From Armatimonadota bacterium (GTDB lineage: Bacteria > Sysuimicrobiota > Sysuimicrobiia > Sysuimicrobiales > Sysuimicrobiaceae), in contig JAVKGW010000003.1 in the NCBI GenBank assembly GCA_031460175.1, positions 62,001 through 126,000 on the forward strand: 64,000 nucleotides of DNA, given 5' to 3'. Position numbers and translations under genes: made by a program. The notes under the pieces were generated by a model, which saw only the letters and a list, made by a program, of their open reading frames with translations, did not search any database and was not told the DNA's origin. Shown in pieces: positions 1 through 64,000 of the stretch. Numbering within the stretch: the first letter of the stretch is position 1; each line of letters opens with the position of its first letter.

Positions 1-26
1 CTCCTCAATTGCCCCAAAAAGAGCTT

Positions 27-64
27 GGGACAGCACATTCACACCCCGGCGAACGTGCTGTCCC
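27..64. other. 10-bp inverted repeat hairpin at left edge
   Basis: Positions 27-36 (GGGACAGCAC) and 55-64 (GTGCTGTCCC) are perfectly complementary around an 18-base loop. No T-tract follows on either strand. A second, tighter hairpin lies at 81-99 (GTGGACT/AGTCCAC, loop CTTTC). Both sit in the 175 bases downstream of the minus-strand transporter gene, where no coding sequence was seen. They may serve transcription termination or mRNA 3'-end protection, or belong to a gene left of the window. Confidence 0.35.
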
Positions 65-132
65 GGATGGTTCTGATCCTGTGGACTCTTTCAGTCCACA
101 CCTACGGATAGCCCCCAAAGATCCCCGGATCC

Positions 133-165
133 ATCGGTTCCCGATCCGATGGGACATCGGGTGTG
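133..165. repeat. Palindromic intergenic repeat, copy A
   Basis: This GC-rich segment contains CCCGAT (140-145) and ATCGGG (156-161), which can pair. Allowing small gaps, it resembles the segment at 9144-9174 (shared blocks ATCGG, CCCG, TCCGAT, ATCGGGTG). Both copies lie just downstream of the last gene of a minus-strand operon, which suggests a small extragenic palindromic repeat or a terminator-like element. Only two copies are visible, so the family assignment is tentative. Confidence 0.35.
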
Positions 166-175
166 AGCCTGAATT

Positions 176-1279
176 TCAGAGGAACCCTCGACCTACGAGG
201 AAGGCGGTGGCCCTCAGTCCCGTTCGGGCCCCCAGGTACAGACCCAGGGCGTAGATCCACCCGTCCACCCGCAGGGTGGCCACCGCGCTCCAGAAGCCCG
301 AGACGTTGCAGCCGATGGCCACCCACACGGCCACGCCCATCACGAGGCCCCCCAGGAACCCCACGGCGGCATCTCTGGCCCGCCAGGGGCGGAAGCCCAC
401 GAACTCGCCCGCGGCCAGGGCCCCCGTGAGCGCGCCCAGGATCAGGCCCGCGTCCAGGTGGAACCCCGGGTCGAGGGCCGGGATCCGCATCCCCCAGTAC
501 CGCGCCCACGGGAGCTCCCGCACCCCCGCCTCCGCGGTCCCCACCACCCACAGCACGAACCGGGCCAGGGGCAGCTGCACCCCCAGGGCGGAGTGGTACG
601 CGAACTGGATCACGAACAGGAGCGCAAAGACCAGCCCGCCCGCCCACGCGGGCCAGGGATGCCGGAGGGCGCGGTCGAGAAACGTCCCCGGACGGGGGGA
701 GGAGAGCGCGCTCTCGTGCGGACGGAGGCGTAGCAGCAGGATTCCCAGGATGGCCATGTTGAGGAGGGTGGCGGGGCCGAGGCCGATGAGATCCGGGAGG
801 TAGATCCGCCACCCCCATTCCAGGAGCCGCTCCGTGTAGGGCCAGGCGTACGCGGCACCGAGACCGTTCCCTACGAGGATTCCCAAAAAGGCCGCAAGGC
901 TCTTGGGCTGTCCCGTGCCGAGGCGGTACAGGGTTCCCGTCATGCACCCGCCCGCAAAGGGCATGGCTAGGCCGAACAGAAAGGCGCCCACGAGGGTGTG
1001 CCATCCGAAGGGGATGCGGGGCGCGCGGTTTAACCCCAGTTCCATCACCAGGGCGGATCCCACGGAGGCCGCTGCCAGCCCCAGGAGGATCCCCCGCAGC
1101 AGTTCCCGGTTCCCGTACAGGGCGGAGGCGAAGCACAGCCGCGTGCGCTGCAGCACGAAGCCGTAGCCCAGTCCCAGCAGGAGGAGTATGGCGGCGGCCC
1201 GCAGGCCTTGAGCCCAGGCCAGCCCCGCGGTGGCCGCGCTCAGGGCCACCACCGCCGCCGCAGCCGCCGTCGGACTCAC
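176..1279 (-). CDS. YeeE/YedE (TsuA-like) sulfur-compound transporter
   Basis: This 367-residue, highly hydrophobic protein belongs to the YeeE/YedE (DUF395) family, whose studied members import thiosulfate through conserved membrane cysteines. It shows the duplicated family signatures: RLCF with Cys49, GGCMTG with Cys112 and GCNVSGFW with Cys324, the likely substrate-relay cysteines. It is the last gene of a minus-strand operon with a TusA-like sulfurtransferase and a sulfide-dehydrogenase flavoprotein, so a role in moving reduced sulfur across the membrane is well supported. The exact substrate is inferred. It starts only a few bases after the cupredoxin gene, implying translational coupling. 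Confidence 0.88.
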   Translation of the reverse strand: MSPTAAAAAVVALSAATAGLAWAQGLRAAAILLLLGLGYGFVLQRTRLCFASALYGNRELLRGILLGLAAASVGSALVMELGLNRAPRIPFGWHTLVGAFLFGLAMPFAGGCMTGTLYRLGTGQPKSLAAFLGILVGNGLGAAYAWPYTERLLEWGWRIYLPDLIGLGPATLLNMAILGILLLRLRPHESALSSPRPGTFLDRALRHPWPAWAGGLVFALLFVIQFAYHSALGVQLPLARFVLWVVGTAEAGVRELPWARYWGMRIPALDPGFHLDAGLILGALTGALAAGEFVGFRPWRARDAAVGFLGGLVMGVAVWVAIGCNVSGFWSAVATLRVDGWIYALGLYLGARTGLRATAFLVGRGFL

Positions 1280-1283
1280 CTCC

Positions 1284-1724
1284 TCACTCCTCCACCACGA
1301 ACTCCCCGTACATGGTGACGTCGTGCCCCGGTACCGTGCACACGTACCGGTACCGGCCCGGCCGGTCCGCTACGAACCGGATCTCCTCCCGCTCCCCGGG
1401 TCCCAGGACCCGGGTCTTCGCGCCGGGGAAGGCGGGCTCCAGATACGGGGCTCGCTCCCGCGGGCCCACCACCCACAGATCGTGCTGGAGGCGATCCCGG
1501 TTCTCCAGCACGAGCCGCACCGGCCGTCCCGTCCGGACCCGGAGGGTGGGGCCGGGGACGCGGCCGCCGAACCGCATCCCCACATCCGCGGTGACCACGA
1601 GGAGCTGTTCTCCGCCTGCCGACCGGCCCCCGGTCCGGCAGCCTACGAAGAAGGCCGCGAGGAGGAGGACCGTGAGGACGTTCCGGATCAGCCGTACGCG
1701 GCCCGCAGGATCCCGTACTCCCAA
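1284..1724 (-). CDS. Cupredoxin-domain lipoprotein (small blue copper protein)
   Basis: This protein of about 146 residues has a hydrophobic export segment ending in AAFFVGC, a lipobox-like site that would anchor it outside the membrane. The rest is one cupredoxin domain. Candidate type-1 copper ligands are His in QHDLW, Cys and His in YVCTVPGH, and a following Met in VTMYG. No ATG lies near the expected start; the TTG at 1724 is preferred because GGAGG lies 10 bases upstream. That start overlaps the end of the flavoprotein gene by about 37 bases. In a sulfur operon it is plausibly the electron acceptor for the neighbouring flavoprotein; this is inference. Confidence 0.75.
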   Translation of the reverse strand: MGVRDPAGRVRLIRNVLTVLLLAAFFVGCRTGGRSAGGEQLLVVTADVGMRFGGRVPGPTLRVRTGRPVRLVLENRDRLQHDLWVVGPRERAPYLEPAFPGAKTRVLGPGEREEIRFVADRPGRYRYVCTVPGHDVTMYGEFVVEE

Positions 1725-2953
1725 CGCTTCCGGTCCTCCACGTGCTTGGGACTGGCGGGCGCGGTTCGGCTGCGGGCTCCGACGGGCCGTCCCTCCCGGT
1801 CCCAGGCGGCCTCCACCAGGAGGGCCTCCCTGCGGGAGACGTAGGGCCAGCATTGGTTGAAGACGGGATCCGGTTCCCCCCGATCCCGCCCCAGGGCCCG
1901 GGCGATGGCGTAGGCGGCGTTGCGGCCCTGCAGGAAGGCGGTGAAGGCGGACTTGGTGAAGGGGGAAGCCGCCACGTCCCCGAACGCGTAGACGTTCTCC
2001 TGCGCCCGCGTGCGGAAGGTGGCGGGGTCGATGGGGATGAAGGGAGTCCCCAGCCCTGCCTCCTCCACGAACAGGGGCGCCCGCTGGGGCGGGATCACGC
2101 TGGCGAGGTCGAACCGCTGCCGCTCGCCCCGGTCGGAGATGAGGGTGCGGGTGGAGGGGTCCAGCTCCACCACCTTGAAGGAGGGCTTGTAGACGATGCC
2201 CTTCTCGGAGAGGATCCGGCGCCACAGATCCGCGAGGGCAGGCGGTTGGGGCCGGTCGCTGGCATCCAGCACCACCACCTCCGCGCGCACCCCCTTGTTC
2301 CTCCAGTACTCCTGGACCAGGCACGCGATCTCGTACGGACCCGGAGGGCACTTGTAGGGGGGAGGAGGAACCGCGATGACGAAGGTCCCGCCCCGGAACG
2401 CCTCCACCGCATGCCGCAGCTCCAGGGTCCCCGCCCAGGTCCATGCGTGCGGGCTCAGCCTGCGGTTCTCCAGGAGGTTGCGGATCTCGTCCTCCGCGGG
2501 AACCAGTCCCGTGGCCACCGCGAGCACCGTGTACTCCACGAAGCCCCGCGGCGTGATCACCCGGTTGTCCCGCAGGCGCAGCCCCGTGACGGGAGTCCGG
2601 AGGACCTTGATCCCGTCCCGCTCAAGCCCCTCGAAGTTCACCGTGACCCTCTTGGGATCCTCCAGGCCCACGATGTAGTCCACGTGGGAGGGACCCGAGA
2701 CGTAGGTGGGGTTGCGCTCCAGCACCACCACCTCCACCTCAGGGGCCAGCTTGCGCAGGGTCCGGGCGCACATGGCGCCGCTGATGCCCGCGCCGACGAT
2801 CACCACCCGGCGGCCGGGGCGGGGCAGGAGCGGCCGGCTGGGTTCCTGGGCTGTGGCCCAGCCCAGGAGTCCCTTCCCGAAGCCCCCGGTGGCCGCGGCC
2901 AGGGTGGCCCCGCCCAACACCTTGAGGACCTGCCTTCGCGTGAGCCGATCCAT
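1688..2953 (-). CDS. FAD-dependent sulfide dehydrogenase, flavocytochrome c flavoprotein type
   Basis: This 421-residue oxidoreductase has an N-terminal twin-arginine-type export signal (TRRQVLKVLGG). A dinucleotide-binding fold follows, beginning VVIVGAGISGAMCA. Within the SQR/FccB superfamily, the cysteine motifs PPYKCPPGPYE and FNQCWPY are those of flavocytochrome c sulfide dehydrogenase flavoproteins, where the two cysteines form the redox-active site. FAD contacts are completed by VYAFGDVA. It would oxidise sulfide or polysulfide on the outer face of the membrane. The usual cytochrome c subunit (FccA) is not adjacent. A cupredoxin gene takes that place, which suggests copper-protein electron transfer. 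Confidence 0.83.
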   Translation of the reverse strand: MDRLTRRQVLKVLGGATLAAATGGFGKGLLGWATAQEPSRPLLPRPGRRVVIVGAGISGAMCARTLRKLAPEVEVVVLERNPTYVSGPSHVDYIVGLEDPKRVTVNFEGLERDGIKVLRTPVTGLRLRDNRVITPRGFVEYTVLAVATGLVPAEDEIRNLLENRRLSPHAWTWAGTLELRHAVEAFRGGTFVIAVPPPPYKCPPGPYEIACLVQEYWRNKGVRAEVVVLDASDRPQPPALADLWRRILSEKGIVYKPSFKVVELDPSTRTLISDRGERQRFDLASVIPPQRAPLFVEEAGLGTPFIPIDPATFRTRAQENVYAFGDVAASPFTKSAFTAFLQGRNAAYAIARALGRDRGEPDPVFNQCWPYVSRREALLVEAAWDREGRPVGARSRTAPASPKHVEDRKRWEYGILRAAYG

Positions 2954-2964
2954 CGCTTCACCCC

Positions 2965-3750
2965 TTAGGTGCACGTGGCGATGTAATTCAGGACTTCCGG
3001 CGTGGCGATCACCTGATAGGAGAAGACGAGATCCTCCCCCTCCGCCACCAGGTACCGGTCCTCGTAGTCCGCGAGGTACAGCTCCACCATCCCACGGCCG
3101 GAGGAGGTCAGCAGGCAGGTATTCGGTCCGCACCGGCTCTGCAGGGAAGCCCGCCCGTCCCGCACCTCCAGGTAGTCCCGGGTCCTCAGCAAGCCCACGA
3201 CGCCCTTCCCGGACCGCACCTCCACCCGGAGGAGGGTGCCGGGCACGAGCTGGTAAACCGGGAGCAGCAGGCGTCCGCCCCGCACCTGGACCGTGCCCTG
3301 GTTGCGCACGAGGTTCTGACCTCTGCGCAGGCGGGCCATGGCCTCCTCGATGGTGCCCGGCTCGTACCGGAGGGAGGTCTCTCCGGGGAGGAGATGGCGG
3401 ATGCGCAGGTGGAACTCGCTGCCGGAGTCGCTGGCGAGCGGGTAGCGGAGCTCCTTCACGTGGGTGAACACCTTGGCGGTGCGGGGGATCTGCCCGGCGC
3501 GGAACTGCGCGAGCTCCTCGGAGTTCCCATTGTGCTCGTAGATCACCACCTCCACGAGGCCCACGGTGCGCACCTCCACCACCGTGCGCTCTCCCGGCCG
3601 TACCACCCGCTTCAGCACGGCGTCGTCCCGGAGGACCAGGGCCGGGGCTTCCGGGCTCCGTCCCTCTTCTTGGGCAAGGAGCATCTGGAGTGCGAGGAAC
3701 CCGTTCAGCAAAAGTGCCAGGAGAATCGCGGGCCACCGCGCCACGGCCAT
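2965..3750 (-). CDS. Unknown exported protein of the sulfur operon
   Basis: This 261-residue protein is not recognised. It begins with a positively charged then hydrophobic stretch (RWPAILLALLLNGFLALQMLL), a signal peptide or membrane anchor. A mainly beta-type, charged body follows. Two cysteines four residues apart (SRCGPNTC) and one near the C-terminus (YIATCT) could bind metal or form disulfides. It lies between the TusA-like gene and the flavoprotein gene with short gaps, so it is probably a periplasmic or membrane-associated partner in sulfur oxidation. No heme-binding CxxCH motif is present, so it is not the missing cytochrome. Confidence 0.7.
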   Translation of the reverse strand: MAVARWPAILLALLLNGFLALQMLLAQEEGRSPEAPALVLRDDAVLKRVVRPGERTVVEVRTVGLVEVVIYEHNGNSEELAQFRAGQIPRTAKVFTHVKELRYPLASDSGSEFHLRIRHLLPGETSLRYEPGTIEEAMARLRRGQNLVRNQGTVQVRGGRLLLPVYQLVPGTLLRVEVRSGKGVVGLLRTRDYLEVRDGRASLQSRCGPNTCLLTSSGRGMVELYLADYEDRYLVAEGEDLVFSYQVIATPEVLNYIATCT

Positions 3751-3758
3751 CCACCCCC

Positions 3759-4025
3759 TCAGCGCATCCGGCGGATCCGGAACCGGTAAATCCCGTCCCG
3801 TCCGGCGAGCGGTTCGACCTCGTGCCCCCCCTGCCGGGCCCAGTTCCGGAGGTCGGCCTCGGCCTGGGGATCCGTCGCAAGCACTTCCAGCACCTGCCCG
3901 ATCCGAAGGCCACGGAGGGCCTCCTGGGCCTTCAGGAGGGGCAGCGGGCACAGCAGGCCCCGGCAGTCCAGCACCGCGTCCGCGGGCGCTTCCGTCTCCA
4001 GGGGAACCGGGTTGTCCGCACGCAT
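3759..4025 (-). CDS. TusA/SirA-family sulfurtransferase
   Basis: This 88-residue protein has the defining family motif CRGLLCPLPLLKAQEAL, in which Cys26 of the CPxP motif carries a persulfide. Family members shuttle sulfane sulfur in the cytoplasm for dissimilatory sulfur oxidation, tRNA thiolation or cofactor synthesis. It is the promoter-proximal gene of the minus-strand operon with a sulfide dehydrogenase and a YeeE/YedE transporter. That context favours dissimilatory sulfur trafficking, and TusA is a known partner of YeeE-type transporters. The ATG start is supported by GGAGG nine bases upstream. Confidence 0.9.
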   Translation of the reverse strand: MRADNPVPLETEAPADAVLDCRGLLCPLPLLKAQEALRGLRIGQVLEVLATDPQAEADLRNWARQGGHEVEPLAGRDGIYRFRIRRMR

Positions 4026-4064
4026 GGGGTAACCCTCCAGGAAGGTTTCGGGATTCCCGGGGAA

Positions 4065-4101
4065 GCGGGGGTAAGGCTACGCGGGTAGCCTCAGCCCCCG
4101 C
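4065..4101. promoter_or_regulatory. Interrupted two-tier hairpin in the tusA leader
   Basis: GCGGGGG (4065-4071) pairs with CCCCCGC (4095-4101). Nested inside, GGCTAC (4075-4080) pairs with GTAGCC (4085-4090) around a four-base loop. The element lies about 40 bases upstream of the minus-strand tusA-like start, between a predicted promoter and the gene. It could be an RNA structure controlling the sulfur operon or, through the inner palindrome, a repressor operator. No T-tract follows on the minus strand, so it is not a standard terminator. Confidence 0.45.
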
Positions 4102-4164
4102 ACAGGACAGATACACTGGCGGGGCGCGAAGAAGACGGTAACCTGCCGCTCGATCACGGCTTTA

Positions 4165-4193
4165 AGTTTACCGGGTGCCTCAGGCCGCGGCAA
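4165..4193 (-). promoter_or_regulatory. Predicted sigma-70-type promoter of the sulfur operon
   Basis: Read on the minus strand, TTGCCG (4188-4193) and TAAACT (4165-4170) are separated by 17 bases. Each matches four of six consensus positions. Transcription would start near 4158, giving a leader of about 130 bases that includes the hairpin at 4065-4101. There is no experimental support, and in GC-rich DNA such matches are only suggestive. Confidence 0.4.
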
Positions 4194-4215
4194 GGCGGGA
4201 GTACAATGGAGGTGC

Positions 4216-5384
4216 ATGGCACCTGCGGACGTGGTCATCATCGGCGGCGGGTGCATCGGCGCCAGCGTTGCCTTCCACCTGGCACGGGGCGCGAAGCACA
4301 CAGTGCTTCTCCTCGAACGGGACCGGGTGGGCACGGGTCCCACCGGGCGCACCGTGGGGATCATCCGGCTGCACTACTCCCACGAGCCCCTCATCCGGCT
4401 TGCCCTGCGCAGCCTTGATGCGTTCGCTCGCTTCGAGGCCCTCACGGGCCGCAGCGCGGACTTCACCCGCACGGGCTTCCTGCTGCTGGTGCCGGAGGCG
4501 GAGTGGGAAGGGTTAGTGGCCAACGTGGCGCTCCAGCGCCGCCTGGGGGTTCAGGTGGAGATCCTCACGGCCGAAGAGGTGGTGCGGCTGGACCCCCGGC
4601 TGAACCCGGAGGGGATCGCGGGTGGGGCGTACGAGCCGGAGAGTGGGTTCGCGGACGGGTACGCCACCGCCACGGCGTTCGCCGCCGCGGCCCGGGAGCA
4701 CGGCGCACAGATCGAGGAGGGAGTTCGGGCGGAGGCCATCGAGGTGCGAGGCGGGAGGGTCGCCCGCGTGCGCACCACGCGGGGGTCGTGGACACGCGGA
4801 CGGTTCTCGTGGCCGCGGGCGCGTGGAGCACGGCGCTCCTGCGGCCCCTCGGCGTGGATCTTCCCATCGTGGCGGCCCGGGAGCAGGTGGTGCACCTCGC
4901 GCCGCCGGAGGCCTTTGGATCCCTGGGATTCGTGGTGGAGGACCTCGCCCTGGGCTTTTACGCGCGGCCGGAGACGGGGGGTACGGCCCTCGTGGGCGTG
5001 CTGGAGGAAGAGCCGGAGGAGATCGTGGACCCGGACGGTTTTACCACAAGCGTGGACCTAGACTTCGTGGAGCGGGTGGCGCGCCTGTGGAGCGCGCGAT
5101 TCCCGGGGGCCCAGGAGGCGCAGTTCCGCGGTGGGTACGCCAGCCTCTACGACGTCACCCCGGACTGGCAGCCCATCTTGGGTCCCGTGGAGGGGATTGA
5201 AGGGCTTTACCTGGCCGCGGGTTTCAGCGGGCACGGGTTCAAGCTGAGCCCGGCCCTGGGCGAGGAGCTGAGTCGGTGGATGGTGGGCGAGGAGCCCACG
5301 GTGGACTTGAGGATGTTCTCCCTCCGACGATTCCAGGAGGGAAGTCTTTTGCGGGGGCGGCACCGGAGGGGGCTTCTCGGATAA
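4216..5384 (+). CDS. FAD-dependent DAO-family oxidoreductase, frameshifted
   Basis: The reading frame from 4216 encodes an FAD-binding start (DVVIIGGGCIGASVAFHLA) and the first half of a DAO-type amine/amino-acid oxidase (sarcosine oxidase beta or glycine oxidase relatives). At the G-run 4781-4785 the homology passes to another frame, which continues DTRTVLVAAGAWSTALL and ends with the C-terminal FAD motif LYLAAGFSGHGFKLSP. One extra G in the run would restore a single protein of about 390 residues. This is either a real mutation, slippage or a sequencing indel. The substrate is unknown. It stands alone, diverging from the sulfur operon, with GGAGG before the ATG. Confidence 0.72.
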
Positions 5385-5386
5385 GC

Positions 5387-6682
5387 CTACGGTCCCCGCA
5401 GGAGGGCCGGGATCGCGGCAGGCTCAGGAGCCCGGCGACTCAGGATTCGCCAGGCGGAGATCAGAAACCACCCGCCCCCGCAGGCCGCAAGCAAGCCCGC
5501 GGCCGCCAGCAGGGCGAGGGGGAGGTTCCAGGGGTGCGGGCCCGCCAGATAGGCCTTTCGGGGCATTCCGGATCCCGCGGCCAGGAGCAGGGCGGCCACC
5601 GTGAGCATCGCCCCGCCCCCGAAAAGGTTCAGCTGCGCCCTGCCCGCGCGGGGCAAGACCCCGTACCCGTTCTCCTCCAGCATCCGGTACACCATCCCCA
5701 TGAAGGCCGTGGTCACCCCGCCCACCAGCATGGCGTGGTAGTGGGCGGTGATCCGGAGGCTCTGGACGGCGCCGATGGGCGCGAGGATTCCGCCCAGCAG
5801 GTACAGGCCCACGGACCACCACAGGGCCGTCCGTTCGATGGATCCGCCGGGCCTGGGGGAAGCCTCGCGGATGCGGGGGAGGATCGCCGAGAGGTGGAGC
5901 AGGGTGGGGATGCTCAGGGCTCCTCCCAGGGCCGCGTTCGTCAGGGTCCAGCGGGGCAGGCCGGATGGATCCGGGGCCAAGTAGAGCAGGATGGAGAGGA
6001 AGGGGAGGAGGGCGGAGAGGGTGTAGGCGGAACGGGCCGCGGGTCCGTCCGCGGGGGGGACTCCGTATCCGGCCTCCGCCAAGGCGTGCCAGGCGAGGGC
6101 CAGGGCGGTCACGTACACGAACTGCAGGGCATGCCCGGCTCCCCATAGGGCCACCTGCGGGTTGGCCGTCCCGATCCGTCCCAGGCCCACCGCAGCCGCC
6201 AGGAGGCTCGCGATGTACGCCAGGGCCAGGGAGCGGGCGCCATGGGCGGAGATCTCCCGACCCTCAATCCGCAGACATGGAGTGAGGGCCGAGAGCGCGC
6301 CGAGGGCCACGAGTCCGTAGCCCACCGCGTAGATCGGGGAGGCCACGTAGGGGAGGTAGTCCACCACCACGGGCCGGCCAGGGAGTGCAAGGCCTGCCAA
6401 TAACCCACCCAGGCCGAGGATGGCCAGGTACGGGCTGAGGGGGGCCGGCCGGGTACCGGACCGGTGGAGGGCCACCGCGGCGCTGCAGCTCATCAGCCAC
6501 ACCACCAGGGAGAAGGTCACGTGGCCCACCAGTGCCTTGTAGAAGAGCTCGGGAGGGATGTGGCGCACAAGGGGCGCAAGCCTTCCCGCGGTGATGAGGA
6601 CGGCCAGGAGCCCGGCCATGGCCGCGGCGGCCAGGGAGACCTCCACCCATGCCACCACGCCGCCGCGGCCGTTCGGTGCCAT
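5387..6682 (-). CDS. Divergent heme-copper oxidase subunit-I-like membrane protein
   Basis: This 431-residue, roughly 12-helix protein resembles heme-copper oxidase/NO reductase subunit I. Histidines occupy the expected places: His54 (helix II), His184 in GAGHALQFVY (helix VI), His263 in LLHLSAIL (helix VII), and His314/His316 in AHYHAML (helix X). The usual adjacent His-His pair of helix VII is reduced to Leu-His, so the copper site would lack a ligand. It directly follows a more canonical subunit I gene with a seven-base gap and is surely co-transcribed. It may bind hemes without full oxidase chemistry, or act as a partner or accessory subunit. Its exact function is unknown. Confidence 0.68.
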   Translation of the reverse strand: MAPNGRGGVVAWVEVSLAAAAMAGLLAVLITAGRLAPLVRHIPPELFYKALVGHVTFSLVVWLMSCSAAVALHRSGTRPAPLSPYLAILGLGGLLAGLALPGRPVVVDYLPYVASPIYAVGYGLVALGALSALTPCLRIEGREISAHGARSLALAYIASLLAAAVGLGRIGTANPQVALWGAGHALQFVYVTALALAWHALAEAGYGVPPADGPAARSAYTLSALLPFLSILLYLAPDPSGLPRWTLTNAALGGALSIPTLLHLSAILPRIREASPRPGGSIERTALWWSVGLYLLGGILAPIGAVQSLRITAHYHAMLVGGVTTAFMGMVYRMLEENGYGVLPRAGRAQLNLFGGGAMLTVAALLLAAGSGMPRKAYLAGPHPWNLPLALLAAAGLLAACGGGWFLISAWRILSRRAPEPAAIPALLRGP

Positions 6683-6689
6683 CCTGCCC

Positions 6690-8387
6690 TCAGCGGCCGA
6701 TGGGCCAGGAGCGGGAGAGGTTCCAGTAGTTGCCCAAGTACATGAGGACGAAGAAGGCCGCGAAGAGCAGGCACAGGACGAAGGTGCCGGGGACCGCGGG
6801 CACCTCCTTCGTCGGGTGTCCCGGATTGCCGGCCGGTACGGGAAGCGCGTACTCCCGCCGCAGCTCCTCGTCCGTCAGGCGCGAGCCGGCCAGCACCGTG
6901 GCCACCACCAGGACGACGAACAGAGCGCCGCCGAGAAGGGCTAGGACTCCTCCGACACCTGCCACGGTCAGCAGGGCGTAGACCTCCGCCGGCCACTGGA
7001 AGGCCAGCGGCAGACCCCGGAAGCGGAAGATGTCGGGCTGTTTGCGCGGCAGCCCGTACCGGACGCCCAGCTGCAGGAAGGCCAGCACCAGCAGGCCCAC
7101 CCCGATTCCAAACAGCCACGGCTGCCAGCGGGCCCAGCGTTCGGCCACCACACGGCGCCGGAAGACGAGGGGCAGGACGTACCACGTGACCCCCATGAAG
7201 GCGAGGGTGGTGCCGGCCACCACGACCCCGTGGAAGTGCCCCATGATGGCTGTGGTGTTGTGCCACTTCAAGTTCAGCTGCTCGGTCCCGGCGATCACGC
7301 CCGTGGTTCCTCCCAGGAAACCGAACAGGGCTACCGACAGGACCAGGCTCGTGAACGCGGGGTTGTGCCACGGGCCGCGCACCAGCCACTCAAACAGGCC
7401 CCGGGTGTACCCCCGCAGCCGCTGGCCCACCTCCACGCTTCCGGGCACCGCGAAGGCGTGGATCATGCTCCCCAGTACCGCCAGGTGCATGAGGTAGCCC
7501 GTGTTGACCCACTTCCAGCCCACGGACAGGGCTCCGCTCGGCTCGGTCTGCAGGTGGTGGGCGCTTCCCAGGTTGATGGCCACCAGGTACAGGACGAAGG
7601 CGGCCCGGGAAACCTTCTCGCTGGGGGTCCGCCCGCCCACGGTCAGCTGGGCCAGCAGGTACCACACGGTGATGGTGGCCGCCAGGTTGATCTGCTGGGA
7701 GGGGTGCCCGAACCCCCAGTACGCCAGCTTCCACAGGAAGGGGTCGAGGTTCGGCAGGACATCCACGGACCACAGGAACGCGGGGACGTACACCAGGGCC
7801 CCCACCAGGAGCGTGGCCACGGCCAGCACCGCGGCCACGAAGGCGCCGAAGACCACCAGGGGAAGCGGCCCCTCGTGCGTGCGCTCCCGATACGCCCTGT
7901 GGACCGTGGCGAAGAAGTGCCCGACCCCCACCAGGGCTCCCACCGCGAACAGGATGGTCCCCAGGTAGAAGTCGGGCGTTCCCCGCAGGGGCGGGTAGGG
8001 CTGGAAGGACAGGTGGTTGAGGGGGTTCGTGAGGATCGCGCGGTTCACCGTCAACGCGCCCAGGACCATGAGGCCGAACGCCAGCCACGCGGCCGCGGGA
8101 CTCGCGGGCCGGGTGTTCAGCATGATGCTGCCCGCGAAGTGCAGCAGGGCGATCTCGAAGAAGATGATCCAGAAGATCAGCATGTTCCACGCGTGGAGGG
8201 CCAGGGACTGGTAGAAGGTCTCGGGCGGGAAGGCGCCCATCCAGCGGGTGAACAGGACCACCACGGCGGCGATCCCGCCCAGCAACAGCGCCACCACCGC
8301 GGCCACCGCGTTCGCCTTCACCAGGTCCTCCGCGGCCCGGTGGACCCGGAACCCGGTCACGGGGCAGGTGCGGGCTTCCCCGATCAT
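6690..8387 (-). CDS. Heme-copper oxidase subunit I, B-family-like, possible NO reductase
   Basis: This 565-residue polytopic protein carries the heme and copper ligands of subunit I: His65, His228 (WGFGHPSQQ), His277-His278 (GSAHHLQTEP), and His384/His386 in HNTTAIMGHFHG, a pattern like ba3-type oxidases. The residue four after the helix VI histidine, normally the cross-linked Tyr of oxygen-reducing enzymes, is Gln232. Loss of this tyrosine is a hallmark of NO-reducing members of the superfamily, so NO reduction is a serious alternative to oxygen reduction. A CuA-containing subunit II precedes it four bases upstream, so electrons likely come from a soluble or anchored donor. Confidence 0.85.
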   Translation of the reverse strand: MIGEARTCPVTGFRVHRAAEDLVKANAVAAVVALLLGGIAAVVVLFTRWMGAFPPETFYQSLALHAWNMLIFWIIFFEIALLHFAGSIMLNTRPASPAAAWLAFGLMVLGALTVNRAILTNPLNHLSFQPYPPLRGTPDFYLGTILFAVGALVGVGHFFATVHRAYRERTHEGPLPLVVFGAFVAAVLAVATLLVGALVYVPAFLWSVDVLPNLDPFLWKLAYWGFGHPSQQINLAATITVWYLLAQLTVGGRTPSEKVSRAAFVLYLVAINLGSAHHLQTEPSGALSVGWKWVNTGYLMHLAVLGSMIHAFAVPGSVEVGQRLRGYTRGLFEWLVRGPWHNPAFTSLVLSVALFGFLGGTTGVIAGTEQLNLKWHNTTAIMGHFHGVVVAGTTLAFMGVTWYVLPLVFRRRVVAERWARWQPWLFGIGVGLLVLAFLQLGVRYGLPRKQPDIFRFRGLPLAFQWPAEVYALLTVAGVGGVLALLGGALFVVLVVATVLAGSRLTDEELRREYALPVPAGNPGHPTKEVPAVPGTFVLCLLFAAFFVLMYLGNYWNLSRSWPIGR

Positions 8388-8391
8388 GGCC

Positions 8392-8916
8392 TCACCTCTC
8401 CACCACGATCTTCCCGAGCATCATCTCGTGGCCGACCCCGCAGAACTCGTTGCAGGCCATGTGGTAGGTGCCGGGTTCCCGCGGTACGAAGGGGACGACC
8501 CACTCGTATCCGGGATACAGCTGCAGGTTCCATACGTGGGGTTGCGTGATGCTGAAGCCGTGCAGGTAGTCGATGCTGGCCACGTGCAGGACGTACCGCT
8601 CGCCCGCCTTGAGCTTCAGGATGGGGTAGAAGCGGAAGCGCTGAGCCAGCATGTACACGTCGCTTCCGGGGGGAGGCGCCACCACAGGTTGCCCCGCTTC
8701 CTCCCCCACCTTGTACTGCTGCACGAACCGCTCCACCTCCGCCTGGTACGCTTTCGGATCCACCCGGTAGGCCCGGCCCGTGACGTTTTGACGGCCCACC
8801 CCGTGCCAGATGAGCATCATGGCGGAGAAGAAGACCACGGCGATGAAGAACGCGATCGTGACCCAAGCCCGTTCCAGAGGATGGACCCGCTCCTCCCACC
8901 ATGCGCCCGGCGCCAT
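8392..8916 (-). CDS. Heme-copper oxidase subunit II with CuA site
   Basis: This 174-residue protein has one N-terminal transmembrane helix (about residues 20-42) followed by an exported cupredoxin domain. The CuA ligands are intact: His in DYLHGFS and the cluster CNEFCGVGHEMM (Cys, Glu, Cys, His, Met). It therefore receives electrons from a cytochrome c or copper protein and passes them to subunit I, encoded next. Its single helix and short length are typical of ba3-type subunit II. It is preceded by a tiny membrane-peptide gene and sits in a four-gene minus-strand operon. Confidence 0.9.
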   Translation of the reverse strand: MAPGAWWEERVHPLERAWVTIAFFIAVVFFSAMMLIWHGVGRQNVTGRAYRVDPKAYQAEVERFVQQYKVGEEAGQPVVAPPPGSDVYMLAQRFRFYPILKLKAGERYVLHVASIDYLHGFSITQPHVWNLQLYPGYEWVVPFVPREPGTYHMACNEFCGVGHEMMLGKIVVER

Positions 8917-8926
8917 CCCTCACCTC

Positions 8927-9061
8927 CTAGCGGGCGGGAATCCGCAGCACGTCCCAGGCACCCCAGAGCAGGTACACGACGAAGAAGAAAACGTTGCTGG
9001 CCACCAGCCAGAACCAGATGCTGTCCACGAGGCGGGACCACGGAGACCCAGGGCCGTTCAC
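8927..9061 (-). CDS. Small single-helix membrane peptide of the oxidase operon
   Basis: A 44-residue reading frame starts at GTG (9061) with GGGAGG shortly upstream and ends ten bases before the subunit II gene. It encodes a short polar N-terminus, one hydrophobic helix (IWFWLVASNVFFFVVYLLW) and a basic C-terminus. ba3-type oxidases contain a one-helix subunit IIa, and the position, size and topology fit such a subunit. No sequence motif proves it, so the assignment rests on context and start-site quality. Confidence 0.65.
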   Translation of the reverse strand: MNGPGSPWSRLVDSIWFWLVASNVFFFVVYLLWGAWDVLRIPAR

Positions 9062-9143
9062 GGCCTCCCACCTCCCTCGGTGGTGGATCTACTGGACCCG
9101 AAGAGTCCGTTTTTACAAAAGGCAAAGGGAGGCCGGGTCCGCC

Positions 9144-9174
9144 ATCGGGTGCCCGTCCGATCCGGGATCGGGTG
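9144..9174. repeat. Palindromic intergenic repeat, copy B
   Basis: This segment resembles the one at 133-165, sharing ATCGG, CCCG, TCCGAT and ATCGGGTG in the same order with small gaps. CCGATC at 9157-9162 can pair with GATCGG at 9166-9171. It lies 15-45 bases downstream of the minus-strand HMG-CoA lyase gene, matching the placement of copy A after the transporter gene. A role in mRNA 3' ends or termination is possible. Confidence 0.35.
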
Positions 9175-9188
9175 CGGGGCCGATTGAT

Positions 9189-10121
9189 CTATGTACCCAC
9201 TCGACCGGTGCGGAAAAGGCCCGCCTGCAGCACCCGGGAAGGAAGGCGGCGACCCAGGATGGACTCGAGCTGCCGAGTGGCCTCCCGTACCCGCTCCAGG
9301 TCCGCCCCGGTCTCGATTCCCATCCCGTGCAGGAGGTACAGCACGTCTTCCGTGGCCACGTTTCCGAGGGCTCCGGGGGCGAAGGGACACCCCCCGAGCC
9401 CGCCCGCGGAGGCGTCCACGGTGGGCACCTGCATCTGCAGGGCGGCGAGGACGTTCGCGAGGCCCGTTCCCCGGGTGTCGTGGAAGTGAACGCCGATCCG
9501 GTCCGGAGGGATCTCCCGCTCCAGGAGCTCGAGAAGTTCCTGGACTTCCCGGGGGGTGGCGGCTCCTACGGTGTCCGCCAAGCTCACCTCCTCGCACCCC
9601 ATCTCCAGCAACTCCAGGGTCACCCGCCGCGCAGCCTGCGGATCCACCCGACCCGTGTAGGGGCACCACCAAGCCACGCTCACGTATCCGCGCACCCGCA
9701 TTCCCGTCCGGTTCGCCTCCCGCACCACCTCCCGGAAGATCCGCAGGGACGCCTCCACCGTCATGCCGAGGTTTGCCTGCGCGAACGCATCCGTGGCCGC
9801 GGTGAACACCGCCACCGCCCGCACCCCGCAGCCGGCCGCGCGTTCGAGCCCTTGCAAATTTGGCACCAGAGCCAGGTACATGACCCCTTCCCGGGGCCGC
9901 AGCCGGCGCACCACCGCCTCCGTGTCCGCCATCTGCGGCACGCGGTCGGGCCGGACGAAGGACCCCACCTCGATCCACCGCAGCCCCGCGTCCGCCAGGG
10001 CCTCGATGAAGGCCACCTTTACGTCCGTGGGCAGGAGCTCTGGCTCGTTCTGGAACCCATCCCGGGGTCCCACCTCCACCACCCGCACGGATCGAGGGAG
10101 GAGATCGAGGGGGAGGGTCAC
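9189..10121 (-). CDS. mvaB: Hydroxymethylglutaryl-CoA lyase
   Basis: This 310-residue TIM-barrel enzyme cleaves HMG-CoA to acetyl-CoA and acetoacetate, the last step of leucine degradation. It shows the metal/substrate motif EVGPRDGFQNE near the start, the barrel histidine motif HFHDTRGTGLAN, and the C-terminal catalytic-cysteine loop GGCPFAPGALGNVATEDVLY, in which Cys is the active-site residue. It is the last gene of a minus-strand operon with a biotin carrier, biotin carboxylase, enoyl-CoA hydratase and carboxyltransferase, which fixes its pathway. The GTG start overlaps the carrier gene stop by four bases. Confidence 0.93.
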   Translation of the reverse strand: MTLPLDLLPRSVRVVEVGPRDGFQNEPELLPTDVKVAFIEALADAGLRWIEVGSFVRPDRVPQMADTEAVVRRLRPREGVMYLALVPNLQGLERAAGCGVRAVAVFTAATDAFAQANLGMTVEASLRIFREVVREANRTGMRVRGYVSVAWWCPYTGRVDPQAARRVTLELLEMGCEEVSLADTVGAATPREVQELLELLEREIPPDRIGVHFHDTRGTGLANVLAALQMQVPTVDASAGGLGGCPFAPGALGNVATEDVLYLLHGMGIETGADLERVREATRQLESILGRRLPSRVLQAGLFRTGRVGT

Positions 10122-10615
10122 GGAAGCCCCTCCAGCTCCACCACCGTGGCTCCGCCCTCCACCTGCGAGTCACGCTCTGCCCGGATCTCCACCACCCGAG
10201 CCCGGACCGGGGCCCGAACCACGGTCTCCATCTTCATGGCCTCCAGCACGTACAGAGGCTCGCCCGCTTCCACCACCTGTCCGGTTCGCACCAGGATCCG
10301 GGTCACCACCCCTGGCATGGGCGCCCGTACGTCTGCGGGATCGGGTCCGCCCGGACCGCCGGCTCCGAGGCCTCCGCGGCTGATGGTGTAGGTGTTCCCG
10401 TCCAAGTGCAGGTGGTAGGCATCTGCTTCCGCGGCGAAGTGCGCGATCCCTCGGCGTCCGTCCACGGTGATGGCGTAGACATGGGGCCCGAGGGGCCGGA
10501 TGGAGACGGAAATCGTGCGGTCTCCGAGGCGGACCCGCCACGAGGAGGACGCCTCCACCACTTCCGCCTCCACGAGGCGATGCCGCCACCGCAGCACCAG
10601 CCGCTGCCGCGTCAT
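10118..10615 (-). CDS. Biotin carboxyl carrier protein
   Basis: This 165-residue protein ends in a biotinyl domain with the lipoyl/biotin-attachment motif EAMKME; Lys128 is the biotinylated residue. The N-terminal 90 residues are a beta-rich region like the BT domain found in acyl-CoA carboxylase alpha chains. Here the carrier is separate from the biotin carboxylase encoded immediately upstream, whereas methylcrotonyl- and propionyl-CoA carboxylases often fuse the two. It would carry carboxybiotin between carboxylase and carboxyltransferase. The genes overlap by four bases, indicating tight co-expression. Confidence 0.9.
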   Translation of the reverse strand: MTRQRLVLRWRHRLVEAEVVEASSSWRVRLGDRTISVSIRPLGPHVYAITVDGRRGIAHFAAEADAYHLHLDGNTYTISRGGLGAGGPGGPDPADVRAPMPGVVTRILVRTGQVVEAGEPLYVLEAMKMETVVRAPVRARVVEIRAERDSQVEGGATVVELEGLP

Positions 10616-12087
10616 CCCATCCTCCAGCCCCGCAGTCGATCCCAGGGATCCGCAAACCCCTGGGGCGGGGCGCCCGTGGTCCAGGCGCGACCCGCGAGAA
10701 CCGCGGCCACGGCGAACGCCTCCTCCGAGGGTTCCCGGGCCCGCCAGTCCGGGAAGTGGTCGGCGAGGAAGGTGGTGGAGACCTCGCCCGAGGCAAACCC
10801 CGGATGCCCCAGGACGTCGAGGAGGAATCCGAGGTTTGTGGTGGGACCCAGGACCACATAGGCGGCGAGGGCCTGGCGCAGCCGGGCGATGGCGGTGGGG
10901 CGGTCCGGGGCCCAGGCGATGACCTTGGAGAGGAGCGGGTCGTAGTGCACCGGGATCCGTTGGCCCACGCGGATCCCGGAGTCTACCCGCACCCCGGGGA
11001 GGTGCGGTTCCTGCAGGTGCAGCACGGTTCCCGCGGAGGGCGCGAAGTCCCGCTCCGGATCCTCCGCGTAGACCCGGGCCTGGATGGCCCATCCCCGCAG
11101 CGTCACCGCCTCCTGGCGGATCGCCAGGGCCTCTCCCGCCGCGATGCGCAGCTGCTGGTGCACGAGGTCCACGCCGGTCACCAGTTCCGTCACGGGATGC
11201 TCCACCTGCAGCCGGGCGTTAACCTCCAGGAAGTAGAAATCGCCCTCCCGGTCGACCAGGAACTCCACGGTTCCCGCGTTCACGTATCCCGCTTCCCGCA
11301 TCATCCGCAGGGCCGCCTCCGCAAGCCGTCCGCGCAGCGTCGGATCCACCGCCACGGATGGGGCCTCCTCCATCACCTTCTGATGCCGGCGCTGTATGGA
11401 GCACTCCCGCTCCGCGAGGTGCACCGCCCCTCCGTACCGGTCCAGGAGGACCTGGATCTCGATGTGCCGCGGTCGCTCGAGGTACCGCTCCAGGAGAATG
11501 GCGTCCGTGCCGAAGGCGGCCCGGGCCTCCCGCCGGGCGTCGGGAAGGAGTTGCGGAAGCTCCTCGGGACTCCGCACCACCCGCATGCCCCTCCCGCCTC
11601 CTCCGCCCGCGGCCTTGAGCAGGAGCGGGAATCCGATCCGGTGCGCTTGGGGGAGGGCCTCCTCGTCTCCCACGGGGTGGTCGGTGCCCGGCAGCACGGG
11701 AATCCCCAGCCGTGCGCCCAGCCGCCGGGCCCGTGCCTTATCCCCCACGGCCTCCAGGACCTCCGGCGGCGGCCCGATGAAGGCGATGCCCGCGTCCCGG
11801 CAGGCCGCGGCGAACTCCGGGTTCTCCGCGAGAAACCCGTATCCGGGGTGGATGGCCTCCGCGCCCGTGGCCCGGGCCGCGTCCAGGATCCGCCCGATGT
11901 GGAGGTAGGACCGCTCGGGCTCAGAAGGCCCGATCAGCGCCGCTTCGTCCGCCAACCACACGTGGAGGCTGTCCTCGTCCGCCTCCGAGTACACGGCCAC
12001 GGTACGGATCCCGAGCTCCCGGCAGGCCCGCAGGACGCGCACCGCGATCTCCCCCCGGTTGGCCACCAGGACCTTGCGGAACATCAT
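10612..12087 (-). CDS. Biotin carboxylase subunit of acyl-CoA (methylcrotonyl-CoA) carboxylase
   Basis: This 491-residue ATP-grasp enzyme carboxylates biotin with bicarbonate and ATP. Hallmarks include the N-terminal KVLVANRGEIAVRVLRAC, the glycine-rich loop KAAGGGGGRGMRVV, the metal-binding FLEVNARLQVEHPVTE and the catalytic RECSIQRRHQKVMEEAPS. The chain ends shortly after the carboxylase domain, so the biotin carrier is a separate gene. Neighbouring genes for carboxyltransferase, enoyl-CoA hydratase and HMG-CoA lyase point to methylcrotonyl-CoA as substrate. ATG 12087 is chosen; the next codon, ATG 12084, is an equally possible start and would couple to the hydratase stop. Confidence 0.92.
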   Translation of the reverse strand: MMFRKVLVANRGEIAVRVLRACRELGIRTVAVYSEADEDSLHVWLADEAALIGPSEPERSYLHIGRILDAARATGAEAIHPGYGFLAENPEFAAACRDAGIAFIGPPPEVLEAVGDKARARRLGARLGIPVLPGTDHPVGDEEALPQAHRIGFPLLLKAAGGGGGRGMRVVRSPEELPQLLPDARREARAAFGTDAILLERYLERPRHIEIQVLLDRYGGAVHLAERECSIQRRHQKVMEEAPSVAVDPTLRGRLAEAALRMMREAGYVNAGTVEFLVDREGDFYFLEVNARLQVEHPVTELVTGVDLVHQQLRIAAGEALAIRQEAVTLRGWAIQARVYAEDPERDFAPSAGTVLHLQEPHLPGVRVDSGIRVGQRIPVHYDPLLSKVIAWAPDRPTAIARLRQALAAYVVLGPTTNLGFLLDVLGHPGFASGEVSTTFLADHFPDWRAREPSEEAFAVAAVLAGRAWTTGAPPQGFADPWDRLRGWRMG

Positions 12088-12857
12088 CGGCCGAGCCAGG
12101 CGGGCGGCCGCTTTTCCAGAAACGCCCGCATCCCCTCCTGCGCCTCCGGCCCCGCCCGCAGCTCCGCCAGGAGGTCCACCGTGAACCGCTTCGCCTCTTC
12201 CCACGGGAGGGAAGGGACGGTTCCGAACAGCCGCTTCACCGCCCCCAGGGCTCCGGGGCCTGCGGCCAGGAGCGCGTTTCCCCAGCTCTCGATCACCCCG
12301 TCCACATCCGGGCTGACTTCCTGCACGAGGCCCATGGCTTTCGCCCGCTCCGCGGAGAACCGCTTTCCCAGGAGGGCCGCCCACAGGAGCTCCGACCGGT
12401 TCACCCGCCGTAGGAGGAAGGGGAGGATCATGGCGGGCGCAAGTCCCAGCCGTACCTCCGGGAGGCCGAAGGACGCGTCCGGATGGGCCACCGCGAGGTC
12501 GCAGGCCGCCACCAGCCCCACGCCCCCTCCCAGGGCCGCCCCGTGCACCCGGGCCACCACGGGCCTGGGACACGCGGCGATGCTCTCCAGCAAGGTGAAC
12601 AGGCGCTCCGCGTCGCGGCGGTTTTCCTCCGGGGTGGCCTCCAGGGCGGCCTGCATCCAGTGGAGATCTGCGCCCGCGCAGAAGGAGGGGCCTTCCGCGG
12701 CCAGCACCACGTACCGCACGTGATCCTGCTCTCCCACATCCCGGAACGCCTGGGTGAGGGCCTCCATAAGATCCGGGTGGAGCGCGTTGTGGGCCTCCGG
12801 TCGCGCCAGGGTGATCACCACCCGCAGCCCCTCCCCTCGCACGTGAACCGGTGGCAT
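12084..12857 (-). CDS. Enoyl-CoA hydratase, probably methylglutaconyl-CoA hydratase
   Basis: This 257-residue crotonase-fold protein has the oxyanion-hole segment SFCAGADLHWMQ and the second conserved loop GAALGGGVGLVAACD. In the leucine pathway this step hydrates 3-methylglutaconyl-CoA to HMG-CoA, and the flanking carboxylase and HMG-CoA lyase genes support that activity. Family sequence alone cannot separate methylglutaconyl-CoA hydratase from generic enoyl-CoA hydratases. The gene overlaps the start of the biotin carboxylase gene. Confidence 0.87.
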   Translation of the reverse strand: MPPVHVRGEGLRVVITLARPEAHNALHPDLMEALTQAFRDVGEQDHVRYVVLAAEGPSFCAGADLHWMQAALEATPEENRRDAERLFTLLESIAACPRPVVARVHGAALGGGVGLVAACDLAVAHPDASFGLPEVRLGLAPAMILPFLLRRVNRSELLWAALLGKRFSAERAKAMGLVQEVSPDVDGVIESWGNALLAAGPGALGAVKRLFGTVPSLPWEEAKRFTVDLLAELRAGPEAQEGMRAFLEKRPPAWLGR

Positions 12858-12869
12858 CCTCTTCCTCCC

Positions 12870-14480
12870 TCACATGCGGAACACCCCGGGCTTCATCCCC
12901 TCCACGGGGGCGTTGAAGGCCAAGGAGAGCGCTAAGCCCAGGGCATCCCGGGTCGCGATGGGGTCCAGGATCCCGTCGTCCCACAGCCGGGCGGTGCTGT
13001 AGTAGGGGCTCCCCTCCCGCTCGTACTTCTCCAGGATCGGGCGGGCGATGGCCTCCTCCTCCTCGGGGGAGAGGGTCTTTCCCTCCCGTTGAAGCTGCTC
13101 CCGCTTCACCGTGACCAGGACCTCCGCCGCCTGCTCCGGACCCATGACGTTGATCCGGGCGTTCGGCCACATCCACAAAAAGCGCGGTTCGTAGGCCCGG
13201 CCGCACATGGCGTAGTTCCCGGCCCCGTAGGAACCCCCGATGATCACCGTGAACTTCGGCACGTGGCACGTGGCCACCGCGTGCACCATCTTGGCACCTG
13301 CCCGGGCAATGCCCGCGGCCTCGTACTGCCGGCCCACGATGAACCCCGGGATGTTCTGCAAAAACACGATGGGGATGCGGCGCTGGCCGCACAGTTCGAT
13401 GAAGTGGGCGCCCTTCTCCGCGCTCTCCACGAACAGCACTCCGTTGTTGGCCACGATCCCCACCAGGATCCCGTGGATGCGGGCAAACCCGCACACGAGG
13501 GTGGTGCCGTAGAGGGCCTTGAACTCCGCGAATCGGCTGCCGTCCACGATCCGGGCGATGATCTCCCGGACGTCGTAGGGCTGCCGCAGGTCCCGGGGCA
13601 GGATCCCGTAGATCTCCTCGGGATCGTAGTAGGGATCCTCCGCAGGGGCGATCTCCACCTCCGGTGGGGGCTTGCGGCGGTTGAGGGTGGAGACGATGGA
13701 GCGCACGATGCGCAGGGCCTCCAGCTCGCTCTCCGCGGAGTGGTCCACCACGCCCGAACGACGGGCGTGCACGTCCGCGCCTCCGAGCTCCTCCGGGGTG
13801 ACCTCCTCCCCCGTGGCGGCCCGCACGAGGGGTGGGCCGGCCAGGAAGATGGTCCCCGTCCCCCGCACGATCACCGCCTCGTCGCTCATGGCGGGCACGT
13901 AGGCCCCACCCGCGGTGCACATCCCCAGCACCGCGGCGATCTGGGGGATCCCCAGAGCACTCATGCGGGCCTGGTTGTAGAAGATGCGGCCGAAGTGGTC
14001 CCGATCCGGGAACACCTCCGCCTGGAGGGGCAGGTAGGCTCCGCCGCTGTCCACGAGGTAGACGCACGGCAGGCGGTTCTGGAGGGCGATCTCCTGGGCC
14101 CGCAGGTGCTTTTTCACGGTCATGGGGAAGTACGTCCCGCCCTTGACGGTGGCGTCGTTGGCCACGATCATGCACTCCACCCCGCTCACCCGGCCGATGC
14201 CCGTCACCAGGCCCGCCCCAGGGGCTTCGTTGTCGTACATCTCCCAGGCCGCAAGGGGCGAGAGCTCCAGGAACGGGGAGCCGGGATCCAGGAGGTGCTC
14301 GATGCGCTCCCGGGCGGTGCGCTTGCCGAGCTCCCGCTGCCGGCGCAGGGCCCGCTCGCCTCCGCCCTGGCTTACCCACCGGAGCCGCTCCCGCAGCTCC
14401 TCCACGAGCCGCAGGTGGTGGGCCCGATTCCGCCGGAATTCCTCCGTGTCCGTGCGCACCCTGGACGGGATCCGCTCCAT
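12870..14480 (-). CDS. Methylcrotonyl-CoA carboxylase carboxyltransferase subunit
   Basis: This 536-residue protein is an acyl-CoA carboxylase beta chain with tandem crotonase-like domains. Recognisable segments include [21 protein letters not shown], the oxyanion motif [15 protein letters not shown], and in the second half [15 protein letters not shown] and [18 protein letters not shown]. Segments of this kind are typical of methylcrotonyl-CoA (and geranyl-CoA) carboxyltransferases rather than propionyl-CoA ones. It is the first gene of the minus-strand leucine-degradation operon and diverges from an acyl-CoA dehydrogenase gene across 83 bases that must hold both promoters. Confidence 0.92.
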
Positions 14481-14563
14481 GGGTCCCCACGGGCAGGATA
14501 CACCAACTTCCCGGTCTCAGGCAGTTGCTCGGCTCTTCCGGCAAACGGTACCATCGAGTCGGC

Positions 14564-15711
<1,148 letters not shown>

Positions 15712-15715
<4 letters not shown>

Positions 15716-16500
15716 ACGTGGTGGTGTGCATCAAGCAGGTGCCGGATACCGAGCAGCCCATCCGGGTGAAGCCGGATGGAAGCGGCATCGAGGAGCAGGG
15801 ACTCAACTGGATCCTCAACTACTACGACGAGCACGCGGTGGAGGAAGCGCTCCGCCTGCGGGAAAAGCACGGGGGCACCGTGACCGTGGTGTGCGTGGGT
15901 CCCCCGCGGGCCACGGAGGCCATCCGCACCGCGCTGGCCATGGGGGCGGACGAGGGAGTGCTGATCAGCGACCCCCTTCTGGAGGGAGCGGATCACCTGG
16001 GCCTGGCGCGGGCACTGGCCCGGGCCATCCAGCGCCTCACCTGGGACGTGGTGCTCTGCGGCCGACTCGCCACGGACGACAACGCCGCGGTGGTAGGCCC
16101 GGCCCTGGCGGAGTTCCTGGGCGTCCCCCAGGCCACCGCCATCACCAGACTGGAGGTCGGGGAGGGGATGGCTCGGGTGGAACGGGAGGTGGAGGGCGGA
16201 GCAGAGGTCCTGGAAGTACAACTTCCGGCCGTGTTCACCGTAGAACGCACCATCAACGAGCCGCGATATCCCACCCTTCCGGGCATCATGCGGGCCAAGC
16301 GCCAGGAGATCCGTACCCTGACCCTGGCGGATCTGGGCCTTGCGCCCTCGGAGGCCGGAGCGCAGGCCGCGCGGGTCCGAACCGTCCGCTTCGATCCACC
16401 GCCCCGGCGGGAGGCAGGGGAGGTGATCCGGCCGGAAAATCCGGAGGAAGCCGCGGAGCGCATCGCGGCGTTTCTGCGGGACGTGGCGAAGGTCCTGTAG
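15712..16500 (+). CDS. etfB: Electron transfer flavoprotein beta subunit
   Basis: This 262-residue ETF beta chain starts MNVVVCIKQVPDTE. It contains the family segments DGSGIEEQGLNWILNYYDEHAVEEAL and LPAVFTVERTINEPRYPTLPGIMRAKRQEI, the conserved recognition-loop region that docks onto acyl-CoA dehydrogenases. It overlaps the dehydrogenase stop codon by four bases (ATGA), indicating translational coupling. With EtfA it carries electrons from acyl-CoA oxidation to the quinone pool; no ETF-quinone oxidoreductase is encoded in the window. Confidence 0.94.
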
Positions 16501-16511
16501 GAGGGGAGGCC

Positions 16512-17501
16512 ATGAGGGAGATCTGGGTTCTCGCGGATCACGCGGAAGGGCAGCTGCGGCGGATTACCCTGGAGCTTCTGGGCAAGGGCCGAGCTCTCGC
16601 GGATGCCCGCGGGGCGAGGCTCGTGGCCCTGGTCCTGGGCCACGGGGTCGAGCACCTGGCGAGCCCGCTTGCGGAACACGGGGCGGACGGGGTTCTCCTG
16701 GCGGATCATCCGATGCTGGCGTCGTACCGCGTGGAGGCGTACACCCACGCGATGACCGAGGCCATCCGGGAGCACCGTCCATGGGCAGTGCTCGTGCCCT
16801 CCACCGCGAACGGCCGCGATCTCGCCCCCCGCGTGGCCGCACGGCTGGGCGCGGGAATCGTGACGGACGTGGAGGATCTGTGGACGGAAGGGGAGCAGCT
16901 GATGGCCCGGCGGCCCATGTACACCCGCAAGGCGGTGGGCATCGTGGCCTTCGTGGGGGAGGGCCCCCACCTCGCGGTGGTGCTGCCGAAGGTGTTCCCG
17001 CCCGCAGACCGGCAGGAGGGGAGGAGCGCGGAGGTGCGGCGACTGGCGGTGCAGTGGGAAGGGGTCCCGGTGCGGACCCGGGAGGTGGAGCGGCGGGAGG
17101 TGCGGCGGGAGAGGGTGCCGCTCACGGAGGCGGAGATCGTCGTGAGCGGAGGTCGCGGATTGCGGGGCCCGGAGAACTTCGCCCTGCTGGAGGAGCTCGC
17201 GGCAGAGCTTGGAGCCGCGGTGGGCTCCAGCCGCCCCCCCGTGGACAGCGGCTGGGTGCCCCACGACTACGAGATCGGGCAGACCGGGAAGACCGTGAGC
17301 CCCACCGTGTACATCGCGGTGGGCATCTCCGGAGCGCCGCAGCACCTCGCGGGCATGTCCGGATCCAAGTACATCGTTGCCATCAACAAGGACCCGAACG
17401 CGCCCATCTTCCAGGTGGCGAGCCTGGGGGTGGTGGGGGACCTCTTCGAGATCGTCCCGCGTCTGGTGGAGGTGGTGCGGCGGGCGAAGGCATCAGGATA
17501 G
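16512..17501 (+). CDS. etfA: Electron transfer flavoprotein alpha subunit
   Basis: This 329-residue protein has the N-terminal ETF fold ([17 protein letters not shown]) and the C-terminal FAD-binding domain. FAD-binding landmarks include [42 protein letters not shown] and [10 protein letters not shown]. These residues hold the FAD at the alpha/beta interface. The gene follows etfB after an 11-base gap with a GGAGG-type ribosome-binding site and completes the acyl-CoA dehydrogenase-ETF operon. Confidence 0.94.
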
Positions 17502-17520
17502 AGGAGGAAGAGATGGAGGG

Positions 17521-18513
17521 ATGACGGTGCGTGCCATCGTGCCCGTGGCAGGGTTCGGAACCCGATTGCGGCCACACACCTATACGCTTCCCAAGGCCCT
17601 CATCCCCGTGGCCGGCAAGCCCATCCTGGGCCACATCCTGGATACCCTTCTGGATCTGGGGATCCGCGAGGTGGTCCTGGTGGTCGGGCATCTCGGGGAG
17701 AAGATCGAGGCGTACGTGCGCGAGCACTACGCCCTCACCGCCCACTTCGTCCGCCAAGACCAGCCCCTCGGGAACGGGCACGCCATCTACGTGGCCCGGG
17801 AGTTCCTCACGGGCGAGCCCGTGCTCATCCTGCTCGGGGACACCATCCTGCGCGGGGAGCTGCGCCCCGTGGTGCGGAGCACCACCTCCCTCATCGGGGT
17901 GCGGGAGGTGGCGGATCCGCGACGGTTCGGGGTCGTGGAGCTGGATCCGGACGGCCGGGTGCGGCGGTTCGTGGAAAAACCCCAGCACCCCCCTTCCAAC
18001 CTGGCCATCGTGGGCCTGTACTACCTCACGAACACGCGGCTGCTCCGCCGGTGCCTGGAGCGTCTCGTGGAGGAGGATCACCGGGTGGCGGGGGAATACT
18101 GGCTCGTGGACGCCCTCCAGTTCTACGTGGATGCCGGAGAGGTCATCCGCACCTACCCCGTGGAGGAATGGTACGACTGCGGGACCGTGGAGGCGGTGTT
18201 GAGCGCCAACCGGGCCCTCCTGGACGTCCTGAATCCGCCGCCGCCGGACCTCCCGGGGGCTCTGGTGCAGCCGCCTGTGGCCATCGCGGAGGGCGCCGTG
18301 ATCGAGGCCTCCGTGATCGGCCCCTACGTGTCCGTGGCGGAGGGGGCCCGAATCGTGCGGTCCGTGGTGAGCAACTCCATCGTGAACCGGAACGCCAATG
18401 TGGAACAGGTGGTGCTGGAAGGCTCCCTCATCGGGGAACGTGCCTACCTCTCGGGCCGTCCCAGCCGGGTGAACCTGGGAGACCAGAGCGAGATCGAGCT
18501 GGGGGGTTCATAG
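17521..18513 (+). CDS. Sugar-1-phosphate nucleotidyltransferase with C-terminal beta-helix
   Basis: This 330-residue protein begins with the nucleotidyltransferase signature [21 protein letters not shown] and contains [17 protein letters not shown] and the acidic/substrate loop [14 protein letters not shown]. The last 80 residues form hexapeptide-like repeats ([24 protein letters not shown]), a left-handed beta-helix as in long-form glucose-1-phosphate thymidylyltransferases. It would activate a sugar phosphate with a nucleoside triphosphate for polysaccharide or deoxysugar synthesis; the exact sugar and base are unresolved. It follows etfA closely but is metabolically unrelated, so sharing an mRNA may be incidental. 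Confidence 0.87.
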
Positions 18514-18545
18514 CGCGATCCCGGATGAACCGGACAGAAGGGGAC

Positions 18546-18575
18546 TTGACAACTCCACCTCTTCCCTGGTAGTTA
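18546..18575 (+). promoter_or_regulatory. Predicted promoter of the urea transport/urease operon
   Basis: TTGACA (18546-18551, perfect -35) is followed after 18 bases by TAGTTA (18570-18575). A TG at 18567-18568 gives an extended -10 element that compensates for the weak hexamer. Transcription would start near 18582, immediately before the hairpin at 18588. It lies 33 bases past the preceding gene and upstream of an intrinsic terminator, so the urt mRNA would carry a structured leader. Confidence 0.55.
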
Positions 18576-18587
18576 GCCTAGCAAGGT

Positions 18588-18613
18588 GAGGCTCAACCAC
18601 GGCGTTGGGTCTC
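18588..18613 (+). promoter_or_regulatory. Leader hairpin of the urt operon, candidate riboregulator
   Basis: GAGGCTCAAC (18588-18597) pairs along all ten positions, with G-U pairs allowed, with GTTGGGTCTC (18604-18613) around the loop CACGGC. It starts within a few bases of the predicted transcription start and is followed after nine bases by an intrinsic terminator. This promoter-hairpin-terminator-gene order is typical of transcription attenuators and small riboswitches. The loop contains ACGG, reminiscent of guanidine-II aptamer loops, but only one copy is present and its closing bases differ, so no known class is claimed. Confidence 0.45.
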
Positions 18614-18622
18614 CAGTGGCCA

Positions 18623-18652
18623 GGGCGCCTCGGCCGGCGCCCTTTTTGTTTT
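18623..18652 (+). terminator. Intrinsic terminator inside the urt leader
   Basis: GGGCGCC (18623-18629) and GGCGCCC (18636-18642) form a perfect seven-base-pair stem with loop TCGGCC, followed by TTTTTGTTTT. Only 29 bases separate it from the urtA start, too few for another promoter. It therefore most likely acts inside the urea-operon leader as an attenuator, and may also end read-through from the upstream nucleotidyltransferase gene. Confidence 0.8.
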
Positions 18653-18681
18653 GCTCAAAAACCCTTTCAGGAGGGAACGCC

Positions 18682-19875
18682 ATGCGCAAGGGATGGATGG
18701 CCATTCTGGGGACCCTGGCGGTTTTCTCCACCCTCGGGGTGAGCCCCGCGGCGGAGTCGGTGGTGAAGGTGGGCGTGCTTCACTCCCTCTCGGGCACCAT
18801 GGCCATCAGCGAGGTCACGGTCAAGAACGCGACCCTGTTGGCCATCGAGGAGATCAACGCGGCCGGGGGTGTACTGGGACGGCGAATCCAAGCTGTGGTG
18901 GAGGACGGGGCCTCGGAACCGGCGACCTTCGCTCAAAAGGCGCAGAAGCTGATCCAGCAGGACGGGGCCGTGACCGTGTTCGGCGGATGGACGTCTGCGA
19001 GCCGCAAGGCCATGCTGCCGGTCTTCGAGCGATTCCGGCACCTCCTCTGGTATCCCGTGCAGTTCGAGGGGAACGAGTGCTCTGCCCACATCATGTACTC
19101 GGGCGCTCAGCCCAACCAGCAGCTGCTGCCGGCCCTGGACTGGGCATTCCAGAAGGGGTACAGGCGTGTCTTCCTGGTGGGCTCGGACTACGTCTTCCCC
19201 CGCACCGCCAACCTGATCCTTAAAAAGCACATCCAGCAGCGGGGCGGCGTGGTGGCGGGAGAGGAGTACGTGCCCCTGGGGGGCACGGACTTCAGCTCCG
19301 TGGTCAACAAGATCCGGGCCTCCCAGGCACAGGTGGTGTTCAACACCATCAACGGGGACTCGAACGTGGCCTTCTTCAAGCAGATGGCGGCCGCCGGGCT
19401 CACGCCGGACAGGTTGCCGGTGATGTCCTTCAGCATCGCGGAGCAGGAGGCGAAGGCCATCGGGCCGAGCCTGCTCGTGGGGAGCTACGCGGCCTGGAAC
19501 TACTTCCAGAGCCTGCCGCTTGCGGCCAACCGGCGGTTCGTGGCCGCCTACCAGGCGAAGTATGGACGGGACGCCGCCATCACGGATCCCATGGTCCACG
19601 GATACGTGGACGTGCTCGTGTGGAAGGCGGCGGTGGAACGTGCCAGGAGCTTCGACCCGAACGCGGTGCGCAAAGCCGCGGTCCAGCTCCCGTGGATGGA
19701 GACCCCCATGGGCAAGGTCCGCTTCGATCGGAACCAGAGCCTCTACCAGACGGCCTATGTGGGCCAGCTGGACGGCACCGGTCAGTTCCGCATCCTGTGG
19801 CAGTCCCGGGAGCCGATCAAGCCCGAGCCGTACGATCCCCTGGTGTTTCCCGGAAAGACCTGCCAGCTCCCGTAG
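18682..19875 (+). CDS. urtA: Urea ABC transporter substrate-binding protein
   Basis: This 397-residue type-1 periplasmic binding protein has a signal peptide (MRKGWMAILGTLAVFSTLGVSPAAES). It also has characteristic UrtA segments: VGVLHSLSGTMAISEVTVKNA, WYPVQFEGNECSAHIMYSGAQPNQQ and VMSFSIAEQEAKAIG. It captures urea outside the membrane for the UrtBCDE permease encoded next. The ATG at 18682 follows AGGAGGG at a good distance. The gene heads a collinear transport-plus-urease operon, which secures the substrate. Confidence 0.94.
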   Translation: MRKGWMAILGTLAVFSTLGVSPAAESVVKVGVLHSLSGTMAISEVTVKNATLLAIEEINAAGGVLGRRIQAVVEDGASEPATFAQKAQKLIQQDGAVTVFGGWTSASRKAMLPVFERFRHLLWYPVQFEGNECSAHIMYSGAQPNQQLLPALDWAFQKGYRRVFLVGSDYVFPRTANLILKKHIQQRGGVVAGEEYVPLGGTDFSSVVNKIRASQAQVVFNTINGDSNVAFFKQMAAAGLTPDRLPVMSFSIAEQEAKAIGPSLLVGSYAAWNYFQSLPLAANRRFVAAYQAKYGRDAAITDPMVHGYVDVLVWKAAVERARSFDPNAVRKAAVQLPWMETPMGKVRFDRNQSLYQTAYVGQLDGTGQFRILWQSREPIKPEPYDPLVFPGKTCQLP

Positions 19876-19887
19876 GAGGGACACGAC

Positions 19888-20808
19888 GTGCGGGAAGGTG
19901 CGCTCGTCCTCGGACAGCTCTTTAACGGGCTCAGCGTGGGATCCATCCTGCTCCTGGCCGCCCTGGGGCTCGCCCTCACCTTCGGGCTCATGCGGGTGAT
20001 CAACATGGCCCACGGCGAGTTCCTGATGGTGGGAGGGTACCTCGCCTACCTCGCGCACCTGTGGGTGCCGGGCCCTCTGTTCCCCCTACCGGCCCTCCTC
20101 TTCGGCTTCGTCGGAGCGGCCCTGTTGGGGCTGCTTCTGGAGTGGGCGGTGATCCGACACCTGTACGGGCGGCCCCTGGAGACCCTCCTGGCCACGTGGG
20201 GGGTGAGCCTCCTGCTCCAGCAGGCCGCCCGCAACCTGTTCGGGCCCACGGGCGTAGAGGTCACTGCCCCCTCCTGGCTCCAGGGAGCCCTCACCGTGGA
20301 CCGCGGGGCCCTGGCGGGGCTCGTGCTCCCCCACGTGCGCTTCTTCGTGCTTGTTCTGAGCGGAGCCGTGCTGGCGGGGGTGTGGGGAATGCTGCACGGG
20401 ACCCGGATGGGCCTGTACGTGCGGGCGGTGAACCAGGACCGGGAGGTCTGCGGCATCCTCGGGGTCTTTACGCCCCGGGTGGATCGGGCGATCTTCGCGC
20501 TGGGATCCGGACTGGCGGGGCTGGCCGGAGCCGTCTTGGCCCTGATCGCGCCCGTGACCCCCACGGTAGGGCAGAGCTACATCGTGGACGCCTTCCTGGT
20601 GGTCATCGTGGGAGGGCTCGGAAGCCTCGTGGGGACCGCGCTCGCGTCCGGGATCGTGGGCGTGCTCTCGTCTGCCCTCCAGGTGTTCACAAGCGTGAGC
20701 TTTGCGAAAGTGCTGCTCCTCCTCACGGTGGTGGCCTTCCTGCAACTCCGTCCGCGGGGTTTGGTCTCGGTGCGTTCCCGGGCCCTGGAGGAGGGATCCC
20801 GTGGGTAG
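19888..20808 (+). CDS. urtB: Urea ABC transporter permease, UrtB
   Basis: This 306-residue integral membrane permease belongs to the LivH-like branch. It contains ALGLALTFGLMRVINMAHGEFLMVGGYLAY, the standard first-half signature, and VVIVGGLGSLVGTALAS near the C-terminus. It forms the urea channel with UrtC. The GTG start at 19888 follows AGGAGGG. The gene is 12 bases downstream of urtA and overlaps urtC slightly. Confidence 0.93.
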   Translation: MREGALVLGQLFNGLSVGSILLLAALGLALTFGLMRVINMAHGEFLMVGGYLAYLAHLWVPGPLFPLPALLFGFVGAALLGLLLEWAVIRHLYGRPLETLLATWGVSLLLQQAARNLFGPTGVEVTAPSWLQGALTVDRGALAGLVLPHVRFFVLVLSGAVLAGVWGMLHGTRMGLYVRAVNQDREVCGILGVFTPRVDRAIFALGSGLAGLAGAVLALIAPVTPTVGQSYIVDAFLVVIVGGLGSLVGTALASGIVGVLSSALQVFTSVSFAKVLLLLTVVAFLQLRPRGLVSVRSRALEEGSRG

Positions 20809-21844
20809 GGTGACGAGGCTGGTGCTGATCCTGATCCTCGCCGCGGCGCCCTGGTATCTCTCCGCGTACGACCTCTCGTTGCTGGGCCGGTTCCTGGCGC
20901 TGGCCCTGCCGGCCCTGGGGATTGTGTGGCTGTGGGGCTATGCAGGGATCCTGAGCCTGGGGCAGGGAGTTTTCTTCGGGATCGGAGGATACGCCCTCGC
21001 GATGCACCTGAAGCTCGTGGGTCTGGCAGGTTCGGAGTTGCCGGATTTCATGGTCTGGAACGGCGTCGGCGTCCTCCCCTGGTGGTGGGCTCCCTTCCGA
21101 TCCCCTGTTTTCAGCCTTCTCGCGGTCCTGTGCCTCCCGCCGGCCACCGCGGCGGCGTTGGGATTCCTCCTGTTCCGCAGGCGGATCACCGGGGTGTACG
21201 TCTCCCTGATCACCCAGGCTCTCGCTCTGGCCTTCGCCACTCTCCTCATCAGCCAGCAGGGGCTCACGGGCGGGTTCAACGGCCTCACGAACTTCAGCAC
21301 CTTCCTGGGCTTCGACGTGGGATCCCCAGGATTCCACCGGGCGCTCTATTGGATCACCGTGGCCCTCGTGGTGGCCGTGCTGGTGGGAACGGAGTGGCTC
21401 GTCCGCACCGATTTCGGCCGGTTGCTTTTGGCCATCCGCGATGCGGAGAACCGGGTACGCTTCTTGGGCTACGATCCTGCTCCGTGCAAGGTGGTGGCCT
21501 TTGCGATCTCCGCCTTTCTGGCGGGGCTCGGGGGTGCCCTCTTCACCCTGCACGTGGGGGTGATCTCTCCCGCCATGGTGGGCGTGGTCCCCTCCATCGA
21601 GATGGTGATCTGGGCTGCGATGGGCGGCCGGACCCATCCCGTGGCGGCCGTGGCCGCCACCGTGGCGGTGAACTTGGTCAAGGACCGGATCAGCAGCGCC
21701 CTCCCGGACGCCTGGCTGTACCTGGCGGGGCTTCTCTTTCTGGCCACCGTGCTCCTGGGTCCCTCCCTGAGCCGGTGGAGGGTGCTCCGGCGGGCAAAAC
21801 TCTCCGCCTCCTCCTCGCAACAGGAGGTGGCCTATGTCCCGTGA
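20801..21844 (+). CDS. urtC: Urea ABC transporter permease, UrtC
   Basis: This 347-residue LivM-like permease shows GYAGILSLGQGVFFGIGGYALAMHL, the long UrtC-type loop (GSELPDFMVWNGVGVLPWWW) and the EAA-like region IRDAENRVRFLGYDPAPCKVVAFAISA. It pairs with UrtB to form the membrane pore for urea. The GTG at 20801 overlaps the urtB stop by eight bases and has GGAGGAGGG upstream; GTG 20810 is an alternative start. Confidence 0.92.
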   Translation: MGRVTRLVLILILAAAPWYLSAYDLSLLGRFLALALPALGIVWLWGYAGILSLGQGVFFGIGGYALAMHLKLVGLAGSELPDFMVWNGVGVLPWWWAPFRSPVFSLLAVLCLPPATAAALGFLLFRRRITGVYVSLITQALALAFATLLISQQGLTGGFNGLTNFSTFLGFDVGSPGFHRALYWITVALVVAVLVGTEWLVRTDFGRLLLAIRDAENRVRFLGYDPAPCKVVAFAISAFLAGLGGALFTLHVGVISPAMVGVVPSIEMVIWAAMGGRTHPVAAVAATVAVNLVKDRISSALPDAWLYLAGLLFLATVLLGPSLSRWRVLRRAKLSASSSQQEVAYVP

Positions 21845-22583
21845 GCTCCTCTCCGTGGAGAAGATCACCGTCCTCTACGAGGGATTCCGGGCCCTGGACG
21901 ACGTCAGCCTCCAGTTGCGCCCGGGAGAGGTACGGGTGCTCATCGGCCCCAACGGGGCCGGGAAATCCACGCTGTTGGACACCATCACGGGGCGGGTCCA
22001 GCCCACCGCGGGGCGCATCCTCCTGGACGGGAGGGACATCTCGCGGAGCAGCGAGCACGAACGGGCGAGGATGGGAATCCAGCGGAAGTTCCAGACGCCG
22101 AGTGTTCTGGAAGAGCTCACGGTGGTGGAGAACCTGCGCCTCTCGGTGCGGGCCGTGGAGGGGTGGAAACGGCTGGCCAGGCGGCCTGCGCGGGCCACGG
22201 AGGAGGTGGTGGAGGAGATCCTGCAGATCATCGGACTGGGGCCGAAACGGCATGCACCCGCGGGGTCCCTCTCGCACGGGGAGAAACAGTGGCTGGAAAT
22301 CGGGATGGTGGCCGCGGGCCGACCCCGCCTGATCCTTCTGGACGAGCCCACGGCGGGCATGACGCACCACGAGACCGCCCGAACCGTGGAGCTGGTGAGG
22401 GCTCTCGCGAAGCAGCACACGGTGCTGGTCGTCGAGCACGACATGGAGTTCGTGGAGATGCTGGGCGCAAGGATCACCGTCCTTCACATGGGCCGGGTTC
22501 TCCGGGAGGGGAGCCTGGAGGAGATCCGGTCGGATCCGGAGATCCGGGCCGTCTACCTGGGGAGGGTGGAGGCCAGATGCTGA
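21834..22583 (+). CDS. urtD: Urea ABC transporter ATP-binding protein, UrtD
   Basis: This 249-residue LivG-like ATPase has Walker [14 protein letters not shown], the signature [14 protein letters not shown], Walker [14 protein letters not shown] and the H-loop VVEHDMEFV. It energises urea uptake together with UrtE. The ATG overlaps the end of urtC by 11 bases, and the next ATPase gene overlaps its own end by seven, so the two ATPases are translationally linked. Confidence 0.94.
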
Positions 22584-23278
22584 AGGTGGTGGGCATCTCC
22601 GCGGCGTACGGGGAGAGTCCCGTCCTCTGGGACGTGCATCTGGAAGTCGGGCCCAAAGAGGCGGTGTGCCTGCTGGGCCGCAACGGGGCGGGCAAGACCA
22701 CGCTCCTGCGGACCATCGTGGGCCTGCATCCGGTCCGCCGGGGGGTCATCCGGTTCGGGGAGGAGGACCTCACCCGGAGGCCTCCGTACGAACGGGCCCG
22801 CCGCGGGCTGGCCTATGTCCCGCAAGGAAGGGGGATCCTGCCGCACCTCACGGTGGAGGAGAACCTCCGTCTCGCGGCGGCCGCCTGCGGTCAAGGCCGG
22901 GAAGAGACGATCCGCCTGGAGGAGGCCACGGATCGATTCCCCGTCCTCCGGCGCCTGTGGCGCCGGAAGGGAGGGTTCCTCTCCGGAGGAGAGCAGCAGC
23001 TCTTGGCCATCGCCCGGGCCCTGGTGATGCGGCCCCGGATCCTGCTGCTGGACGAACCCACCGAGGGGATCCAGCCCTCCCTGGTGGAGGAAATGGGACG
23101 GATCCTCCAAGAGATCCGGGAACAGGAAGGGATCGGGCTCCTCCTGGTCGAGCAATACCTGGAGTTCGCCTGGACGCTGGCAGATCGGTACTACGTGCTG
23201 CAGAAAGGGCGCGTGGTAGAGGAGGGGAGGACCCAGCAGGTCTCCTGGAAGGACGTGGCTCACCTGCTCAGCGTGTAG
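22577..23278 (+). CDS. urtE: Urea ABC transporter ATP-binding protein, UrtE
   Basis: This 233-residue LivF-like ATPase contains Walker [14 protein letters not shown], the UrtE/LivF-type segment [19 protein letters not shown], signature [15 protein letters not shown] and Walker [16 protein letters not shown]. It is the second nucleotide-binding subunit of the urea transporter. The start is the ATG at 22577 inside the urtD end. Only eight bases separate its stop from ureA, joining transport and hydrolysis in one operon. Confidence 0.94.
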
Positions 23279-23286
23279 GAGGAAGG

Positions 23287-23589
23287 ATGCGGCTGTCGGA
23301 GCGGGAGATCGAGAAATTGCTGATCTTCGTGGCCGCGGAGGTCGCCCGGCGTCGCCGGGCCCGGGGGCTCAAGCTGAACTACCCGGAGGCGGTGGCCCTG
23401 ATCACCGCGGAGATCCTGGAAGGAATCCGTGAGGGCAAAAGCGTGCCCGAACTCATGCAGCTCGGACGGAAGATCCTCACCCGGGACGACGTGATGGAGG
23501 GAGTGCCGGAGATGGTGCGGGAGATCCAGGTGGAGGGCACGTTTCCGGACGGGACCAAGCTCGTGACCGTTCACGACCCCATTCCCTGA
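23287..23589 (+). CDS. ureA: Urease gamma subunit
   Basis: This 100-residue protein matches the normal length of UreA and its sequence throughout ([70 protein letters not shown]). It is the smallest subunit of the nickel enzyme that hydrolyses urea to ammonia and carbamate in the cytoplasm. The ATG at 23287 follows AGGAGGA. Unusually, the next gene is a hupE/ureJ-type membrane protein inserted between ureA and ureB. Confidence 0.96.
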
Positions 23590-23601
23590 GGAGGCGATGG
23601 C

Positions 23602-24198
23602 ATGCGGAGAAGGTGCTGGACGGTATCGGGAGCGCTCGCCCTGCTGCTCGCGAGTCCGGCCTGGGCGCACGTGAGGGCCGGCCCCACAGAGGGGATCGTG
23701 GCCGGAGTGCTCCACCCGCTCCACGGTGTGGACCACTGGGCGGTCATGGTGGCGGTGGGCATCTGGGCCCGATTCCTCGGAGGGCGGGGAACCTGGGCCG
23801 TTCCCCTCGGATTCCTCGCCAGCATGGTGGCGGGGAGTTGGGTGGGGATGCACGGCCGGTCCGCGACCTGGGTGGAGACGGGCATCCTCGCTTCCGCATT
23901 CCTTCTGGGCGTTCTCCTGGTTGCCGCGGTGCGGCTGCCGAGCTCGCTGGGGACGGCGATGGTGGCCCTATTCGCCTTCTTCCACGGCCATGCGCACGGA
24001 ACAGAGGTCCCGCTCAACGCGGCGGGATGGGCCTACGGATTGGGATTTTCCGGCAGCACGGCCCTCCTCCACCTCCTCGGGATCCTCCTGGGAGAAGGCC
24101 TTCTCCGGTGGGGAGAGAGGTTGCGGAGGCCCGATCGTCTGGTGCGCCTCGCGGGGGTTGCCCTCCTGGTGCTCCGCGTGGGAGGGGTCTGGACGTGA
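23602..24198 (+). CDS. HupE/UreJ-family nickel transporter
   Basis: This 198-residue membrane protein has a cleavable signal followed by family motifs [19 protein letters not shown] and [14 protein letters not shown], whose histidines and aspartate are the expected nickel contacts. Family members act as nickel permeases or facilitators serving hydrogenase or urease. Placement between ureA and ureB makes nickel supply for urease the obvious role. It ends in a four-base overlap with ureB. Confidence 0.9.
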
Positions 24199-24551
24199 TC
24201 CCGGGAGAGTACCTGCTGGAGGACGGTGAGGTGGAGCTGAATCCGGGCCGCCGGGTGATCCGGCTCCGGGTGGAGAACACCGGCGACCGCCCGGTGCAGG
24301 TGGGCTCCCACGCGCACTTCTTCGAGGTCAACCGGGCCCTGCGGTTCGACCGCGTGAAGGCCTACGGATTCCGGCTGAACATCCCTGCGGGGACCGCGGT
24401 GCGGTTCGAGCCGGGTCAGGCACGGGAGGTGGCCCTGGTGGAACTCGGGGGCCGCAGGGCCGTGTACGGGATGAACGGCCTCGTTCAGGGGCCTTTGGAT
24501 CTCCGTCGGGACGAGGCGTTCGCGCGGGCCCGGGAGAGGGGATTCCTATGA
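24195..24551 (+). CDS. ureB: Urease beta subunit
   Basis: This 118-residue UreB starts at GTG 24195 ([18 protein letters not shown]). It contains the conserved segments [28 protein letters not shown] and [18 protein letters not shown]. It packs against UreA and UreC in the (UreABC)3 core. It overlaps the hupE-like gene by four bases and ureC by four, consistent with stoichiometric translation. Confidence 0.95.
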
Positions 24552-26254
24552 GGATCCCACGGCGGGCGTACGCGGATCTCTACGGTCCCACCAGAGGGGA
24601 TCGCATCCGCCTCGCGGACACCGACTTGATCCTGGAGATCGAAGAGGACCTCACGGTCCCCGGCGAAGAGGTGGTCTTCGGGGGCGGCAAGGTGGTCCGG
24701 GACGGGATGGGCCAGTCCCAGAGGTCCCGGGAAGAGGGAAGCCCGGATCTGGTCATCACCAACGTGGTGGTGCTGGACTACTGGGGCGTGGTGAAGGCGG
24801 ACGTGGGCATCCGGGACGGCAGGATCGTGGCCATCGGCAAAGCCGGGAACCCCGAGATCCAGGACGGCGTGACCCCAGGGCTCGAGATCGGACCGGGCAC
24901 GGAGATCGTGGCGGGAGAAGGGAAGATCCTCACGGCCGGCGGCATTGACGCCCACATCCACTTCATCTGCCCGCAGCAGGCCTGGGAGGCCCTCTACAGC
25001 GGGATCACCACCATGATCGGGGGCGGAACGGGCCCCGCGGAGGGGACGAAGGCCACGACCTGCACCCCGGGCCCCTGGTACCTGGCCCGGATGATGGAGG
25101 CGGTGGAGGCCCTTCCCCTGAACTTCGGGTTCCTCGGGAAGGGAAACGCCTCCTCCCGGGCGGCTCTGGAGGAGCAGATCCTCGCGGGGGCCATCGGGCT
25201 GAAGATCCATGAGGACTGGGGGGCGACCCCGGCGGTGATCGACACGGCCCTCTCCGTGGCCGAGGACTACGACGTGCAGGTCACCATCCACACGGACACC
25301 CTCAACGAGAGCGGGTTCGTGGAGGACACCCTCGCGAGCTTCCGGGGCCGCACCATCCACACCTACCACTCGGAAGGGGCGGGTGGGGGCCATGCCCCGG
25401 ACATCCTCAAGGTGGTGGGCCATCCGAACGTCCTGCCCTCCAGCACCAACCCCACCATGCCCTATACGGTCAACACCCTGGAGGAGCACCTGGACATGCT
25501 CATGGTCTGCCACCACCTGAACCCTCACGTGCCCGAGGACGTGGCGTTCGCGGAGTCGCGGATCCGTCCGGAGACCATGGCCGCGGAGGACGTGCTGCAC
25601 GACCTCGGGGCCATCAGCATGATGAGCAGCGATTCTCAGGCCATGGGGCGCGTGGGAGAGGTCATCCTCCGGACCTGGCAGACCGCGCACAAGATGAAGC
25701 AGGAGCGGGGTCCTCTGCCCGAGGACTCCTCCCGGAACGACAACTTCCGCATCCGGCGCTATCTCGCCAAGTACACCATCAATCCCGCCATCGCCCATGG
25801 GATCGCACCGTATGTGGGATCCGTGGAGGTGGGAAAGATCGCGGACCTGGTGCTCTGGCGCCCCGCCTTCTTCGGGGTCAAACCCGAGCTGGTGATCAAA
25901 GGGGGCATGATCGTGGCTTCCCTCATGGGGGACCCGAACGCCTCCATCCCGACCCCGGAGCCGGTGCGGTACCGGCCCATGTTCGGGGCTCTGGGTCGGT
26001 GCCGGGAGGCGGTGGCGGTCACCTTCGTCTCCCAGGTCTCCCTGGAACGCGGCACCCTCTCCCCCCGGCTGCGCCGTGCGGTGCTCCCGGTGCGCGGTAC
26101 CCGGACGGTGACGAAGCGAGACCTGAAGCTCAACGACGCCCTGCCCCGGGTGGAGGTGGATCCCGAGAGCTACGAGGTACGGGTGGACGGGGTTCGGGTG
26201 ACGAGCCAGGCGGCCCGGGTGCTGCCCCTCGCGCAGCGGTACTTCCTGTTCTAG
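24548..26254 (+). CDS. ureC: Urease alpha (catalytic) subunit
   Basis: This 568-residue protein is a full-length UreC. The nickel ligands are His136 and His138 in DAHIHF, the carbamylated Lys219 in GLKIHEDW, and His248 and His274 ([15 protein letters not shown]). The flap cysteine is present in [20 protein letters not shown], and the catalytic aspartate lies in [13 protein letters not shown]. All catalytic residues are intact, so an active nickel urease is expected once the accessory proteins encoded downstream act. Confidence 0.97.
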
Positions 26255-26256
26255 CC

Positions 26257-26691
26257 ATGGTGATCACGGAACTTCCCCAAGTGTCTGAGGTCCACGGGCT
26301 GCGGGTGGTGGACATCCCCATGACCGCGGAGGAACGCTCCCGGGTGCGGCGCCGGGTGGTGGCGCCGGACGGCCGGGTGCTGCTCCTCGCCCTCCCCACG
26401 GGCACCGTCCTCCGGCCCGGGCAGGTCCTGGCGGTGCAGGAGGGAGTCGCCTACCGGGTGAGGGCGGCGGAGGAGGACGTGCTGGTGGTTTACCCCGGAG
26501 ATCTCGAAGAGGCCGTGCGGATCGGCCACTTCTTCGGGAACCTGCACCGGGAGATCGAAGTACAGGGTGGAGCGGTGGTCGTCCCTTGGGACGATGTCCT
26601 CTTCCACCGCGCCCGGCAGATGGGCTGGCAGGCACAGCGGGATCGCCGCCCGTTTCACGGAAAGCCAGGGGAAGGTCACCGCCACCCGTGA
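26257..26691 (+). CDS. ureE: Urease accessory protein UreE, nickel metallochaperone
   Basis: This 144-residue UreE has the C-terminal domain motif IGHFFGNLHREIE containing the expected nickel-binding histidine. Its histidine-rich tail is short (GEGHRHP), unlike the long His tails of some UreE proteins, so it is more likely a delivery than a storage chaperone. It gives nickel to the UreG complex for loading into UreC. It starts two bases after ureC and overlaps ureF by four. Confidence 0.88.
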   Translation: MVITELPQVSEVHGLRVVDIPMTAEERSRVRRRVVAPDGRVLLLALPTGTVLRPGQVLAVQEGVAYRVRAAEEDVLVVYPGDLEEAVRIGHFFGNLHREIEVQGGAVVVPWDDVLFHRARQMGWQAQRDRRPFHGKPGEGHRHP

Positions 26692-27341
26692 CGCCCCGCG
26701 ACCTCCTGCTCCTGCTGCAGTGGTTCGACTCCCAGTTCCCGGTGGGCGCCTACGCCCACTCGGGGGGTCTAGAGGCGTATGCCCAGCGGGGAGCGGGACC
26801 GGCGGAACTCCGGCGGCTCGCGGAGGTGTTCTTGAAGCTCGGGGGGCTCCGGCTGGACCTGGCCGCCTGCGCCCTGGCCTGGCGGGCGGCGCCGGACGCG
26901 GTCCTGCTGGAGCGGCTCGGCGCGGAGCTCACCGCCTGGCGGCCCATCCCCGGATCCCGGGAGTCCAGCCTGAAAATGGGCCGCCGGTGGCTGCGGATGG
27001 TGCGGCGTCTGTACCCTTCCCTGGAGATCCCCTGTCTCCAGCACCCCCACCATGCCGTGGTGGTGGGCTGCTGCGGGCGGCTTTTCGGAGTTCCGGAGAC
27101 GGCCCTCCTCCTCGCGTACGGCCACAGCGGCCTCACCGCCCTCCTGTACGCGGCCACCCGGTGCATGCCCGTGAGCCCGGAGCAGGCGCAGGAGATCCTC
27201 CGGGATCTTCAGGGAATGCTCGCCGCGCTGGTGGACGAGGTAACAGAGGATCCGCCCCGGCACCTGTGGAGCTGTACCCCGGCCTGGGACATCCGGGCCC
27301 ACGAGCAGGCGCTGCTGCCCACGCGCCTGTTCCAGAGCTAG
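26688..27341 (+). CDS. ureF: Urease accessory protein UreF
   Basis: This 217-residue UreF has a recognisable N-terminal motif LQWFDSQFPVGAYAHSGGLEAYAQ and a helical body with GHSGLTALLYAATRCMPVSPEQAQ. UreF bridges UreD and UreG and gates the GTPase during nickel insertion. The GTG start overlaps the ureE stop as GTGA. Divergence outside the N-terminal motif is normal for this family. Confidence 0.9.
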   Translation: MTPRDLLLLLQWFDSQFPVGAYAHSGGLEAYAQRGAGPAELRRLAEVFLKLGGLRLDLAACALAWRAAPDAVLLERLGAELTAWRPIPGSRESSLKMGRRWLRMVRRLYPSLEIPCLQHPHHAVVVGCCGRLFGVPETALLLAYGHSGLTALLYAATRCMPVSPEQAQEILRDLQGMLAALVDEVTEDPPRHLWSCTPAWDIRAHEQALLPTRLFQS

Positions 27342-27368
27342 GGCCATCGTGGAGAGGAGGTGAGAACC

Positions 27369-28001
27369 GTGAAGCCGGCCCGGATCGGCGTCGCGGGACC
27401 TGTGGGGTCCGGCAAGACATCGCTCCTGGACGCGCTGTGCAAGGCGATGCGCGGCCGGTACCGGATTGCCGTCATCACCAACGACATCTACACCTACGAG
27501 GACGCGGAGTTCCTGGTGCGCTCCGGAGCGCTGCCCGCGGACCGGATCCTGGGGGTCCAGACCGGTGGGTGCCCGCACACCGCCATCCGCGAGGACCCCT
27601 CCATCAACCAGGAGGCGGTGGAGGAGATGCTGCGCCGGTTTCCTGACCTCGATCTGCTGTTCCTGGAGTCCGGAGGAGACAACCTGGCCGCGAGCTTCAG
27701 CCCGGAGCTCGTGGACGTGTTCATCTACGTGATCGACGTGGCCGCAGGGGACAAAATTCCCCGGAAGGGCGGCCCCGGCATCCTCCGCAGCGACCTCCTC
27801 GTGATCAACAAGGTTGACCTGGCGCCGCTTGTGGGCGCGGATCTCCGGGTCATGGAGCGCGACGCGCGGGCCCAGCGCGGAGACCGGCCCTTCGTGTTCA
27901 CCAACCTGAAGACGGGACAGGGCTTGGATCAGATCGTCCGCTGGATCCAGGAGGAGGTGCTGTTCGAGGAGGAAGCCCGCCACCGGACCCCGGAATGCTG
28001 A
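27369..28001 (+). CDS. ureG: Urease accessory GTPase UreG
   Basis: This 210-residue SIMIBI GTPase has the P-loop [12 protein letters not shown], the nickel-binding-type motif [13 protein letters not shown] and the [13 protein letters not shown] guanine-specificity motif. It hydrolyses GTP to drive nickel insertion into urease. Two in-frame GTG codons are possible. GTG 27369 is chosen because GGAGG at 27356-27360 lies eight bases upstream, whereas GTG 27360 would overlap that site. Confidence 0.95.
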
Positions 28002-28822
28002 ACCCCCGGGCGCCCGCTGCGGTGGAGGGGAGGCTCCGGGTCTTTCTGGAGTCGGGGAAGACGGGGACCCGCGTGGGAGATCTGGAGAGCGCCGGCCCTC
28101 TACGGGTCATTCGGCCGTTTCCCCTCTCCCGGGGGCGGATCCTCCTCCAGATCCTTACGGTGGGGCCTGGCCTGCTGGGGGGAGATCGGTTCGGGATCGA
28201 GATCCACGTGGGCCGAGGGGCGAAGGCGGTGGTGGTGCAGCAATCCGCCACCAAAGTGCACCGGATGCCGCAGGGCCTGAGGGCCGCCCAGCAGGTGTGC
28301 CTCTGCCTGGAGGAGGGTGCGGAGCTGGAGTATTACCCGGGCCTCGCCATCCCGTACCCCGGGGCAGAACACCACCAGCGAACCGAGGTGTTCCTGTCCT
28401 CAGGTTCCCGCTTTGGGTTTCTGGAGATCTGGGCCATGGGTCGGATCCTCCGGGGAGAGCGGTTGGCCTTCCGGCGGATCACGGCGGATCTGGGGGTTTA
28501 CGCGGAGGGAACTCCCGTCTACCGCGAGGCCCTCCACCTGGATCCCACGGTCGAAGCCCTCAACGGGACGGGCCTTCTGGAGGGCGCGAGGTACGTGGGC
28601 AGCGGATTCTGGCGGTGGGGAGGAGCAGAGCCGGAGTTCCGGGAGGGCGACGGCGTGGTCCTCGCGGCGGGGCGGACCGGCTACGGAGATCTCTACCTCA
28701 AAGCCCTGGCTCGGGACGGACTACTGCTGCAGCAGCGGATCGAGGCCCTCCTCACCTCGTGGCGCGCGCGGTGGGGACTCCCTCCGATTGACTGGCGGCG
28801 CTATGGAAGCGGGTGGGGGTAG
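27995..28822 (+). CDS. ureD: Urease accessory protein UreD (UreH)
   Basis: This 275-residue UreD has the conserved stretches [34 protein letters not shown] and [25 protein letters not shown]. UreD docks on the urease core and recruits UreF and UreG for nickel delivery. It overlaps ureG by seven bases and is the last gene of the urea operon. In many bacteria ureD comes first, so its terminal place here is a local rearrangement, not a defect. Confidence 0.9.
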
Positions 28823-28947
28823 AGGGGAGGACGGGCGTGTTGGGGGTGCCGGTCTCTTCCACCCACGGTGTGCCGCGATGGCAGGAACCCCCGCCCCCGA
28901 GGAGAATCTGACCCCCTGAATCCGGCTATCCCAGGCTTCCTGACCAC

Positions 28948-29862
28948 ATGGGGGGCGCGGTACCCGCAACCCAGACCCGCCACCTGAAGCGGACCCGACG
29001 ATCTACGGATCGCGGGGAAGCCCTCGTGGCCACCCTGGGCCATGAGCCCCAGGTGGTGACCATCTCCCTCGACGTCCTCCTCCAGCGCGGCCACCAGATC
29101 GGGGAGGTCACGGTCGTCCACACCGCCTCCCCGGCCGTGCTGCGGGGCCTGCGGGAGATCCGGCGGGAGTTCGCCTCCGGTCGCTACCCCGCGGTCTTGC
29201 GGTCCGTGCCGGTCCGCGGCGAGGCGGCCAGGCTCGACGACTTCCGCACGGAGGCGGACGTGTGGGCCCTGCTCTCGAGCCTGTACCGCGCGGTCCGCGA
29301 GGCCAAACGCCGCCACGCGGTGGTCCACCTGTCCCTGGCGGGCGGCCGCAAGGTCATGAGCGTGGCCGCCATGGTGGTGGCGCAGCTGCTGTTCGGCCCC
29401 GAGGATCGCGCCTGGCACCTGCTCAGCGAAGGGTGGACGCCCGGATCCCCCCGCAGGATGCACCTGGATCCGGGAGAACCCGTCCACCTCGTCCCCGTCC
29501 CCGTGCTCCGGTGGACGGACTCCGCGGTCATGCTGGCGGCCCTGGCGGAGCTCGACGACCCAGCCGAGGCCATCCGTCGCTACGGGGAGATCGTCCGGGG
29601 CGAGCGGATGCGCCGCCGGCGGGAGTTCGTGGAGCGCTGGCTCACCCCGGCCGAGCGGGACGTGGCCCGCCTGGCCTGCCAGGGCCTGGACAACGCCGCC
29701 ATCGCCCGCCGGCTGCACCGCAGCCGGCGGACCGTGGCCAACCAGCTGAGCGCCGTGTACGGCAAGCTGCAGGAATGGTTGGGGTTCGCGGGGCCTCCGG
29801 CCAGCCGAGCCCTTCTGCTCGCGGAGCTGGCGCCGTACTTCGAGCTGGCCGACAGGGCTTAA
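28948..29862 (+). CDS. CARF (NE0113-type) sensor fused to LuxR-type HTH regulator
   Basis: In this 304-residue protein, residues 26-160 look like the CRISPR-associated NE0113 CARF domain: LVATLGHEPQVVT, a beta-strand ending VVHT, and the hallmark HLSLAGGRKVMS followed by LLFGPEDRAWHLL. Such domains bind, and sometimes cleave, cyclic oligoadenylates made by type III CRISPR complexes. Residues 232-280 (LTPAERDVARLACQGL, then AIARRLHRSRRTVANQL) form a LuxR-type DNA-binding helix-turn-helix. The protein is therefore predicted to be a second-messenger-responsive transcription factor. No cas gene is nearby. GTG 29026 would give a shorter start at residue 27, closer to the usual CARF N-terminus. Confidence 0.82.
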   Translation: MGGAVPATQTRHLKRTRRSTDRGEALVATLGHEPQVVTISLDVLLQRGHQIGEVTVVHTASPAVLRGLREIRREFASGRYPAVLRSVPVRGEAARLDDFRTEADVWALLSSLYRAVREAKRRHAVVHLSLAGGRKVMSVAAMVVAQLLFGPEDRAWHLLSEGWTPGSPRRMHLDPGEPVHLVPVPVLRWTDSAVMLAALAELDDPAEAIRRYGEIVRGERMRRRREFVERWLTPAERDVARLACQGLDNAAIARRLHRSRRTVANQLSAVYGKLQEWLGFAGPPASRALLLAELAPYFELADRA

Positions 29863-29945
29863 AGCGGGGTGGGAAGCGGTCCCTAACCAGAAAGGGAACC
29901 CGATCCCATGCGCCCGCGCGCGGAGATCGGTAGGCTGCCCACAAG

Positions 29946-29981
29946 ACGAAACACCGAGACCCGAACCAAGGGGATTGCGAC
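29946..29981 (+). repeat. Single CRISPR-repeat-like sequence
   Basis: The 14 bases at 29968-29981 (AAGGGGATTGCGAC) are identical to the 3' end of a well-known repeat of Thermus thermophilus CRISPR arrays, recalled from memory. GAGACCCG at 29956-29963 resembles the repeat's GAGCCCCG block, with a few extra bases between. Only one copy is present and no spacers follow. It lies 84-119 bases after the CARF-LuxR gene and upstream of the RDD gene. It may be an array relic, a solitary repeat used for regulation, or chance. Confidence 0.35.
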
Positions 29982-30037
29982 CCTGAAGTTCGGAGCCTGC
30001 CTTCCCAGGCGCGGCCGAATCCCTGTAGGATTGTCCC

Positions 30038-30583
30038 GTGGAGCCCTGGGTGGCGGTCCTGATCGCGATCCTGGTCGTTGCGGACGTGGCGGTGGTCGCG
30101 TGGGTGGTCCACAGGGTCTGGGTCGCGGCTCCTGTCCACCGGCAGGCGTACTCCGAATGGCTCGCCCGTCTCGAGGCTGACCCCGTGCGCCGGAGGCTGT
30201 ACGAGGCCCACTGGCGGGCGCGGTGGCGGGCCGGCCTCGCCTCCCTGCTGGACGTGCTGGCCGCCGCGGCGGCCGGGTGGACCGTGTGGCTTGGCCTGAA
30301 AGACCGACTCGGCCTCCACAGGCGGGACGGCCTGTCAGACCCAGAGTTTTTCGTTTTCCTGGCCCTGTCGGCGGCCTTTTACCTCGCGTTCGTCTTCGGC
30401 GGCTTCCGGCTGTCCGGGACCACCCCCGGGCTGAGACTCCTGGGAATCGCGGTGGTCTCTGCGCAGACCGGGCGGCCGGCCGAGCGCACCCGCATGCGTC
30501 CTCCCACGAGGTGGGACTACCGGCGCGGCCGGGTCCCCGACCTCCTCTTCGTCCCCGCCGACCTGTTGAGGGAGTCTGGGTAG
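30038..30583 (+). CDS. RDD-family membrane protein
   Basis: This 181-residue protein has an N-terminal membrane helix (VAVLIAILVVADVAVVAWVV) and a second helix beginning GLASLLDVLAAAAAGW. A third helix is followed by the RDD-type turn GTTPGLRLLGIAVVSAQTGRP. The C-terminal tail is short and basic, so the RDD domain looks partial. RDD proteins are mostly uncharacterised; some are linked to ion transport. It begins at GTG 30038 with AGGA upstream and lies on the same strand as the CARF-LuxR gene 175 bases before it, making it a candidate target or partner. Confidence 0.65.
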   Translation: MEPWVAVLIAILVVADVAVVAWVVHRVWVAAPVHRQAYSEWLARLEADPVRRRLYEAHWRARWRAGLASLLDVLAAAAAGWTVWLGLKDRLGLHRRDGLSDPEFFVFLALSAAFYLAFVFGGFRLSGTTPGLRLLGIAVVSAQTGRPAERTRMRPPTRWDYRRGRVPDLLFVPADLLRESG

Positions 30584-30637
30584 CCCAGGCTGGCGCGAGG
30601 GCCGCGGCCCGACGGGCGTCCTCGGACCCCGTCCCGT

Positions 30638-30666
30638 TTGACACCCGGGAGCCCCTCGTGTACCCT
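30638..30666 (+). promoter_or_regulatory. Promoter of the rplM-rpsI operon
   Basis: A perfect TTGACA (30638-30643) is separated by 17 bases from TACCCT (30661-30666). Transcription would start near 30673, giving a leader of about 25 bases before the GTG start of rplM. The arrangement is a textbook sigma-70 promoter for a highly expressed ribosomal operon. Confidence 0.65.
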
Positions 30667-30696
30667 CTCGGGTGGCGTATTCGGAGGTGAGGACGC

Positions 30697-31131
30697 GTGA
30701 AGACCTACCAGCAGAAGCCGGCGGAGGTGGAACGGAGGTGGTGGCTCGTGGATGCCCAGGGGAAGGTCCTGGGCCGGCTGGCGAGCCAGGTGGCGAGCCT
30801 CCTGCGGGGCAAGCATAAGCCCACCTTCACCCCCCACGTGGACGGCGGGGACTTCGTGGTGGTGGTGAACGCGGACAAGGTGCGGCTCACCGGACGGAAG
30901 GCCGAGCGCAAGGTGTACTACTGGCACTCGGGCTACCCGGGCGGGCTCAAGTCCGCCACCGCCGGGGAGCTGCTGCGCACCAAGCCCGAGGAACTCTTCC
31001 GGCTGGCGGTCCAGCGCATGCTCCCCAAGACGCCGCTCGGCCGGCGGATGCTCCGCAAGCTGAAGGTTTACCGCGGCCCGGACCACCCGCACGCGGCCCA
31101 GCAGCCCCAGAAGCTGGAGGTGAAGGGATGA
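30697..31131 (+). CDS. rplM: 50S ribosomal protein L13
   Basis: This 144-residue L13 starts [30 protein letters not shown] and carries the family signature region [30 protein letters not shown]. It is an early-assembly protein of the large subunit. It starts at GTG with TCGGAGGTGAGG upstream and overlaps rpsI by four bases, the near-universal L13-S9 operon arrangement. Confidence 0.97.
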
Positions 31132-31529
31132 GCACGGCCACGGTGCCCCAGGTCCAGGCGACCGGCCGGCGCAAGGAATCCAGCGCCCGGGTGTTCCTCC
31201 GACCCGGGTCCGGCCGGATCCTCGTGAACGGCAAGCCCTACGACGAGTACTTTGTGGGCATGGCCCGGCGGGCGCGGGTGGTGGAGCCGCTCGTCCTCAC
31301 GAACACCCTGGAACGTTTCGACGTCTACGCCACGGTGGCGGGCGGAGGCCAGACGGGCCAGAGCGACGCGGTGCGACACGGCATCGCCCGGGCCCTGGCG
31401 GAGGTGGACCCCGACCTGCGGCGCGTGCTGCGCCAGCACGGCCTCCTGACCCGGGATCCTCGGGTGAAGGAGCGGAAGAAGTACGGGCGCAAGCGGGCCC
31501 GGCGCGGTTTCCAGTACTCCAAGCGCTAG
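31128..31529 (+). CDS. rpsI: 30S ribosomal protein S9
   Basis: This 133-residue S9 contains [26 protein letters not shown], the signature [19 protein letters not shown] and the C-terminal basic tail ending YSKR, which reaches the decoding-site tRNA. It is translationally coupled to rplM (ATGA overlap) and followed by an intrinsic terminator. Confidence 0.97.
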
Positions 31530-31553
31530 CGTTTCCGGGACAACCGGAGACCC

Positions 31554-31585
31554 GGGGCGGCCGGGAGGCCGCCCCTTTCCGTTTC
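31554..31585 (+). terminator. Intrinsic terminator after rpsI
   Basis: GGGGCGGCC (31554-31562) and GGCCGCCCC (31567-31575) form a perfect nine-base-pair stem with a GGGA loop, followed by TTTCCGTTTC. It begins 24 bases after the rpsI stop and ends the ribosomal operon. Confidence 0.82.
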
Positions 31586-31660
31586 TCGTGCTCAGGGGCC
31601 GCTTCCCGGGGATCCGGTGTTAAAGTTAAGGAAGGGCAACCGCCCGCGGAGGGAAGACCG

Positions 31661-33010
31661 GTGGCGAGAACACGGGTGCTGATCCTGGGGGCAGCGGGGC
31701 GGGATTTCCACAACTTCAACGTGTACTACCGACACCGGCCCCAGTACCAGGTGGTGGCCTTCACCGCGGCGCAGCTCCCCGCCATCTCGGGCCGCCGTTA
31801 CCCGCCAGAACTGAGCGGCCCGCACCACCCCGAGGGGATTCCCATCGAGCCGGAGGAACGCCTGGAGGAACTCGTCCGCGCCCACCAGGTAGACGAGGTG
31901 GTCTTCGCCTACAGCGATGTCAGCCACGAACACGTCATGCACCTGGCCAGCCGTGCGCTCTCCGCGGGGGCGGGGTTTCGAATCCTCGGCCCGCGGGAGA
32001 CCATGCTGCGCAGCGACCGCCCGGTCCTGAGCGTCTGCGGGGTGCGGACGGGAGCGGGCAAGAGTCCCACGAGCCGCTACCTCGCGGCCCTCCTGCGGGA
32101 ACTGGGCCAGCGGGTGGTGGTGGTCCGCCACCCCATGCCCTACGGGGATCTGCGGGCGCAGGTGGTGCAGCGATTCGCGAGCCTCGAGGATCTGGAGCGA
32201 TCTTCCCTCACCCTGGAGGAGCGGGAGGAGTACGAGCCTCACCTGCGGCAGGGGCAGGTGGTGTTCTCCGGGGTGGACTACGAGCAGGTGCTGGCCGCGG
32301 CGGAGCAGGAGGCGGACGTGATCCAGTGGGAGGGCGGCAACAACGACCTTCCCTTCTTCGTGCCAGATCTGCATGTGGTGGTGTGCGATCCCCTGAGGCC
32401 CGGCCACGAGCTGCACTACCACCCGGGAGAAGCCAACCTGAGGATGGCAGACGTGGTGGTGATCAACAAGGTCTCCACGGCCCGCAGAGAGCATGTGGAG
32501 GCCGTGCGCCGCAACGTGGCCGCGGTCAACCCGCGGGCCCGCATCGTGGAGGTGGACAGCGTGCTGGCCGTGGATCGGCCAGACCTCCTGCGGGGCCGGC
32601 GGGCGCTCGTGGTGGAGGACGGACCCACCACCACCCACGGGGGCATGGGGTACGGAGCGGGATACATCGCGGCCCGCGCGTACGGGGCGGAGATCGTGGA
32701 TCCCCGTCCTGCCGCGGTGGGCTCCCTCCGGGAGGCCTACGCCTCCTACCCCCATCTCCAGCACGTGTTGCCCGCCCTCGGCTACACCCCCCAGCAGCTT
32801 CTGGAGCTCGAGGAGACCATCAACCGCGCGGAGGCGGACGTGGTGGTGTTCGGGACCCCCGTGGACCTGCCGCGGGTGCTGCGCGGCCTCAACAAGCCCG
32901 CGGTACGGGTCACCTACGAGATCGAGGAGGCAACCCCGCAACTGCGGGGGATCCTGGAAGAGTGGCTCGCGCGGGTGGGCCGGCTGTCCCGCACGGAGGC
33001 CGCGAGGTAG
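31661..33010 (+). CDS. Cyclic 2,3-diphosphoglycerate synthetase-like GTPase/ATPase
   Basis: This 449-residue protein resembles the family named for archaeal cyclic 2,3-diphosphoglycerate synthetase. The N-terminus is a Rossmann-like domain (RVLILGAAGRDFHNFN). A P-loop follows at VCGVRTGAGKSPTSRYLA, then EADVIQWEGGNNDLPFF and VVVINKVSTARREHVEAV, the last resembling a GTPase NKxD motif. The archaeal enzyme makes a thermoprotectant; bacterial homologues have no established role. It sits directly upstream of the ornithine carbamoyltransferase gene with a two-base gap, pointing to carbamoyl-phosphate or arginine/ornithine metabolism instead. Start is GTG at 31661. Confidence 0.75.
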   Translation: MARTRVLILGAAGRDFHNFNVYYRHRPQYQVVAFTAAQLPAISGRRYPPELSGPHHPEGIPIEPEERLEELVRAHQVDEVVFAYSDVSHEHVMHLASRALSAGAGFRILGPRETMLRSDRPVLSVCGVRTGAGKSPTSRYLAALLRELGQRVVVVRHPMPYGDLRAQVVQRFASLEDLERSSLTLEEREEYEPHLRQGQVVFSGVDYEQVLAAAEQEADVIQWEGGNNDLPFFVPDLHVVVCDPLRPGHELHYHPGEANLRMADVVVINKVSTARREHVEAVRRNVAAVNPRARIVEVDSVLAVDRPDLLRGRRALVVEDGPTTTHGGMGYGAGYIAARAYGAEIVDPRPAAVGSLREAYASYPHLQHVLPALGYTPQQLLELEETINRAEADVVVFGTPVDLPRVLRGLNKPAVRVTYEIEEATPQLRGILEEWLARVGRLSRTEAAR

Positions 33011-33012
33011 CC

Positions 33013-33948
33013 ATGGGCTCGGGACTCCGCGGGCGCGACCTGCTCTCCATGGAGGATCTGAGCCGGGAGGAGATCCTGGAGATCCTCGACCTGGCGAGCC
33101 AGCTCAAGCGGGAGCAACGCGTACGGCGACCTCATCGCCTGCTCCGGGGCCGGACCCTCGCCCTCATCTTCGAGAAGCCCTCCCTCCGCACCCGGGTCAC
33201 CTTGGAGGTGGCCATGCGGCAGCTCGGGGGCGATGTCGTCTCCCTCACCCAGCAGGACATCGGGCTGGGAGTCCGGGAGAGCGTGGCGGACGTGGCCCGC
33301 AACCTCAGCCGGTGGGTGGACGGGATCGCGGCCCGGGTCTTCAGCCACCGCACGCTGGAGGACCTCGCGCGGGCCGCGGAGGTGGCTGTGATCAACGCCC
33401 TCAGCGACCGGGAGCATCCCTGTCAGACCCTCGCGGATCTGCTGACCATCCGGGAAAAGTTCGGGACCTTTCAGGGAACCGTGGTGGCCTGGGTGGGGGA
33501 CGGCAACAACGTGTGCCACTCGCTGCTCCTGGGGGGGGTCAAGGTTGGGCTCTCCCTGCGGGTGGCCACGCCGGAAGGCTACGAGCCGGACCGGACCATC
33601 CTGGAGGCCGCCCGGAACTACGGGGAGCGGACGGGAGCCCGGATCCTGCTCACCCACCGGCCGGAGGAGGCGGTGCGGGGTGCCCAGGTGGTCTACACGG
33701 ACGTGTGGACCAGCATGGGGCAGGAGGCCGAGCGGGAGAAGCGACGCCGGGCCTTCGCGGGCTTCCAGGTGAACGAGGCTCTCCTCGCCCACAGTCCGGA
33801 GGCCCTGGTGATGCATTGCCTCCCCGCGCACCGGGGAGAGGAGATCACGGACGCGGTGCTGGACGGGCCCCGATCCGTGGTGCTGGATCAGGCGGAGAAC
33901 CGGCTCCACGTCCAGAAGGCCCTGCTGGCCCTGGTGCTCGGGGGATGA
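33013..33948 (+). CDS. argF: Ornithine carbamoyltransferase
   Basis: This 311-residue enzyme transfers the carbamoyl group from carbamoyl phosphate to ornithine, giving citrulline. Carbamoyl-phosphate binding is shown by FEKPSLRTRVTLEVAM (SxRTR) and the HPCQTLADL motif. The ornithine-specific loop is TDVWTSMGQE and the catalytic cysteine loop is VMHCLPAHRGEEIT. These distinguish it from aspartate carbamoyltransferase. It follows a cyclic-DPG-synthetase-like gene and overlaps cdaA by four bases. The arginine-biosynthesis partners are not in the window. Confidence 0.93.
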   Translation: MGSGLRGRDLLSMEDLSREEILEILDLASQLKREQRVRRPHRLLRGRTLALIFEKPSLRTRVTLEVAMRQLGGDVVSLTQQDIGLGVRESVADVARNLSRWVDGIAARVFSHRTLEDLARAAEVAVINALSDREHPCQTLADLLTIREKFGTFQGTVVAWVGDGNNVCHSLLLGGVKVGLSLRVATPEGYEPDRTILEAARNYGERTGARILLTHRPEEAVRGAQVVYTDVWTSMGQEAEREKRRRAFAGFQVNEALLAHSPEALVMHCLPAHRGEEITDAVLDGPRSVVLDQAENRLHVQKALLALVLGG

Positions 33949-34751
33949 GCTGGCCCCTTTCCCTTCGCATCACCGACCTGGTGGACATCGCCATCGTCTC
34001 CGTGGTGGTCTACCAGGTCATGATGCTCATCCGGGGCACCAGGGCGGTGCAGCTGGTGCAGGGGATCGCCGTCCTCGCGGCGGGCTACCTCCTGGCCTCC
34101 TGGTTGCAGCTCTACACCCTCCAGGCCATCCTCGGTTATCTCGGCGGCATCATCCCCGTGGCCCTGCTGGTGCTGTTCCAGCCGGAGATGCGGCGCCTGC
34201 TGGAGCAGATCGGCCGGGGCCGTCTCCTGTGGGGCGCCGCGGCTCCCATGGAACGGGACGTGGCGCTGCGGCTGGCGAACGACCTCGCCCGGGCTGCCCG
34301 GATCCTGGGGCAGCGACGCATCGGGGCCCTGATGGTCATCGAGCGGCGGACCGGTCTCAACGACTTCATCGAGACGGGCGTCCGCCTGGACGCCGTGTGC
34401 TCCGTCCCCCTCCTGCTGAACCTTTTCTATCCCAACACCCCCCTCCACGACGGCGCGGTGATCGTCCGGGGGAACCGGGTGGTGGCGGCGGGGTGTCTGC
34501 TGCCCCTCAGCGAGAGCCCCCTGCTCAGCCGGTCCCTGGGGACCCGCCACCGGGCCGCGGTGGGGATCACGGAGGGGACGGACGCGGTGGCCATCGTGGT
34601 CTCCGAAGAAACAGGGACCATCTCCCTCGCCCAGGAGGGCTCCCTGCGGCGGGGGCTCTCCGAGGAAGAGCTCAGGGCCACCTTGCTGAACCTGTTCGCG
34701 GTCACTCCCGCCCGGGGCCCGGTGCCCTGGTGGAGGAGCCGGCCCGCGTGA
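33945..34751 (+). CDS. cdaA: Diadenylate cyclase, membrane-bound c-di-AMP synthase
   Basis: This 268-residue protein has three N-terminal membrane helices (about residues 10-80) followed by a DAC domain. The catalytic DGA is at residues 169-171 (PLHDGAVIV) and the RHR motif at 201-203 (LGTRHRAAVGITE). It condenses two ATP into c-di-AMP, a messenger controlling potassium/osmolyte balance and cell-wall growth. The next two genes encode its regulator CdaR and GlmM, the conserved cdaA-cdaR-glmM cluster of Gram-positive bacteria. Confidence 0.95.
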   Translation: MSWPLSLRITDLVDIAIVSVVVYQVMMLIRGTRAVQLVQGIAVLAAGYLLASWLQLYTLQAILGYLGGIIPVALLVLFQPEMRRLLEQIGRGRLLWGAAAPMERDVALRLANDLARAARILGQRRIGALMVIERRTGLNDFIETGVRLDAVCSVPLLLNLFYPNTPLHDGAVIVRGNRVVAAGCLLPLSESPLLSRSLGTRHRAAVGITEGTDAVAIVVSEETGTISLAQEGSLRRGLSEEELRATLLNLFAVTPARGPVPWWRSRPA

Positions 34752-34801
34752 GATCCGAAGAGGGCAGGTGGGCCCGCGCGGTAGGCCTGTGAGGACGTGG
34801 C

Positions 34802-35992
34802 ATGCGTCGGCGGGAGCGTACCCTGTACCGGATCCTCTCCGTAGGGATTGCGGTGGTCCTGTGGTACCTGGTGACCGCCTCTCAGAATCCGGAGATGGAA
34901 CGGGTGATCGGCACGGAGCTCGCCCTCCGCAACCTCCCTCCCGACCTCGCCGTGGTGCGGGCACCCCGCCGGGTGGACGTCCGGGTGCGGGCGCCTCGGG
35001 CAATCCTGGCCGACCTCGGCCCCCGCTCCGTGGCGGCGTGGGTGAATCTGGCAGATGCGGAGCCGGGGGAACACCGTCTCCCCGTCCGGGTGGATGCTCC
35101 TCCCCGGGTGCGGGTGGTGGAAGTGGTGCCGGAACAGGCCACGGTGGCGGTGGACGTCCTCACGCAGCGCCAGCTCGCCGTGGAAGTGGCCCTCCAGGGC
35201 AGCACCCCCCAGGGCATGGCCGTGGAGCGACCGGAGGTCCGGCCTTCCCGGGTCACCGTGAGCGGCCCCAGAAGCGCGGTGCAGCGAGCCCGGCGGGCCC
35301 TGGCCTCCGTGGACCTCAGCGGGGTGCAGAACACCCAGACCGTCACCGTGCGGGTGCGGATCCTCGGGGAAGGTGGGGAGGAGGTGCAGGGGGTGGAGGT
35401 ACGTCCTCCCCAGGTCCAGGTGCGTCTCGTGGTTCAGGAGGCCCTGCTCACGCGCCTTGTGCCCGTGGTCCCCGAGGTGCGGGCCAGCCTGCCCGCGGGA
35501 ACGCGGATCGCCTTGGTGGAGGTACAGCCTCCCCTTCTGCGGGTGCGGGGTCCGGAAGAGGCGGTGGCGCGCCTGACGCTCCTCTCCACGGAACCCATCG
35601 AGGTCCGGGATCTCCAGGGGGAAGCCCGCTACACGGTGCGCGTGCTTTTCCCAAACCGCGTGCAGCCAGAAGGTCCCCCCGCGGTCTCCGTGCGGGTCGT
35701 GGTCCTCCCCTCGCCCGTGACCCGGGAGATCCGGGACGTGCCCGTGGTGGTGGAGGGGCTGGGCACGGGGTTGGAGGCGACCTGGGAGCCCGATCGGGTA
35801 CGGGTCCGGGTGGTGGGGTCCGAGGAAGCTGTGGTCAACCTCCCGGAGGGGGAGGTGCGGGCCGTGGTGGATGCGGCCGGACTGGGTCCCGGGACCGCAC
35901 GAAGGCCCGTGCAGGTGCGGGTACCGCAGGGCATCTGGGTGGTGACATCTACACCGTCGGAGGTCACCCTGCGGATCCGGCGACGGCCGTAG
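34802..35992 (+). CDS. cdaR: YbbR-domain protein, CdaA regulator CdaR-like
   Basis: This 396-residue protein has one N-terminal membrane helix (RILSVGIAVVLWYLVTA) and an external beta-rich body. The body is built of about four YbbR repeats, each ending with a motif like VRVRAPRAIL, VTVSGPRSAV, LRVRGPEEAV or VRVVGSEEAV. CdaR modulates the cyclase CdaA from outside the membrane in Bacillota. Location between cdaA and glmM supports the assignment. The repeats are regular and no truncation is evident. Confidence 0.9.
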   Translation: MRRRERTLYRILSVGIAVVLWYLVTASQNPEMERVIGTELALRNLPPDLAVVRAPRRVDVRVRAPRAILADLGPRSVAAWVNLADAEPGEHRLPVRVDAPPRVRVVEVVPEQATVAVDVLTQRQLAVEVALQGSTPQGMAVERPEVRPSRVTVSGPRSAVQRARRALASVDLSGVQNTQTVTVRVRILGEGGEEVQGVEVRPPQVQVRLVVQEALLTRLVPVVPEVRASLPAGTRIALVEVQPPLLRVRGPEEAVARLTLLSTEPIEVRDLQGEARYTVRVLFPNRVQPEGPPAVSVRVVVLPSPVTREIRDVPVVVEGLGTGLEATWEPDRVRVRVVGSEEAVVNLPEGEVRAVVDAAGLGPGTARRPVQVRVPQGIWVVTSTPSEVTLRIRRRP

Positions 35993-36005
35993 AATGGGCA
36001 AAGGG

Positions 36006-37334
36006 ATGGCCCGGCTGTTTGGGACGGATGGGATCCGAGGGGTGGCCAACGCCACACTTCCGCCCGAGCTGGCCTTTCAGGTGGCCCGGGCCGCGGCCCG
36101 GGTCCTCGCGCCCCGCGGCGGGGCGTTCTTCCTGGGTCGGGATACCCGGCTGAGCGGCCCCATGCTGGAGGGGGCCCTGATCGCGGGGCTTTGCTCTGCG
36201 GGGGTTTCCGTGGTTCGCGGCGGCATCCTCCCCACCGCCGCGGTGGCCTACCTCACCAGGGCCCTGGGCTGTGATGCGGGCGTGGTGATCTCCGCTTCCC
36301 ACAACCCCATCGAGGACAACGGCATCAAGTTCTTCGACCGTACCGGCTACAAGCTCCCCGACGAGGTGGAGGAACGGATCGAGCAGGCCCTCGCGGAAAC
36401 GGGGCCCCGGCCCACGGGCACCCGCGTGGGAGGGGTTCGGGATCTCGTGGACGGGGAGGAGCGCTACCTCCGCTATCTCGTGGCGCACGCACGGCCCGTC
36501 CGCGGTCTGCGGGTGGTGGTGGACTGCGCCTTCGGAGCCGCCTACCGCCTGGCGCCCCGGCTTTGGGAGCTGCTGGGCGCGGAGGTGGTGGCTCTCCACG
36601 AGGAGCCGGACGGAACCCGGATCAACGTGCGCTGCGGCTCCACCCATCCGGAGCCCCTCCAGGCCGCGGTCCGGGCTTACGGGGCGGACCTGGGATTCGC
36701 CCACGACGGGGACGCAGACCGGGTGATCGCCGTGGACGGTCGGGGGGAGGTGGTGGACGGGGATCTCATCCTCGTGGCCTGCGCCCGGCACCTGCTGCGC
36801 AGGGGGAAACTGGAGCCCCGGGTGGTGGTGGTCACCGTGATGACCAACCTGGGCGTGGAACGCGCACTGGAGCGGGAAGGCATCCGGGTGGTGCGGGCCC
36901 CCGTGGGCGATCGTTACGTTCTTGAGCACATGCGCAAGACCGGAGCACTGCTCGGGGGGGAGCAGAGCGGACACATCGTCTTTTCCCACCTCGCCACCAC
37001 CGGGGACGGGCTGCTCACCGCGGTGCAGTTGGTGAACGCCATGGTGGACGCGGACGAGCCCCTCCACGAGCTCGTCTCGGACGTGGAGCGCCTCCCCCAG
37101 GTTCTGCACAACGTCCCGGTTCGGGATCCGCGGGCGGCCCTGGCGGACGAGGCCGTACAGGGAGCCGTGACCCGCGCCGCGCAATCCATGGGCCGCGCCG
37201 GCCGGCTCCTGGTGCGCCCCAGCGGCACGGAGCCCGTGGTCCGGATCATGGTGGAACACGAGGATGCCGGGGTCGCGGAGGCCCTGGCCCGGGAGCTCGC
37301 GGACCTCATCCGGTCCCGGGCCGGGGGATCGTAG
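36006..37334 (+). CDS. glmM: Phosphoglucosamine mutase
   Basis: This 442-residue enzyme converts glucosamine-6-phosphate to glucosamine-1-phosphate for UDP-GlcNAc synthesis. It begins with the typical MARLFGTDGIRGVAN. The phosphorylated serine is Ser98 in VISASHNPIEDNGIKFF, the metal loop is DGDADRVI, and the sugar-binding loop is GGEQSGHIVF. An ATG at 35994 would add four residues; 36006 matches the family start better. Product flow links it to glmS at 40.6 kb, and GlmM is known to bind CdaA in some species. Confidence 0.95.
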   Translation: MARLFGTDGIRGVANATLPPELAFQVARAAARVLAPRGGAFFLGRDTRLSGPMLEGALIAGLCSAGVSVVRGGILPTAAVAYLTRALGCDAGVVISASHNPIEDNGIKFFDRTGYKLPDEVEERIEQALAETGPRPTGTRVGGVRDLVDGEERYLRYLVAHARPVRGLRVVVDCAFGAAYRLAPRLWELLGAEVVALHEEPDGTRINVRCGSTHPEPLQAAVRAYGADLGFAHDGDADRVIAVDGRGEVVDGDLILVACARHLLRRGKLEPRVVVVTVMTNLGVERALEREGIRVVRAPVGDRYVLEHMRKTGALLGGEQSGHIVFSHLATTGDGLLTAVQLVNAMVDADEPLHELVSDVERLPQVLHNVPVRDPRAALADEAVQGAVTRAAQSMGRAGRLLVRPSGTEPVVRIMVEHEDAGVAEALARELADLIRSRAGGS

Positions 37335-37336
37335 GG

Positions 37337-37666
37337 TTGGGCCGGCTCTGGCGCGTGGGTGCCGTGGCGTGGATGGCGCTGGTGGGAACCCTGGGCCTTC
37401 TTCCCGAAGAGGTGAACCCGGGACTTCCCCTAAGCGGTGCCCCTTCCCACCTCGTGGCGCTCCTGGTCCTCGTGGTGCTCCTGCGACGGTGGCCCCTCTC
37501 AGCTTGCGGAGCGGCCGCGGCCGCGTGGGCATACGGGGTAGGCATCGAGGGGCTGCAGGGACTTGTGGGATGGCGGACCGTGGAATTGGGGGATGTGGCC
37601 GCGAACGCCGCGGGCATCCTCCTGGGGCTGCTGCTGGACCTCCTCGTGCGGGCAGGACGGAGATGA
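37337..37666 (+). CDS. VanZ-like membrane protein
   Basis: This protein of about 109 residues has three to four hydrophobic helices with the VanZ-type pattern: an opening helix with MALVGTLGLLP, a middle helix, and EGLQGLVGWRTVELGDVAANAAGILLG. The conserved R-x-x-E-x-x-D-x-x-x-N region is a hallmark of this family. VanZ-family proteins are mostly of unknown function; some affect glycopeptide resistance. It starts at TTG 37337 two bases after glmM and is followed by an overlapping flavoprotein gene. Confidence 0.75.
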   Translation: MGRLWRVGAVAWMALVGTLGLLPEEVNPGLPLSGAPSHLVALLVLVVLLRRWPLSACGAAAAAWAYGVGIEGLQGLVGWRTVELGDVAANAAGILLGLLLDLLVRAGRR

Positions 37667-38898
37667 AGGAATCCTCCTGGGATGTGATCGTGGTCGGGGC
37701 GGGTCCTGCGGGCGGCATGGCCGCCTGGACCGCGGCCCGGATGGGCCTGCGGGTCCTCCTCCTGGAAGAGCACCCCGTGGTCGGGGATCCCACCCACTGC
37801 GCGGGAAAGCTCTCCGTGCACGCGTTTGCGGAGTTCGGAATCCCCCAGGACCTGGCCCGCACCGCCCTCCGGGCGGCCACCGTGTACTCCCCGGAGGGCA
37901 GGCCCGTCACACTTCGCCGCCAGACCCCGGATTCCTACGTGGTCGACCGAGATGCCTTCGATCGGTGGCTCGTCCAGCAGGCCCTGGCCTCGGGCGCGGA
38001 GCTCCTCGTTCGGACCCGGGCGTGCGCGGTGACCCGGGATCGAGATGAGATGGTGGTGGAAGCCGTGCGGGACCAGGCCTCCCTGCGGTTCCGGGCTCCG
38101 GTGGTGGTGGACGCGGAGGGGGCGCGGGCTCGGCTCGCGACCCTCCTGGGAGTGGACTCCCCCAGGCGGATGCTCCGGGGCCTCCAGTACCAGGTCACGG
38201 GCATCGCCCTCGACGAGGCGGACACCGTGGAGGTGTACCTGGGCCGGCGATGGGCGCCCGGGTTTTTTGCCTGGCTCATGCCGCTGGGAGAGCGGGAAGC
38301 CCGGATCGGGGTGTGCGTGGACCCGCACCTTGCCCCGCGCCCGCCCGCCGCCTACCTCGAGGATCTCCTCCGCAACCATCCCGCCCTTTCGCCTCGGGCC
38401 CGTGGGGTTCGGGTGGTGCGCCGGTTGGGCGGCTGGATCCCGCTCCTCCTGCACGCCCGACCCACGTACGCGCCGGGCTTCCTGGTGGTGGGGGACGCCG
38501 CGGGACACGTAAAGGCCACCTCCGGAGGAGGGATCTACTACTCCCTGGTGGCGGGACGGCTCGCCGCCCAGGCCGCGGCCCGATACCTCTCGGGCGCGCG
38601 CGGGGCCCTGCGATCCTACGAGCAGGCCTGGCGCGCCCGTTTCGGGAGAGAGGTCACCTTCACCGCGTGGATGCGTCGGGCCCTCGACCGCATCCCGGAC
38701 GAGGACGTCTCCCGCTTCCTCGCCGGAATCGTCCAAGCTCCGGATCTCCAGCGGGTGATCGGGGAGTACGGCGATACCCAGTACCAGTCCCGTCTGTTCC
38801 GGCCCTTTCTCACCGCTGCCCTGCGGGCGGGCCTGCGCCATCACGCCCTCGCCCGCGCGGTGGCCCGCACCCTCATCGCCCTCCTCGCCACCCGGTAG
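37663..38898 (+). CDS. Geranylgeranyl-reductase-type FAD oxidoreductase
   Basis: This 411-residue flavoprotein has the FAD fold VIVVGAGPAGGMAAWTAARMG, the GGR-type motif PTHCAGKLS (with cysteine), and the second FAD motif LVVGDAAGHVKATSGGGIYYSLVAGRLAA. These are the signatures of the geranylgeranyl reductase family, which saturates isoprenoid chains of lipids, quinones or carotenoid-type pigments. The exact substrate is unknown. It overlaps the VanZ-like gene by four bases and closes the cdaA operon, followed by a short hairpin with a T-run. Confidence 0.82.
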   Translation: MKESSWDVIVVGAGPAGGMAAWTAARMGLRVLLLEEHPVVGDPTHCAGKLSVHAFAEFGIPQDLARTALRAATVYSPEGRPVTLRRQTPDSYVVDRDAFDRWLVQQALASGAELLVRTRACAVTRDRDEMVVEAVRDQASLRFRAPVVVDAEGARARLATLLGVDSPRRMLRGLQYQVTGIALDEADTVEVYLGRRWAPGFFAWLMPLGEREARIGVCVDPHLAPRPPAAYLEDLLRNHPALSPRARGVRVVRRLGGWIPLLLHARPTYAPGFLVVGDAAGHVKATSGGGIYYSLVAGRLAAQAAARYLSGARGALRSYEQAWRARFGREVTFTAWMRRALDRIPDEDVSRFLAGIVQAPDLQRVIGEYGDTQYQSRLFRPFLTAALRAGLRHHALARAVARTLIALLATR

Positions 38899-38911
38899 AG
38901 GCCCTGGGACT

Positions 38912-38931
38912 TCCTTCGTTCGAAGGATTTT
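38912..38931 (+). terminator. Short hairpin with T-run after the flavoprotein gene
   Basis: TCCTTC (38912-38917) and GAAGGA (38922-38927) form a six-base-pair stem with loop GTTC, followed by TTTT. It starts 14 bases after the flavoprotein stop and could terminate the upstream operon. It also overlaps the place where the -35 of the next promoter should be, so it could instead be a repressor operator. Confidence 0.5.
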
Positions 38932-38937
38932 CCCGAG

Positions 38938-38943
38938 TATACT
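38938..38943 (+). promoter_or_regulatory. Predicted -10 element for the ribozyme-fbp-glmS transcript
   Basis: TATACT matches five of six consensus positions. The -35 at the usual distance (38915-38920, TTCGTT) is poor and falls in a palindrome, suggesting activator or repressor control. Transcription would start near 38950, about 88 bases before the ribozyme cleavage site. A hairpin (CCGGCC 38969-38974, GGCCGG 38985-38990) lies in that 5' segment. Confidence 0.45.
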
Positions 38944-39035
38944 GGAGGAGCAGGAGAGGACTGCCGGACCGGCCGACGAAGAAAGGCCGGCAAAGCGGGT
39001 CCGGAGAAGGGAGGGGAGAGGGGAACCGTTGGGAG

Positions 39036-39220
39036 AAGCGCCAGGACCCATGGGAAAGCCCTCCCGTGGGTTGACGAGGTGGGGGATCTCGACCGGGGCG
39101 GAAGCTCCGGATCGGCGGGTGACCCCAGGCCCGGCCGGCGGGCCTCCGGAAACCCATCCGGTGGAGGAAAAGGGAGCTGACAAAGCCGCGGGGGTAACCC
39201 CGGGACAAAGGGCTCCTGGC
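39036..39220 (+). ncRNA. glmS ribozyme (glucosamine-6-phosphate-activated)
   Basis: The conserved glmS ribozyme core is visible in order. The cleavage-site AGCGCC has scission expected between 39037 and 39038. A P2 stem follows (GGACCCA and TGGG-type pairing), then GTTGACGAGG ending at 39079, TCTCGA, and the second core strand TCGGCGGGTG (39112-39121). Stable P3 (GGCCCG/CGGGCC) and P4 (GGGAGC/GGCTCC) arms complete it. Glucosamine-6-phosphate acts as coenzyme for self-cleavage, which destabilises the mRNA. It normally lies directly before glmS. Here the first gene after it is an FBP aldolase/phosphatase, with glmS second. The rest of the 467-base gap shows only a hairpin at 39246-39272 and the fbp ribosome-binding site. 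Confidence 0.92.
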
Positions 39221-39365
39221 CGGCAGAGCTGATTCACGCCTTTCCGGGCGCGATGCTGCCCCCTTCGCGCCCGACATCCGACCTGAAAACCGAGGGAAGC
39301 CCAGGAGGTGCGGGGGAGTCTTCCGTGCTCCTGGAGCGGGTACATCTCCGAAGGGAGGGATCCGG

Positions 39366-40493
39366 ATGCGTGTGACCGTGAGCATCATCAAGGCGGACAT
39401 CGGGAGCATCGGCGGGCACACCCTGCCCAGCGCGGAGCTCCTGCAGGCGGTCCGGGATCGGGTTTTCCCCGAGCGCGGTAAGCTCCTCCTCGACGCCTTC
39501 GTCTTCCACTGCGGGGACGACATCTCCATCGTGATGACCCACACCCACGGGGTTGGCCATGAGCGGGTCCATGCCCTGGCGTGGGAGGCCTTCCGGGCAG
39601 CCACCGCGGTGGCGAAAGCCCAAGGCCTGTACGGAGCCGGGCAGGACCTCCTGGTGGACGCCTTCAGCGGCAACGTGCGGGGCATGGGGCCTCAGGTGGC
39701 GGAGATGACCTTCGAGGAGCGGCCCAACGAGGCCCTCATGATCCTGGCCGCGGACAAGACCGAGCCGGGTGCCTTCAACTTGCCCCTCTACCTGGCCTTC
39801 GCAGATCCCATGTACTCCCCCGGGCTGCTGCTCAGCACGGAGCTCCACGACGGGTTCCGGTTCCGCATCATGGACGTGGAGTACACGGAGGGGGATCGCA
39901 TCATCGAGTTGGATGCGCCGGAACGCCTGTACGACATCGCGGCCCTGCTGCGGGACACCCACCGCTACGTGATCGAGTCCATCTGGTCCCGGAAGTACCC
40001 CACGGAGCAGGCGGTGGTGGTCTCCACCACGCGCCTGCGGAACATCGCGGGCCGGTACGTGGGCAAGGACGATCCCGTGGCCATCGTGCGGGTGCAGAAG
40101 ATCTTTCCGGCCACGGAGGAGTTCGGTCCACCCTTTGCCCTGGGGGCCTTCGTGGCCGGCGATACCCGCGGGAGCCACAACCTGCCGCTCCTGCCCGTGC
40201 CCGCGAACACCCCCGCGAGCACCTTCTTCTGCATCCCCATGGTGTGCGCCCTGGGGTTCGCCCTCCACGAGGGGAAGCTCACGGGACCCGTGGATCTCTT
40301 CAGCGACCCCGTGTGGGCGCCCGTGCGGGAGCGCATCGTGGACAAGGCCCTGGAGATGCGCAAGCAGGGGTTCTTCGAGCCCGCCATGCTTCCCTACTCC
40401 GAGCTGGAGTACGGCGGCATCGTGGCGCGGCTGGAGCGGCTCGAGAAGGAGTTCCACGTGGTGCGGCAGGAAGCGCCCGCGGCCACGAGCTGA
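39366..40493 (+). CDS. fbp: Fructose-1,6-bisphosphate aldolase/phosphatase
   Basis: This 375-residue bifunctional gluconeogenic enzyme is of the archaeal/thermophile type. It condenses triose phosphates to fructose-1,6-bisphosphate and dephosphorylates it to fructose-6-phosphate in one active site. Family landmarks include SIIKADIGSIGGHTLPS, HCGDDISIVMTHTHGVG, GAGQDLLVDAFSGNVRGMGPQ, the AADKTEPGAFNLPLYLAFADPMYSPGL metal/Schiff-base region, and GDTRGSHNLPLLPVP. The ATG follows AGGGAGG. It lies between a glmS ribozyme and glmS, so its product is the substrate of the next enzyme and its mRNA should be under glucosamine-6-phosphate feedback. Confidence 0.95.
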   Translation: MRVTVSIIKADIGSIGGHTLPSAELLQAVRDRVFPERGKLLLDAFVFHCGDDISIVMTHTHGVGHERVHALAWEAFRAATAVAKAQGLYGAGQDLLVDAFSGNVRGMGPQVAEMTFEERPNEALMILAADKTEPGAFNLPLYLAFADPMYSPGLLLSTELHDGFRFRIMDVEYTEGDRIIELDAPERLYDIAALLRDTHRYVIESIWSRKYPTEQAVVVSTTRLRNIAGRYVGKDDPVAIVRVQKIFPATEEFGPPFALGAFVAGDTRGSHNLPLLPVPANTPASTFFCIPMVCALGFALHEGKLTGPVDLFSDPVWAPVRERIVDKALEMRKQGFFEPAMLPYSELEYGGIVARLERLEKEFHVVRQEAPAATS

Positions 40494-40507
40494 GTCGCGG
40501 AAGGTGC

Positions 40508-40546
40508 GGGGCGGGGACCGGATCGGTGTCCGCCCCCTTCTTCCTT
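40508..40546 (+). terminator. Imperfect intercistronic hairpin between fbp and glmS
   Basis: GGGGCGGGGACC (40508-40519) pairs with GGTGTCCGCCCC (40525-40536) with one G-G mismatch and a G-U pair, followed by CTTCTTCCTT. It looks like a leaky intrinsic terminator or a processing/stability element that could set the fbp:glmS ratio. No separate glmS promoter is evident in the remaining 15 bases before the start. Confidence 0.55.
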
Positions 40547-40561
40547 AATTGGAGGGGATCC

Positions 40562-42388
40562 ATGTGCGGCATCATGGGGTACATCGGGGAGCGCAACGCG
40601 GTGGAGGTATTGCTGGACGGCCTGCGGCGCCTGGAGTACCGGGGGTACGACTCTGCGGGGATCGCGGTGGCCCATGATGGCGCCATCGCGGTCCGGAAGA
40701 CCGCGGGCAAGCTGGGGCGTCTGGTGGAGCTCCTGGAGCGGGAACCTGTGGAGGGCCACGTGGGGATCGGGCACACCCGCTGGGCCACGCACGGGGAGCC
40801 CACGGACACCAACGCCCACCCTCATGCGGACGAGTCCGGGCGGTTCGCGGTGATCCACAACGGCATCATCGAGAACTTTCTTTCCCTCCGGGAAGAGCTG
40901 GCACGTCGGGGGCATGTCTTCCGCTCGGACACGGACACGGAGATCCTCGCCCACCTCATCGAGGAGGAGTACCGGGGGGATCTCGCGGAGGCCGTTCGCC
41001 GGGCGGTCCAGCGGGCCCGGGGCGCTTATGCCCTCGTGGCCATGTGCGCGCAGGAGCCGGATCGCCTGGTGGCCGTGCGGATGATCAGCCCGCTCGTGGT
41101 GGGCTTCGGCTTGGGCGAGATGCTCCTCGCCTCCGACATCCCCGCCCTTCTCCCTTACACCCGGGACGTGCTGGTGGTGGAGGACGGGGAGATGGTGGTG
41201 ATCACGAAGGACGGGGCACGGCTGCTCCGACTGGACGGCACCCCCGTGAGACGGGATCGGGTGCACGTGACCTGGAGCGCGGAGCAGGCGGAGCGCGCGG
41301 GGTATCCGCACTTCATGCTGAAGGAGATCTTCGAGCAGCCCCAGGTCCTGGCGGAGACCCTGATGGGCCGGATCACCCCCGAGGGCCGCATCTACCTGGA
41401 AGACGTGCATTTCCCAGAGGGGTTCGTGGAGGGGCTTGAGAAGGTCTGGATCACCGCGTGCGGCACCGCCTTCCACGCGGGCCTGTACGGCCGGATGTTG
41501 CTGGAGCGCCTGGTCCGGATCCCCGTCGAGGCGGACTACGCCCACGAGCTCCGCTACCGGGATCCCCTCCTGGGACCGGGCACGCTCACCGTGACCATCA
41601 GCCAGTCCGGGGAGACCGCGGACACCCTGGCGGCCGCGCGCCTGTGCCGGGCCCGGGGCTCCCGGATCCTGGCCATCACCAACGTGGTGGGCAGCACCCT
41701 AAGCCGGGAGGCCCACGACGTCCTCTACATCCGGGCGGGCCCGGAGATCGCGGTGGCCAGCACGAAGGCCTACCTCGCCATGCTGGTCGCCCAAGTACTC
41801 CTGGCCCTCTTCCTCCGGGAACGCCGGATGGGGTACGATCCGGGCCTGCACCAGGCCCTGCTCCAGGAGCTGCAGCACCTGCCCGCCAAGGTCCAGGAGG
41901 TCCTGAACGACCAGGAGGACATCATCCAGCTGGCGCGCCGGATCTGCGAGGCGGAGCACCTCTACTTCATCGGCCGCGGCCTGGACTACGCGGTGGCCCT
42001 CGAGGGTTCCCTCAAGCTCAAGGAGATCAGCTACCTCCACTCGGAGGCCATGCCTGCGGGCGAGCTGAAGCACGGGACCCTCGCCCTCATCACCCACGGC
42101 ACCCCCGTGGTGGTGGTGCTGACCCAGCGGGAGGTGTACGAGAAGACGGTCAGCAGCCTCCAGGAGGTGAAGGCCCGGGGCGGGTACGTGATCGCCGTGG
42201 CCTACGCGGACGACGGGGAGGTCGGCAAGCACGCGGATGTGGTCCTCCGCGTTCCCCGCACCCACGACCTCCTGAGCCCCGTCCTGGCCATCCTGCCCCT
42301 GCAGCTGCTGGCCTACCACGTGGCCCGGGAACGCGGCCACGACATCGATCAACCCCGCAATCTCGCCAAGAGCGTCACCGTGGAGTAA
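40562..42388 (+). CDS. glmS: Glutamine-fructose-6-phosphate aminotransferase
   Basis: This 608-residue enzyme makes glucosamine-6-phosphate from fructose-6-phosphate and glutamine. Cys2 of MCGIMGYIG is the glutaminase nucleophile; RRLEYRGYDSAGIAV and GHTRWATHGEPTDTNAHPH complete the N-terminal domain. The isomerase half has two SIS domains (ITACGTAFHAGLYG, SQSGETADTLAA) and ends with the classic DQPRNLAKSVTVE. It is preceded by GGAGGGG. Its product triggers the ribozyme upstream of fbp, forming a feedback loop, and feeds GlmM encoded 5 kb away. Confidence 0.97.
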   Translation: MCGIMGYIGERNAVEVLLDGLRRLEYRGYDSAGIAVAHDGAIAVRKTAGKLGRLVELLEREPVEGHVGIGHTRWATHGEPTDTNAHPHADESGRFAVIHNGIIENFLSLREELARRGHVFRSDTDTEILAHLIEEEYRGDLAEAVRRAVQRARGAYALVAMCAQEPDRLVAVRMISPLVVGFGLGEMLLASDIPALLPYTRDVLVVEDGEMVVITKDGARLLRLDGTPVRRDRVHVTWSAEQAERAGYPHFMLKEIFEQPQVLAETLMGRITPEGRIYLEDVHFPEGFVEGLEKVWITACGTAFHAGLYGRMLLERLVRIPVEADYAHELRYRDPLLGPGTLTVTISQSGETADTLAAARLCRARGSRILAITNVVGSTLSREAHDVLYIRAGPEIAVASTKAYLAMLVAQVLLALFLRERRMGYDPGLHQALLQELQHLPAKVQEVLNDQEDIIQLARRICEAEHLYFIGRGLDYAVALEGSLKLKEISYLHSEAMPAGELKHGTLALITHGTPVVVVLTQREVYEKTVSSLQEVKARGGYVIAVAYADDGEVGKHADVVLRVPRTHDLLSPVLAILPLQLLAYHVARERGHDIDQPRNLAKSVTVE

Positions 42389-42434
42389 AAATTCCCGAGG
42401 AGCCTTCCGGTTCCATCGCGAACTCCCATCCGGG

Positions 42435-42602
42435 ATGGTGGACCCGGAGCTCCTCGAGTGGCTCGTGTGCCCGGTTTGTAAGACCCCGGTCCGCCCGGAG
42501 GGGGATCGTCTGGTCTGTACCCGCTGCGGTCGGCGCTACCCGGTCCGGGAGGGCATCCCCGTGATGTTGGTGGAGGAGGCGGAGGGATCCGAGGGCGCGT
42601 GA
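42435..42602 (+). CDS. Trm112-family small zinc-ribbon-like protein
   Basis: This 55-residue protein is too short to stand out but clearly real: LEWLVCPVCKTPVRPEGDRLVCTRCGRRYPVREGIPVML has two CxxC pairs and the family ending. Trm112-like (UPF0434/YcaR) proteins bind and activate methyltransferases; in bacteria the partner is usually unknown. It starts at ATG 42435, or GTG 42438, and overlaps acpS by four bases (GTGA). Confidence 0.82.
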   Translation: MVDPELLEWLVCPVCKTPVRPEGDRLVCTRCGRRYPVREGIPVMLVEEAEGSEGA

Positions 42603-43000
42603 GGATCCTCGGCATCGGCGTGGACCTGGTGGAGGTTCCCCGGGTTCAGCGGGCCCTGGCGCGGTGGGGGGAGCGGTTCGTGGCGCGCGTCTTCACCGAG
42701 TCCGAGCGACTCCGGGCGGGCGAGGGTCCCAACCGGGTCCTCCGGCTCGCCGCCCGGTTCGCGGCCAAGGAGGCGGTGATGAAGGCCCTGGGAACCGGCC
42801 GCAAGGGGGTGGGCTGGCGGGAGATCGAGGTCACCAACGATCCCACGGGCCGACCCCGGGTACGGCTTTGGGGCCGGGCGGCCCGGGTCGCCCGGCGAAA
42901 GGGGATCCGGGAGGTACACGTCTCCTTGACGCACGGACACCAGTACGCCGCGGCCTTCGCGGTCGCGGAGGGAGAGGAACCGGGGGAGGGGGAGGGATGA
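42599..43000 (+). CDS. acpS: Holo-[acyl-carrier-protein] synthase
   Basis: This 133-residue phosphopantetheinyl transferase attaches 4'-phosphopantetheine from CoA to acyl carrier protein. It has IGVDLVEVPRVQRAL with the magnesium-binding Asp, and RFAAKEAVMKALGTG with the catalytic Glu/Lys. A GTG start overlaps the Trm112-like gene, and it overlaps the next gene by four bases. The acpS-nnr-alr order is common in Bacillota. Confidence 0.94.
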   Translation: MRILGIGVDLVEVPRVQRALARWGERFVARVFTESERLRAGEGPNRVLRLAARFAAKEAVMKALGTGRKGVGWREIEVTNDPTGRPRVRLWGRAARVARRKGIREVHVSLTHGHQYAAAFAVAEGEEPGEGEG

Positions 43001-44586
43001 AGCTGGTGACCTCGGAGCAGATGCGCATGATCGAGCGTCGCGCCTCAGAGGTCGGGATTCCCACCGCGGTGCTCATGGAGCACGCGGGCCGTGCGGTGGC
43101 CCAGGTGGCCTGCGAGTTCCTCAGGGAACGGGGCGGCGGCCGGGTGCTGGTGATCTGCGGCAAGGGCAACAACGGCGGGGACGGGCTGTGCGCGGCCCGG
43201 CACCTGCAAAACGCGGGCGTCCCCGTGCGCGGGATCCTGCTGGCCCGGGACCAGGACCTCTCCGGGGATGCGGCCGCGAACCTCCGGGTCGCCCGGGCAG
43301 CGGGGATCGAGGTGGACAACGTGGTGGGCCCGGTAGACACCGCCCTCCGGGCTGCTCTGGGCGGTTATCAGCTGGTGGTGGACGCCATCTTCGGCACGGG
43401 TTTCCGGGGGCCCGCGGTGGGCCTGGCGGCCCGGGCCATCGAGGCCATCAACGAGTCCCGGGTTCCCGTTCTGGCCGTGGACGTCCCCTCGGGGCTGGAA
43501 GCGGACACCGGTCGGGTGGAGGGGCCTTGCGTGCGGGCCGCGGTCACCGTCACCATGGGGTTTCCGAAGGTGGGGATGGTGGTGCATCCAGGTGCGGAGT
43601 TCTGCGGCCGGGTGGTGGTGGCGGACCTCGGGATTCCCCGCGCCCTGGTGGAGGCTCTCGAGATCCGGGCGGAGCTCAGCACCGTGGCGCAGGTCCGCAC
43701 CCTCCTCCCCCCCCGGGCCCCCGATACCCACAAGGGGACCTACGGCCGGGTGCTGCTGGTGGGGGGAAGCACCTGGTTCAGCGGCGCCCCACGGCTCATG
43801 GCCCTGGGAGCCCTGCGAGCGGGCGCGGGCCTGGTGCGGCTCGTGGTGCCGGAATCCATCTTTCCCGCGGTGGCCAGCTCCGTGGTGGAGGCGATGCCCC
43901 TCGGGCTTCCGGACGAAGGGGGGGTTCTCTGCAACGCCTCCCTGGAACCCATCCTGGAGCTCGTGCATGAGGCGGATGTGGTGGGAATCGGCCCGGGGAT
44001 GACGACCCGGGGAGACGTCCCGCACCTGGTTCGGGAGGTGATCCGGGGTAGTCCCCGTCCCGTGGTCCTGGACGCGGACGGCCTCAACGTGCTGGCGGGA
44101 CACCCGGAGGTCCTCCGGGAGGCCCGTTCTCCCGTGGTCATCACCCCGCATCCCGGAGAGCTCGCCCGGCTGCTGGGCGTCTCCTCCGCGGAGATCCAGC
44201 GGGGACGGATCCACGCGGCCCAGTCCGCCTCCCGGATCACCGGGGCCGTGACCGTGCTCAAGGGAGCCCGCACCGTGGTGGCGGAGCCCAACGGTCGGCT
44301 GGTGGTGATCCCCACGGGGAACCCCGGGATGGCCACGGGCGGGATGGGCGACGTGCTCACGGGCGCCATCGCGGCCCTCATCGGCCAGGGCCTGGGCCCG
44401 TTCGACGCCGCCTGGGTGGGTGCCTTTCTCCACGGGGCCGCGGGCGACCTCGTGGCGGCCTCCCTGGGCGACCGGGGACTCCTGGCCCGGGAGGTGGCGG
44501 ACGCCATTCCCGTGGTCATCCGGCGCATCCACGAAGGGACGATGCCCGAACCCGTGACCTACCTCCATGCGGCCCGCCCGCGTTGA
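42997..44586 (+). CDS. nnr: Bifunctional NAD(P)HX epimerase/dehydratase
   Basis: This 529-residue fusion repairs hydrated NAD(P)H. Residues 1-210 are the epimerase (YjeF_N: GKGNNGGDGLCAARHL, DAIFGTGFRGP, VDVPSGLEADTG). Residues from about 230 are the ADP/ATP-dependent dehydratase with ribokinase-like fold (THKGTYGRVLLVGGS, GIGPGM, ITPHPGELARLLG, GNPGMATGGMGDVLTGAIAAL). All key motifs are present. It overlaps acpS by four bases and alr by 20. Confidence 0.95.
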   Translation: MKLVTSEQMRMIERRASEVGIPTAVLMEHAGRAVAQVACEFLRERGGGRVLVICGKGNNGGDGLCAARHLQNAGVPVRGILLARDQDLSGDAAANLRVARAAGIEVDNVVGPVDTALRAALGGYQLVVDAIFGTGFRGPAVGLAARAIEAINESRVPVLAVDVPSGLEADTGRVEGPCVRAAVTVTMGFPKVGMVVHPGAEFCGRVVVADLGIPRALVEALEIRAELSTVAQVRTLLPPRAPDTHKGTYGRVLLVGGSTWFSGAPRLMALGALRAGAGLVRLVVPESIFPAVASSVVEAMPLGLPDEGGVLCNASLEPILELVHEADVVGIGPGMTTRGDVPHLVREVIRGSPRPVVLDADGLNVLAGHPEVLREARSPVVITPHPGELARLLGVSSAEIQRGRIHAAQSASRITGAVTVLKGARTVVAEPNGRLVVIPTGNPGMATGGMGDVLTGAIAALIGQGLGPFDAAWVGAFLHGAAGDLVAASLGDRGLLAREVADAIPVVIRRIHEGTMPEPVTYLHAARPR

Positions 44587-45649
44587 GGTGGATCTGGCCG
44601 CCGTCCGTCACAACGTGGTGACGGTGTGCGGGGTCCTGGGCCGGTCTACGCAGCTGATGGCGGTGGTGAAGGCGGACGCTTACGGGCACGGGATGGTTCC
44701 CGTGGCGAGGGCCGCGGTGGAGGCGGGAGCGGCGTGGTTGGGGGTGGCTTTCCCCCCGGAGGCGAAGGCCCTGCGGCAGGCCGGGATCTCCGCTCCCGTG
44801 CTGGTGTTGGGGCCCGCGACGCCGGAGGAAATGCTGGAGCTCGCCCCTCAACAGGTTTCCTTCTCGGTCTTCTCCCCCGGGAGCCTTGAGGCCGCGCGGC
44901 AGGCCGCGGCCCGGTCCTCCTTCGGGATCGCGGTCCACCTTGAGGTGGACACCGGGATGCGGCGGTTCGGATTCCCGCCCGAAGAGGCCGTGCCCGCGGC
45001 GGACGCCATCGCCTCCACGCCCGGCCTGCACCTGGAGGGAATCTACACGCACTTCGCCACCGCGGACGAGGATCCCGCTTTCGCCCGGACCCAGCTGCGG
45101 CGGTTTCAGGAGGTCCTTGGGGCCCTGGAGTCGAAGGGCCACCGCGTACCCTTCCGACACGCGGCCAACAGCGCCGCCACCTTCACCCTCCCCGACGCCC
45201 ATTACGACCTGGTGCGGGTGGGGATCGCCCTCTATGGCCTTTCTCCCGGCGTGAGTACTCCGGCGCTGCGGCCCGCGCTGCGCCTGGTCGCCCAGGTGGT
45301 CCAGGTGCGGCGGGTCCCCGAGGGCACCCGGGTCGGGTACGGGGGCACCTACCGCACCCCCCGCGAAACCACCCTCGTCACGGTGCCCGTGGGGTATGCG
45401 GACGGGCTTCCCCGCTCGCTCTCCGGCCGCGGGAGGGCCTTTCTCCGGGAGACCCTCGTGCGGTACGCGGGACGGGTTTGCATGGATGCCCTGATGCTGG
45501 ACGTGGGCGACCTCCCCGTGGAGGAGGGGGACGAGGTGGAGTTGCTGGGGCCTCACGTGCCCGTGGAGGAGGTGGCTTCCGCCTGCGGCACCATCCCCCA
45601 CGAGATCGTCTCCCGCCTCTCCCCGTACCTCCCCCGGGTCTATCGGTAG
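44567..45649 (+). CDS. alr: Alanine racemase
   Basis: This 360-residue PLP enzyme makes D-alanine for peptidoglycan. It starts with the typical PARVEVDLAAVRHNV. The PLP lysine lies in the motif AVVKADAYGHG, and the second catalytic tyrosine region is RVGYGGTYRTP. The PLP-binding H-A-A-N-S-A segment (FRHAANSAATFTLP) is also present. The start lies inside the nnr gene end (20-base overlap), so translation is coupled. It belongs to the cell-wall theme of this region. Confidence 0.94.
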   Translation: MRPARVEVDLAAVRHNVVTVCGVLGRSTQLMAVVKADAYGHGMVPVARAAVEAGAAWLGVAFPPEAKALRQAGISAPVLVLGPATPEEMLELAPQQVSFSVFSPGSLEAARQAAARSSFGIAVHLEVDTGMRRFGFPPEEAVPAADAIASTPGLHLEGIYTHFATADEDPAFARTQLRRFQEVLGALESKGHRVPFRHAANSAATFTLPDAHYDLVRVGIALYGLSPGVSTPALRPALRLVAQVVQVRRVPEGTRVGYGGTYRTPRETTLVTVPVGYADGLPRSLSGRGRAFLRETLVRYAGRVCMDALMLDVGDLPVEEGDEVELLGPHVPVEEVASACGTIPHEIVSRLSPYLPRVYR

Positions 45650-45651
45650 CC

Positions 45652-47178
45652 ATGCGTCTGGTTCCCTTCGGCCGGGGCGCGGTGCTGGTGGATCTGGGAG
45701 AGGAGATCTCGCCCCGGATGCTGGCCCGGGTGTTGAGCGTGGACCGAGTCCTGCAGGGGGTCCCGGGAGTGAGGGAGACGGTTCCAGCTTACGGCTCGGT
45801 CCTCGCCTTCTTCGAGAAATCGGCGGACGTGCAGGCCGTGGAGAAGGCCCTCGCGGGGCAGATGGGAGAGCCTGAGCCCCTCCCGGGCGACAGGGTCCGG
45901 GAGATCCCCGTCGCCTACGGGGGAGTCCACGGCCCGGACCTCGATCGGGTGGCCGCGTGGGCAGGCCTGTCCCCGGAGGAAGTGGTGGAGCTCCACTGCG
46001 GCACGGAGTACCTGGTGTACATGCTGGGATTCGCCCCGGGATTCCCGTATATGGCCACCGTACCCGATCGCATCGCAGCACCCCGCCTCCCGCGACCCCG
46101 AACGGTGGTACCCTCAGGGTCCGTAGGGGTCGCGGGGAGGCTTACGGGGATCTACCCCGCGCCCACGGCGGGGGGATGGAACCTCCTTGGGCGCACCCCC
46201 CTCCTGATCTTCGACCCCACGCGATCGCCGCCCGCGCTCCTGGAGGTGGGGGATCGGGTGCGGTTTTCCCCCATCCCTCAGGAGGAGTTCCGCGAGCCCT
46301 CCCTCCCTCCCATGCCCCCGCTCGGGCATCGGCCCGCCATCGCGGTCCTCCGGGGCGGCCTATGCACCACGGTGCAGGACCTGGGGCGCTACGGGTACCG
46401 GCGCTACGGGGTCCCGCCCTCGGGAGCCATGGATCCGGAGGCCCTAAGGGCTGCCAACGAGTCCGTGGGCAACCCACCGGAGGCCGCGGGCCTGGAGTTC
46501 ACCTGGCCCGGACCGGTCCTGGAGGCGCTCGTGGACCTGGTGGTGGCGGTTGGGGGCGCGGACTTCGCCCCGGAGGTGGGGGGGAGTCCGGTGCCCCTCA
46601 ACCGGCCCGTGCGGTGGCGGAGGGGCGAGGTGGTCCGGTTTCGGGGCCGGAGGCGGGGCATGTGGGCCTACCTCGCGGTCGGCGGCGGGATCCGGGTTCC
46701 TCCCGTATTGGGAAGCCGCAGCACCCACGTCCGGGCCCGGCTGGGAGGACTGGAGGGTCGGCCCCTTCGGACCGGAGACGTGCTCCCCGTGGGGCACGGG
46801 CTGGGGGTCGGGACGCCCCCCTCGTCCGAGCCCACGAGGGGCCCTGTCCGGGTCCTTCCGGGTCCGCACCTCGGAGCCTTCGCGGCCGGTGCCTTCGAGC
46901 GGTTTGTGGCTTCCGCTTACACGGTGAGCGCGCACAGCGACCGCTCCGGCTACCGTCTGGAGGGCCCCCGCATCCCCCATGCAGGCCCCGGTGAGATCCT
47001 CTCCCAGGGCATGCTCCCCGGTGCCGTCCAGGTCCCTCCGGACGGGCAACCCATCGTCCTGATGCGGGATGGGCCCACCACGGGCGGATATCCCGTGCTC
47101 GCGGTGATCCCGGAGGAGGAGCTGGGTCGGTTCGCGCAGTACGGACCCGGGGAAGTGGTGCGGTTCACCCCGGGCTGA
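45652..47178 (+). CDS. Fused 5-oxoprolinase subunits PxpB-PxpC
   Basis: This 508-residue protein joins two normally separate subunits. Residues 1-215 are PxpB/KipI-like (TEYLVYMLGFAPGFPYMATVP, GSVGVAGRLTGIYPAPTAGGWNLLGRTPL). Residues from about 220 are PxpC/KipA-like (LCTTVQDLGRYGYRRYGVPPSGAMD, SRSTHVRARLGGLEGRPL, DRSGYRLEGP, MRDGPTTGGYPV). With PxpA the complex hydrolyses 5-oxoproline to glutamate using ATP. No pxpA gene is adjacent, so it must be elsewhere, or this protein acts differently. It starts two bases after alr. Confidence 0.87.
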   Translation: MRLVPFGRGAVLVDLGEEISPRMLARVLSVDRVLQGVPGVRETVPAYGSVLAFFEKSADVQAVEKALAGQMGEPEPLPGDRVREIPVAYGGVHGPDLDRVAAWAGLSPEEVVELHCGTEYLVYMLGFAPGFPYMATVPDRIAAPRLPRPRTVVPSGSVGVAGRLTGIYPAPTAGGWNLLGRTPLLIFDPTRSPPALLEVGDRVRFSPIPQEEFREPSLPPMPPLGHRPAIAVLRGGLCTTVQDLGRYGYRRYGVPPSGAMDPEALRAANESVGNPPEAAGLEFTWPGPVLEALVDLVVAVGGADFAPEVGGSPVPLNRPVRWRRGEVVRFRGRRRGMWAYLAVGGGIRVPPVLGSRSTHVRARLGGLEGRPLRTGDVLPVGHGLGVGTPPSSEPTRGPVRVLPGPHLGAFAAGAFERFVASAYTVSAHSDRSGYRLEGPRIPHAGPGEILSQGMLPGAVQVPPDGQPIVLMRDGPTTGGYPVLAVIPEEELGRFAQYGPGEVVRFTPG

Positions 47179-47181
47179 GCG

Positions 47182-48672
47182 ATGGGCGATCTCCACGACC
47201 TCCTGGGCCAGCGGTTCGTGGTGGACTTCGCGGGGACGGAATTGGACCCGGCGGTGGAGCGCCTGGTTCGGGAAGGGAGGGTGGGTGGGGTGATCCTCTT
47301 TCCCAAGAACGTGGCTTCTCCCGAACAGGTGAGAAGGCTCATCGCGGACCTGCAGGGGCTCGCCCGCGAGGCCTCCCTCCCCCCTCTGTGGATCACCGTA
47401 GACCAGGAGGGCGGGTGGGTGAACACCCTCCGGGACGTTCCCCTCTGCCCCTCCCCCATGGCGCTGGGCGCCTCCGGGGAGGAGGCCGATGCGTACCGGG
47501 CAGGGCGCATCACGGGAGCCGTGCTCCGGTGGCTGGGAATCAACGCCAACCATGCCCCCGTCCTGGACGTGAACACGAACCCGCGGAATCCCATTATCGG
47601 CCCCCGATCCTTCGGGGAGGATCCCCACGCGGTGGCGCGGCTGGGATGCGCGTACCTGCAGGGCCTCCGGTCGCGCGGGGTCCTCGGGATCGTGAAGCAC
47701 TTCCCCGGGCACGGCGAGACCGAGGTGGACTCTCACCTCGACCTTCCCGTGGTCCGCAAGGGGAAGGCAGACCTCGAGCAGGTCGAGCTCGTGCCCTTCC
47801 GGGCCTCCTTCGAGGCGGGAGCGGAGGCCCTCATGACCGCCCACGTCCTCTACCCCGCCCTCGATCCGGACCTCCCAGCCACCTTCTCCCCCCGCATCCT
47901 GAGGACCTTGCTGCGGCGGGAGATGGGGTTTGAGGGCGTCGTGTTCACAGATGCCCTGGGCATGGGGGCCGTGCGGAGGCGATGGAGCCGGGCGGAGGCG
48001 GTGGTGCTGAGCCTTCTGGCTGGTGTGGACGTGGTCCTGAACCTGGGGAGCCCCGAGGAGCAGTGGGCCGGGATCGAGGCGGCTCGGGAGGCGGCCCGGC
48101 AGGGCCAACTCGCCTCCGCGGAGCTCCGGGCCAGCGCCCGGCGCATAGGCCGTCTCAAGGATCGGTACGCGGTGCCCCCTCCGTCAGAGCCCGCATCCCT
48201 TCCCGAGCTGCACCAGGAGGCGCTCGAGCTCGCCCGGCGGGGCTTAACCCTCCTCCGGGCAGGCCGGGTTCCGCTTCCCCCCGGGCCCACCGCCGTCCTC
48301 TCCCTGGGCGTGGAGGAAGCGGCCCGGGACGTCTTCGTCGGGGAGCTCCGGGCCCTCCGACCCGGGGTGGAGGTGGTCACGTCCTTGCGGGAGGCGCTGG
48401 GAATGTGGGAAACCCTAGTGGTCCTCACTCCGGGGTGGCGCGGGACGGCGTATGCCGGCACCGTCCGGGAGCTGTGGACCCACTACCGGGACCGGCTGGT
48501 GGTGGTAGGAGCCGGGGCCCCGTACGAGCTCGCCGCCTTCCCCGGCGTCGCGACGTATCTCGCGGCCTACGGACCGGACCCCGGAAGCCTCAGAGCTGCG
48601 GCGTGGGCGCTCGTGGGGCGCCTGGCTCCCACCGGCCGACTCCCGGTCACCGTTCCCGGAGCTTTGGCATGA
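47182..48672 (+). CDS. nagZ: Beta-N-acetylglucosaminidase, GH3 (NagZ-like)
   Basis: This 496-residue GH3 enzyme has WITVDQEGGWVNTL, the NagZ loop KHFPGHGETEVDSH (general acid/base His on the flexible loop), and the nucleophile Asp in GVVFTDALGMGAV. About 150 residues follow the catalytic barrel as a C-terminal GH3-type domain. There is no obvious signal peptide, so it is probably cytoplasmic, trimming GlcNAc from wall fragments. The neighbouring nagA gene, overlapping by four bases, would deacetylate the released sugar phosphate. Confidence 0.9.
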   Translation: MGDLHDLLGQRFVVDFAGTELDPAVERLVREGRVGGVILFPKNVASPEQVRRLIADLQGLAREASLPPLWITVDQEGGWVNTLRDVPLCPSPMALGASGEEADAYRAGRITGAVLRWLGINANHAPVLDVNTNPRNPIIGPRSFGEDPHAVARLGCAYLQGLRSRGVLGIVKHFPGHGETEVDSHLDLPVVRKGKADLEQVELVPFRASFEAGAEALMTAHVLYPALDPDLPATFSPRILRTLLRREMGFEGVVFTDALGMGAVRRRWSRAEAVVLSLLAGVDVVLNLGSPEEQWAGIEAAREAARQGQLASAELRASARRIGRLKDRYAVPPPSEPASLPELHQEALELARRGLTLLRAGRVPLPPGPTAVLSLGVEEAARDVFVGELRALRPGVEVVTSLREALGMWETLVVLTPGWRGTAYAGTVRELWTHYRDRLVVVGAGAPYELAAFPGVATYLAAYGPDPGSLRAAAWALVGRLAPTGRLPVTVPGALA

Positions 48673-49799
48673 TCCTGGCGGCGGGTCGCGTCATCGGCGC
48701 CACGCGGGAGTTCGCACCCGGCCACGTGGTGGTGGAATCCGGCCTCATCACGGCGATGGGGGAAGGGATTCCCCGGGATGCGGATTGGGTTTTCCCCGCG
48801 GGGACCCTTGTCCCCGGATTCCTCGACCTCCAGCTGAACGGGAGCTTCGGCGTGGATTGCCTGACCGCGGACGAGACGCAGGTGGAGAAGCTGTCCCGGG
48901 ACCTTGCGGCCACGGGGACCACGGGGTTCCTCGCGACCCTGGTGAGCGCCCCCATGGACCGGCTCCGCGGTGCCGTGCGGACGCTGCGCCGCGCACGGCC
49001 TAAAGGGGCTGCGCTCCTGGGCATCCACCTGGAAGGACCCGTGCTCAACCCCGGCCGGTGCGGAGCCCACGATCCCCGTTACCTGCGGGCCCCGGACGAC
49101 CCGGAGGTGTGGAGCCTGATCGCGGACGCCCTCCCGGACCTGCAGGTTTGCACCCTGGCCCCGGAGCTCCCGGGCGCGGAGGCCCTGATCCGGCGGCTGG
49201 TTCAGGAGCGGGTCGTAGTGGCCATCGGCCACACGGACGCCACCTACGAAGAGACCCGGCGGGCCCTGGATCACGCCCGCATGGTCACGCACCTCTTCAA
49301 CGCCATGCGGGGTCTGCATCACCGGGAGCCGGGGGTCGTGGGCGCGGTGGTGGAGGATCCCCGGTGCCGGGTAGGCCTCATCCCGGACGGCGTGCATCTC
49401 CACCCCGCGGTGGTCCGGATGGTGTATCGGCTGGTGGGACCGGACCGGATCATCCTCACCACGGATGCCTGCGCCGCCGCGGGCATGCCACCCGGCACGT
49501 ACACCCTCGGAGGTCGGGAGATCTCCGTGGGCTCCGACGGGGTCCCGCGACTCCCGGACGGCACCCTGGCCGGCAGCGGGCTGCGGATGGATGAGGGGGT
49601 CGCGAACCTCGTGCGGTGGGGGATCCCGCTCTCGGACGCGGTGCGCAGCGCGGCTACGACCCCCGCGCGGCTGCTTGGCCTTGCGGATCGGGGCGCCATC
49701 GCGCCGGGGTTGCGGGCGGATCTCGTGGTGCTGGACGAGGATTACCGGGCGGTTCTCACCCTGGTGGCGGGGGAGATCGTCCACCCGGCAGGGGCGTGA
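48669..49799 (+). CDS. nagA: N-acetylglucosamine-6-phosphate deacetylase
   Basis: This 376-residue amidohydrolase produces glucosamine-6-phosphate and acetate. It has PGFLDLQLNGSFGVD, the metal Glu in LGIHLEGPVLNP, metal His in AIGHTDATYEE and THLFNAMRG, and catalytic Asp in ILTTDACAAAG. Its product is the activator of the glmS ribozyme upstream, so wall recycling would lower de novo synthesis. It overlaps nagZ by four bases. Confidence 0.93.
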   Translation: MILAAGRVIGATREFAPGHVVVESGLITAMGEGIPRDADWVFPAGTLVPGFLDLQLNGSFGVDCLTADETQVEKLSRDLAATGTTGFLATLVSAPMDRLRGAVRTLRRARPKGAALLGIHLEGPVLNPGRCGAHDPRYLRAPDDPEVWSLIADALPDLQVCTLAPELPGAEALIRRLVQERVVVAIGHTDATYEETRRALDHARMVTHLFNAMRGLHHREPGVVGAVVEDPRCRVGLIPDGVHLHPAVVRMVYRLVGPDRIILTTDACAAAGMPPGTYTLGGREISVGSDGVPRLPDGTLAGSGLRMDEGVANLVRWGIPLSDAVRSAATTPARLLGLADRGAIAPGLRADLVVLDEDYRAVLTLVAGEIVHPAGA

Positions 49800-49800
49800 G

Positions 49801-51459
49801 ATGGCCCTTTGGAAAGACCTCGCGGAGACCCTGGAAGCGGTGCGCGGTACGCGCTCGCGCCGGGAGAAGGTCCGCCTGCTCGCCCGGTACCTCGCGGAGC
49901 TGGAGGAGGCCGACCTGCGCCGAGCGTGCACCTTTCTGAGCGGTCGCACCTTTCCCCCACTGGACCCCCGCACCGCGAACCTGGGTGGGTCCGCCATCGT
50001 CCAGGCTCTGCGGGAGCTTGCGGGCGCGGACGACCGTGCTCTCCAGGAGGCTTACCTCCGCTGGGGCGACCTGGGAGATGTGGCCCAGGACCTCCTCGCC
50101 GCCCGCACGGCCCTCCCGCTCTTCCCCCCGCAGCCCCTCACCCTGGAGGCGGTAGAGCAGGCCCTGCATCGGGCGGCGGAGGCGGTCGGCAAGGGTGCCC
50201 GGGCCGCGCGGGTCCGCGTGCTGCGGAGCCTCCTGGAGTCCGCCTCCCCGCGGGAGGCCAAGTACCTGGTGCGGATCCTCACGGGCGAGGTGCGGGTGGG
50301 GCTCAGGGAAGGGCTGCTGGAGGAAGCCATCGGGGAAGCGTTCCGCGTGCCCGCGGAGGAAGTGCGCCGGGCCATGCTCCTGCAATCGGACCCCGGGGAG
50401 GTCGCGGTCCTTGCCCGGGCCGGGGCGCTCTCGGACGCGCGCCTGCTCTTCTTCCGGCCCTTCCGGTTCATGCTGGCAGAGCCCATCTCCGCCCCGGAGG
50501 AGCCCTTCCGGGAAGCCCCGGAATGGCTCGCGGAGGACAAGTACGACGGCATCCGGGTCCAGGTGCACCGCTTCCGGGACAGGGTGGCCCTGTACTCCCG
50601 GATCCTGGACGACATCACCGAGAGTTTCCCGGAGCTGGTGCCGGACCTGCGGGATCTGGCGGAGGCGTACGTGGCGGACGGGGAGCTCGTGGCCTGGCGG
50701 GGGGATCGGGCTCTTTCCTTCCAGGTCCTGCAGCGCCGGCTGAGGAGGAAGCGCCCGGCCCCTCTGACCCGCGAGGTCCCCGTGGTGCTGTTCCTGTTCG
50801 ACCTGCTGCGGTTGGGGGACCGCGACCTCCTGGACGAGCCTCTGAGCACGCGGCGGGGGGTCCTGAGCGGGCTCCGGTTTACGCCTCGGGTGCGGCTTGC
50901 CCGGGCGGAGGAGGTCAGGGATCCCGAGTCCGTGCGGGATCGGTTCCGGCAAGCCCGGGAGCGGGGAAACGAGGGCCTTGTCCTCAAGCGTCCGGACGCG
51001 CCCTACCAGCCAGGCCGCCGGGGTCGCGCGTGGCTGAAGCTGAAGGAGGAGATGGGGACCCTGGACGTGGTGGTGGTGGCGGTGGAGCGGGGCCACGGCA
51101 GGCGTGCGGGGGTGCTGAGCGACTACACCTTCGCGGTGCGGGACGGAGACCGCCTCCGGGTCGTGGGGAAAGCGTACTCCGGCCTCACGGACGAGGAGAT
51201 CCGCGAGCTCACCGCGTGGTTCGAGGCCCACACCCTGCGCGACCACGGCCGCCTGAAGGTCGTGGAGCCCCGCGTGGTGCTGGAGGTGGCTTTCGACGCG
51301 GTGACCCGCAGCGACCGGCACGACTCCGGATACGCCCTCCGGTTTCCCCGGATCAAGCGCCTTCGTCCCGACAAATCGCCGGAGGAAGCGAGCACCCTCG
51401 CGGAGGTGGAGGCCTTGTACCGGGCCCAACAACGCCGCTTTTCGGGGGAAGCGGAGTAG
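49801..51459 (+). CDS. ATP-dependent DNA ligase
   Basis: This 552-residue ligase has an N-terminal DNA-binding domain (to about residue 190), a nucleotidyltransferase domain with adenylation Lys247 in EDKYDGIRVQVH, and an OB-fold with the C-terminal R-x-D-K-like motif (FPRIKRLRPDKS). Its size and layout match archaeal-type replicative ligases more than the small bacterial LigD proteins. Bacteria normally rely on NAD-dependent LigA, so this is probably a repair or transferred enzyme. It starts one base after nagA with no functional link to it. Confidence 0.93.
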   Translation: MALWKDLAETLEAVRGTRSRREKVRLLARYLAELEEADLRRACTFLSGRTFPPLDPRTANLGGSAIVQALRELAGADDRALQEAYLRWGDLGDVAQDLLAARTALPLFPPQPLTLEAVEQALHRAAEAVGKGARAARVRVLRSLLESASPREAKYLVRILTGEVRVGLREGLLEEAIGEAFRVPAEEVRRAMLLQSDPGEVAVLARAGALSDARLLFFRPFRFMLAEPISAPEEPFREAPEWLAEDKYDGIRVQVHRFRDRVALYSRILDDITESFPELVPDLRDLAEAYVADGELVAWRGDRALSFQVLQRRLRRKRPAPLTREVPVVLFLFDLLRLGDRDLLDEPLSTRRGVLSGLRFTPRVRLARAEEVRDPESVRDRFRQARERGNEGLVLKRPDAPYQPGRRGRAWLKLKEEMGTLDVVVVAVERGHGRRAGVLSDYTFAVRDGDRLRVVGKAYSGLTDEEIRELTAWFEAHTLRDHGRLKVVEPRVVLEVAFDAVTRSDRHDSGYALRFPRIKRLRPDKSPEEASTLAEVEALYRAQQRRFSGEAE

Positions 51460-51484
51460 GGTACCGTTAGGGCAGGGGGCAACG

Positions 51485-52789
51485 GTGCGGCGCTGGCCTT
51501 TTTACCTGGTTGTCCTGGTGGCGTGGCTGCCGCTCTGGGCGGCAACGTCCCGGCCCCGGGTTTATGTGCTGCGGGTGGAGGGCATCATCTCCCCGGCCAC
51601 CGCCATCTACATCCAGCGGGGAATCCGGGAGGCGGAGCGGGCGGGCGCGGAGGCGTTGGTGGTGGAGCTGGACACGCCCGGAGGCCTCATGACCTCCATG
51701 GACCAGATCACGAAGGCCATCCTGGCGTCCTCGGTTCCCGTCATCGTGTACGTCTCGCCTCCGGGAGCCCGGGCTGGCAGTGCCGGGGTGTTCATCCTCT
51801 ATGCCGCCCACGTGGCCGCCATGGCGCCCACCACCAACGTGGGGGCCGCCACCCCCGTGTTCGCGGGCGGAGGGGACCAGCAGGAGACGGAGAACCAGCG
51901 GGCCCTGCAGCGCAAGGTCACGGAGGATGCGGTGGCCCGCATCCGCACCCTTGCCCACCGCCGGGGCCGCAACGCGGAGTGGGGGGAACGGGCCGTGCGG
52001 GAGGCGGCCAGCATTCCCGCAGAGGAAGCGGTGCGGCTGCGGGTGGTGGACCTCCTGGCGCGGGACGTGCGGGACCTGCTGAACCGGGTGGACGGCCGGG
52101 TGGCGGAGGTCCGGGGGGAGCGGGTGACGCTCCGCACTCGGGGCGCGGAGACCGTGCACCTGGGGATGGACCTCCGGGAGCGGATGCTGGATCTCCTGGC
52201 GGATCCCAACATCGGCCTCATCCTGCTCACCATCGGGATCTACGGCATCATCTTCGAGCTCAACAACCCCGGGGCCATCCTGCCCGGAATCGTGGGCGCC
52301 ATCGCCCTCTTGCTGGGGTTGACCTCCCTTGCCATCCTCCAGGTGAACTATGCGGGGCTTGCCCTCATCGGCCTCGCGGTGCTCCTGTTCCTGGCGGACC
52401 TGTTCATCCCCGGCCACGGCATCCTCTCCGTGGGCGGGGTGATCTCCTTCATCCTGGGCGCCATCCTCCTCACCAGCAACCAGGAGCCGTACCTGCGCCT
52501 GAGCATCGAGCTCGCGGTGGCCATCGCCCTGCTGAGCGCCGCCTTCTTCCTGTTCGCGGTGGGGGCCGGACTCCGCGCACAGCGCCGCCGGCCCGCCACG
52601 GGACGGGAGGCCCTGGTGGGTGCCGTGGGGGAGGCCCGCTCGGACCTCGCTCCACAGGGGGTGGTGTTCGTCCAGGGGGAGCTGTGGACCGCGGAGTCCG
52701 TGGATGGCCGGATCCCGGAGGGCACCCGGGTCCGGGTGGTGGAGGTGGAAGGGCTCCGGCTCAAGGTCCGGAAGGAGGGAAGTCCATGA
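51485..52789 (+). CDS. nfeD: NfeD-family membrane serine protease
   Basis: This 434-residue protein has a signal peptide, then a ClpP-like protease domain with the nucleophile Ser99 in [13 protein letters not shown] and the lysine of the dyad probably in QRKVTED. Three or four membrane helices (residues about 235-355) and a C-terminal OB-fold NfeD domain follow. Long-form NfeD proteins cleave stomatin-type proteins, and the next gene encodes one. It starts at GTG 51485 and overlaps the SPFH gene by four bases. Confidence 0.9.
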
Positions 52790-53538
52790 CGGCACTCATC
52801 GCCCTCGCCATCTTCCTGCTCCTCATCCTGCCCAGCATGGTGCGGATCGTGCGGGAATACGAGCGGGGAGTGGTCTTCCGCCTCGGACGGCTGGTGGGGG
52901 CCCGGGGACCGGGTCTCATCCTGCTCATCCCCTTCATCGACCGCATGGTGAAGGTGGACCTGCGGGTGGTCACCATGGACGTGCCCCGGCAGGAGATGAT
53001 GACCCGGGACAACGTTCCCGTGACCGTGGACGCGGTGGTGTACTTCCGGGTGGTGAATCCGGAGGATGCCATCGTGAAGGTGGAGGACTTCGTGCGGGCC
53101 ACGGCCCTGTACGCCCAGACCACCCTCCGCAGCGTGGTGGGCCAGCATGAGCTCGATGATCTCCTCTCCCGGCGAGACCAGGTGAACGCGCAGCTGCAGC
53201 GGATCATCGACGACGCCACGGAGCCCTGGGGGATCAAGGTGACCGCGGTGGAGGTGCGGGACGTGGTCCTGCCGGAGGGCATGAAGCGGGCCATGGCCCG
53301 GCAGGCGGAGACGGAGCGGGAGCGGCGGGCCAAGATCATCAACGCGGAGGGCGAGTTCCAGGCCGCGGAACGTCTGGTGGAGGCGGCCCGGAAGATGGCG
53401 GAGCAGCCCATCGCCCTGCAGCTGCGCTACCTGCAGACCCTGGCGGAGATCGCCAGCGAGCAGAACAGCACCACCATCTTCCCGCTGCCCATCGACCTCG
53501 TGCGGCCGTTCCTGGGCCGCGACGCGAGAGGGGGCTAG
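52786..53538 (+). CDS. SPFH/stomatin-like membrane scaffold protein
   Basis: This 250-residue protein has one N-terminal membrane helix and then a prohibitin/stomatin domain ([66 protein letters not shown]). A coiled helical tail rich in Glu/Arg/Ala follows. Stomatins organise membrane microdomains and are partners or substrates of NfeD. The gene overlaps nfeD (ATGA), the usual conserved pair. Confidence 0.93.
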
Positions 53539-53540
53539 CC

Positions 53541-54011
53541 ATGCGGTTTACGACCCACAGCGCGGAGGAAACCCGAGAGCTGGGGCGCCGGCTGGCCACG
53601 GCCCTGCAACCGGGAGACGTGGTGGCCCTGGTGGGCGAGCTGGGCTCCGGCAAGACCACCCTCGTTCAGGGGATCGCGGCGGCCCTGGAGGCCCGGGGCC
53701 GGGTGGCGAGTCCTTCGTTTCTCATCGTGCACGAGTACCGGGGTCGGCTCCCCATCTACCACGTGGACCTGTTCCGGCTGCGCCCGGAGGACCTGGAGCC
53801 CCTGGGACTCGAGGAGCTGTTCGACGAGGGCGGGGTGGTGCTCGTGGAGTGGGCAGAGCGGGCAGAACGCCTCCTCCCTCCGGATACCCTGTGGATCCAT
53901 CTGGAGATCGCGGACGAGTCCACCCGGACGATCCGGCTCGAACCCCGGGGCGTGCGCAGCCGCCGGCTCGCGGAGGCCTTGGTCCAGGCCGCCTCCCCCG
54001 TGCAGGGCTGA
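53541..54011 (+). CDS. tsaE: tRNA threonylcarbamoyladenosine ATPase TsaE
   Basis: This 156-residue P-loop protein has GELGSGKTTLVQGIA (Walker A), SPSFLIVHEYRG and the Walker B-like VLVEWAERAERLLP. It is the ATPase that resets the TsaB-TsaD complex during t6A37 modification of ANN-decoding tRNAs. The following genes are tsaB, rimI and tsaD, forming the standard cluster. Confidence 0.95.
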   Translation: MRFTTHSAEETRELGRRLATALQPGDVVALVGELGSGKTTLVQGIAAALEARGRVASPSFLIVHEYRGRLPIYHVDLFRLRPEDLEPLGLEELFDEGGVVLVEWAERAERLLPPDTLWIHLEIADESTRTIRLEPRGVRSRRLAEALVQAASPVQG

Positions 54012-54013
54012 CC

Positions 54014-54721
54014 GTGCTGGTGCTCGGCATCGAGACCGCCACCGAGACCATCAGCGTCGCCCTGGTGGACGAGGACGGACTGCGGGCGGAACGCGCCCTG
54101 CGGGCGCGGCGGGCGCTCGGGTGGCTGGTGCCCGCGATCGGGGGAATGCTCCGGGACGCGGGATTGCGGCCGGAGGACGTGGAGGGGGTGGCGGTCTCCA
54201 CGGGGCCCGGTTCCTTCACGGGCCTGCGGGTGGGGATCGCCACCGCGGTGGGGTGGGCACAGGCCCGGGGCGTCCCCGCCTGCGGGGTCTCCACCCTGCA
54301 GGCTCTCGCGGCAACGTGCGGGGCTTTGCTCGTGGTGCCCGTAATGGACGCCAGGCGCGGGGAGGTGTCCGTGGCGCCCTTCGTCCGGGAGGGGGAGACG
54401 TATCGTCCCCTCACGGAGGAGCTCACGGCTCCTCCGAATGCCGTCATTGACCGGTTGAGGGAACTGGGCATCGAGGATCCGACCTTCGTGGGGGATGGCC
54501 TCCTACGCTACGGGTCCCTCCTGCGGCAGGCGTTTCCCCACGCGCACCTGAGCCCCCGGGTCCTGTGGAGCCCTCGGGCGGCCGCGGTGGCGGCTTTGGG
54601 CCGGGAGCGGCTTTTACATTCCGGAGGGGAGCCCCTGGGGGCCATCCAGCCGCGGTACGGCCGGGTCACCACGTTCCGGCCTCCCGCGTGGCTTGCGGCG
54701 CGGCGGGGAGGCGGAGAATGA
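54014..54721 (+). CDS. tsaB: tRNA threonylcarbamoyladenosine protein TsaB
   Basis: This 235-residue inactive paralogue of TsaD has an ASKHA fold start LVLGIETATETISVALVD and the motif VSTGPGSFTGLRVGIATAVGWA. It dimerises with TsaD and is required for t6A synthesis. GTG 54014 is used as start; GTG 54020 is possible. It is two bases after tsaE and overlaps rimI by four. Confidence 0.93.
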   Translation: MLVLGIETATETISVALVDEDGLRAERALRARRALGWLVPAIGGMLRDAGLRPEDVEGVAVSTGPGSFTGLRVGIATAVGWAQARGVPACGVSTLQALAATCGALLVVPVMDARRGEVSVAPFVREGETYRPLTEELTAPPNAVIDRLRELGIEDPTFVGDGLLRYGSLLRQAFPHAHLSPRVLWSPRAAAVAALGRERLLHSGGEPLGAIQPRYGRVTTFRPPAWLAARRGGGE

Positions 54722-55245
54722 AGACCCTCCTTCCGGTGCGGATCGAACGCATGCGGGAACAGGACATCCCCCGGGTCCTGCAGATCGAGCGGGCCTCCTT
54801 CCCCACCCCGTGGCCCCCGGAGGCGTACCGGCGGGAGATCCGGGAAAACCGCACCGCCCACTACATCGTGGCCCGGGTGGGGGAGGAGGTGGTGGGGTAC
54901 GCGGGGATGTGGGTCATCCTGGAGGAGGCCCACATCACCACCATCGCCGTGGACCCGAAGTGGCGCGGTCGGAGAGTTGGGGAGCGACTGCTCGTCGCCC
55001 TCATCGAGGAGGCCCGCAACCGGGGAGCCAGGTGGGTCACCCTGGAGGTCCGGAAGTCCAACCACATCGCCCAGAACCTGTACCGCAAGTACGGTTTCCG
55101 GGAGGTCCACGTACGAAAGGGCTACTACACGGACAACGGGGAGGACGCCCTCATCATGTGGACCGGCAACATCCTGGAGGAGCCCTTCCGCTCCCGGTTC
55201 GAGGCCCTAAAGGCCCAGCTCCAGCCGCGGGAGGGCGAGCCGTGA
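54718..55245 (+). CDS. rimI: Ribosomal protein S18-alanine N-acetyltransferase
   Basis: This 175-residue GNAT enzyme has IERASFPTPWPPEAY, the acetyl-CoA loop VDPKWRGRRVGERLLVALI and LEVRKSNHIAQNLYRKYGFREVHVRKGYY, all typical of RimI. It acetylates the N-terminus of ribosomal S18 and possibly other proteins. The location between tsaB and tsaD is conserved in many bacteria. It overlaps both neighbours by four bases. Confidence 0.93.
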   Translation: MKTLLPVRIERMREQDIPRVLQIERASFPTPWPPEAYRREIRENRTAHYIVARVGEEVVGYAGMWVILEEAHITTIAVDPKWRGRRVGERLLVALIEEARNRGARWVTLEVRKSNHIAQNLYRKYGFREVHVRKGYYTDNGEDALIMWTGNILEEPFRSRFEALKAQLQPREGEP

Positions 55246-56237
55246 CGGAAGGGCCGGTCCTCGGAATCGAGACCTCGTGCGACGAGACCGCGGCCGCGGT
55301 GGTCAAAGACCGCGTCATCCTTTCGAACGTGGTGGCCTCCCAGGCGGACCTCCATGCCCGGTACGGGGGCGTCGTACCCGAGCTCGCCTCCCGCCGGCAC
55401 ATCGAGCGGCTGATCCCCGTGGCGGAGGAGGCCCTCGCGCGGGCCGGGGTCGGGATCCGGGATCTCGCGGGCATCGCGGTCACCTGCGGTCCTGGGCTTA
55501 TCGGCGCCTTGGCGGTCGGAGTGGCCTATGCCAAGGCCCTGGCCTTCGCGGCCCGGCTCCCGCTGGTGGGCATCAACCACCTGGAAGGGCATCTCTACGC
55601 CGCCTTCCTCGCCCACGGTCCCGCTCCCCTTCCGGCCCTCGCCCTCATCGTCTCCGGGGCCCACACGGATCTCGTGTGGATCCCGGAGGAGGGGCGGTAT
55701 GAGGTGCTTGGTCGCACCCGGGACGATGCCGCGGGAGAGGCCTTCGACAAGGTGGCCCGGGCCTTGGGATTGGGGTATCCCGGAGGGCCGGAGATCGACC
55801 GGCTGAGCCGGGAAGGGGACGCGGAGGCTTTGCCGCTCCCGGTCCCTCTGCAGACGGAGCCGGGCTGCGACTTCAGCTTCAGTGGCCTCAAGACCGCGGT
55901 CGTGCTGGCCCTCCGCAAGACCCCTCCCCCGCGCCCCGAGGACGTGGCCGCCTCCTTCCAGCGGGCTGCGGTGGAGCACCTCGTCTCCCGGACCCTCCGG
56001 GCCGCCCGGGCGCACCGCCCCGCCTCCCTGATCCTCACGGGCGGGGTGGCCGCCAACCGCCTCCTTCGAAGGCGCCTTGAGGAAGAGGCAGTGCACCTCG
56101 GCATCCCGCTCCTCATACCCCCTCCGGACCTGTGCACGGACAACGCCGCCATGATCGCCTACGCGGGCCTCCGACGCCTCCAGCGAGGTCAGCGTTCCTC
56201 CTGGACCCTCGACGCCTCCCCCGACCTGCCTCTGTAG
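55242..56237 (+). CDS. tsaD: tRNA threonylcarbamoyltransferase TsaD
   Basis: This 331-residue metal-dependent ASKHA enzyme transfers the threonylcarbamoyl group to A37 of tRNA. It shows GIETSCDETAAAVV, the iron/zinc-binding HxxxH in NHLEGHLYAAF, CDFSFSGLKTAV and GGVAANRLLRRRLEEE. The usual SGGHT loop reads SGAHT here, a conservative change. The GTG start overlaps rimI as GTGA. It is the last gene of the series begun near 42.4 kb. Confidence 0.95.
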   Translation: MTEGPVLGIETSCDETAAAVVKDRVILSNVVASQADLHARYGGVVPELASRRHIERLIPVAEEALARAGVGIRDLAGIAVTCGPGLIGALAVGVAYAKALAFAARLPLVGINHLEGHLYAAFLAHGPAPLPALALIVSGAHTDLVWIPEEGRYEVLGRTRDDAAGEAFDKVARALGLGYPGGPEIDRLSREGDAEALPLPVPLQTEPGCDFSFSGLKTAVVLALRKTPPPRPEDVAASFQRAAVEHLVSRTLRAARAHRPASLILTGGVAANRLLRRRLEEEAVHLGIPLLIPPPDLCTDNAAMIAYAGLRRLQRGQRSSWTLDASPDLPL

Positions 56238-56264
56238 AGGTCAGACCCATCTCCGGCTGGCCTC

Positions 56265-56293
56265 TTGAAACCCCGGGGCCGGGCGGATAGTAT
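56265..56293 (+). promoter_or_regulatory. Promoter of groESL
   Basis: TTGAAA (56265-56270) and TAGTAT (56288-56293) are spaced 17 bases. The transcription start would fall near 56300, immediately before the CIRCE operator, the standard arrangement for HrcA-repressed heat-shock operons. Confidence 0.75.
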
Positions 56294-56304
56294 TAGTACC
56301 GGCG

Positions 56305-56331
56305 TTAGCACTCGTCGGCTCTGAGTGCTAA
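56305..56331 (+). promoter_or_regulatory. CIRCE operator (HrcA binding site)
   Basis: TTAGCACTC (56305-56313), nine bases, then GAGTGCTAA (56323-56331) is a perfect CIRCE inverted repeat. HrcA binds it to repress groESL when folding capacity is sufficient. It also forms a hairpin in the mRNA leader. hrcA itself is not in the window. Confidence 0.96.
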
Positions 56332-56377
56332 CAGCTCGGTGGACCCCCAAAAAACTCCGGGAAAGGAGGGATATGCC

Positions 56378-56689
56378 GTGAGGCTCAAGCCCCTGGGAGA
56401 CCGTGTGGTGGTGAAGCCTCTGGAGGAGGAGGAGCGCACCAAGGGCGGCATCGTGCTGCCCGACGTGGCGAAGGAGAAGCCCCAGCACGGGGAGGTGGTG
56501 GCGGTCGGTCCCGGAGCCCTCACGGAAGACGGCAAGCGCCTTCCCATGGACGTGAAGGTGGGGGATCGGGTGCTCTTCGCGAAGTACGCGGGCACAGAGG
56601 TGAAGATTGACGACCAGGAGTACCTGATCCTCCGTCAGAGCGACATCCTGGCCATCGTGGAGCGCGAGCCCGCGGCGGCCAAGGCGTAA
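56378..56689 (+). CDS. groES: Co-chaperonin GroES
   Basis: This 103-residue co-chaperonin has [28 protein letters not shown] with the mobile loop that contacts GroEL, and closes with [14 protein letters not shown]. The GTG at 56378 is preferred because GGAGGG lies seven bases upstream and it matches the family N-terminus. The operon is under CIRCE control. Confidence 0.96.
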
Positions 56690-56697
56690 GGAGGTGA

Positions 56698-58308
<1,611 letters not shown>

Positions 58309-58335
58309 TCCGGCCCGGTCTCCGCGGTCCGAAGA

Positions 58336-58366
58336 GGGGGGCGGGCAGAGTCCCGCCCCCCTTTTT
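58336..58366 (+). terminator. Intrinsic terminator after groEL
   Basis: GGGGGGCGGG (58336-58345) and CCCGCCCCCC (58352-58361) form a ten-base-pair stem with a six-base loop, followed by TTTTT. It ends the groESL transcript 28 bases past the stop codon. Confidence 0.92.
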
Positions 58367-58383
58367 GCTATGCTGGCTTGAGG

Positions 58384-58779
58384 ATGGCAGAACGCAGCCG
58401 GGACTGGATGGAGCAGGCGCACCGGGATCTCGAGAGCGCCCGGTGGCAGGCGCAGGGCGGCTACTTCGAGTGGGCCTGCTTTATCGCCCAACAGGCGGCG
58501 GAGAAGGCCATCAAGGCCGTGTACCAGAAGCGCGGGGGAGAGGCGTGGGGGCATGCGCTCACGGAGCTCGTGCACGGCCTTGCCGGGCAGGTGGATGTAC
58601 CCGGGGAGATCCTGGAGTGCGCGCGGTGGCTGGACCGGTTCTACATTCCCACCCGGTATCCGAACGCTTGGGCCCAGGGAGCACCGGGGAGGTACTACAC
58701 GGAGGAGGACGCCCGCCGTGCCATCGGTTGTGGAGAGGCGATCCTACGGTTCTGTCAGGGTCTACTGGCTGAACCGTGA
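58384..58779 (+). CDS. HEPN-domain toxin of a HEPN/MNT module
   Basis: This 131-residue helical protein starts RDWMEQAHRDLESARWQAQGGYFEWACFIAQQAAEKAIKAVY, the standard HEPN layout. The putative RNase motif is R-x6-H (RGGEAWGH), and the family's FYIPTRYPNA segment is present. HEPN toxins of this kind cleave RNA, and the partner MNT nucleotidyltransferase neutralises them, in type VII systems by AMPylation. It begins just past the groEL terminator. The start could be ATG 58384 or a TTG two codons earlier. It overlaps its partner by 62 bases. Confidence 0.85.
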   Translation: MAERSRDWMEQAHRDLESARWQAQGGYFEWACFIAQQAAEKAIKAVYQKRGGEAWGHALTELVHGLAGQVDVPGEILECARWLDRFYIPTRYPNAWAQGAPGRYYTEEDARRAIGCGEAILRFCQGLLAEP

Positions 58780-59083
58780 GGAGGCGTGGCGCCGGCTCGA
58801 GGAGGCCGCCCGGCGCGTCGTCGAGGAGCGGCCGGAGGTGAAGGCCGTAGTCCTGTTCGGATCCCTCGCCGAGGGCCGGGCGGTTCCGGGAAGCGACGCG
58901 GACCTCCTGCTCCTCCTCCGCTCCTCCGACCGTCCCTGGATGGAGCGTCCCTCCGAATACCTCCCGTACTTCGAGGGCATCGGGCTTCCCCTTGACCTCT
59001 TCTGCTACACCGAGGAGGAAGTAGAACAGGTCCCTCTCGCCCGACACGCCCTGAGCCGGGGGAGGCGGCTTGCCGGGAGGTAG
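58718..59083 (+). CDS. MNT-type nucleotidyltransferase antitoxin
   Basis: This 121-residue minimal nucleotidyltransferase has the catalytic motif FGSLAEGRAVPGSDADLLLL (GS-x10-DxD). The N-terminal part (VRVYWLNREEAWRRLEEAARR) is typical of HEPN-linked MNT proteins. It is the predicted antitoxin for the adjacent HEPN protein. GTG 58718 is chosen because GGAGGAGGAC lies just upstream and the encoded N-terminus matches family members. It overlaps the HEPN gene in a different frame. Confidence 0.83.
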   Translation: MPSVVERRSYGSVRVYWLNREEAWRRLEEAARRVVEERPEVKAVVLFGSLAEGRAVPGSDADLLLLLRSSDRPWMERPSEYLPYFEGIGLPLDLFCYTEEEVEQVPLARHALSRGRRLAGR

Positions 59084-59150
59084 GTCCGTCCCTCCTTCGG
59101 CCCGAAGAGGTGTCTAAAAAGCCGGGAAGTTGGGCAGATCTTCGATCGGG

Positions 59151-59561
59151 ATGGGGAACGGGCAGAAGGGAGAGGGGAACCGGGAGCGCCGGGGAGGCTT
59201 CTTCACCCCGGATCCCTTCGCGGCGCTGAGCCTGGGCCTGCTCCTCGCCACCCTGGTGCTCCTGGGGATCCCGGAGCACTACGCGGCCCGGCGCCAGGCC
59301 GCCTACCGGGAGGCGGAGCAGACCCTGGAGCTCATGCGGCGGGCCGCCTGGGCCCACTACCTCCGCCGGGGCAGTTTCGACGGCTACCCCACGGCCACCC
59401 CTCCGCCCACCCCCCACTGGCGTTTCGGCTACGGGCCGTGCCGGGACGGGGTGTGCCTCCTGCGGGCCCTGGGGAGGGAGGGGACCCCGGTCGCGGGGGC
59501 CACGGTGGTGGTGACCCTCCGGGCGGACGGGACCGCGGAGGTGGCGTCGTACGGGTTCTAG
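59151..59561 (+). CDS. Pilin-like protein lacking a standard prepilin cleavage site
   Basis: This protein of about 136 residues is clearly a paralogue of the next gene. After one hydrophobic helix it reads YAARRQAAYREAEQTLELMRRAAWAHYLRRGSF, then a C-terminal part with two cysteines (GPCRDGVC) and an ending like its neighbour's. The N-terminus lacks G-F-T-L-x-E; it reads GGFFTPDPFAALSL, with no Glu at +5. It may be an unprocessed minor pilin, a membrane-anchored assembly helper, or a decaying copy. The start (ATG 59151, or TTG 59130) is uncertain because no good ribosome-binding site is seen. Confidence 0.68.
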   Translation: MGNGQKGEGNRERRGGFFTPDPFAALSLGLLLATLVLLGIPEHYAARRQAAYREAEQTLELMRRAAWAHYLRRGSFDGYPTATPPPTPHWRFGYGPCRDGVCLLRALGREGTPVAGATVVVTLRADGTAEVASYGF

Positions 59562-59562
59562 G

Positions 59563-59982
59563 ATGGCACGGAGATTGCTCCGTTGCCCAGGCGGGATGGT
59601 GTGGCGGGCGCTGCGGTCCGAGACGGGGTTCACCCTGGTGGAGCTCGTGATGGTGGTGGTGATCCTGGGGATCCTCGTGGCCCTGGCCCTGCCCAACTAC
59701 TACAGCGCCCGGCGCAAGGCCTACTTTGCAGAGGCGGGGGAGAAGCTCCAGGAGATGCGGGAGACCGCCTGGGCCCACTACCTCGCCCACGGGACCTTCA
59801 CGGGCTTCCCCAACGAGCCCGCCGCACCCACCGACCATTGGACCTTCGCCTACGAGACCTGCGCGGGCACGAAGTGCACCATGACCGCCAAGGGCAACGA
59901 CAACACCCCCGTGGAGGGCGCCAAGGTGCTCCTGGTCCTGAGCGGGGACGGGACGAGCCAGGTGACCTGGGAGGGGTTCTAA
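59563..59982 (+). CDS. Type IV pilin-like protein
   Basis: This 139-residue prepilin has the cleavage/methylation motif TGFTLVELVMVVVILGILVALALP, cut after Gly with Glu at +5. The polar body contains the usual YYSARRKAYFAEAGEKLQEMRETAWAHYL helix extension and a disulfide-type pair (ETCAGTKC). It would be exported by a type IV pilus or type II secretion-like machine, whose other parts are not in the window. It starts one base after its paralogue's stop. Confidence 0.88.
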   Translation: MARRLLRCPGGMVWRALRSETGFTLVELVMVVVILGILVALALPNYYSARRKAYFAEAGEKLQEMRETAWAHYLAHGTFTGFPNEPAAPTDHWTFAYETCAGTKCTMTAKGNDNTPVEGAKVLLVLSGDGTSQVTWEGF

Positions 59983-60058
59983 AAAACTCCGGAGGGAGGC
60001 GTCTAAGACGGGCCCGAGGTGGGTAGAAGACCGGGTAGGGAGATGAGAAAGGGAGGAG

Positions 60059-60081
60059 GTGGTGGCACGGAAGTTGCTCTG
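60059..60081 (+). repeat. Duplicated gene-start segment, copy 1
   Basis: This 23-base segment differs from 60631-60653 at two positions and resembles 59561-59580, the true start of the second pilin gene. Read from GTG 60062 after GGGAGGAGG it encodes only six codons (MARKLL) and a stop. It is best explained as a leftover of tandem duplication of the pilin unit, though a translated leader peptide cannot be excluded. Confidence 0.5.
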
Positions 60082-60133
60082 ATTCGAGGCGGAGAGCGGG
60101 AAAGGCCAAAACCTCGACCGGAAGGAGGGACGT

Positions 60134-60529
60134 ATGCTCGGACGGATTCGCAGAAAACTCAGGGAGGAGCGGGGGTTCACGCTCATCGAGCTCATCATGG
60201 TGATCGTGATCCTCGCCATCCTGCTGGCTTTGGCGCTGCCGAGTTATCTCAGCACCCGGCGCAAGGCTTACTACGCGGAGGCCGCGGAGAAGCTCCAGGA
60301 GTGGGCCACGGCCCAGTGGCTGTACTACGTGGAGAAGAACCAGTTCGCCGGAACAGCTGCCGTCTCGCTCCCAGAGGATACCAACAACTGGGACTTTCAG
60401 GGTGGAGACTGCAGCAACCCTGGCCCTTGCGTCGCGAGTGCGGTAGGACAAGGGCCGGTGGATGGCGCCACCATCACCTACACCATCCAGAGCAACGGGA
60501 GCCGGGTCATCAACTCCAGCGGCTTCTAG
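60134..60529 (+). CDS. Type IV pilin-like protein
   Basis: This 131-residue prepilin has leader MLGRIRRKLREERG and the motif GFTLIELIMVIVILAILLALALPSYL. The helix extension YYAEAAEKLQEWATAQWLYYVEKNQF and a cysteine pair (GDCSNPGPC) in the C-terminal domain are also present. It is the most canonical of the three tandem paralogues and has the best ribosome-binding site (GGAAGGAGGG), so it may be the main pilin. A very stable hairpin follows the stop codon. Confidence 0.9.
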   Translation: MLGRIRRKLREERGFTLIELIMVIVILAILLALALPSYLSTRRKAYYAEAAEKLQEWATAQWLYYVEKNQFAGTAAVSLPEDTNNWDFQGGDCSNPGPCVASAVGQGPVDGATITYTIQSNGSRVINSSGF

Positions 60530-60552
60530 CCCGTAGCACCACCCTCCCCCCT

Positions 60553-60587
60553 GGCGGGCGGCCGGGCGACCGGCCCGGCCGCCCGCC
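60553..60587 (+). terminator. 15-bp GC-rich hairpin after the pilin gene
   Basis: GGCGGGCGGCCGGGC (60553-60567) pairs perfectly with GCCCGGCCGCCCGCC (60573-60587) around a five-base loop. Only TTCC follows, so it is a stem-loop terminator without a proper T-tract or an mRNA 3' stabiliser. It would let pilin mRNA accumulate over the downstream glycosyltransferase genes. The nine-base direct repeats CGTAGCACC at 60532-60540 and 60602-60610 flank it. Confidence 0.6.
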
Positions 60588-60630
60588 TTCCACCCGTCTA
60601 TCGTAGCACCGACGCCGTTGCGGCTGCCCC

Positions 60631-60653
60631 GTGGTGGCAGGGGAGTTGCTCTG
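60631..60653 (+). repeat. Duplicated gene-start segment, copy 2
   Basis: This 23-base segment matches 60059-60081 at all but two positions. Here it lies just before the first glycosyltransferase gene (ATG 60659). The three related segments (59561, 60059, 60631) recur about every 500-570 bases, suggesting the boundary of a duplicated pilin cassette. Confidence 0.5.
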
Positions 60654-60658
60654 GGTCT

Positions 60659-62194
60659 ATGCCGGTGCAGGCTTCTTCCTCCCGCTGGACGGTCCGGATT
60701 CCGGAGGCCGAGCGCCCCGTGACCCGGGATGTCCTGTGCCTGGCCGGAGGTGCCCTCCTGGCGGGCGCCCTCCTCCTGGTGGGAGGCCGGAGCCTCTCCT
60801 TCGACGAGCTCTTCGCGGCCCACGCGGCTTCGCTCCCGATCCGGGACCTCCTGCGGTTCACGTACCTCCACGACGCCCACCCGCCCCTGTACTACCTCCT
60901 GCTCAGGGCCTGGATCTCCCTGTTCGGTTCCGGGGAGGTGGTCCTCCGAGCCCTCTCGGCCCTGGCGGGGCTCGGGACGGTGGGGGCCGTGGCGCGGCTG
61001 GGCGCGGAGATCTCGCCCGGGGCGGGTCAAGCCGCGGCCCTGTGGCTTTTCGGTTCGCCGCTGTTCCTGTACGCCTCCGTGGAGGCCACCCGGTACGCGC
61101 TGCTTGTGGCCCTGTTTGCGCTCGCGGCCCTGGCGGTGTGGCGCATGACGTCGGACCCGGGTCGTCGTCCCTGGATTCTCGGAGTGCTCCTGGGGGCGCT
61201 GCTCTACACCCACTACCTGGGCGCGGTGTTCTGCGCGGCCCTGGGCGGGTTCGTCCTGAGGTGTGGGAGCCCGCAGGCCCGCCTCCGGTTTTTCCTGGCC
61301 TCCGCCCTCGCGGGACTTGCCTTCCTGCCCTGGCTTCCGGTCCTGTGGCACCACGTGCTCGACGGCCGCATCAACCCGCCCTGGCGGGGGCCGCTTCCCG
61401 CCACCCTCCCGCTCCAGATCCTGCACCTGGTGGGGTTCGGGGGGAGGGCGTTCGGGAGTGCCTCGCCGTACCTCCACCCCACCGCGGACCTCACCACCCA
61501 GCTCCTCCTCGCGCTCCCGGTCGTGGGGGCGATCTGGCTTGGGGGGAGTGCCGTGGTCCGGGGCGACCGCCGGTTGGGGGCTCTCCTCGGGTGGTGCGTC
61601 GGGCTTCCGGCCGCGGTGCTGCTGGGAGTTTCCCTCTGGACCCGGTCCCTCGTGGCCTACCCCCGCTACTTCGTCTTCGCCCTGCCCTTCTGGGCCGTGG
61701 CCGCGGGGGCGGCGGTGGCGGAGCTCGGGCGTGCACCGGCGCGGCGGCGGGCGGCCGGAGCGGTGGCGTTCGGGATCCTGTTCGTCCTCAGCCTGGCCTC
61801 CCTCGCGGCGTTCGCGGCCTCTCCCACCGCGGGAACAGGGGACCGCAAATCCATGGGCGCGTACCTGCGGGCGCACGTCCGGGCAGACGATGCGGTGGTG
61901 GTGTTCCCTTCCTGGGAACGGCTCGGCCTCGCGTACTATGCACCGGGAGTGCGGGCGGAATGGGCCTTCCTCGGCACCCGCCGGGACGCGCCGGATCCCG
62001 GGGAGGTGAGAATGGGGATGACGGCGCTTGCGGCAAGGCGGAAACGGATCTGGGTCCTGGAGGAACCCCCGATGCCCCCGGGGCTGTTCGATGCCACGTA
62101 CCGGTGGCTTGCGCGGACGCATCGGGTGCGGGACCACCGGGAGTTCGGCGGCGTGCGGGTGACCCTGTTCGTGCGCGGGGAGGGAGGACGGTGA
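60659..62194 (+). CDS. GT-C membrane glycosyltransferase (GT39/PMT-like)
   Basis: This 511-residue protein has about 11 membrane helices. Near the N-terminus an acidic motif in the first external loop (SLSFDELFAAHAA) is followed by DAHPPLYYLLLRAW, the pattern of dolichyl-phosphate-mannose-type and ArnT-like glycosyltransferases. The C-terminal 120 residues form a soluble domain. Such enzymes use lipid-linked sugars on the outer membrane face. Placement after pilin genes suggests pilin or surface glycosylation; this is inference. It overlaps the next, related gene by four bases. Confidence 0.82.
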   Translation: MPVQASSSRWTVRIPEAERPVTRDVLCLAGGALLAGALLLVGGRSLSFDELFAAHAASLPIRDLLRFTYLHDAHPPLYYLLLRAWISLFGSGEVVLRALSALAGLGTVGAVARLGAEISPGAGQAAALWLFGSPLFLYASVEATRYALLVALFALAALAVWRMTSDPGRRPWILGVLLGALLYTHYLGAVFCAALGGFVLRCGSPQARLRFFLASALAGLAFLPWLPVLWHHVLDGRINPPWRGPLPATLPLQILHLVGFGGRAFGSASPYLHPTADLTTQLLLALPVVGAIWLGGSAVVRGDRRLGALLGWCVGLPAAVLLGVSLWTRSLVAYPRYFVFALPFWAVAAGAAVAELGRAPARRRAAGAVAFGILFVLSLASLAAFAASPTAGTGDRKSMGAYLRAHVRADDAVVVFPSWERLGLAYYAPGVRAEWAFLGTRRDAPDPGEVRMGMTALAARRKRIWVLEEPPMPPGLFDATYRWLARTHRVRDHREFGGVRVTLFVRGEGGR

Positions 62195-63759
62195 CCACGG
62201 AGGCGCTGGTACGGAAGGCGGAGTCGTGCCCTCCCGGGGAGACGACTCAGGACCGGGGACGGCGGTGGGAGCCGTGGGCCCTCGCCGCGGTGCTGTTTTT
62301 GGCCTTGAGCCTGCGGCTGGAGATGCTCTCCGTGCGCTCCCTGTGGCACGACGAGGCCTTCAGCCTGGAAGTGGCGCGGAGGCCCGTGGGCTACATCTGG
62401 ACGAACCTCCCGCGGGTAGATCCTCACCCGCCCGGCTACTACCTGATGCTGCAGGGGTGGATTCGCCTTTTCGGAGGCGATGTGGCGAGCGCCCGGACCC
62501 TGTCGGTGGTGTGGGGGATGGTGGGGGTGGTGCTCGCGTGGGGGTTCGGGCGGCGGCTCGGGGGTCCTGCGGTGGGGGTCGCGGCCGCGGCCCTCGTGGC
62601 CCTCAACCCCTTCCAGATCTACAACTCCAACGAGGTCCGCATGTACGCCCCCCTCACCGCGGCCGCGGTCCTCTCTACCTGGATGCTCCACCGGGCGGAT
62701 CGGCGGAACCGGGACCTCGACTGGGCGCTCTACGGCGTAACTGCCGCGTTCCTGCTCTACCTCAGCTACTACGCGGGGCCCCTGGTGGTGGCCCACGGCG
62801 TGTGGATGGCGCTGCGACGCCGGTGGCGGGGGCTGCTGGTCGGCGGGAGTACGGGCCTCCTGCTTTACCTGCCCTGGCTTCCAGCCCTGGGCCGGTCCCT
62901 GTTTGCGAATCCCATCCCGTACCGGGACCCCATGCGGCCCACGTACGGGCTGGAGGTGTTCGCGGTGCACGCGTTTGGGGGGTACCTCCTGGGCATGCCG
63001 GGGTACCTGCGCTGGCCAGGGCTGGAGTGGAAGTACCAGCCGCTTCTGGTGTTCCCCTTCGCGGTGCTGGCCGCGGCCGGGGTAGGGGAGCTGTGGCGGC
63101 GGGACCGGGGAGGCTGCGGGCTCCTGATCCTGTGCTGGGCCCTTCCCGTGGCGGTCTTCGTCCTGGCCTCGCTCGTGCTGCGACGGGAGGCGGCCTATTT
63201 CTACCACCTCGCGCACCTCCAGCCCTTTGTGGCCGTGGCGCTGGGCTCGGGGATCGTGGGACTGCGGGAGGCGGCGCGGCGGGCTTCCCCGTTCCTGGTG
63301 AGTGCCCTGGCCGCGGCAGGAGTGCTGCTCTTTCTGTGGCCCGCCATCGACAACCTCCAGGGCAATCCCGCCTACCAGGGGTTCCGGTACGACCTCGCGG
63401 CCCGGCACCTGCGGGCGCATTATCGGCCCACGGACGTGGTGGTGTACTACATGGGTGGGGCCCAAGCGGCGCTGCACCGGTATTTTGATCCGCCCGGACC
63501 CGAGATCGCCATCGATCCGGACGTGCGGCGGTGGAACCGGGAGGCGATGCGCGAGCACTTCCAGGAGGCCGTGCGGTTGCTGCGGCCCGAGCACCGGCGG
63601 ATCTGGCTCGTCCTGGTCTCCCCGGTCCCTCCGGGTTCCACGGAGGATCTGGTGCGCGGGCTGGAATCCCGGGGCTACCGCCGCGGCCCCCTCCACGACT
63701 TCAACGGCGTCCGGGTGGGCCTGATGTACCGACAGGGACCTCCGCGCGCGGCGCCCTGA
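62191..63759 (+). CDS. GT-C membrane glycosyltransferase, paralogue
   Basis: This 522-residue protein is related to the preceding one. It shows SLWHDEAFSLEVARRP (acidic first-loop motif), VDPHPPGYYLMLQGW, about 11 helices, and a C-terminal soluble domain ending near HDFNGVRVGLMY, like the first copy. The GTG start overlaps its neighbour (GTGA). The two may act in sequence or on different lipid-linked sugars. The donor and target are unknown. Confidence 0.82.
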   Translation: MTTEALVRKAESCPPGETTQDRGRRWEPWALAAVLFLALSLRLEMLSVRSLWHDEAFSLEVARRPVGYIWTNLPRVDPHPPGYYLMLQGWIRLFGGDVASARTLSVVWGMVGVVLAWGFGRRLGGPAVGVAAAALVALNPFQIYNSNEVRMYAPLTAAAVLSTWMLHRADRRNRDLDWALYGVTAAFLLYLSYYAGPLVVAHGVWMALRRRWRGLLVGGSTGLLLYLPWLPALGRSLFANPIPYRDPMRPTYGLEVFAVHAFGGYLLGMPGYLRWPGLEWKYQPLLVFPFAVLAAAGVGELWRRDRGGCGLLILCWALPVAVFVLASLVLRREAAYFYHLAHLQPFVAVALGSGIVGLREAARRASPFLVSALAAAGVLLFLWPAIDNLQGNPAYQGFRYDLAARHLRAHYRPTDVVVYYMGGAQAALHRYFDPPGPEIAIDPDVRRWNREAMREHFQEAVRLLRPEHRRIWLVLVSPVPPGSTEDLVRGLESRGYRRGPLHDFNGVRVGLMYRQGPPRAAP

Positions 63760-63914
63760 GCCGCGCCGACCAGGGAACGGCCGGCAAGGCGGCGTGGGAC
63801 GACCAGGTTGCCGACCGCGTACCGGCAGGAGCTCCGGGCGTCCTGGTGGAACACCTTACACCTTGACGGCCCGGCACGGCCGGTGACGGGAACGTCGGTG
63901 GGGAGGTGAGAACC

Positions 63915-64000
63915 GTGCGGCGATCCGTCCCGGTCCTCGTTGCCCTCCTCGTCGGTCTAGCGGCCGCGCCGCAGGCGGCGCCCGCGCAGGACGGGCGGCC
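63915..64000 (+). CDS. Exported protein, 5' end only
   Basis: A gene begins at GTG 63915 with GGGAGG eight bases upstream and runs off the window edge. The visible 28 residues form a signal peptide (RRSVPVLVALLVGLAAAP, then QAAPAQDGR), with a likely cleavage after AxA near the end. Nothing can be said of its function. The 155 bases before it show no other gene. Confidence 0.6.
   Translation, partial: MRRSVPVLVALLVGLAAAPQAAPAQDGR

Follow-up and report, generated by a model that had tools for sequence, protein, structure and literature searches.

Which reaction can a heme-copper subunit I support when the tyrosine of its active site is replaced by glutamine? The question is raised by a gene within a stretch of 64,000 nucleotides from a member of the Sysuimicrobiota, referred to here as the window. 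An earlier note on this DNA had left the choice between an uncharacterised NO reductase and a new oxidase variant with the tyrosine placed elsewhere. Based on the comparisons described below, we consider it highly probable that the protein is an NO reductase of the already known eNOR family. The family itself is therefore not the novelty of the locus; the little-noticed CuB-less paralogue encoded next to it is the part most worth following. The coordinates are collected in Table 1.

Table 1. Genes and active-site codons of the locus, in window positions
Feature	Position	Strand	Evidence
eNOR subunit I, catalytic heme-copper subunit, 565 aa	6690..8387	-	Pfam COX1 E 3e-55; all-Gln eNOR clade 100/100; AF2
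Codon of Gln232, replaces active-site tyrosine (ba3 Tyr237)	7692..7694	-	Gln in 101/101 relatives covering the site
Codon of His228, helix VI CuB ligand	7704..7706	-	matches ba3 His233, invariant
Codons of His277-His278, helix VII CuB pair	7554..7559	-	match ba3 His282-His283, invariant
Codon of His65, low-spin haem ligand	8193..8195	-	matches ba3 His72, invariant
Codons of His384 (high-spin haem) and His386 (low-spin haem), GHFH motif	7230..7238	-	match ba3 His384, His386
eNOR subunit II, CuA cupredoxin, 174 aa, one N-terminal transmembrane helix	8392..8916	-	CuA ligands conserved
CuB-less paralogue of eNOR subunit I, 431 aa	5387..6682	-	conserved residues, AF2 fold, profile match to eNOR
Cupredoxin, 133 aa, possible electron carrier	1287..1685	-	Pfam Copper-bind, Cupredoxin_1

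Active site and family of the subunit I protein

Helix VI of subunit I reads WGFGHPSQQINLAA, in which the residue at His228+4 is Gln232, as the earlier note had recognised. The alignments place Gln232 on Tyr237 of the Thermus ba3 oxidase and are free of gaps around the site. The haem and CuB histidines are all present, as the note had stated: His65, His228, His277, His278, His384 and His386 match the ba3 ligands, with the last two in the segment HNTTAIMGHFHG (residues 376-387). The ORF check found no comparable protein on the plus strand at 6690-8387. None of the 101 relatives covering the site departs from Gln231, Gln232 or Asn234, and the motif HxxQQ(I/V)N is invariant among them; as these relatives come from many phyla, Gln232 is neither a chance replacement nor a sequencing error. 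The Tyr237 column of the alignment holds Gln in 87 eNOR-like sequences and Tyr in 8 B-type sequences. An AF2 model of subunit I, built from 37 sequences, has a pLDDT of 87, and its closest folds in the PDB are B-type oxidases, for example 1xme and the 7deg dimer. The window protein and the Thermus ba3 oxidase thus share the fold, the haem and CuB ligands, a CuA subunit II and part of the K-channel, while they differ in the replacement of Tyr237 by Gln232, Val236 by Gln231, Trp239 by Asn234, Thr312 by His310, and Tyr244 by Val/Ile. The cross-linked tyrosine at His+4 expected of a B-type O2 reductase is accordingly missing.

The gene for subunit II lies directly upstream of the subunit I gene, in agreement with the CuA linkage noted earlier, and the two adjoin in nearly all eNOR loci listed. 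Its CuA ligands His119, Cys155, Cys159 and His163 are identical in 88 of 88 homologues. Glu15 is kept in 87 of the 88 and aligns with Glu15 at the K-channel entrance of ba3 subunit II, the best match in the PDB.

A maximum-likelihood tree of 53 proteins separates six heme-copper groups cleanly; the groups were named from their motifs, the Asn-type being called sNOR-like for its Asn, and the tree was built without the biochemically characterised Rhodothermus eNOR protein (Murali et al. 2024). The all-Gln group (23 rows), which includes the window protein, forms a single clade (100/100). It is sister to the Tyr-bearing B-type O2 reductases (100/97) and lies outside them, so the phylogenetic placement that the earlier note had called for puts the window protein apart from proven oxygen reductases. 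The A-type, C-type, qNOR and Asn-type groups are all separate from this clade. Of the two NO reductase families that the note had suggested, eNOR is therefore upheld by the all-Gln clade and the published signature, and sNOR is not: sNOR is likewise proposed as a tyrosine-less, CuA-type NO reductase from relatives of the B family, but it carries Asn in the tyrosine position and its Asn-type sequences form a clade of their own. Membership in qNOR/cNOR was also rejected. These enzymes share NO reduction within the heme-copper superfamily, but they have an FeB site with Glu and lack CuA, and tree and profiles set them apart; the eNOR profile scores 1e-68 against B-type sequences and nil against qNOR (E 0.05), with no similarity beyond the fold.

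The eNOR family is reportedly treated by Hemp and Gennis (2008) and Murali et al. (2024). It is defined by Gln at the tyrosine site together with a cupredoxin (CuA-type) subunit II encoded upstream (PMC8756737). It is related to the B family and is cited among four biochemically characterised NO reductase families (PMC11388526), which removes the word uncharacterised from the earlier proposal. The Gln site, the haem and CuB histidines, the upstream CuA subunit II and the monophyly with Gln-type proteins are all those of eNOR, and nothing in subunits I and II distinguishes them from known members. The NO reductase activity of the window protein would be that ascribed to the family in the literature, which we take from secondary sources. 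The adjacent CuB-less paralogue is not mentioned in the eNOR literature examined.

A profile scan of public genomes recovered at least 80 eNOR loci, and the matches listed include Thermus, Chloroflexota, Gemmatimonadota, Pseudomonadota, Verrucomicrobiota, Bacteroidota, Acidobacteriota and others. The closest named proteins among these matches are the CbcBA pairs of Thermus, plasmid- or chromosome-borne near nirK and nsrRST, which are 56-58% identical and group with the window protein at 100/100 in the tree. In contrast to His386 of the window protein, Thermus has Lys386. Lys at residue 386 was observed in six relatives, and the resulting GHFK motif, in which the low-spin haem ligand is replaced, occurs in Thermus and Bacteroidota eNORs (L012, L048, L049, L108, L112, L122, L128). 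As the tree separates these two groups, a double origin of the replacement is probable. Ligation of a haem by a His/Lys pair would be unusual.

Predicted reaction and competing functions

In the proposed reaction, electrons from a donor that may be a periplasmic cytochrome c or cupredoxin would enter at CuA and pass through the low-spin haem (His65/His386) to the site formed by the high-spin haem (His384) with CuB (His228/277/278). There, two NO would be coupled to N2O and water (2 NO + 2 H+ + 2 e-). The fourth electron that a tyrosine supplies for O-O cleavage is not required when NO is reduced, which would leave the tyrosine site free to be Gln232. The protons would probably be drawn from the cytoplasm via a remodelled B-type K-channel, in which Glu15 of subunit II is followed by Ser256, His310, Ser307 and Tyr243 of subunit I; with cytoplasmic proton entry the reaction would be electrogenic. 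In the alignment, Tyr248, Ser309 and Ser261 of the ba3 K-channel are retained in eNOR as Tyr243, Ser307 and Ser256, Thr312 is replaced by the invariant His310, Tyr244 by Val/Ile, and the window protein has Ala at ba3 Thr315. A cytoplasmic route rebuilt from the ba3 K-channel is plausible from these residues, and a single channel is also what has been predicted for eNOR in the literature.

The B-type fold and the sister relationship to B-type O2 reductases would also suit an O2 reductase with its catalytic tyrosine at another site, comparable to the cbb3 oxidases. Tyr298 in helix VIII would be the foremost candidate; it aligns with ba3 position 301 and, like Tyr267, is invariant in eNOR and missing from B-type oxidases. 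However, Tyr267 lies 10 residues from His277 in the same helix, and the helix VII position that bears the tyrosine in cbb3 enzymes (H277-6) is Ile or Leu in every relative, so that a relocated tyrosine of the C-type was rejected on the alignment. The invariance of Gln232 is what a residue with its own function would show; the members of the family accompany denitrification genes, and two A-type oxidases with an intact tyrosine are already encoded by the host. With the clade also outside the O2-reductase cluster, the oxidase variant put forward in the earlier note is not favoured, and we regard it as quite unlikely.

The proposed NO dismutases are related to qNOR. Because the window protein has neither the usual active-site residues of oxidases nor those of qNOR, it could be asked whether it dismutates NO (2 NO -> N2 + O2), the reaction proposed for unusual relatives of qNOR in NC10 bacteria. 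The profile scores given above, which tie eNOR to the B-type and not to qNOR, and a CuA subunit II delivering electrons for which a dismutase would have no use, make this reading barely credible.

An NO reductase of the eNOR family accords with what is reported for organisms that carry these genes. The genome of Verruconatronum alginivorum, a cultured Verrucomicrobium, was reported to encode NirK and eNOR as the route from nitrite to N2O, with eNOR as the sole NO reductase reported; the organism grows with conversion of nitrite to N2O near a 2:1 stoichiometry and with doubled yield (PMC13274419). The eNOR of Ardenticatena shares an operon with NirK (PMC4653789). In Thermus, the NO-sensing nsrRST operon has the CbcBA pair on its upstream side, and NO was suggested by the authors as the substrate of the pair (PMC7694296). 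The same layout was seen in the Thermus locus that we examined. The NxrAB-like proteins, the Thermus-type NirK-like protein, qNOR and NosZ of the window genome also speak for an NO reductase, while the Ser of the NirK-like protein at the catalytic Asp98 position speaks against it. Contrary evidence comes as well from Thermus brockianus YIM 77927, which was reported to be without nor genes; N2O was undetected at 96 h and NO was inferred to be the end product (PMC9270275). Its genome nevertheless encodes an eNOR-clade pair (L048, 56% identical) with Lys at residue 386, and eNOR has therefore been overlooked or is silent in this strain.

The latter observation also bears on whether the enzyme serves respiration at all or binds NO for detoxification or sensing at low oxygen. 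The lack of detectable N2O in T. brockianus, the Rrf2-family regulator and DUF542 among the Thermus neighbours, and a second NO reductase (qNOR) in the window genome are in line with such a role, and with qNOR present eNOR need not be the main NO reductase. Conservation of CuA and of the K-channel entrance Glu15, on the other hand, suggests coupling to the respiratory chain, and the growth yield of Verruconatronum is doubled with nitrite. We find a detoxifying or sensing role rather improbable, though far less so than the oxidase.

The eNOR genes of relatives are annotated as 'cbb3-type' and 'b(o/a)3-type' oxidases. Such names hide the capacity for NO reduction and N2O formation, an example being the Thermus genomes reported to be without nor genes, and the identification of the window gene as eNOR would correct an annotation trap.

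A paralogue without the copper site

The gene of the CuB-less paralogue begins 7 bp past the end of the subunit I gene. Its product is not recognised by Pfam, but it retains His54 and His316 for the low-spin haem, His314 for the high-spin haem, and Arg375-Lys376. Moreover, His184-x-x-Gln187 matches His228 and the eNOR-specific Gln231 of subunit I. The helix VII CuB pair corresponding to His277-His278 is missing. Profile comparison ranks eNOR first (E 6.5e-38), followed by B-type (1e-20), A (3e-7), Asn-type (4e-6) and C (8e-5), with no match to qNOR. The AF2 model, from 22 sequences, has a pLDDT of 92, and among solved structures it fits ba3 best (TM 0.75-0.79). A match to influenza matrix protein in the PDB search (E 0.09) was dismissed as chance.

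Of the 53 named loci whose downstream flank is complete, 28 have a homologue of the paralogue no more than about 8 kb from eNOR. The linked homologues belong to Pseudomonadota, Verrucomicrobiota and others, and in a Nitrospirae MAG the gene is directly downstream. Across three genome sets the paralogue was found in 21 of the 29 genomes with strong eNOR matches versus 1 of the 131 without, counts that are no independent sample because the sets share ancestry; one further fragment (G099) is ambiguous. The paralogue is missing from most eNOR genomes of one phylum and usually unlinked in another, which points to an accessory component. It was not found in the Thermus genome searched, in contrast to the window, and a plasmid search with it gave no match. 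A literature search, incomplete in coverage, returned nothing specific on a CuB-less subunit linked to eNOR.

The paralogue is a duplicated subunit I that has lost CuB. It would most likely act, with no catalytic site of its own, as an accessory subunit that carries haem b and serves in electron entry or assembly. More tentatively, part of the eNOR family may form a three-subunit complex, in which the duplicated subunit minus CuB would be a partner with haem only, such as a bis-histidine haem wire or a quinol-side electron entry; we would put this clearly below an even chance. If true, one heme-copper complex would hold an active and an inactive copy of one fold. A heme-copper catalytic subunit minus its copper site, with the haem sites kept, is in any case conserved across several phyla, and a possible third subunit of eNOR is directly testable.

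Clusters of Pseudomonadota that hold eNOR and the paralogue also encode haem-O synthase, SCO and a cytochrome b-ferredoxin-FlpD fusion. Besides these, the cluster at L107:5932-16600 contains genes for CtaA, subunits II and I, the CuB-less paralogue, a CbiM-like protein and an unknown protein. In a genome of the same genus as the window, eNOR subunit I and the paralogue match only piecewise (G001:C3:184007-186111; L015, L028, L041, L046), as if through a frameshift or misassembly.

Genomic surroundings of the operon

The strand of the eNOR operon carries, farther downstream, genes for TusA, an unknown secreted protein, an FCSD-type flavoprotein, the cupredoxin of Table 1 and a sulphur transporter. 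About 7 kb downstream of the operon, just outside the low end of the window, are NxrA- and NxrB-like proteins (G000:C3:57306-61968; L214:2307-6968, minus strand), which give near full-length matches to the Kuenenia nitrite oxidoreductase (949 and 366 bits). NarG-type matches are situated at a similar distance from eNOR in the relatives G001 and G005. The window genome also encodes NosZ, and no NirS was found in it. A periplasmic-type NXR and sulphide oxidation have been described for the phylum Sysuimicrobiota, whose gene pattern that of the window genome resembles (PMC11604079).

A Thermus-type NirK-like protein is encoded elsewhere in the genome (L192; G000:C4:207936-208724). This protein with three cupredoxin domains is common to the window genome and Thermus (L128:5860-7212), and it has Ser at the position of the classical NirK catalytic Asp98. 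Within the window, a gene for an FAD-dependent oxidoreductase on the plus strand (4216-5384) appears to be split over the overlapping frames 4216-5061 and 4503-5384, by a frameshift or an assembly error. A further COX1-family protein of 462 aa (G000:C2:313456-314694; L005) is without recognisable haem or copper His motifs, and low-scoring COX1 matches of similar length are present in related genomes.
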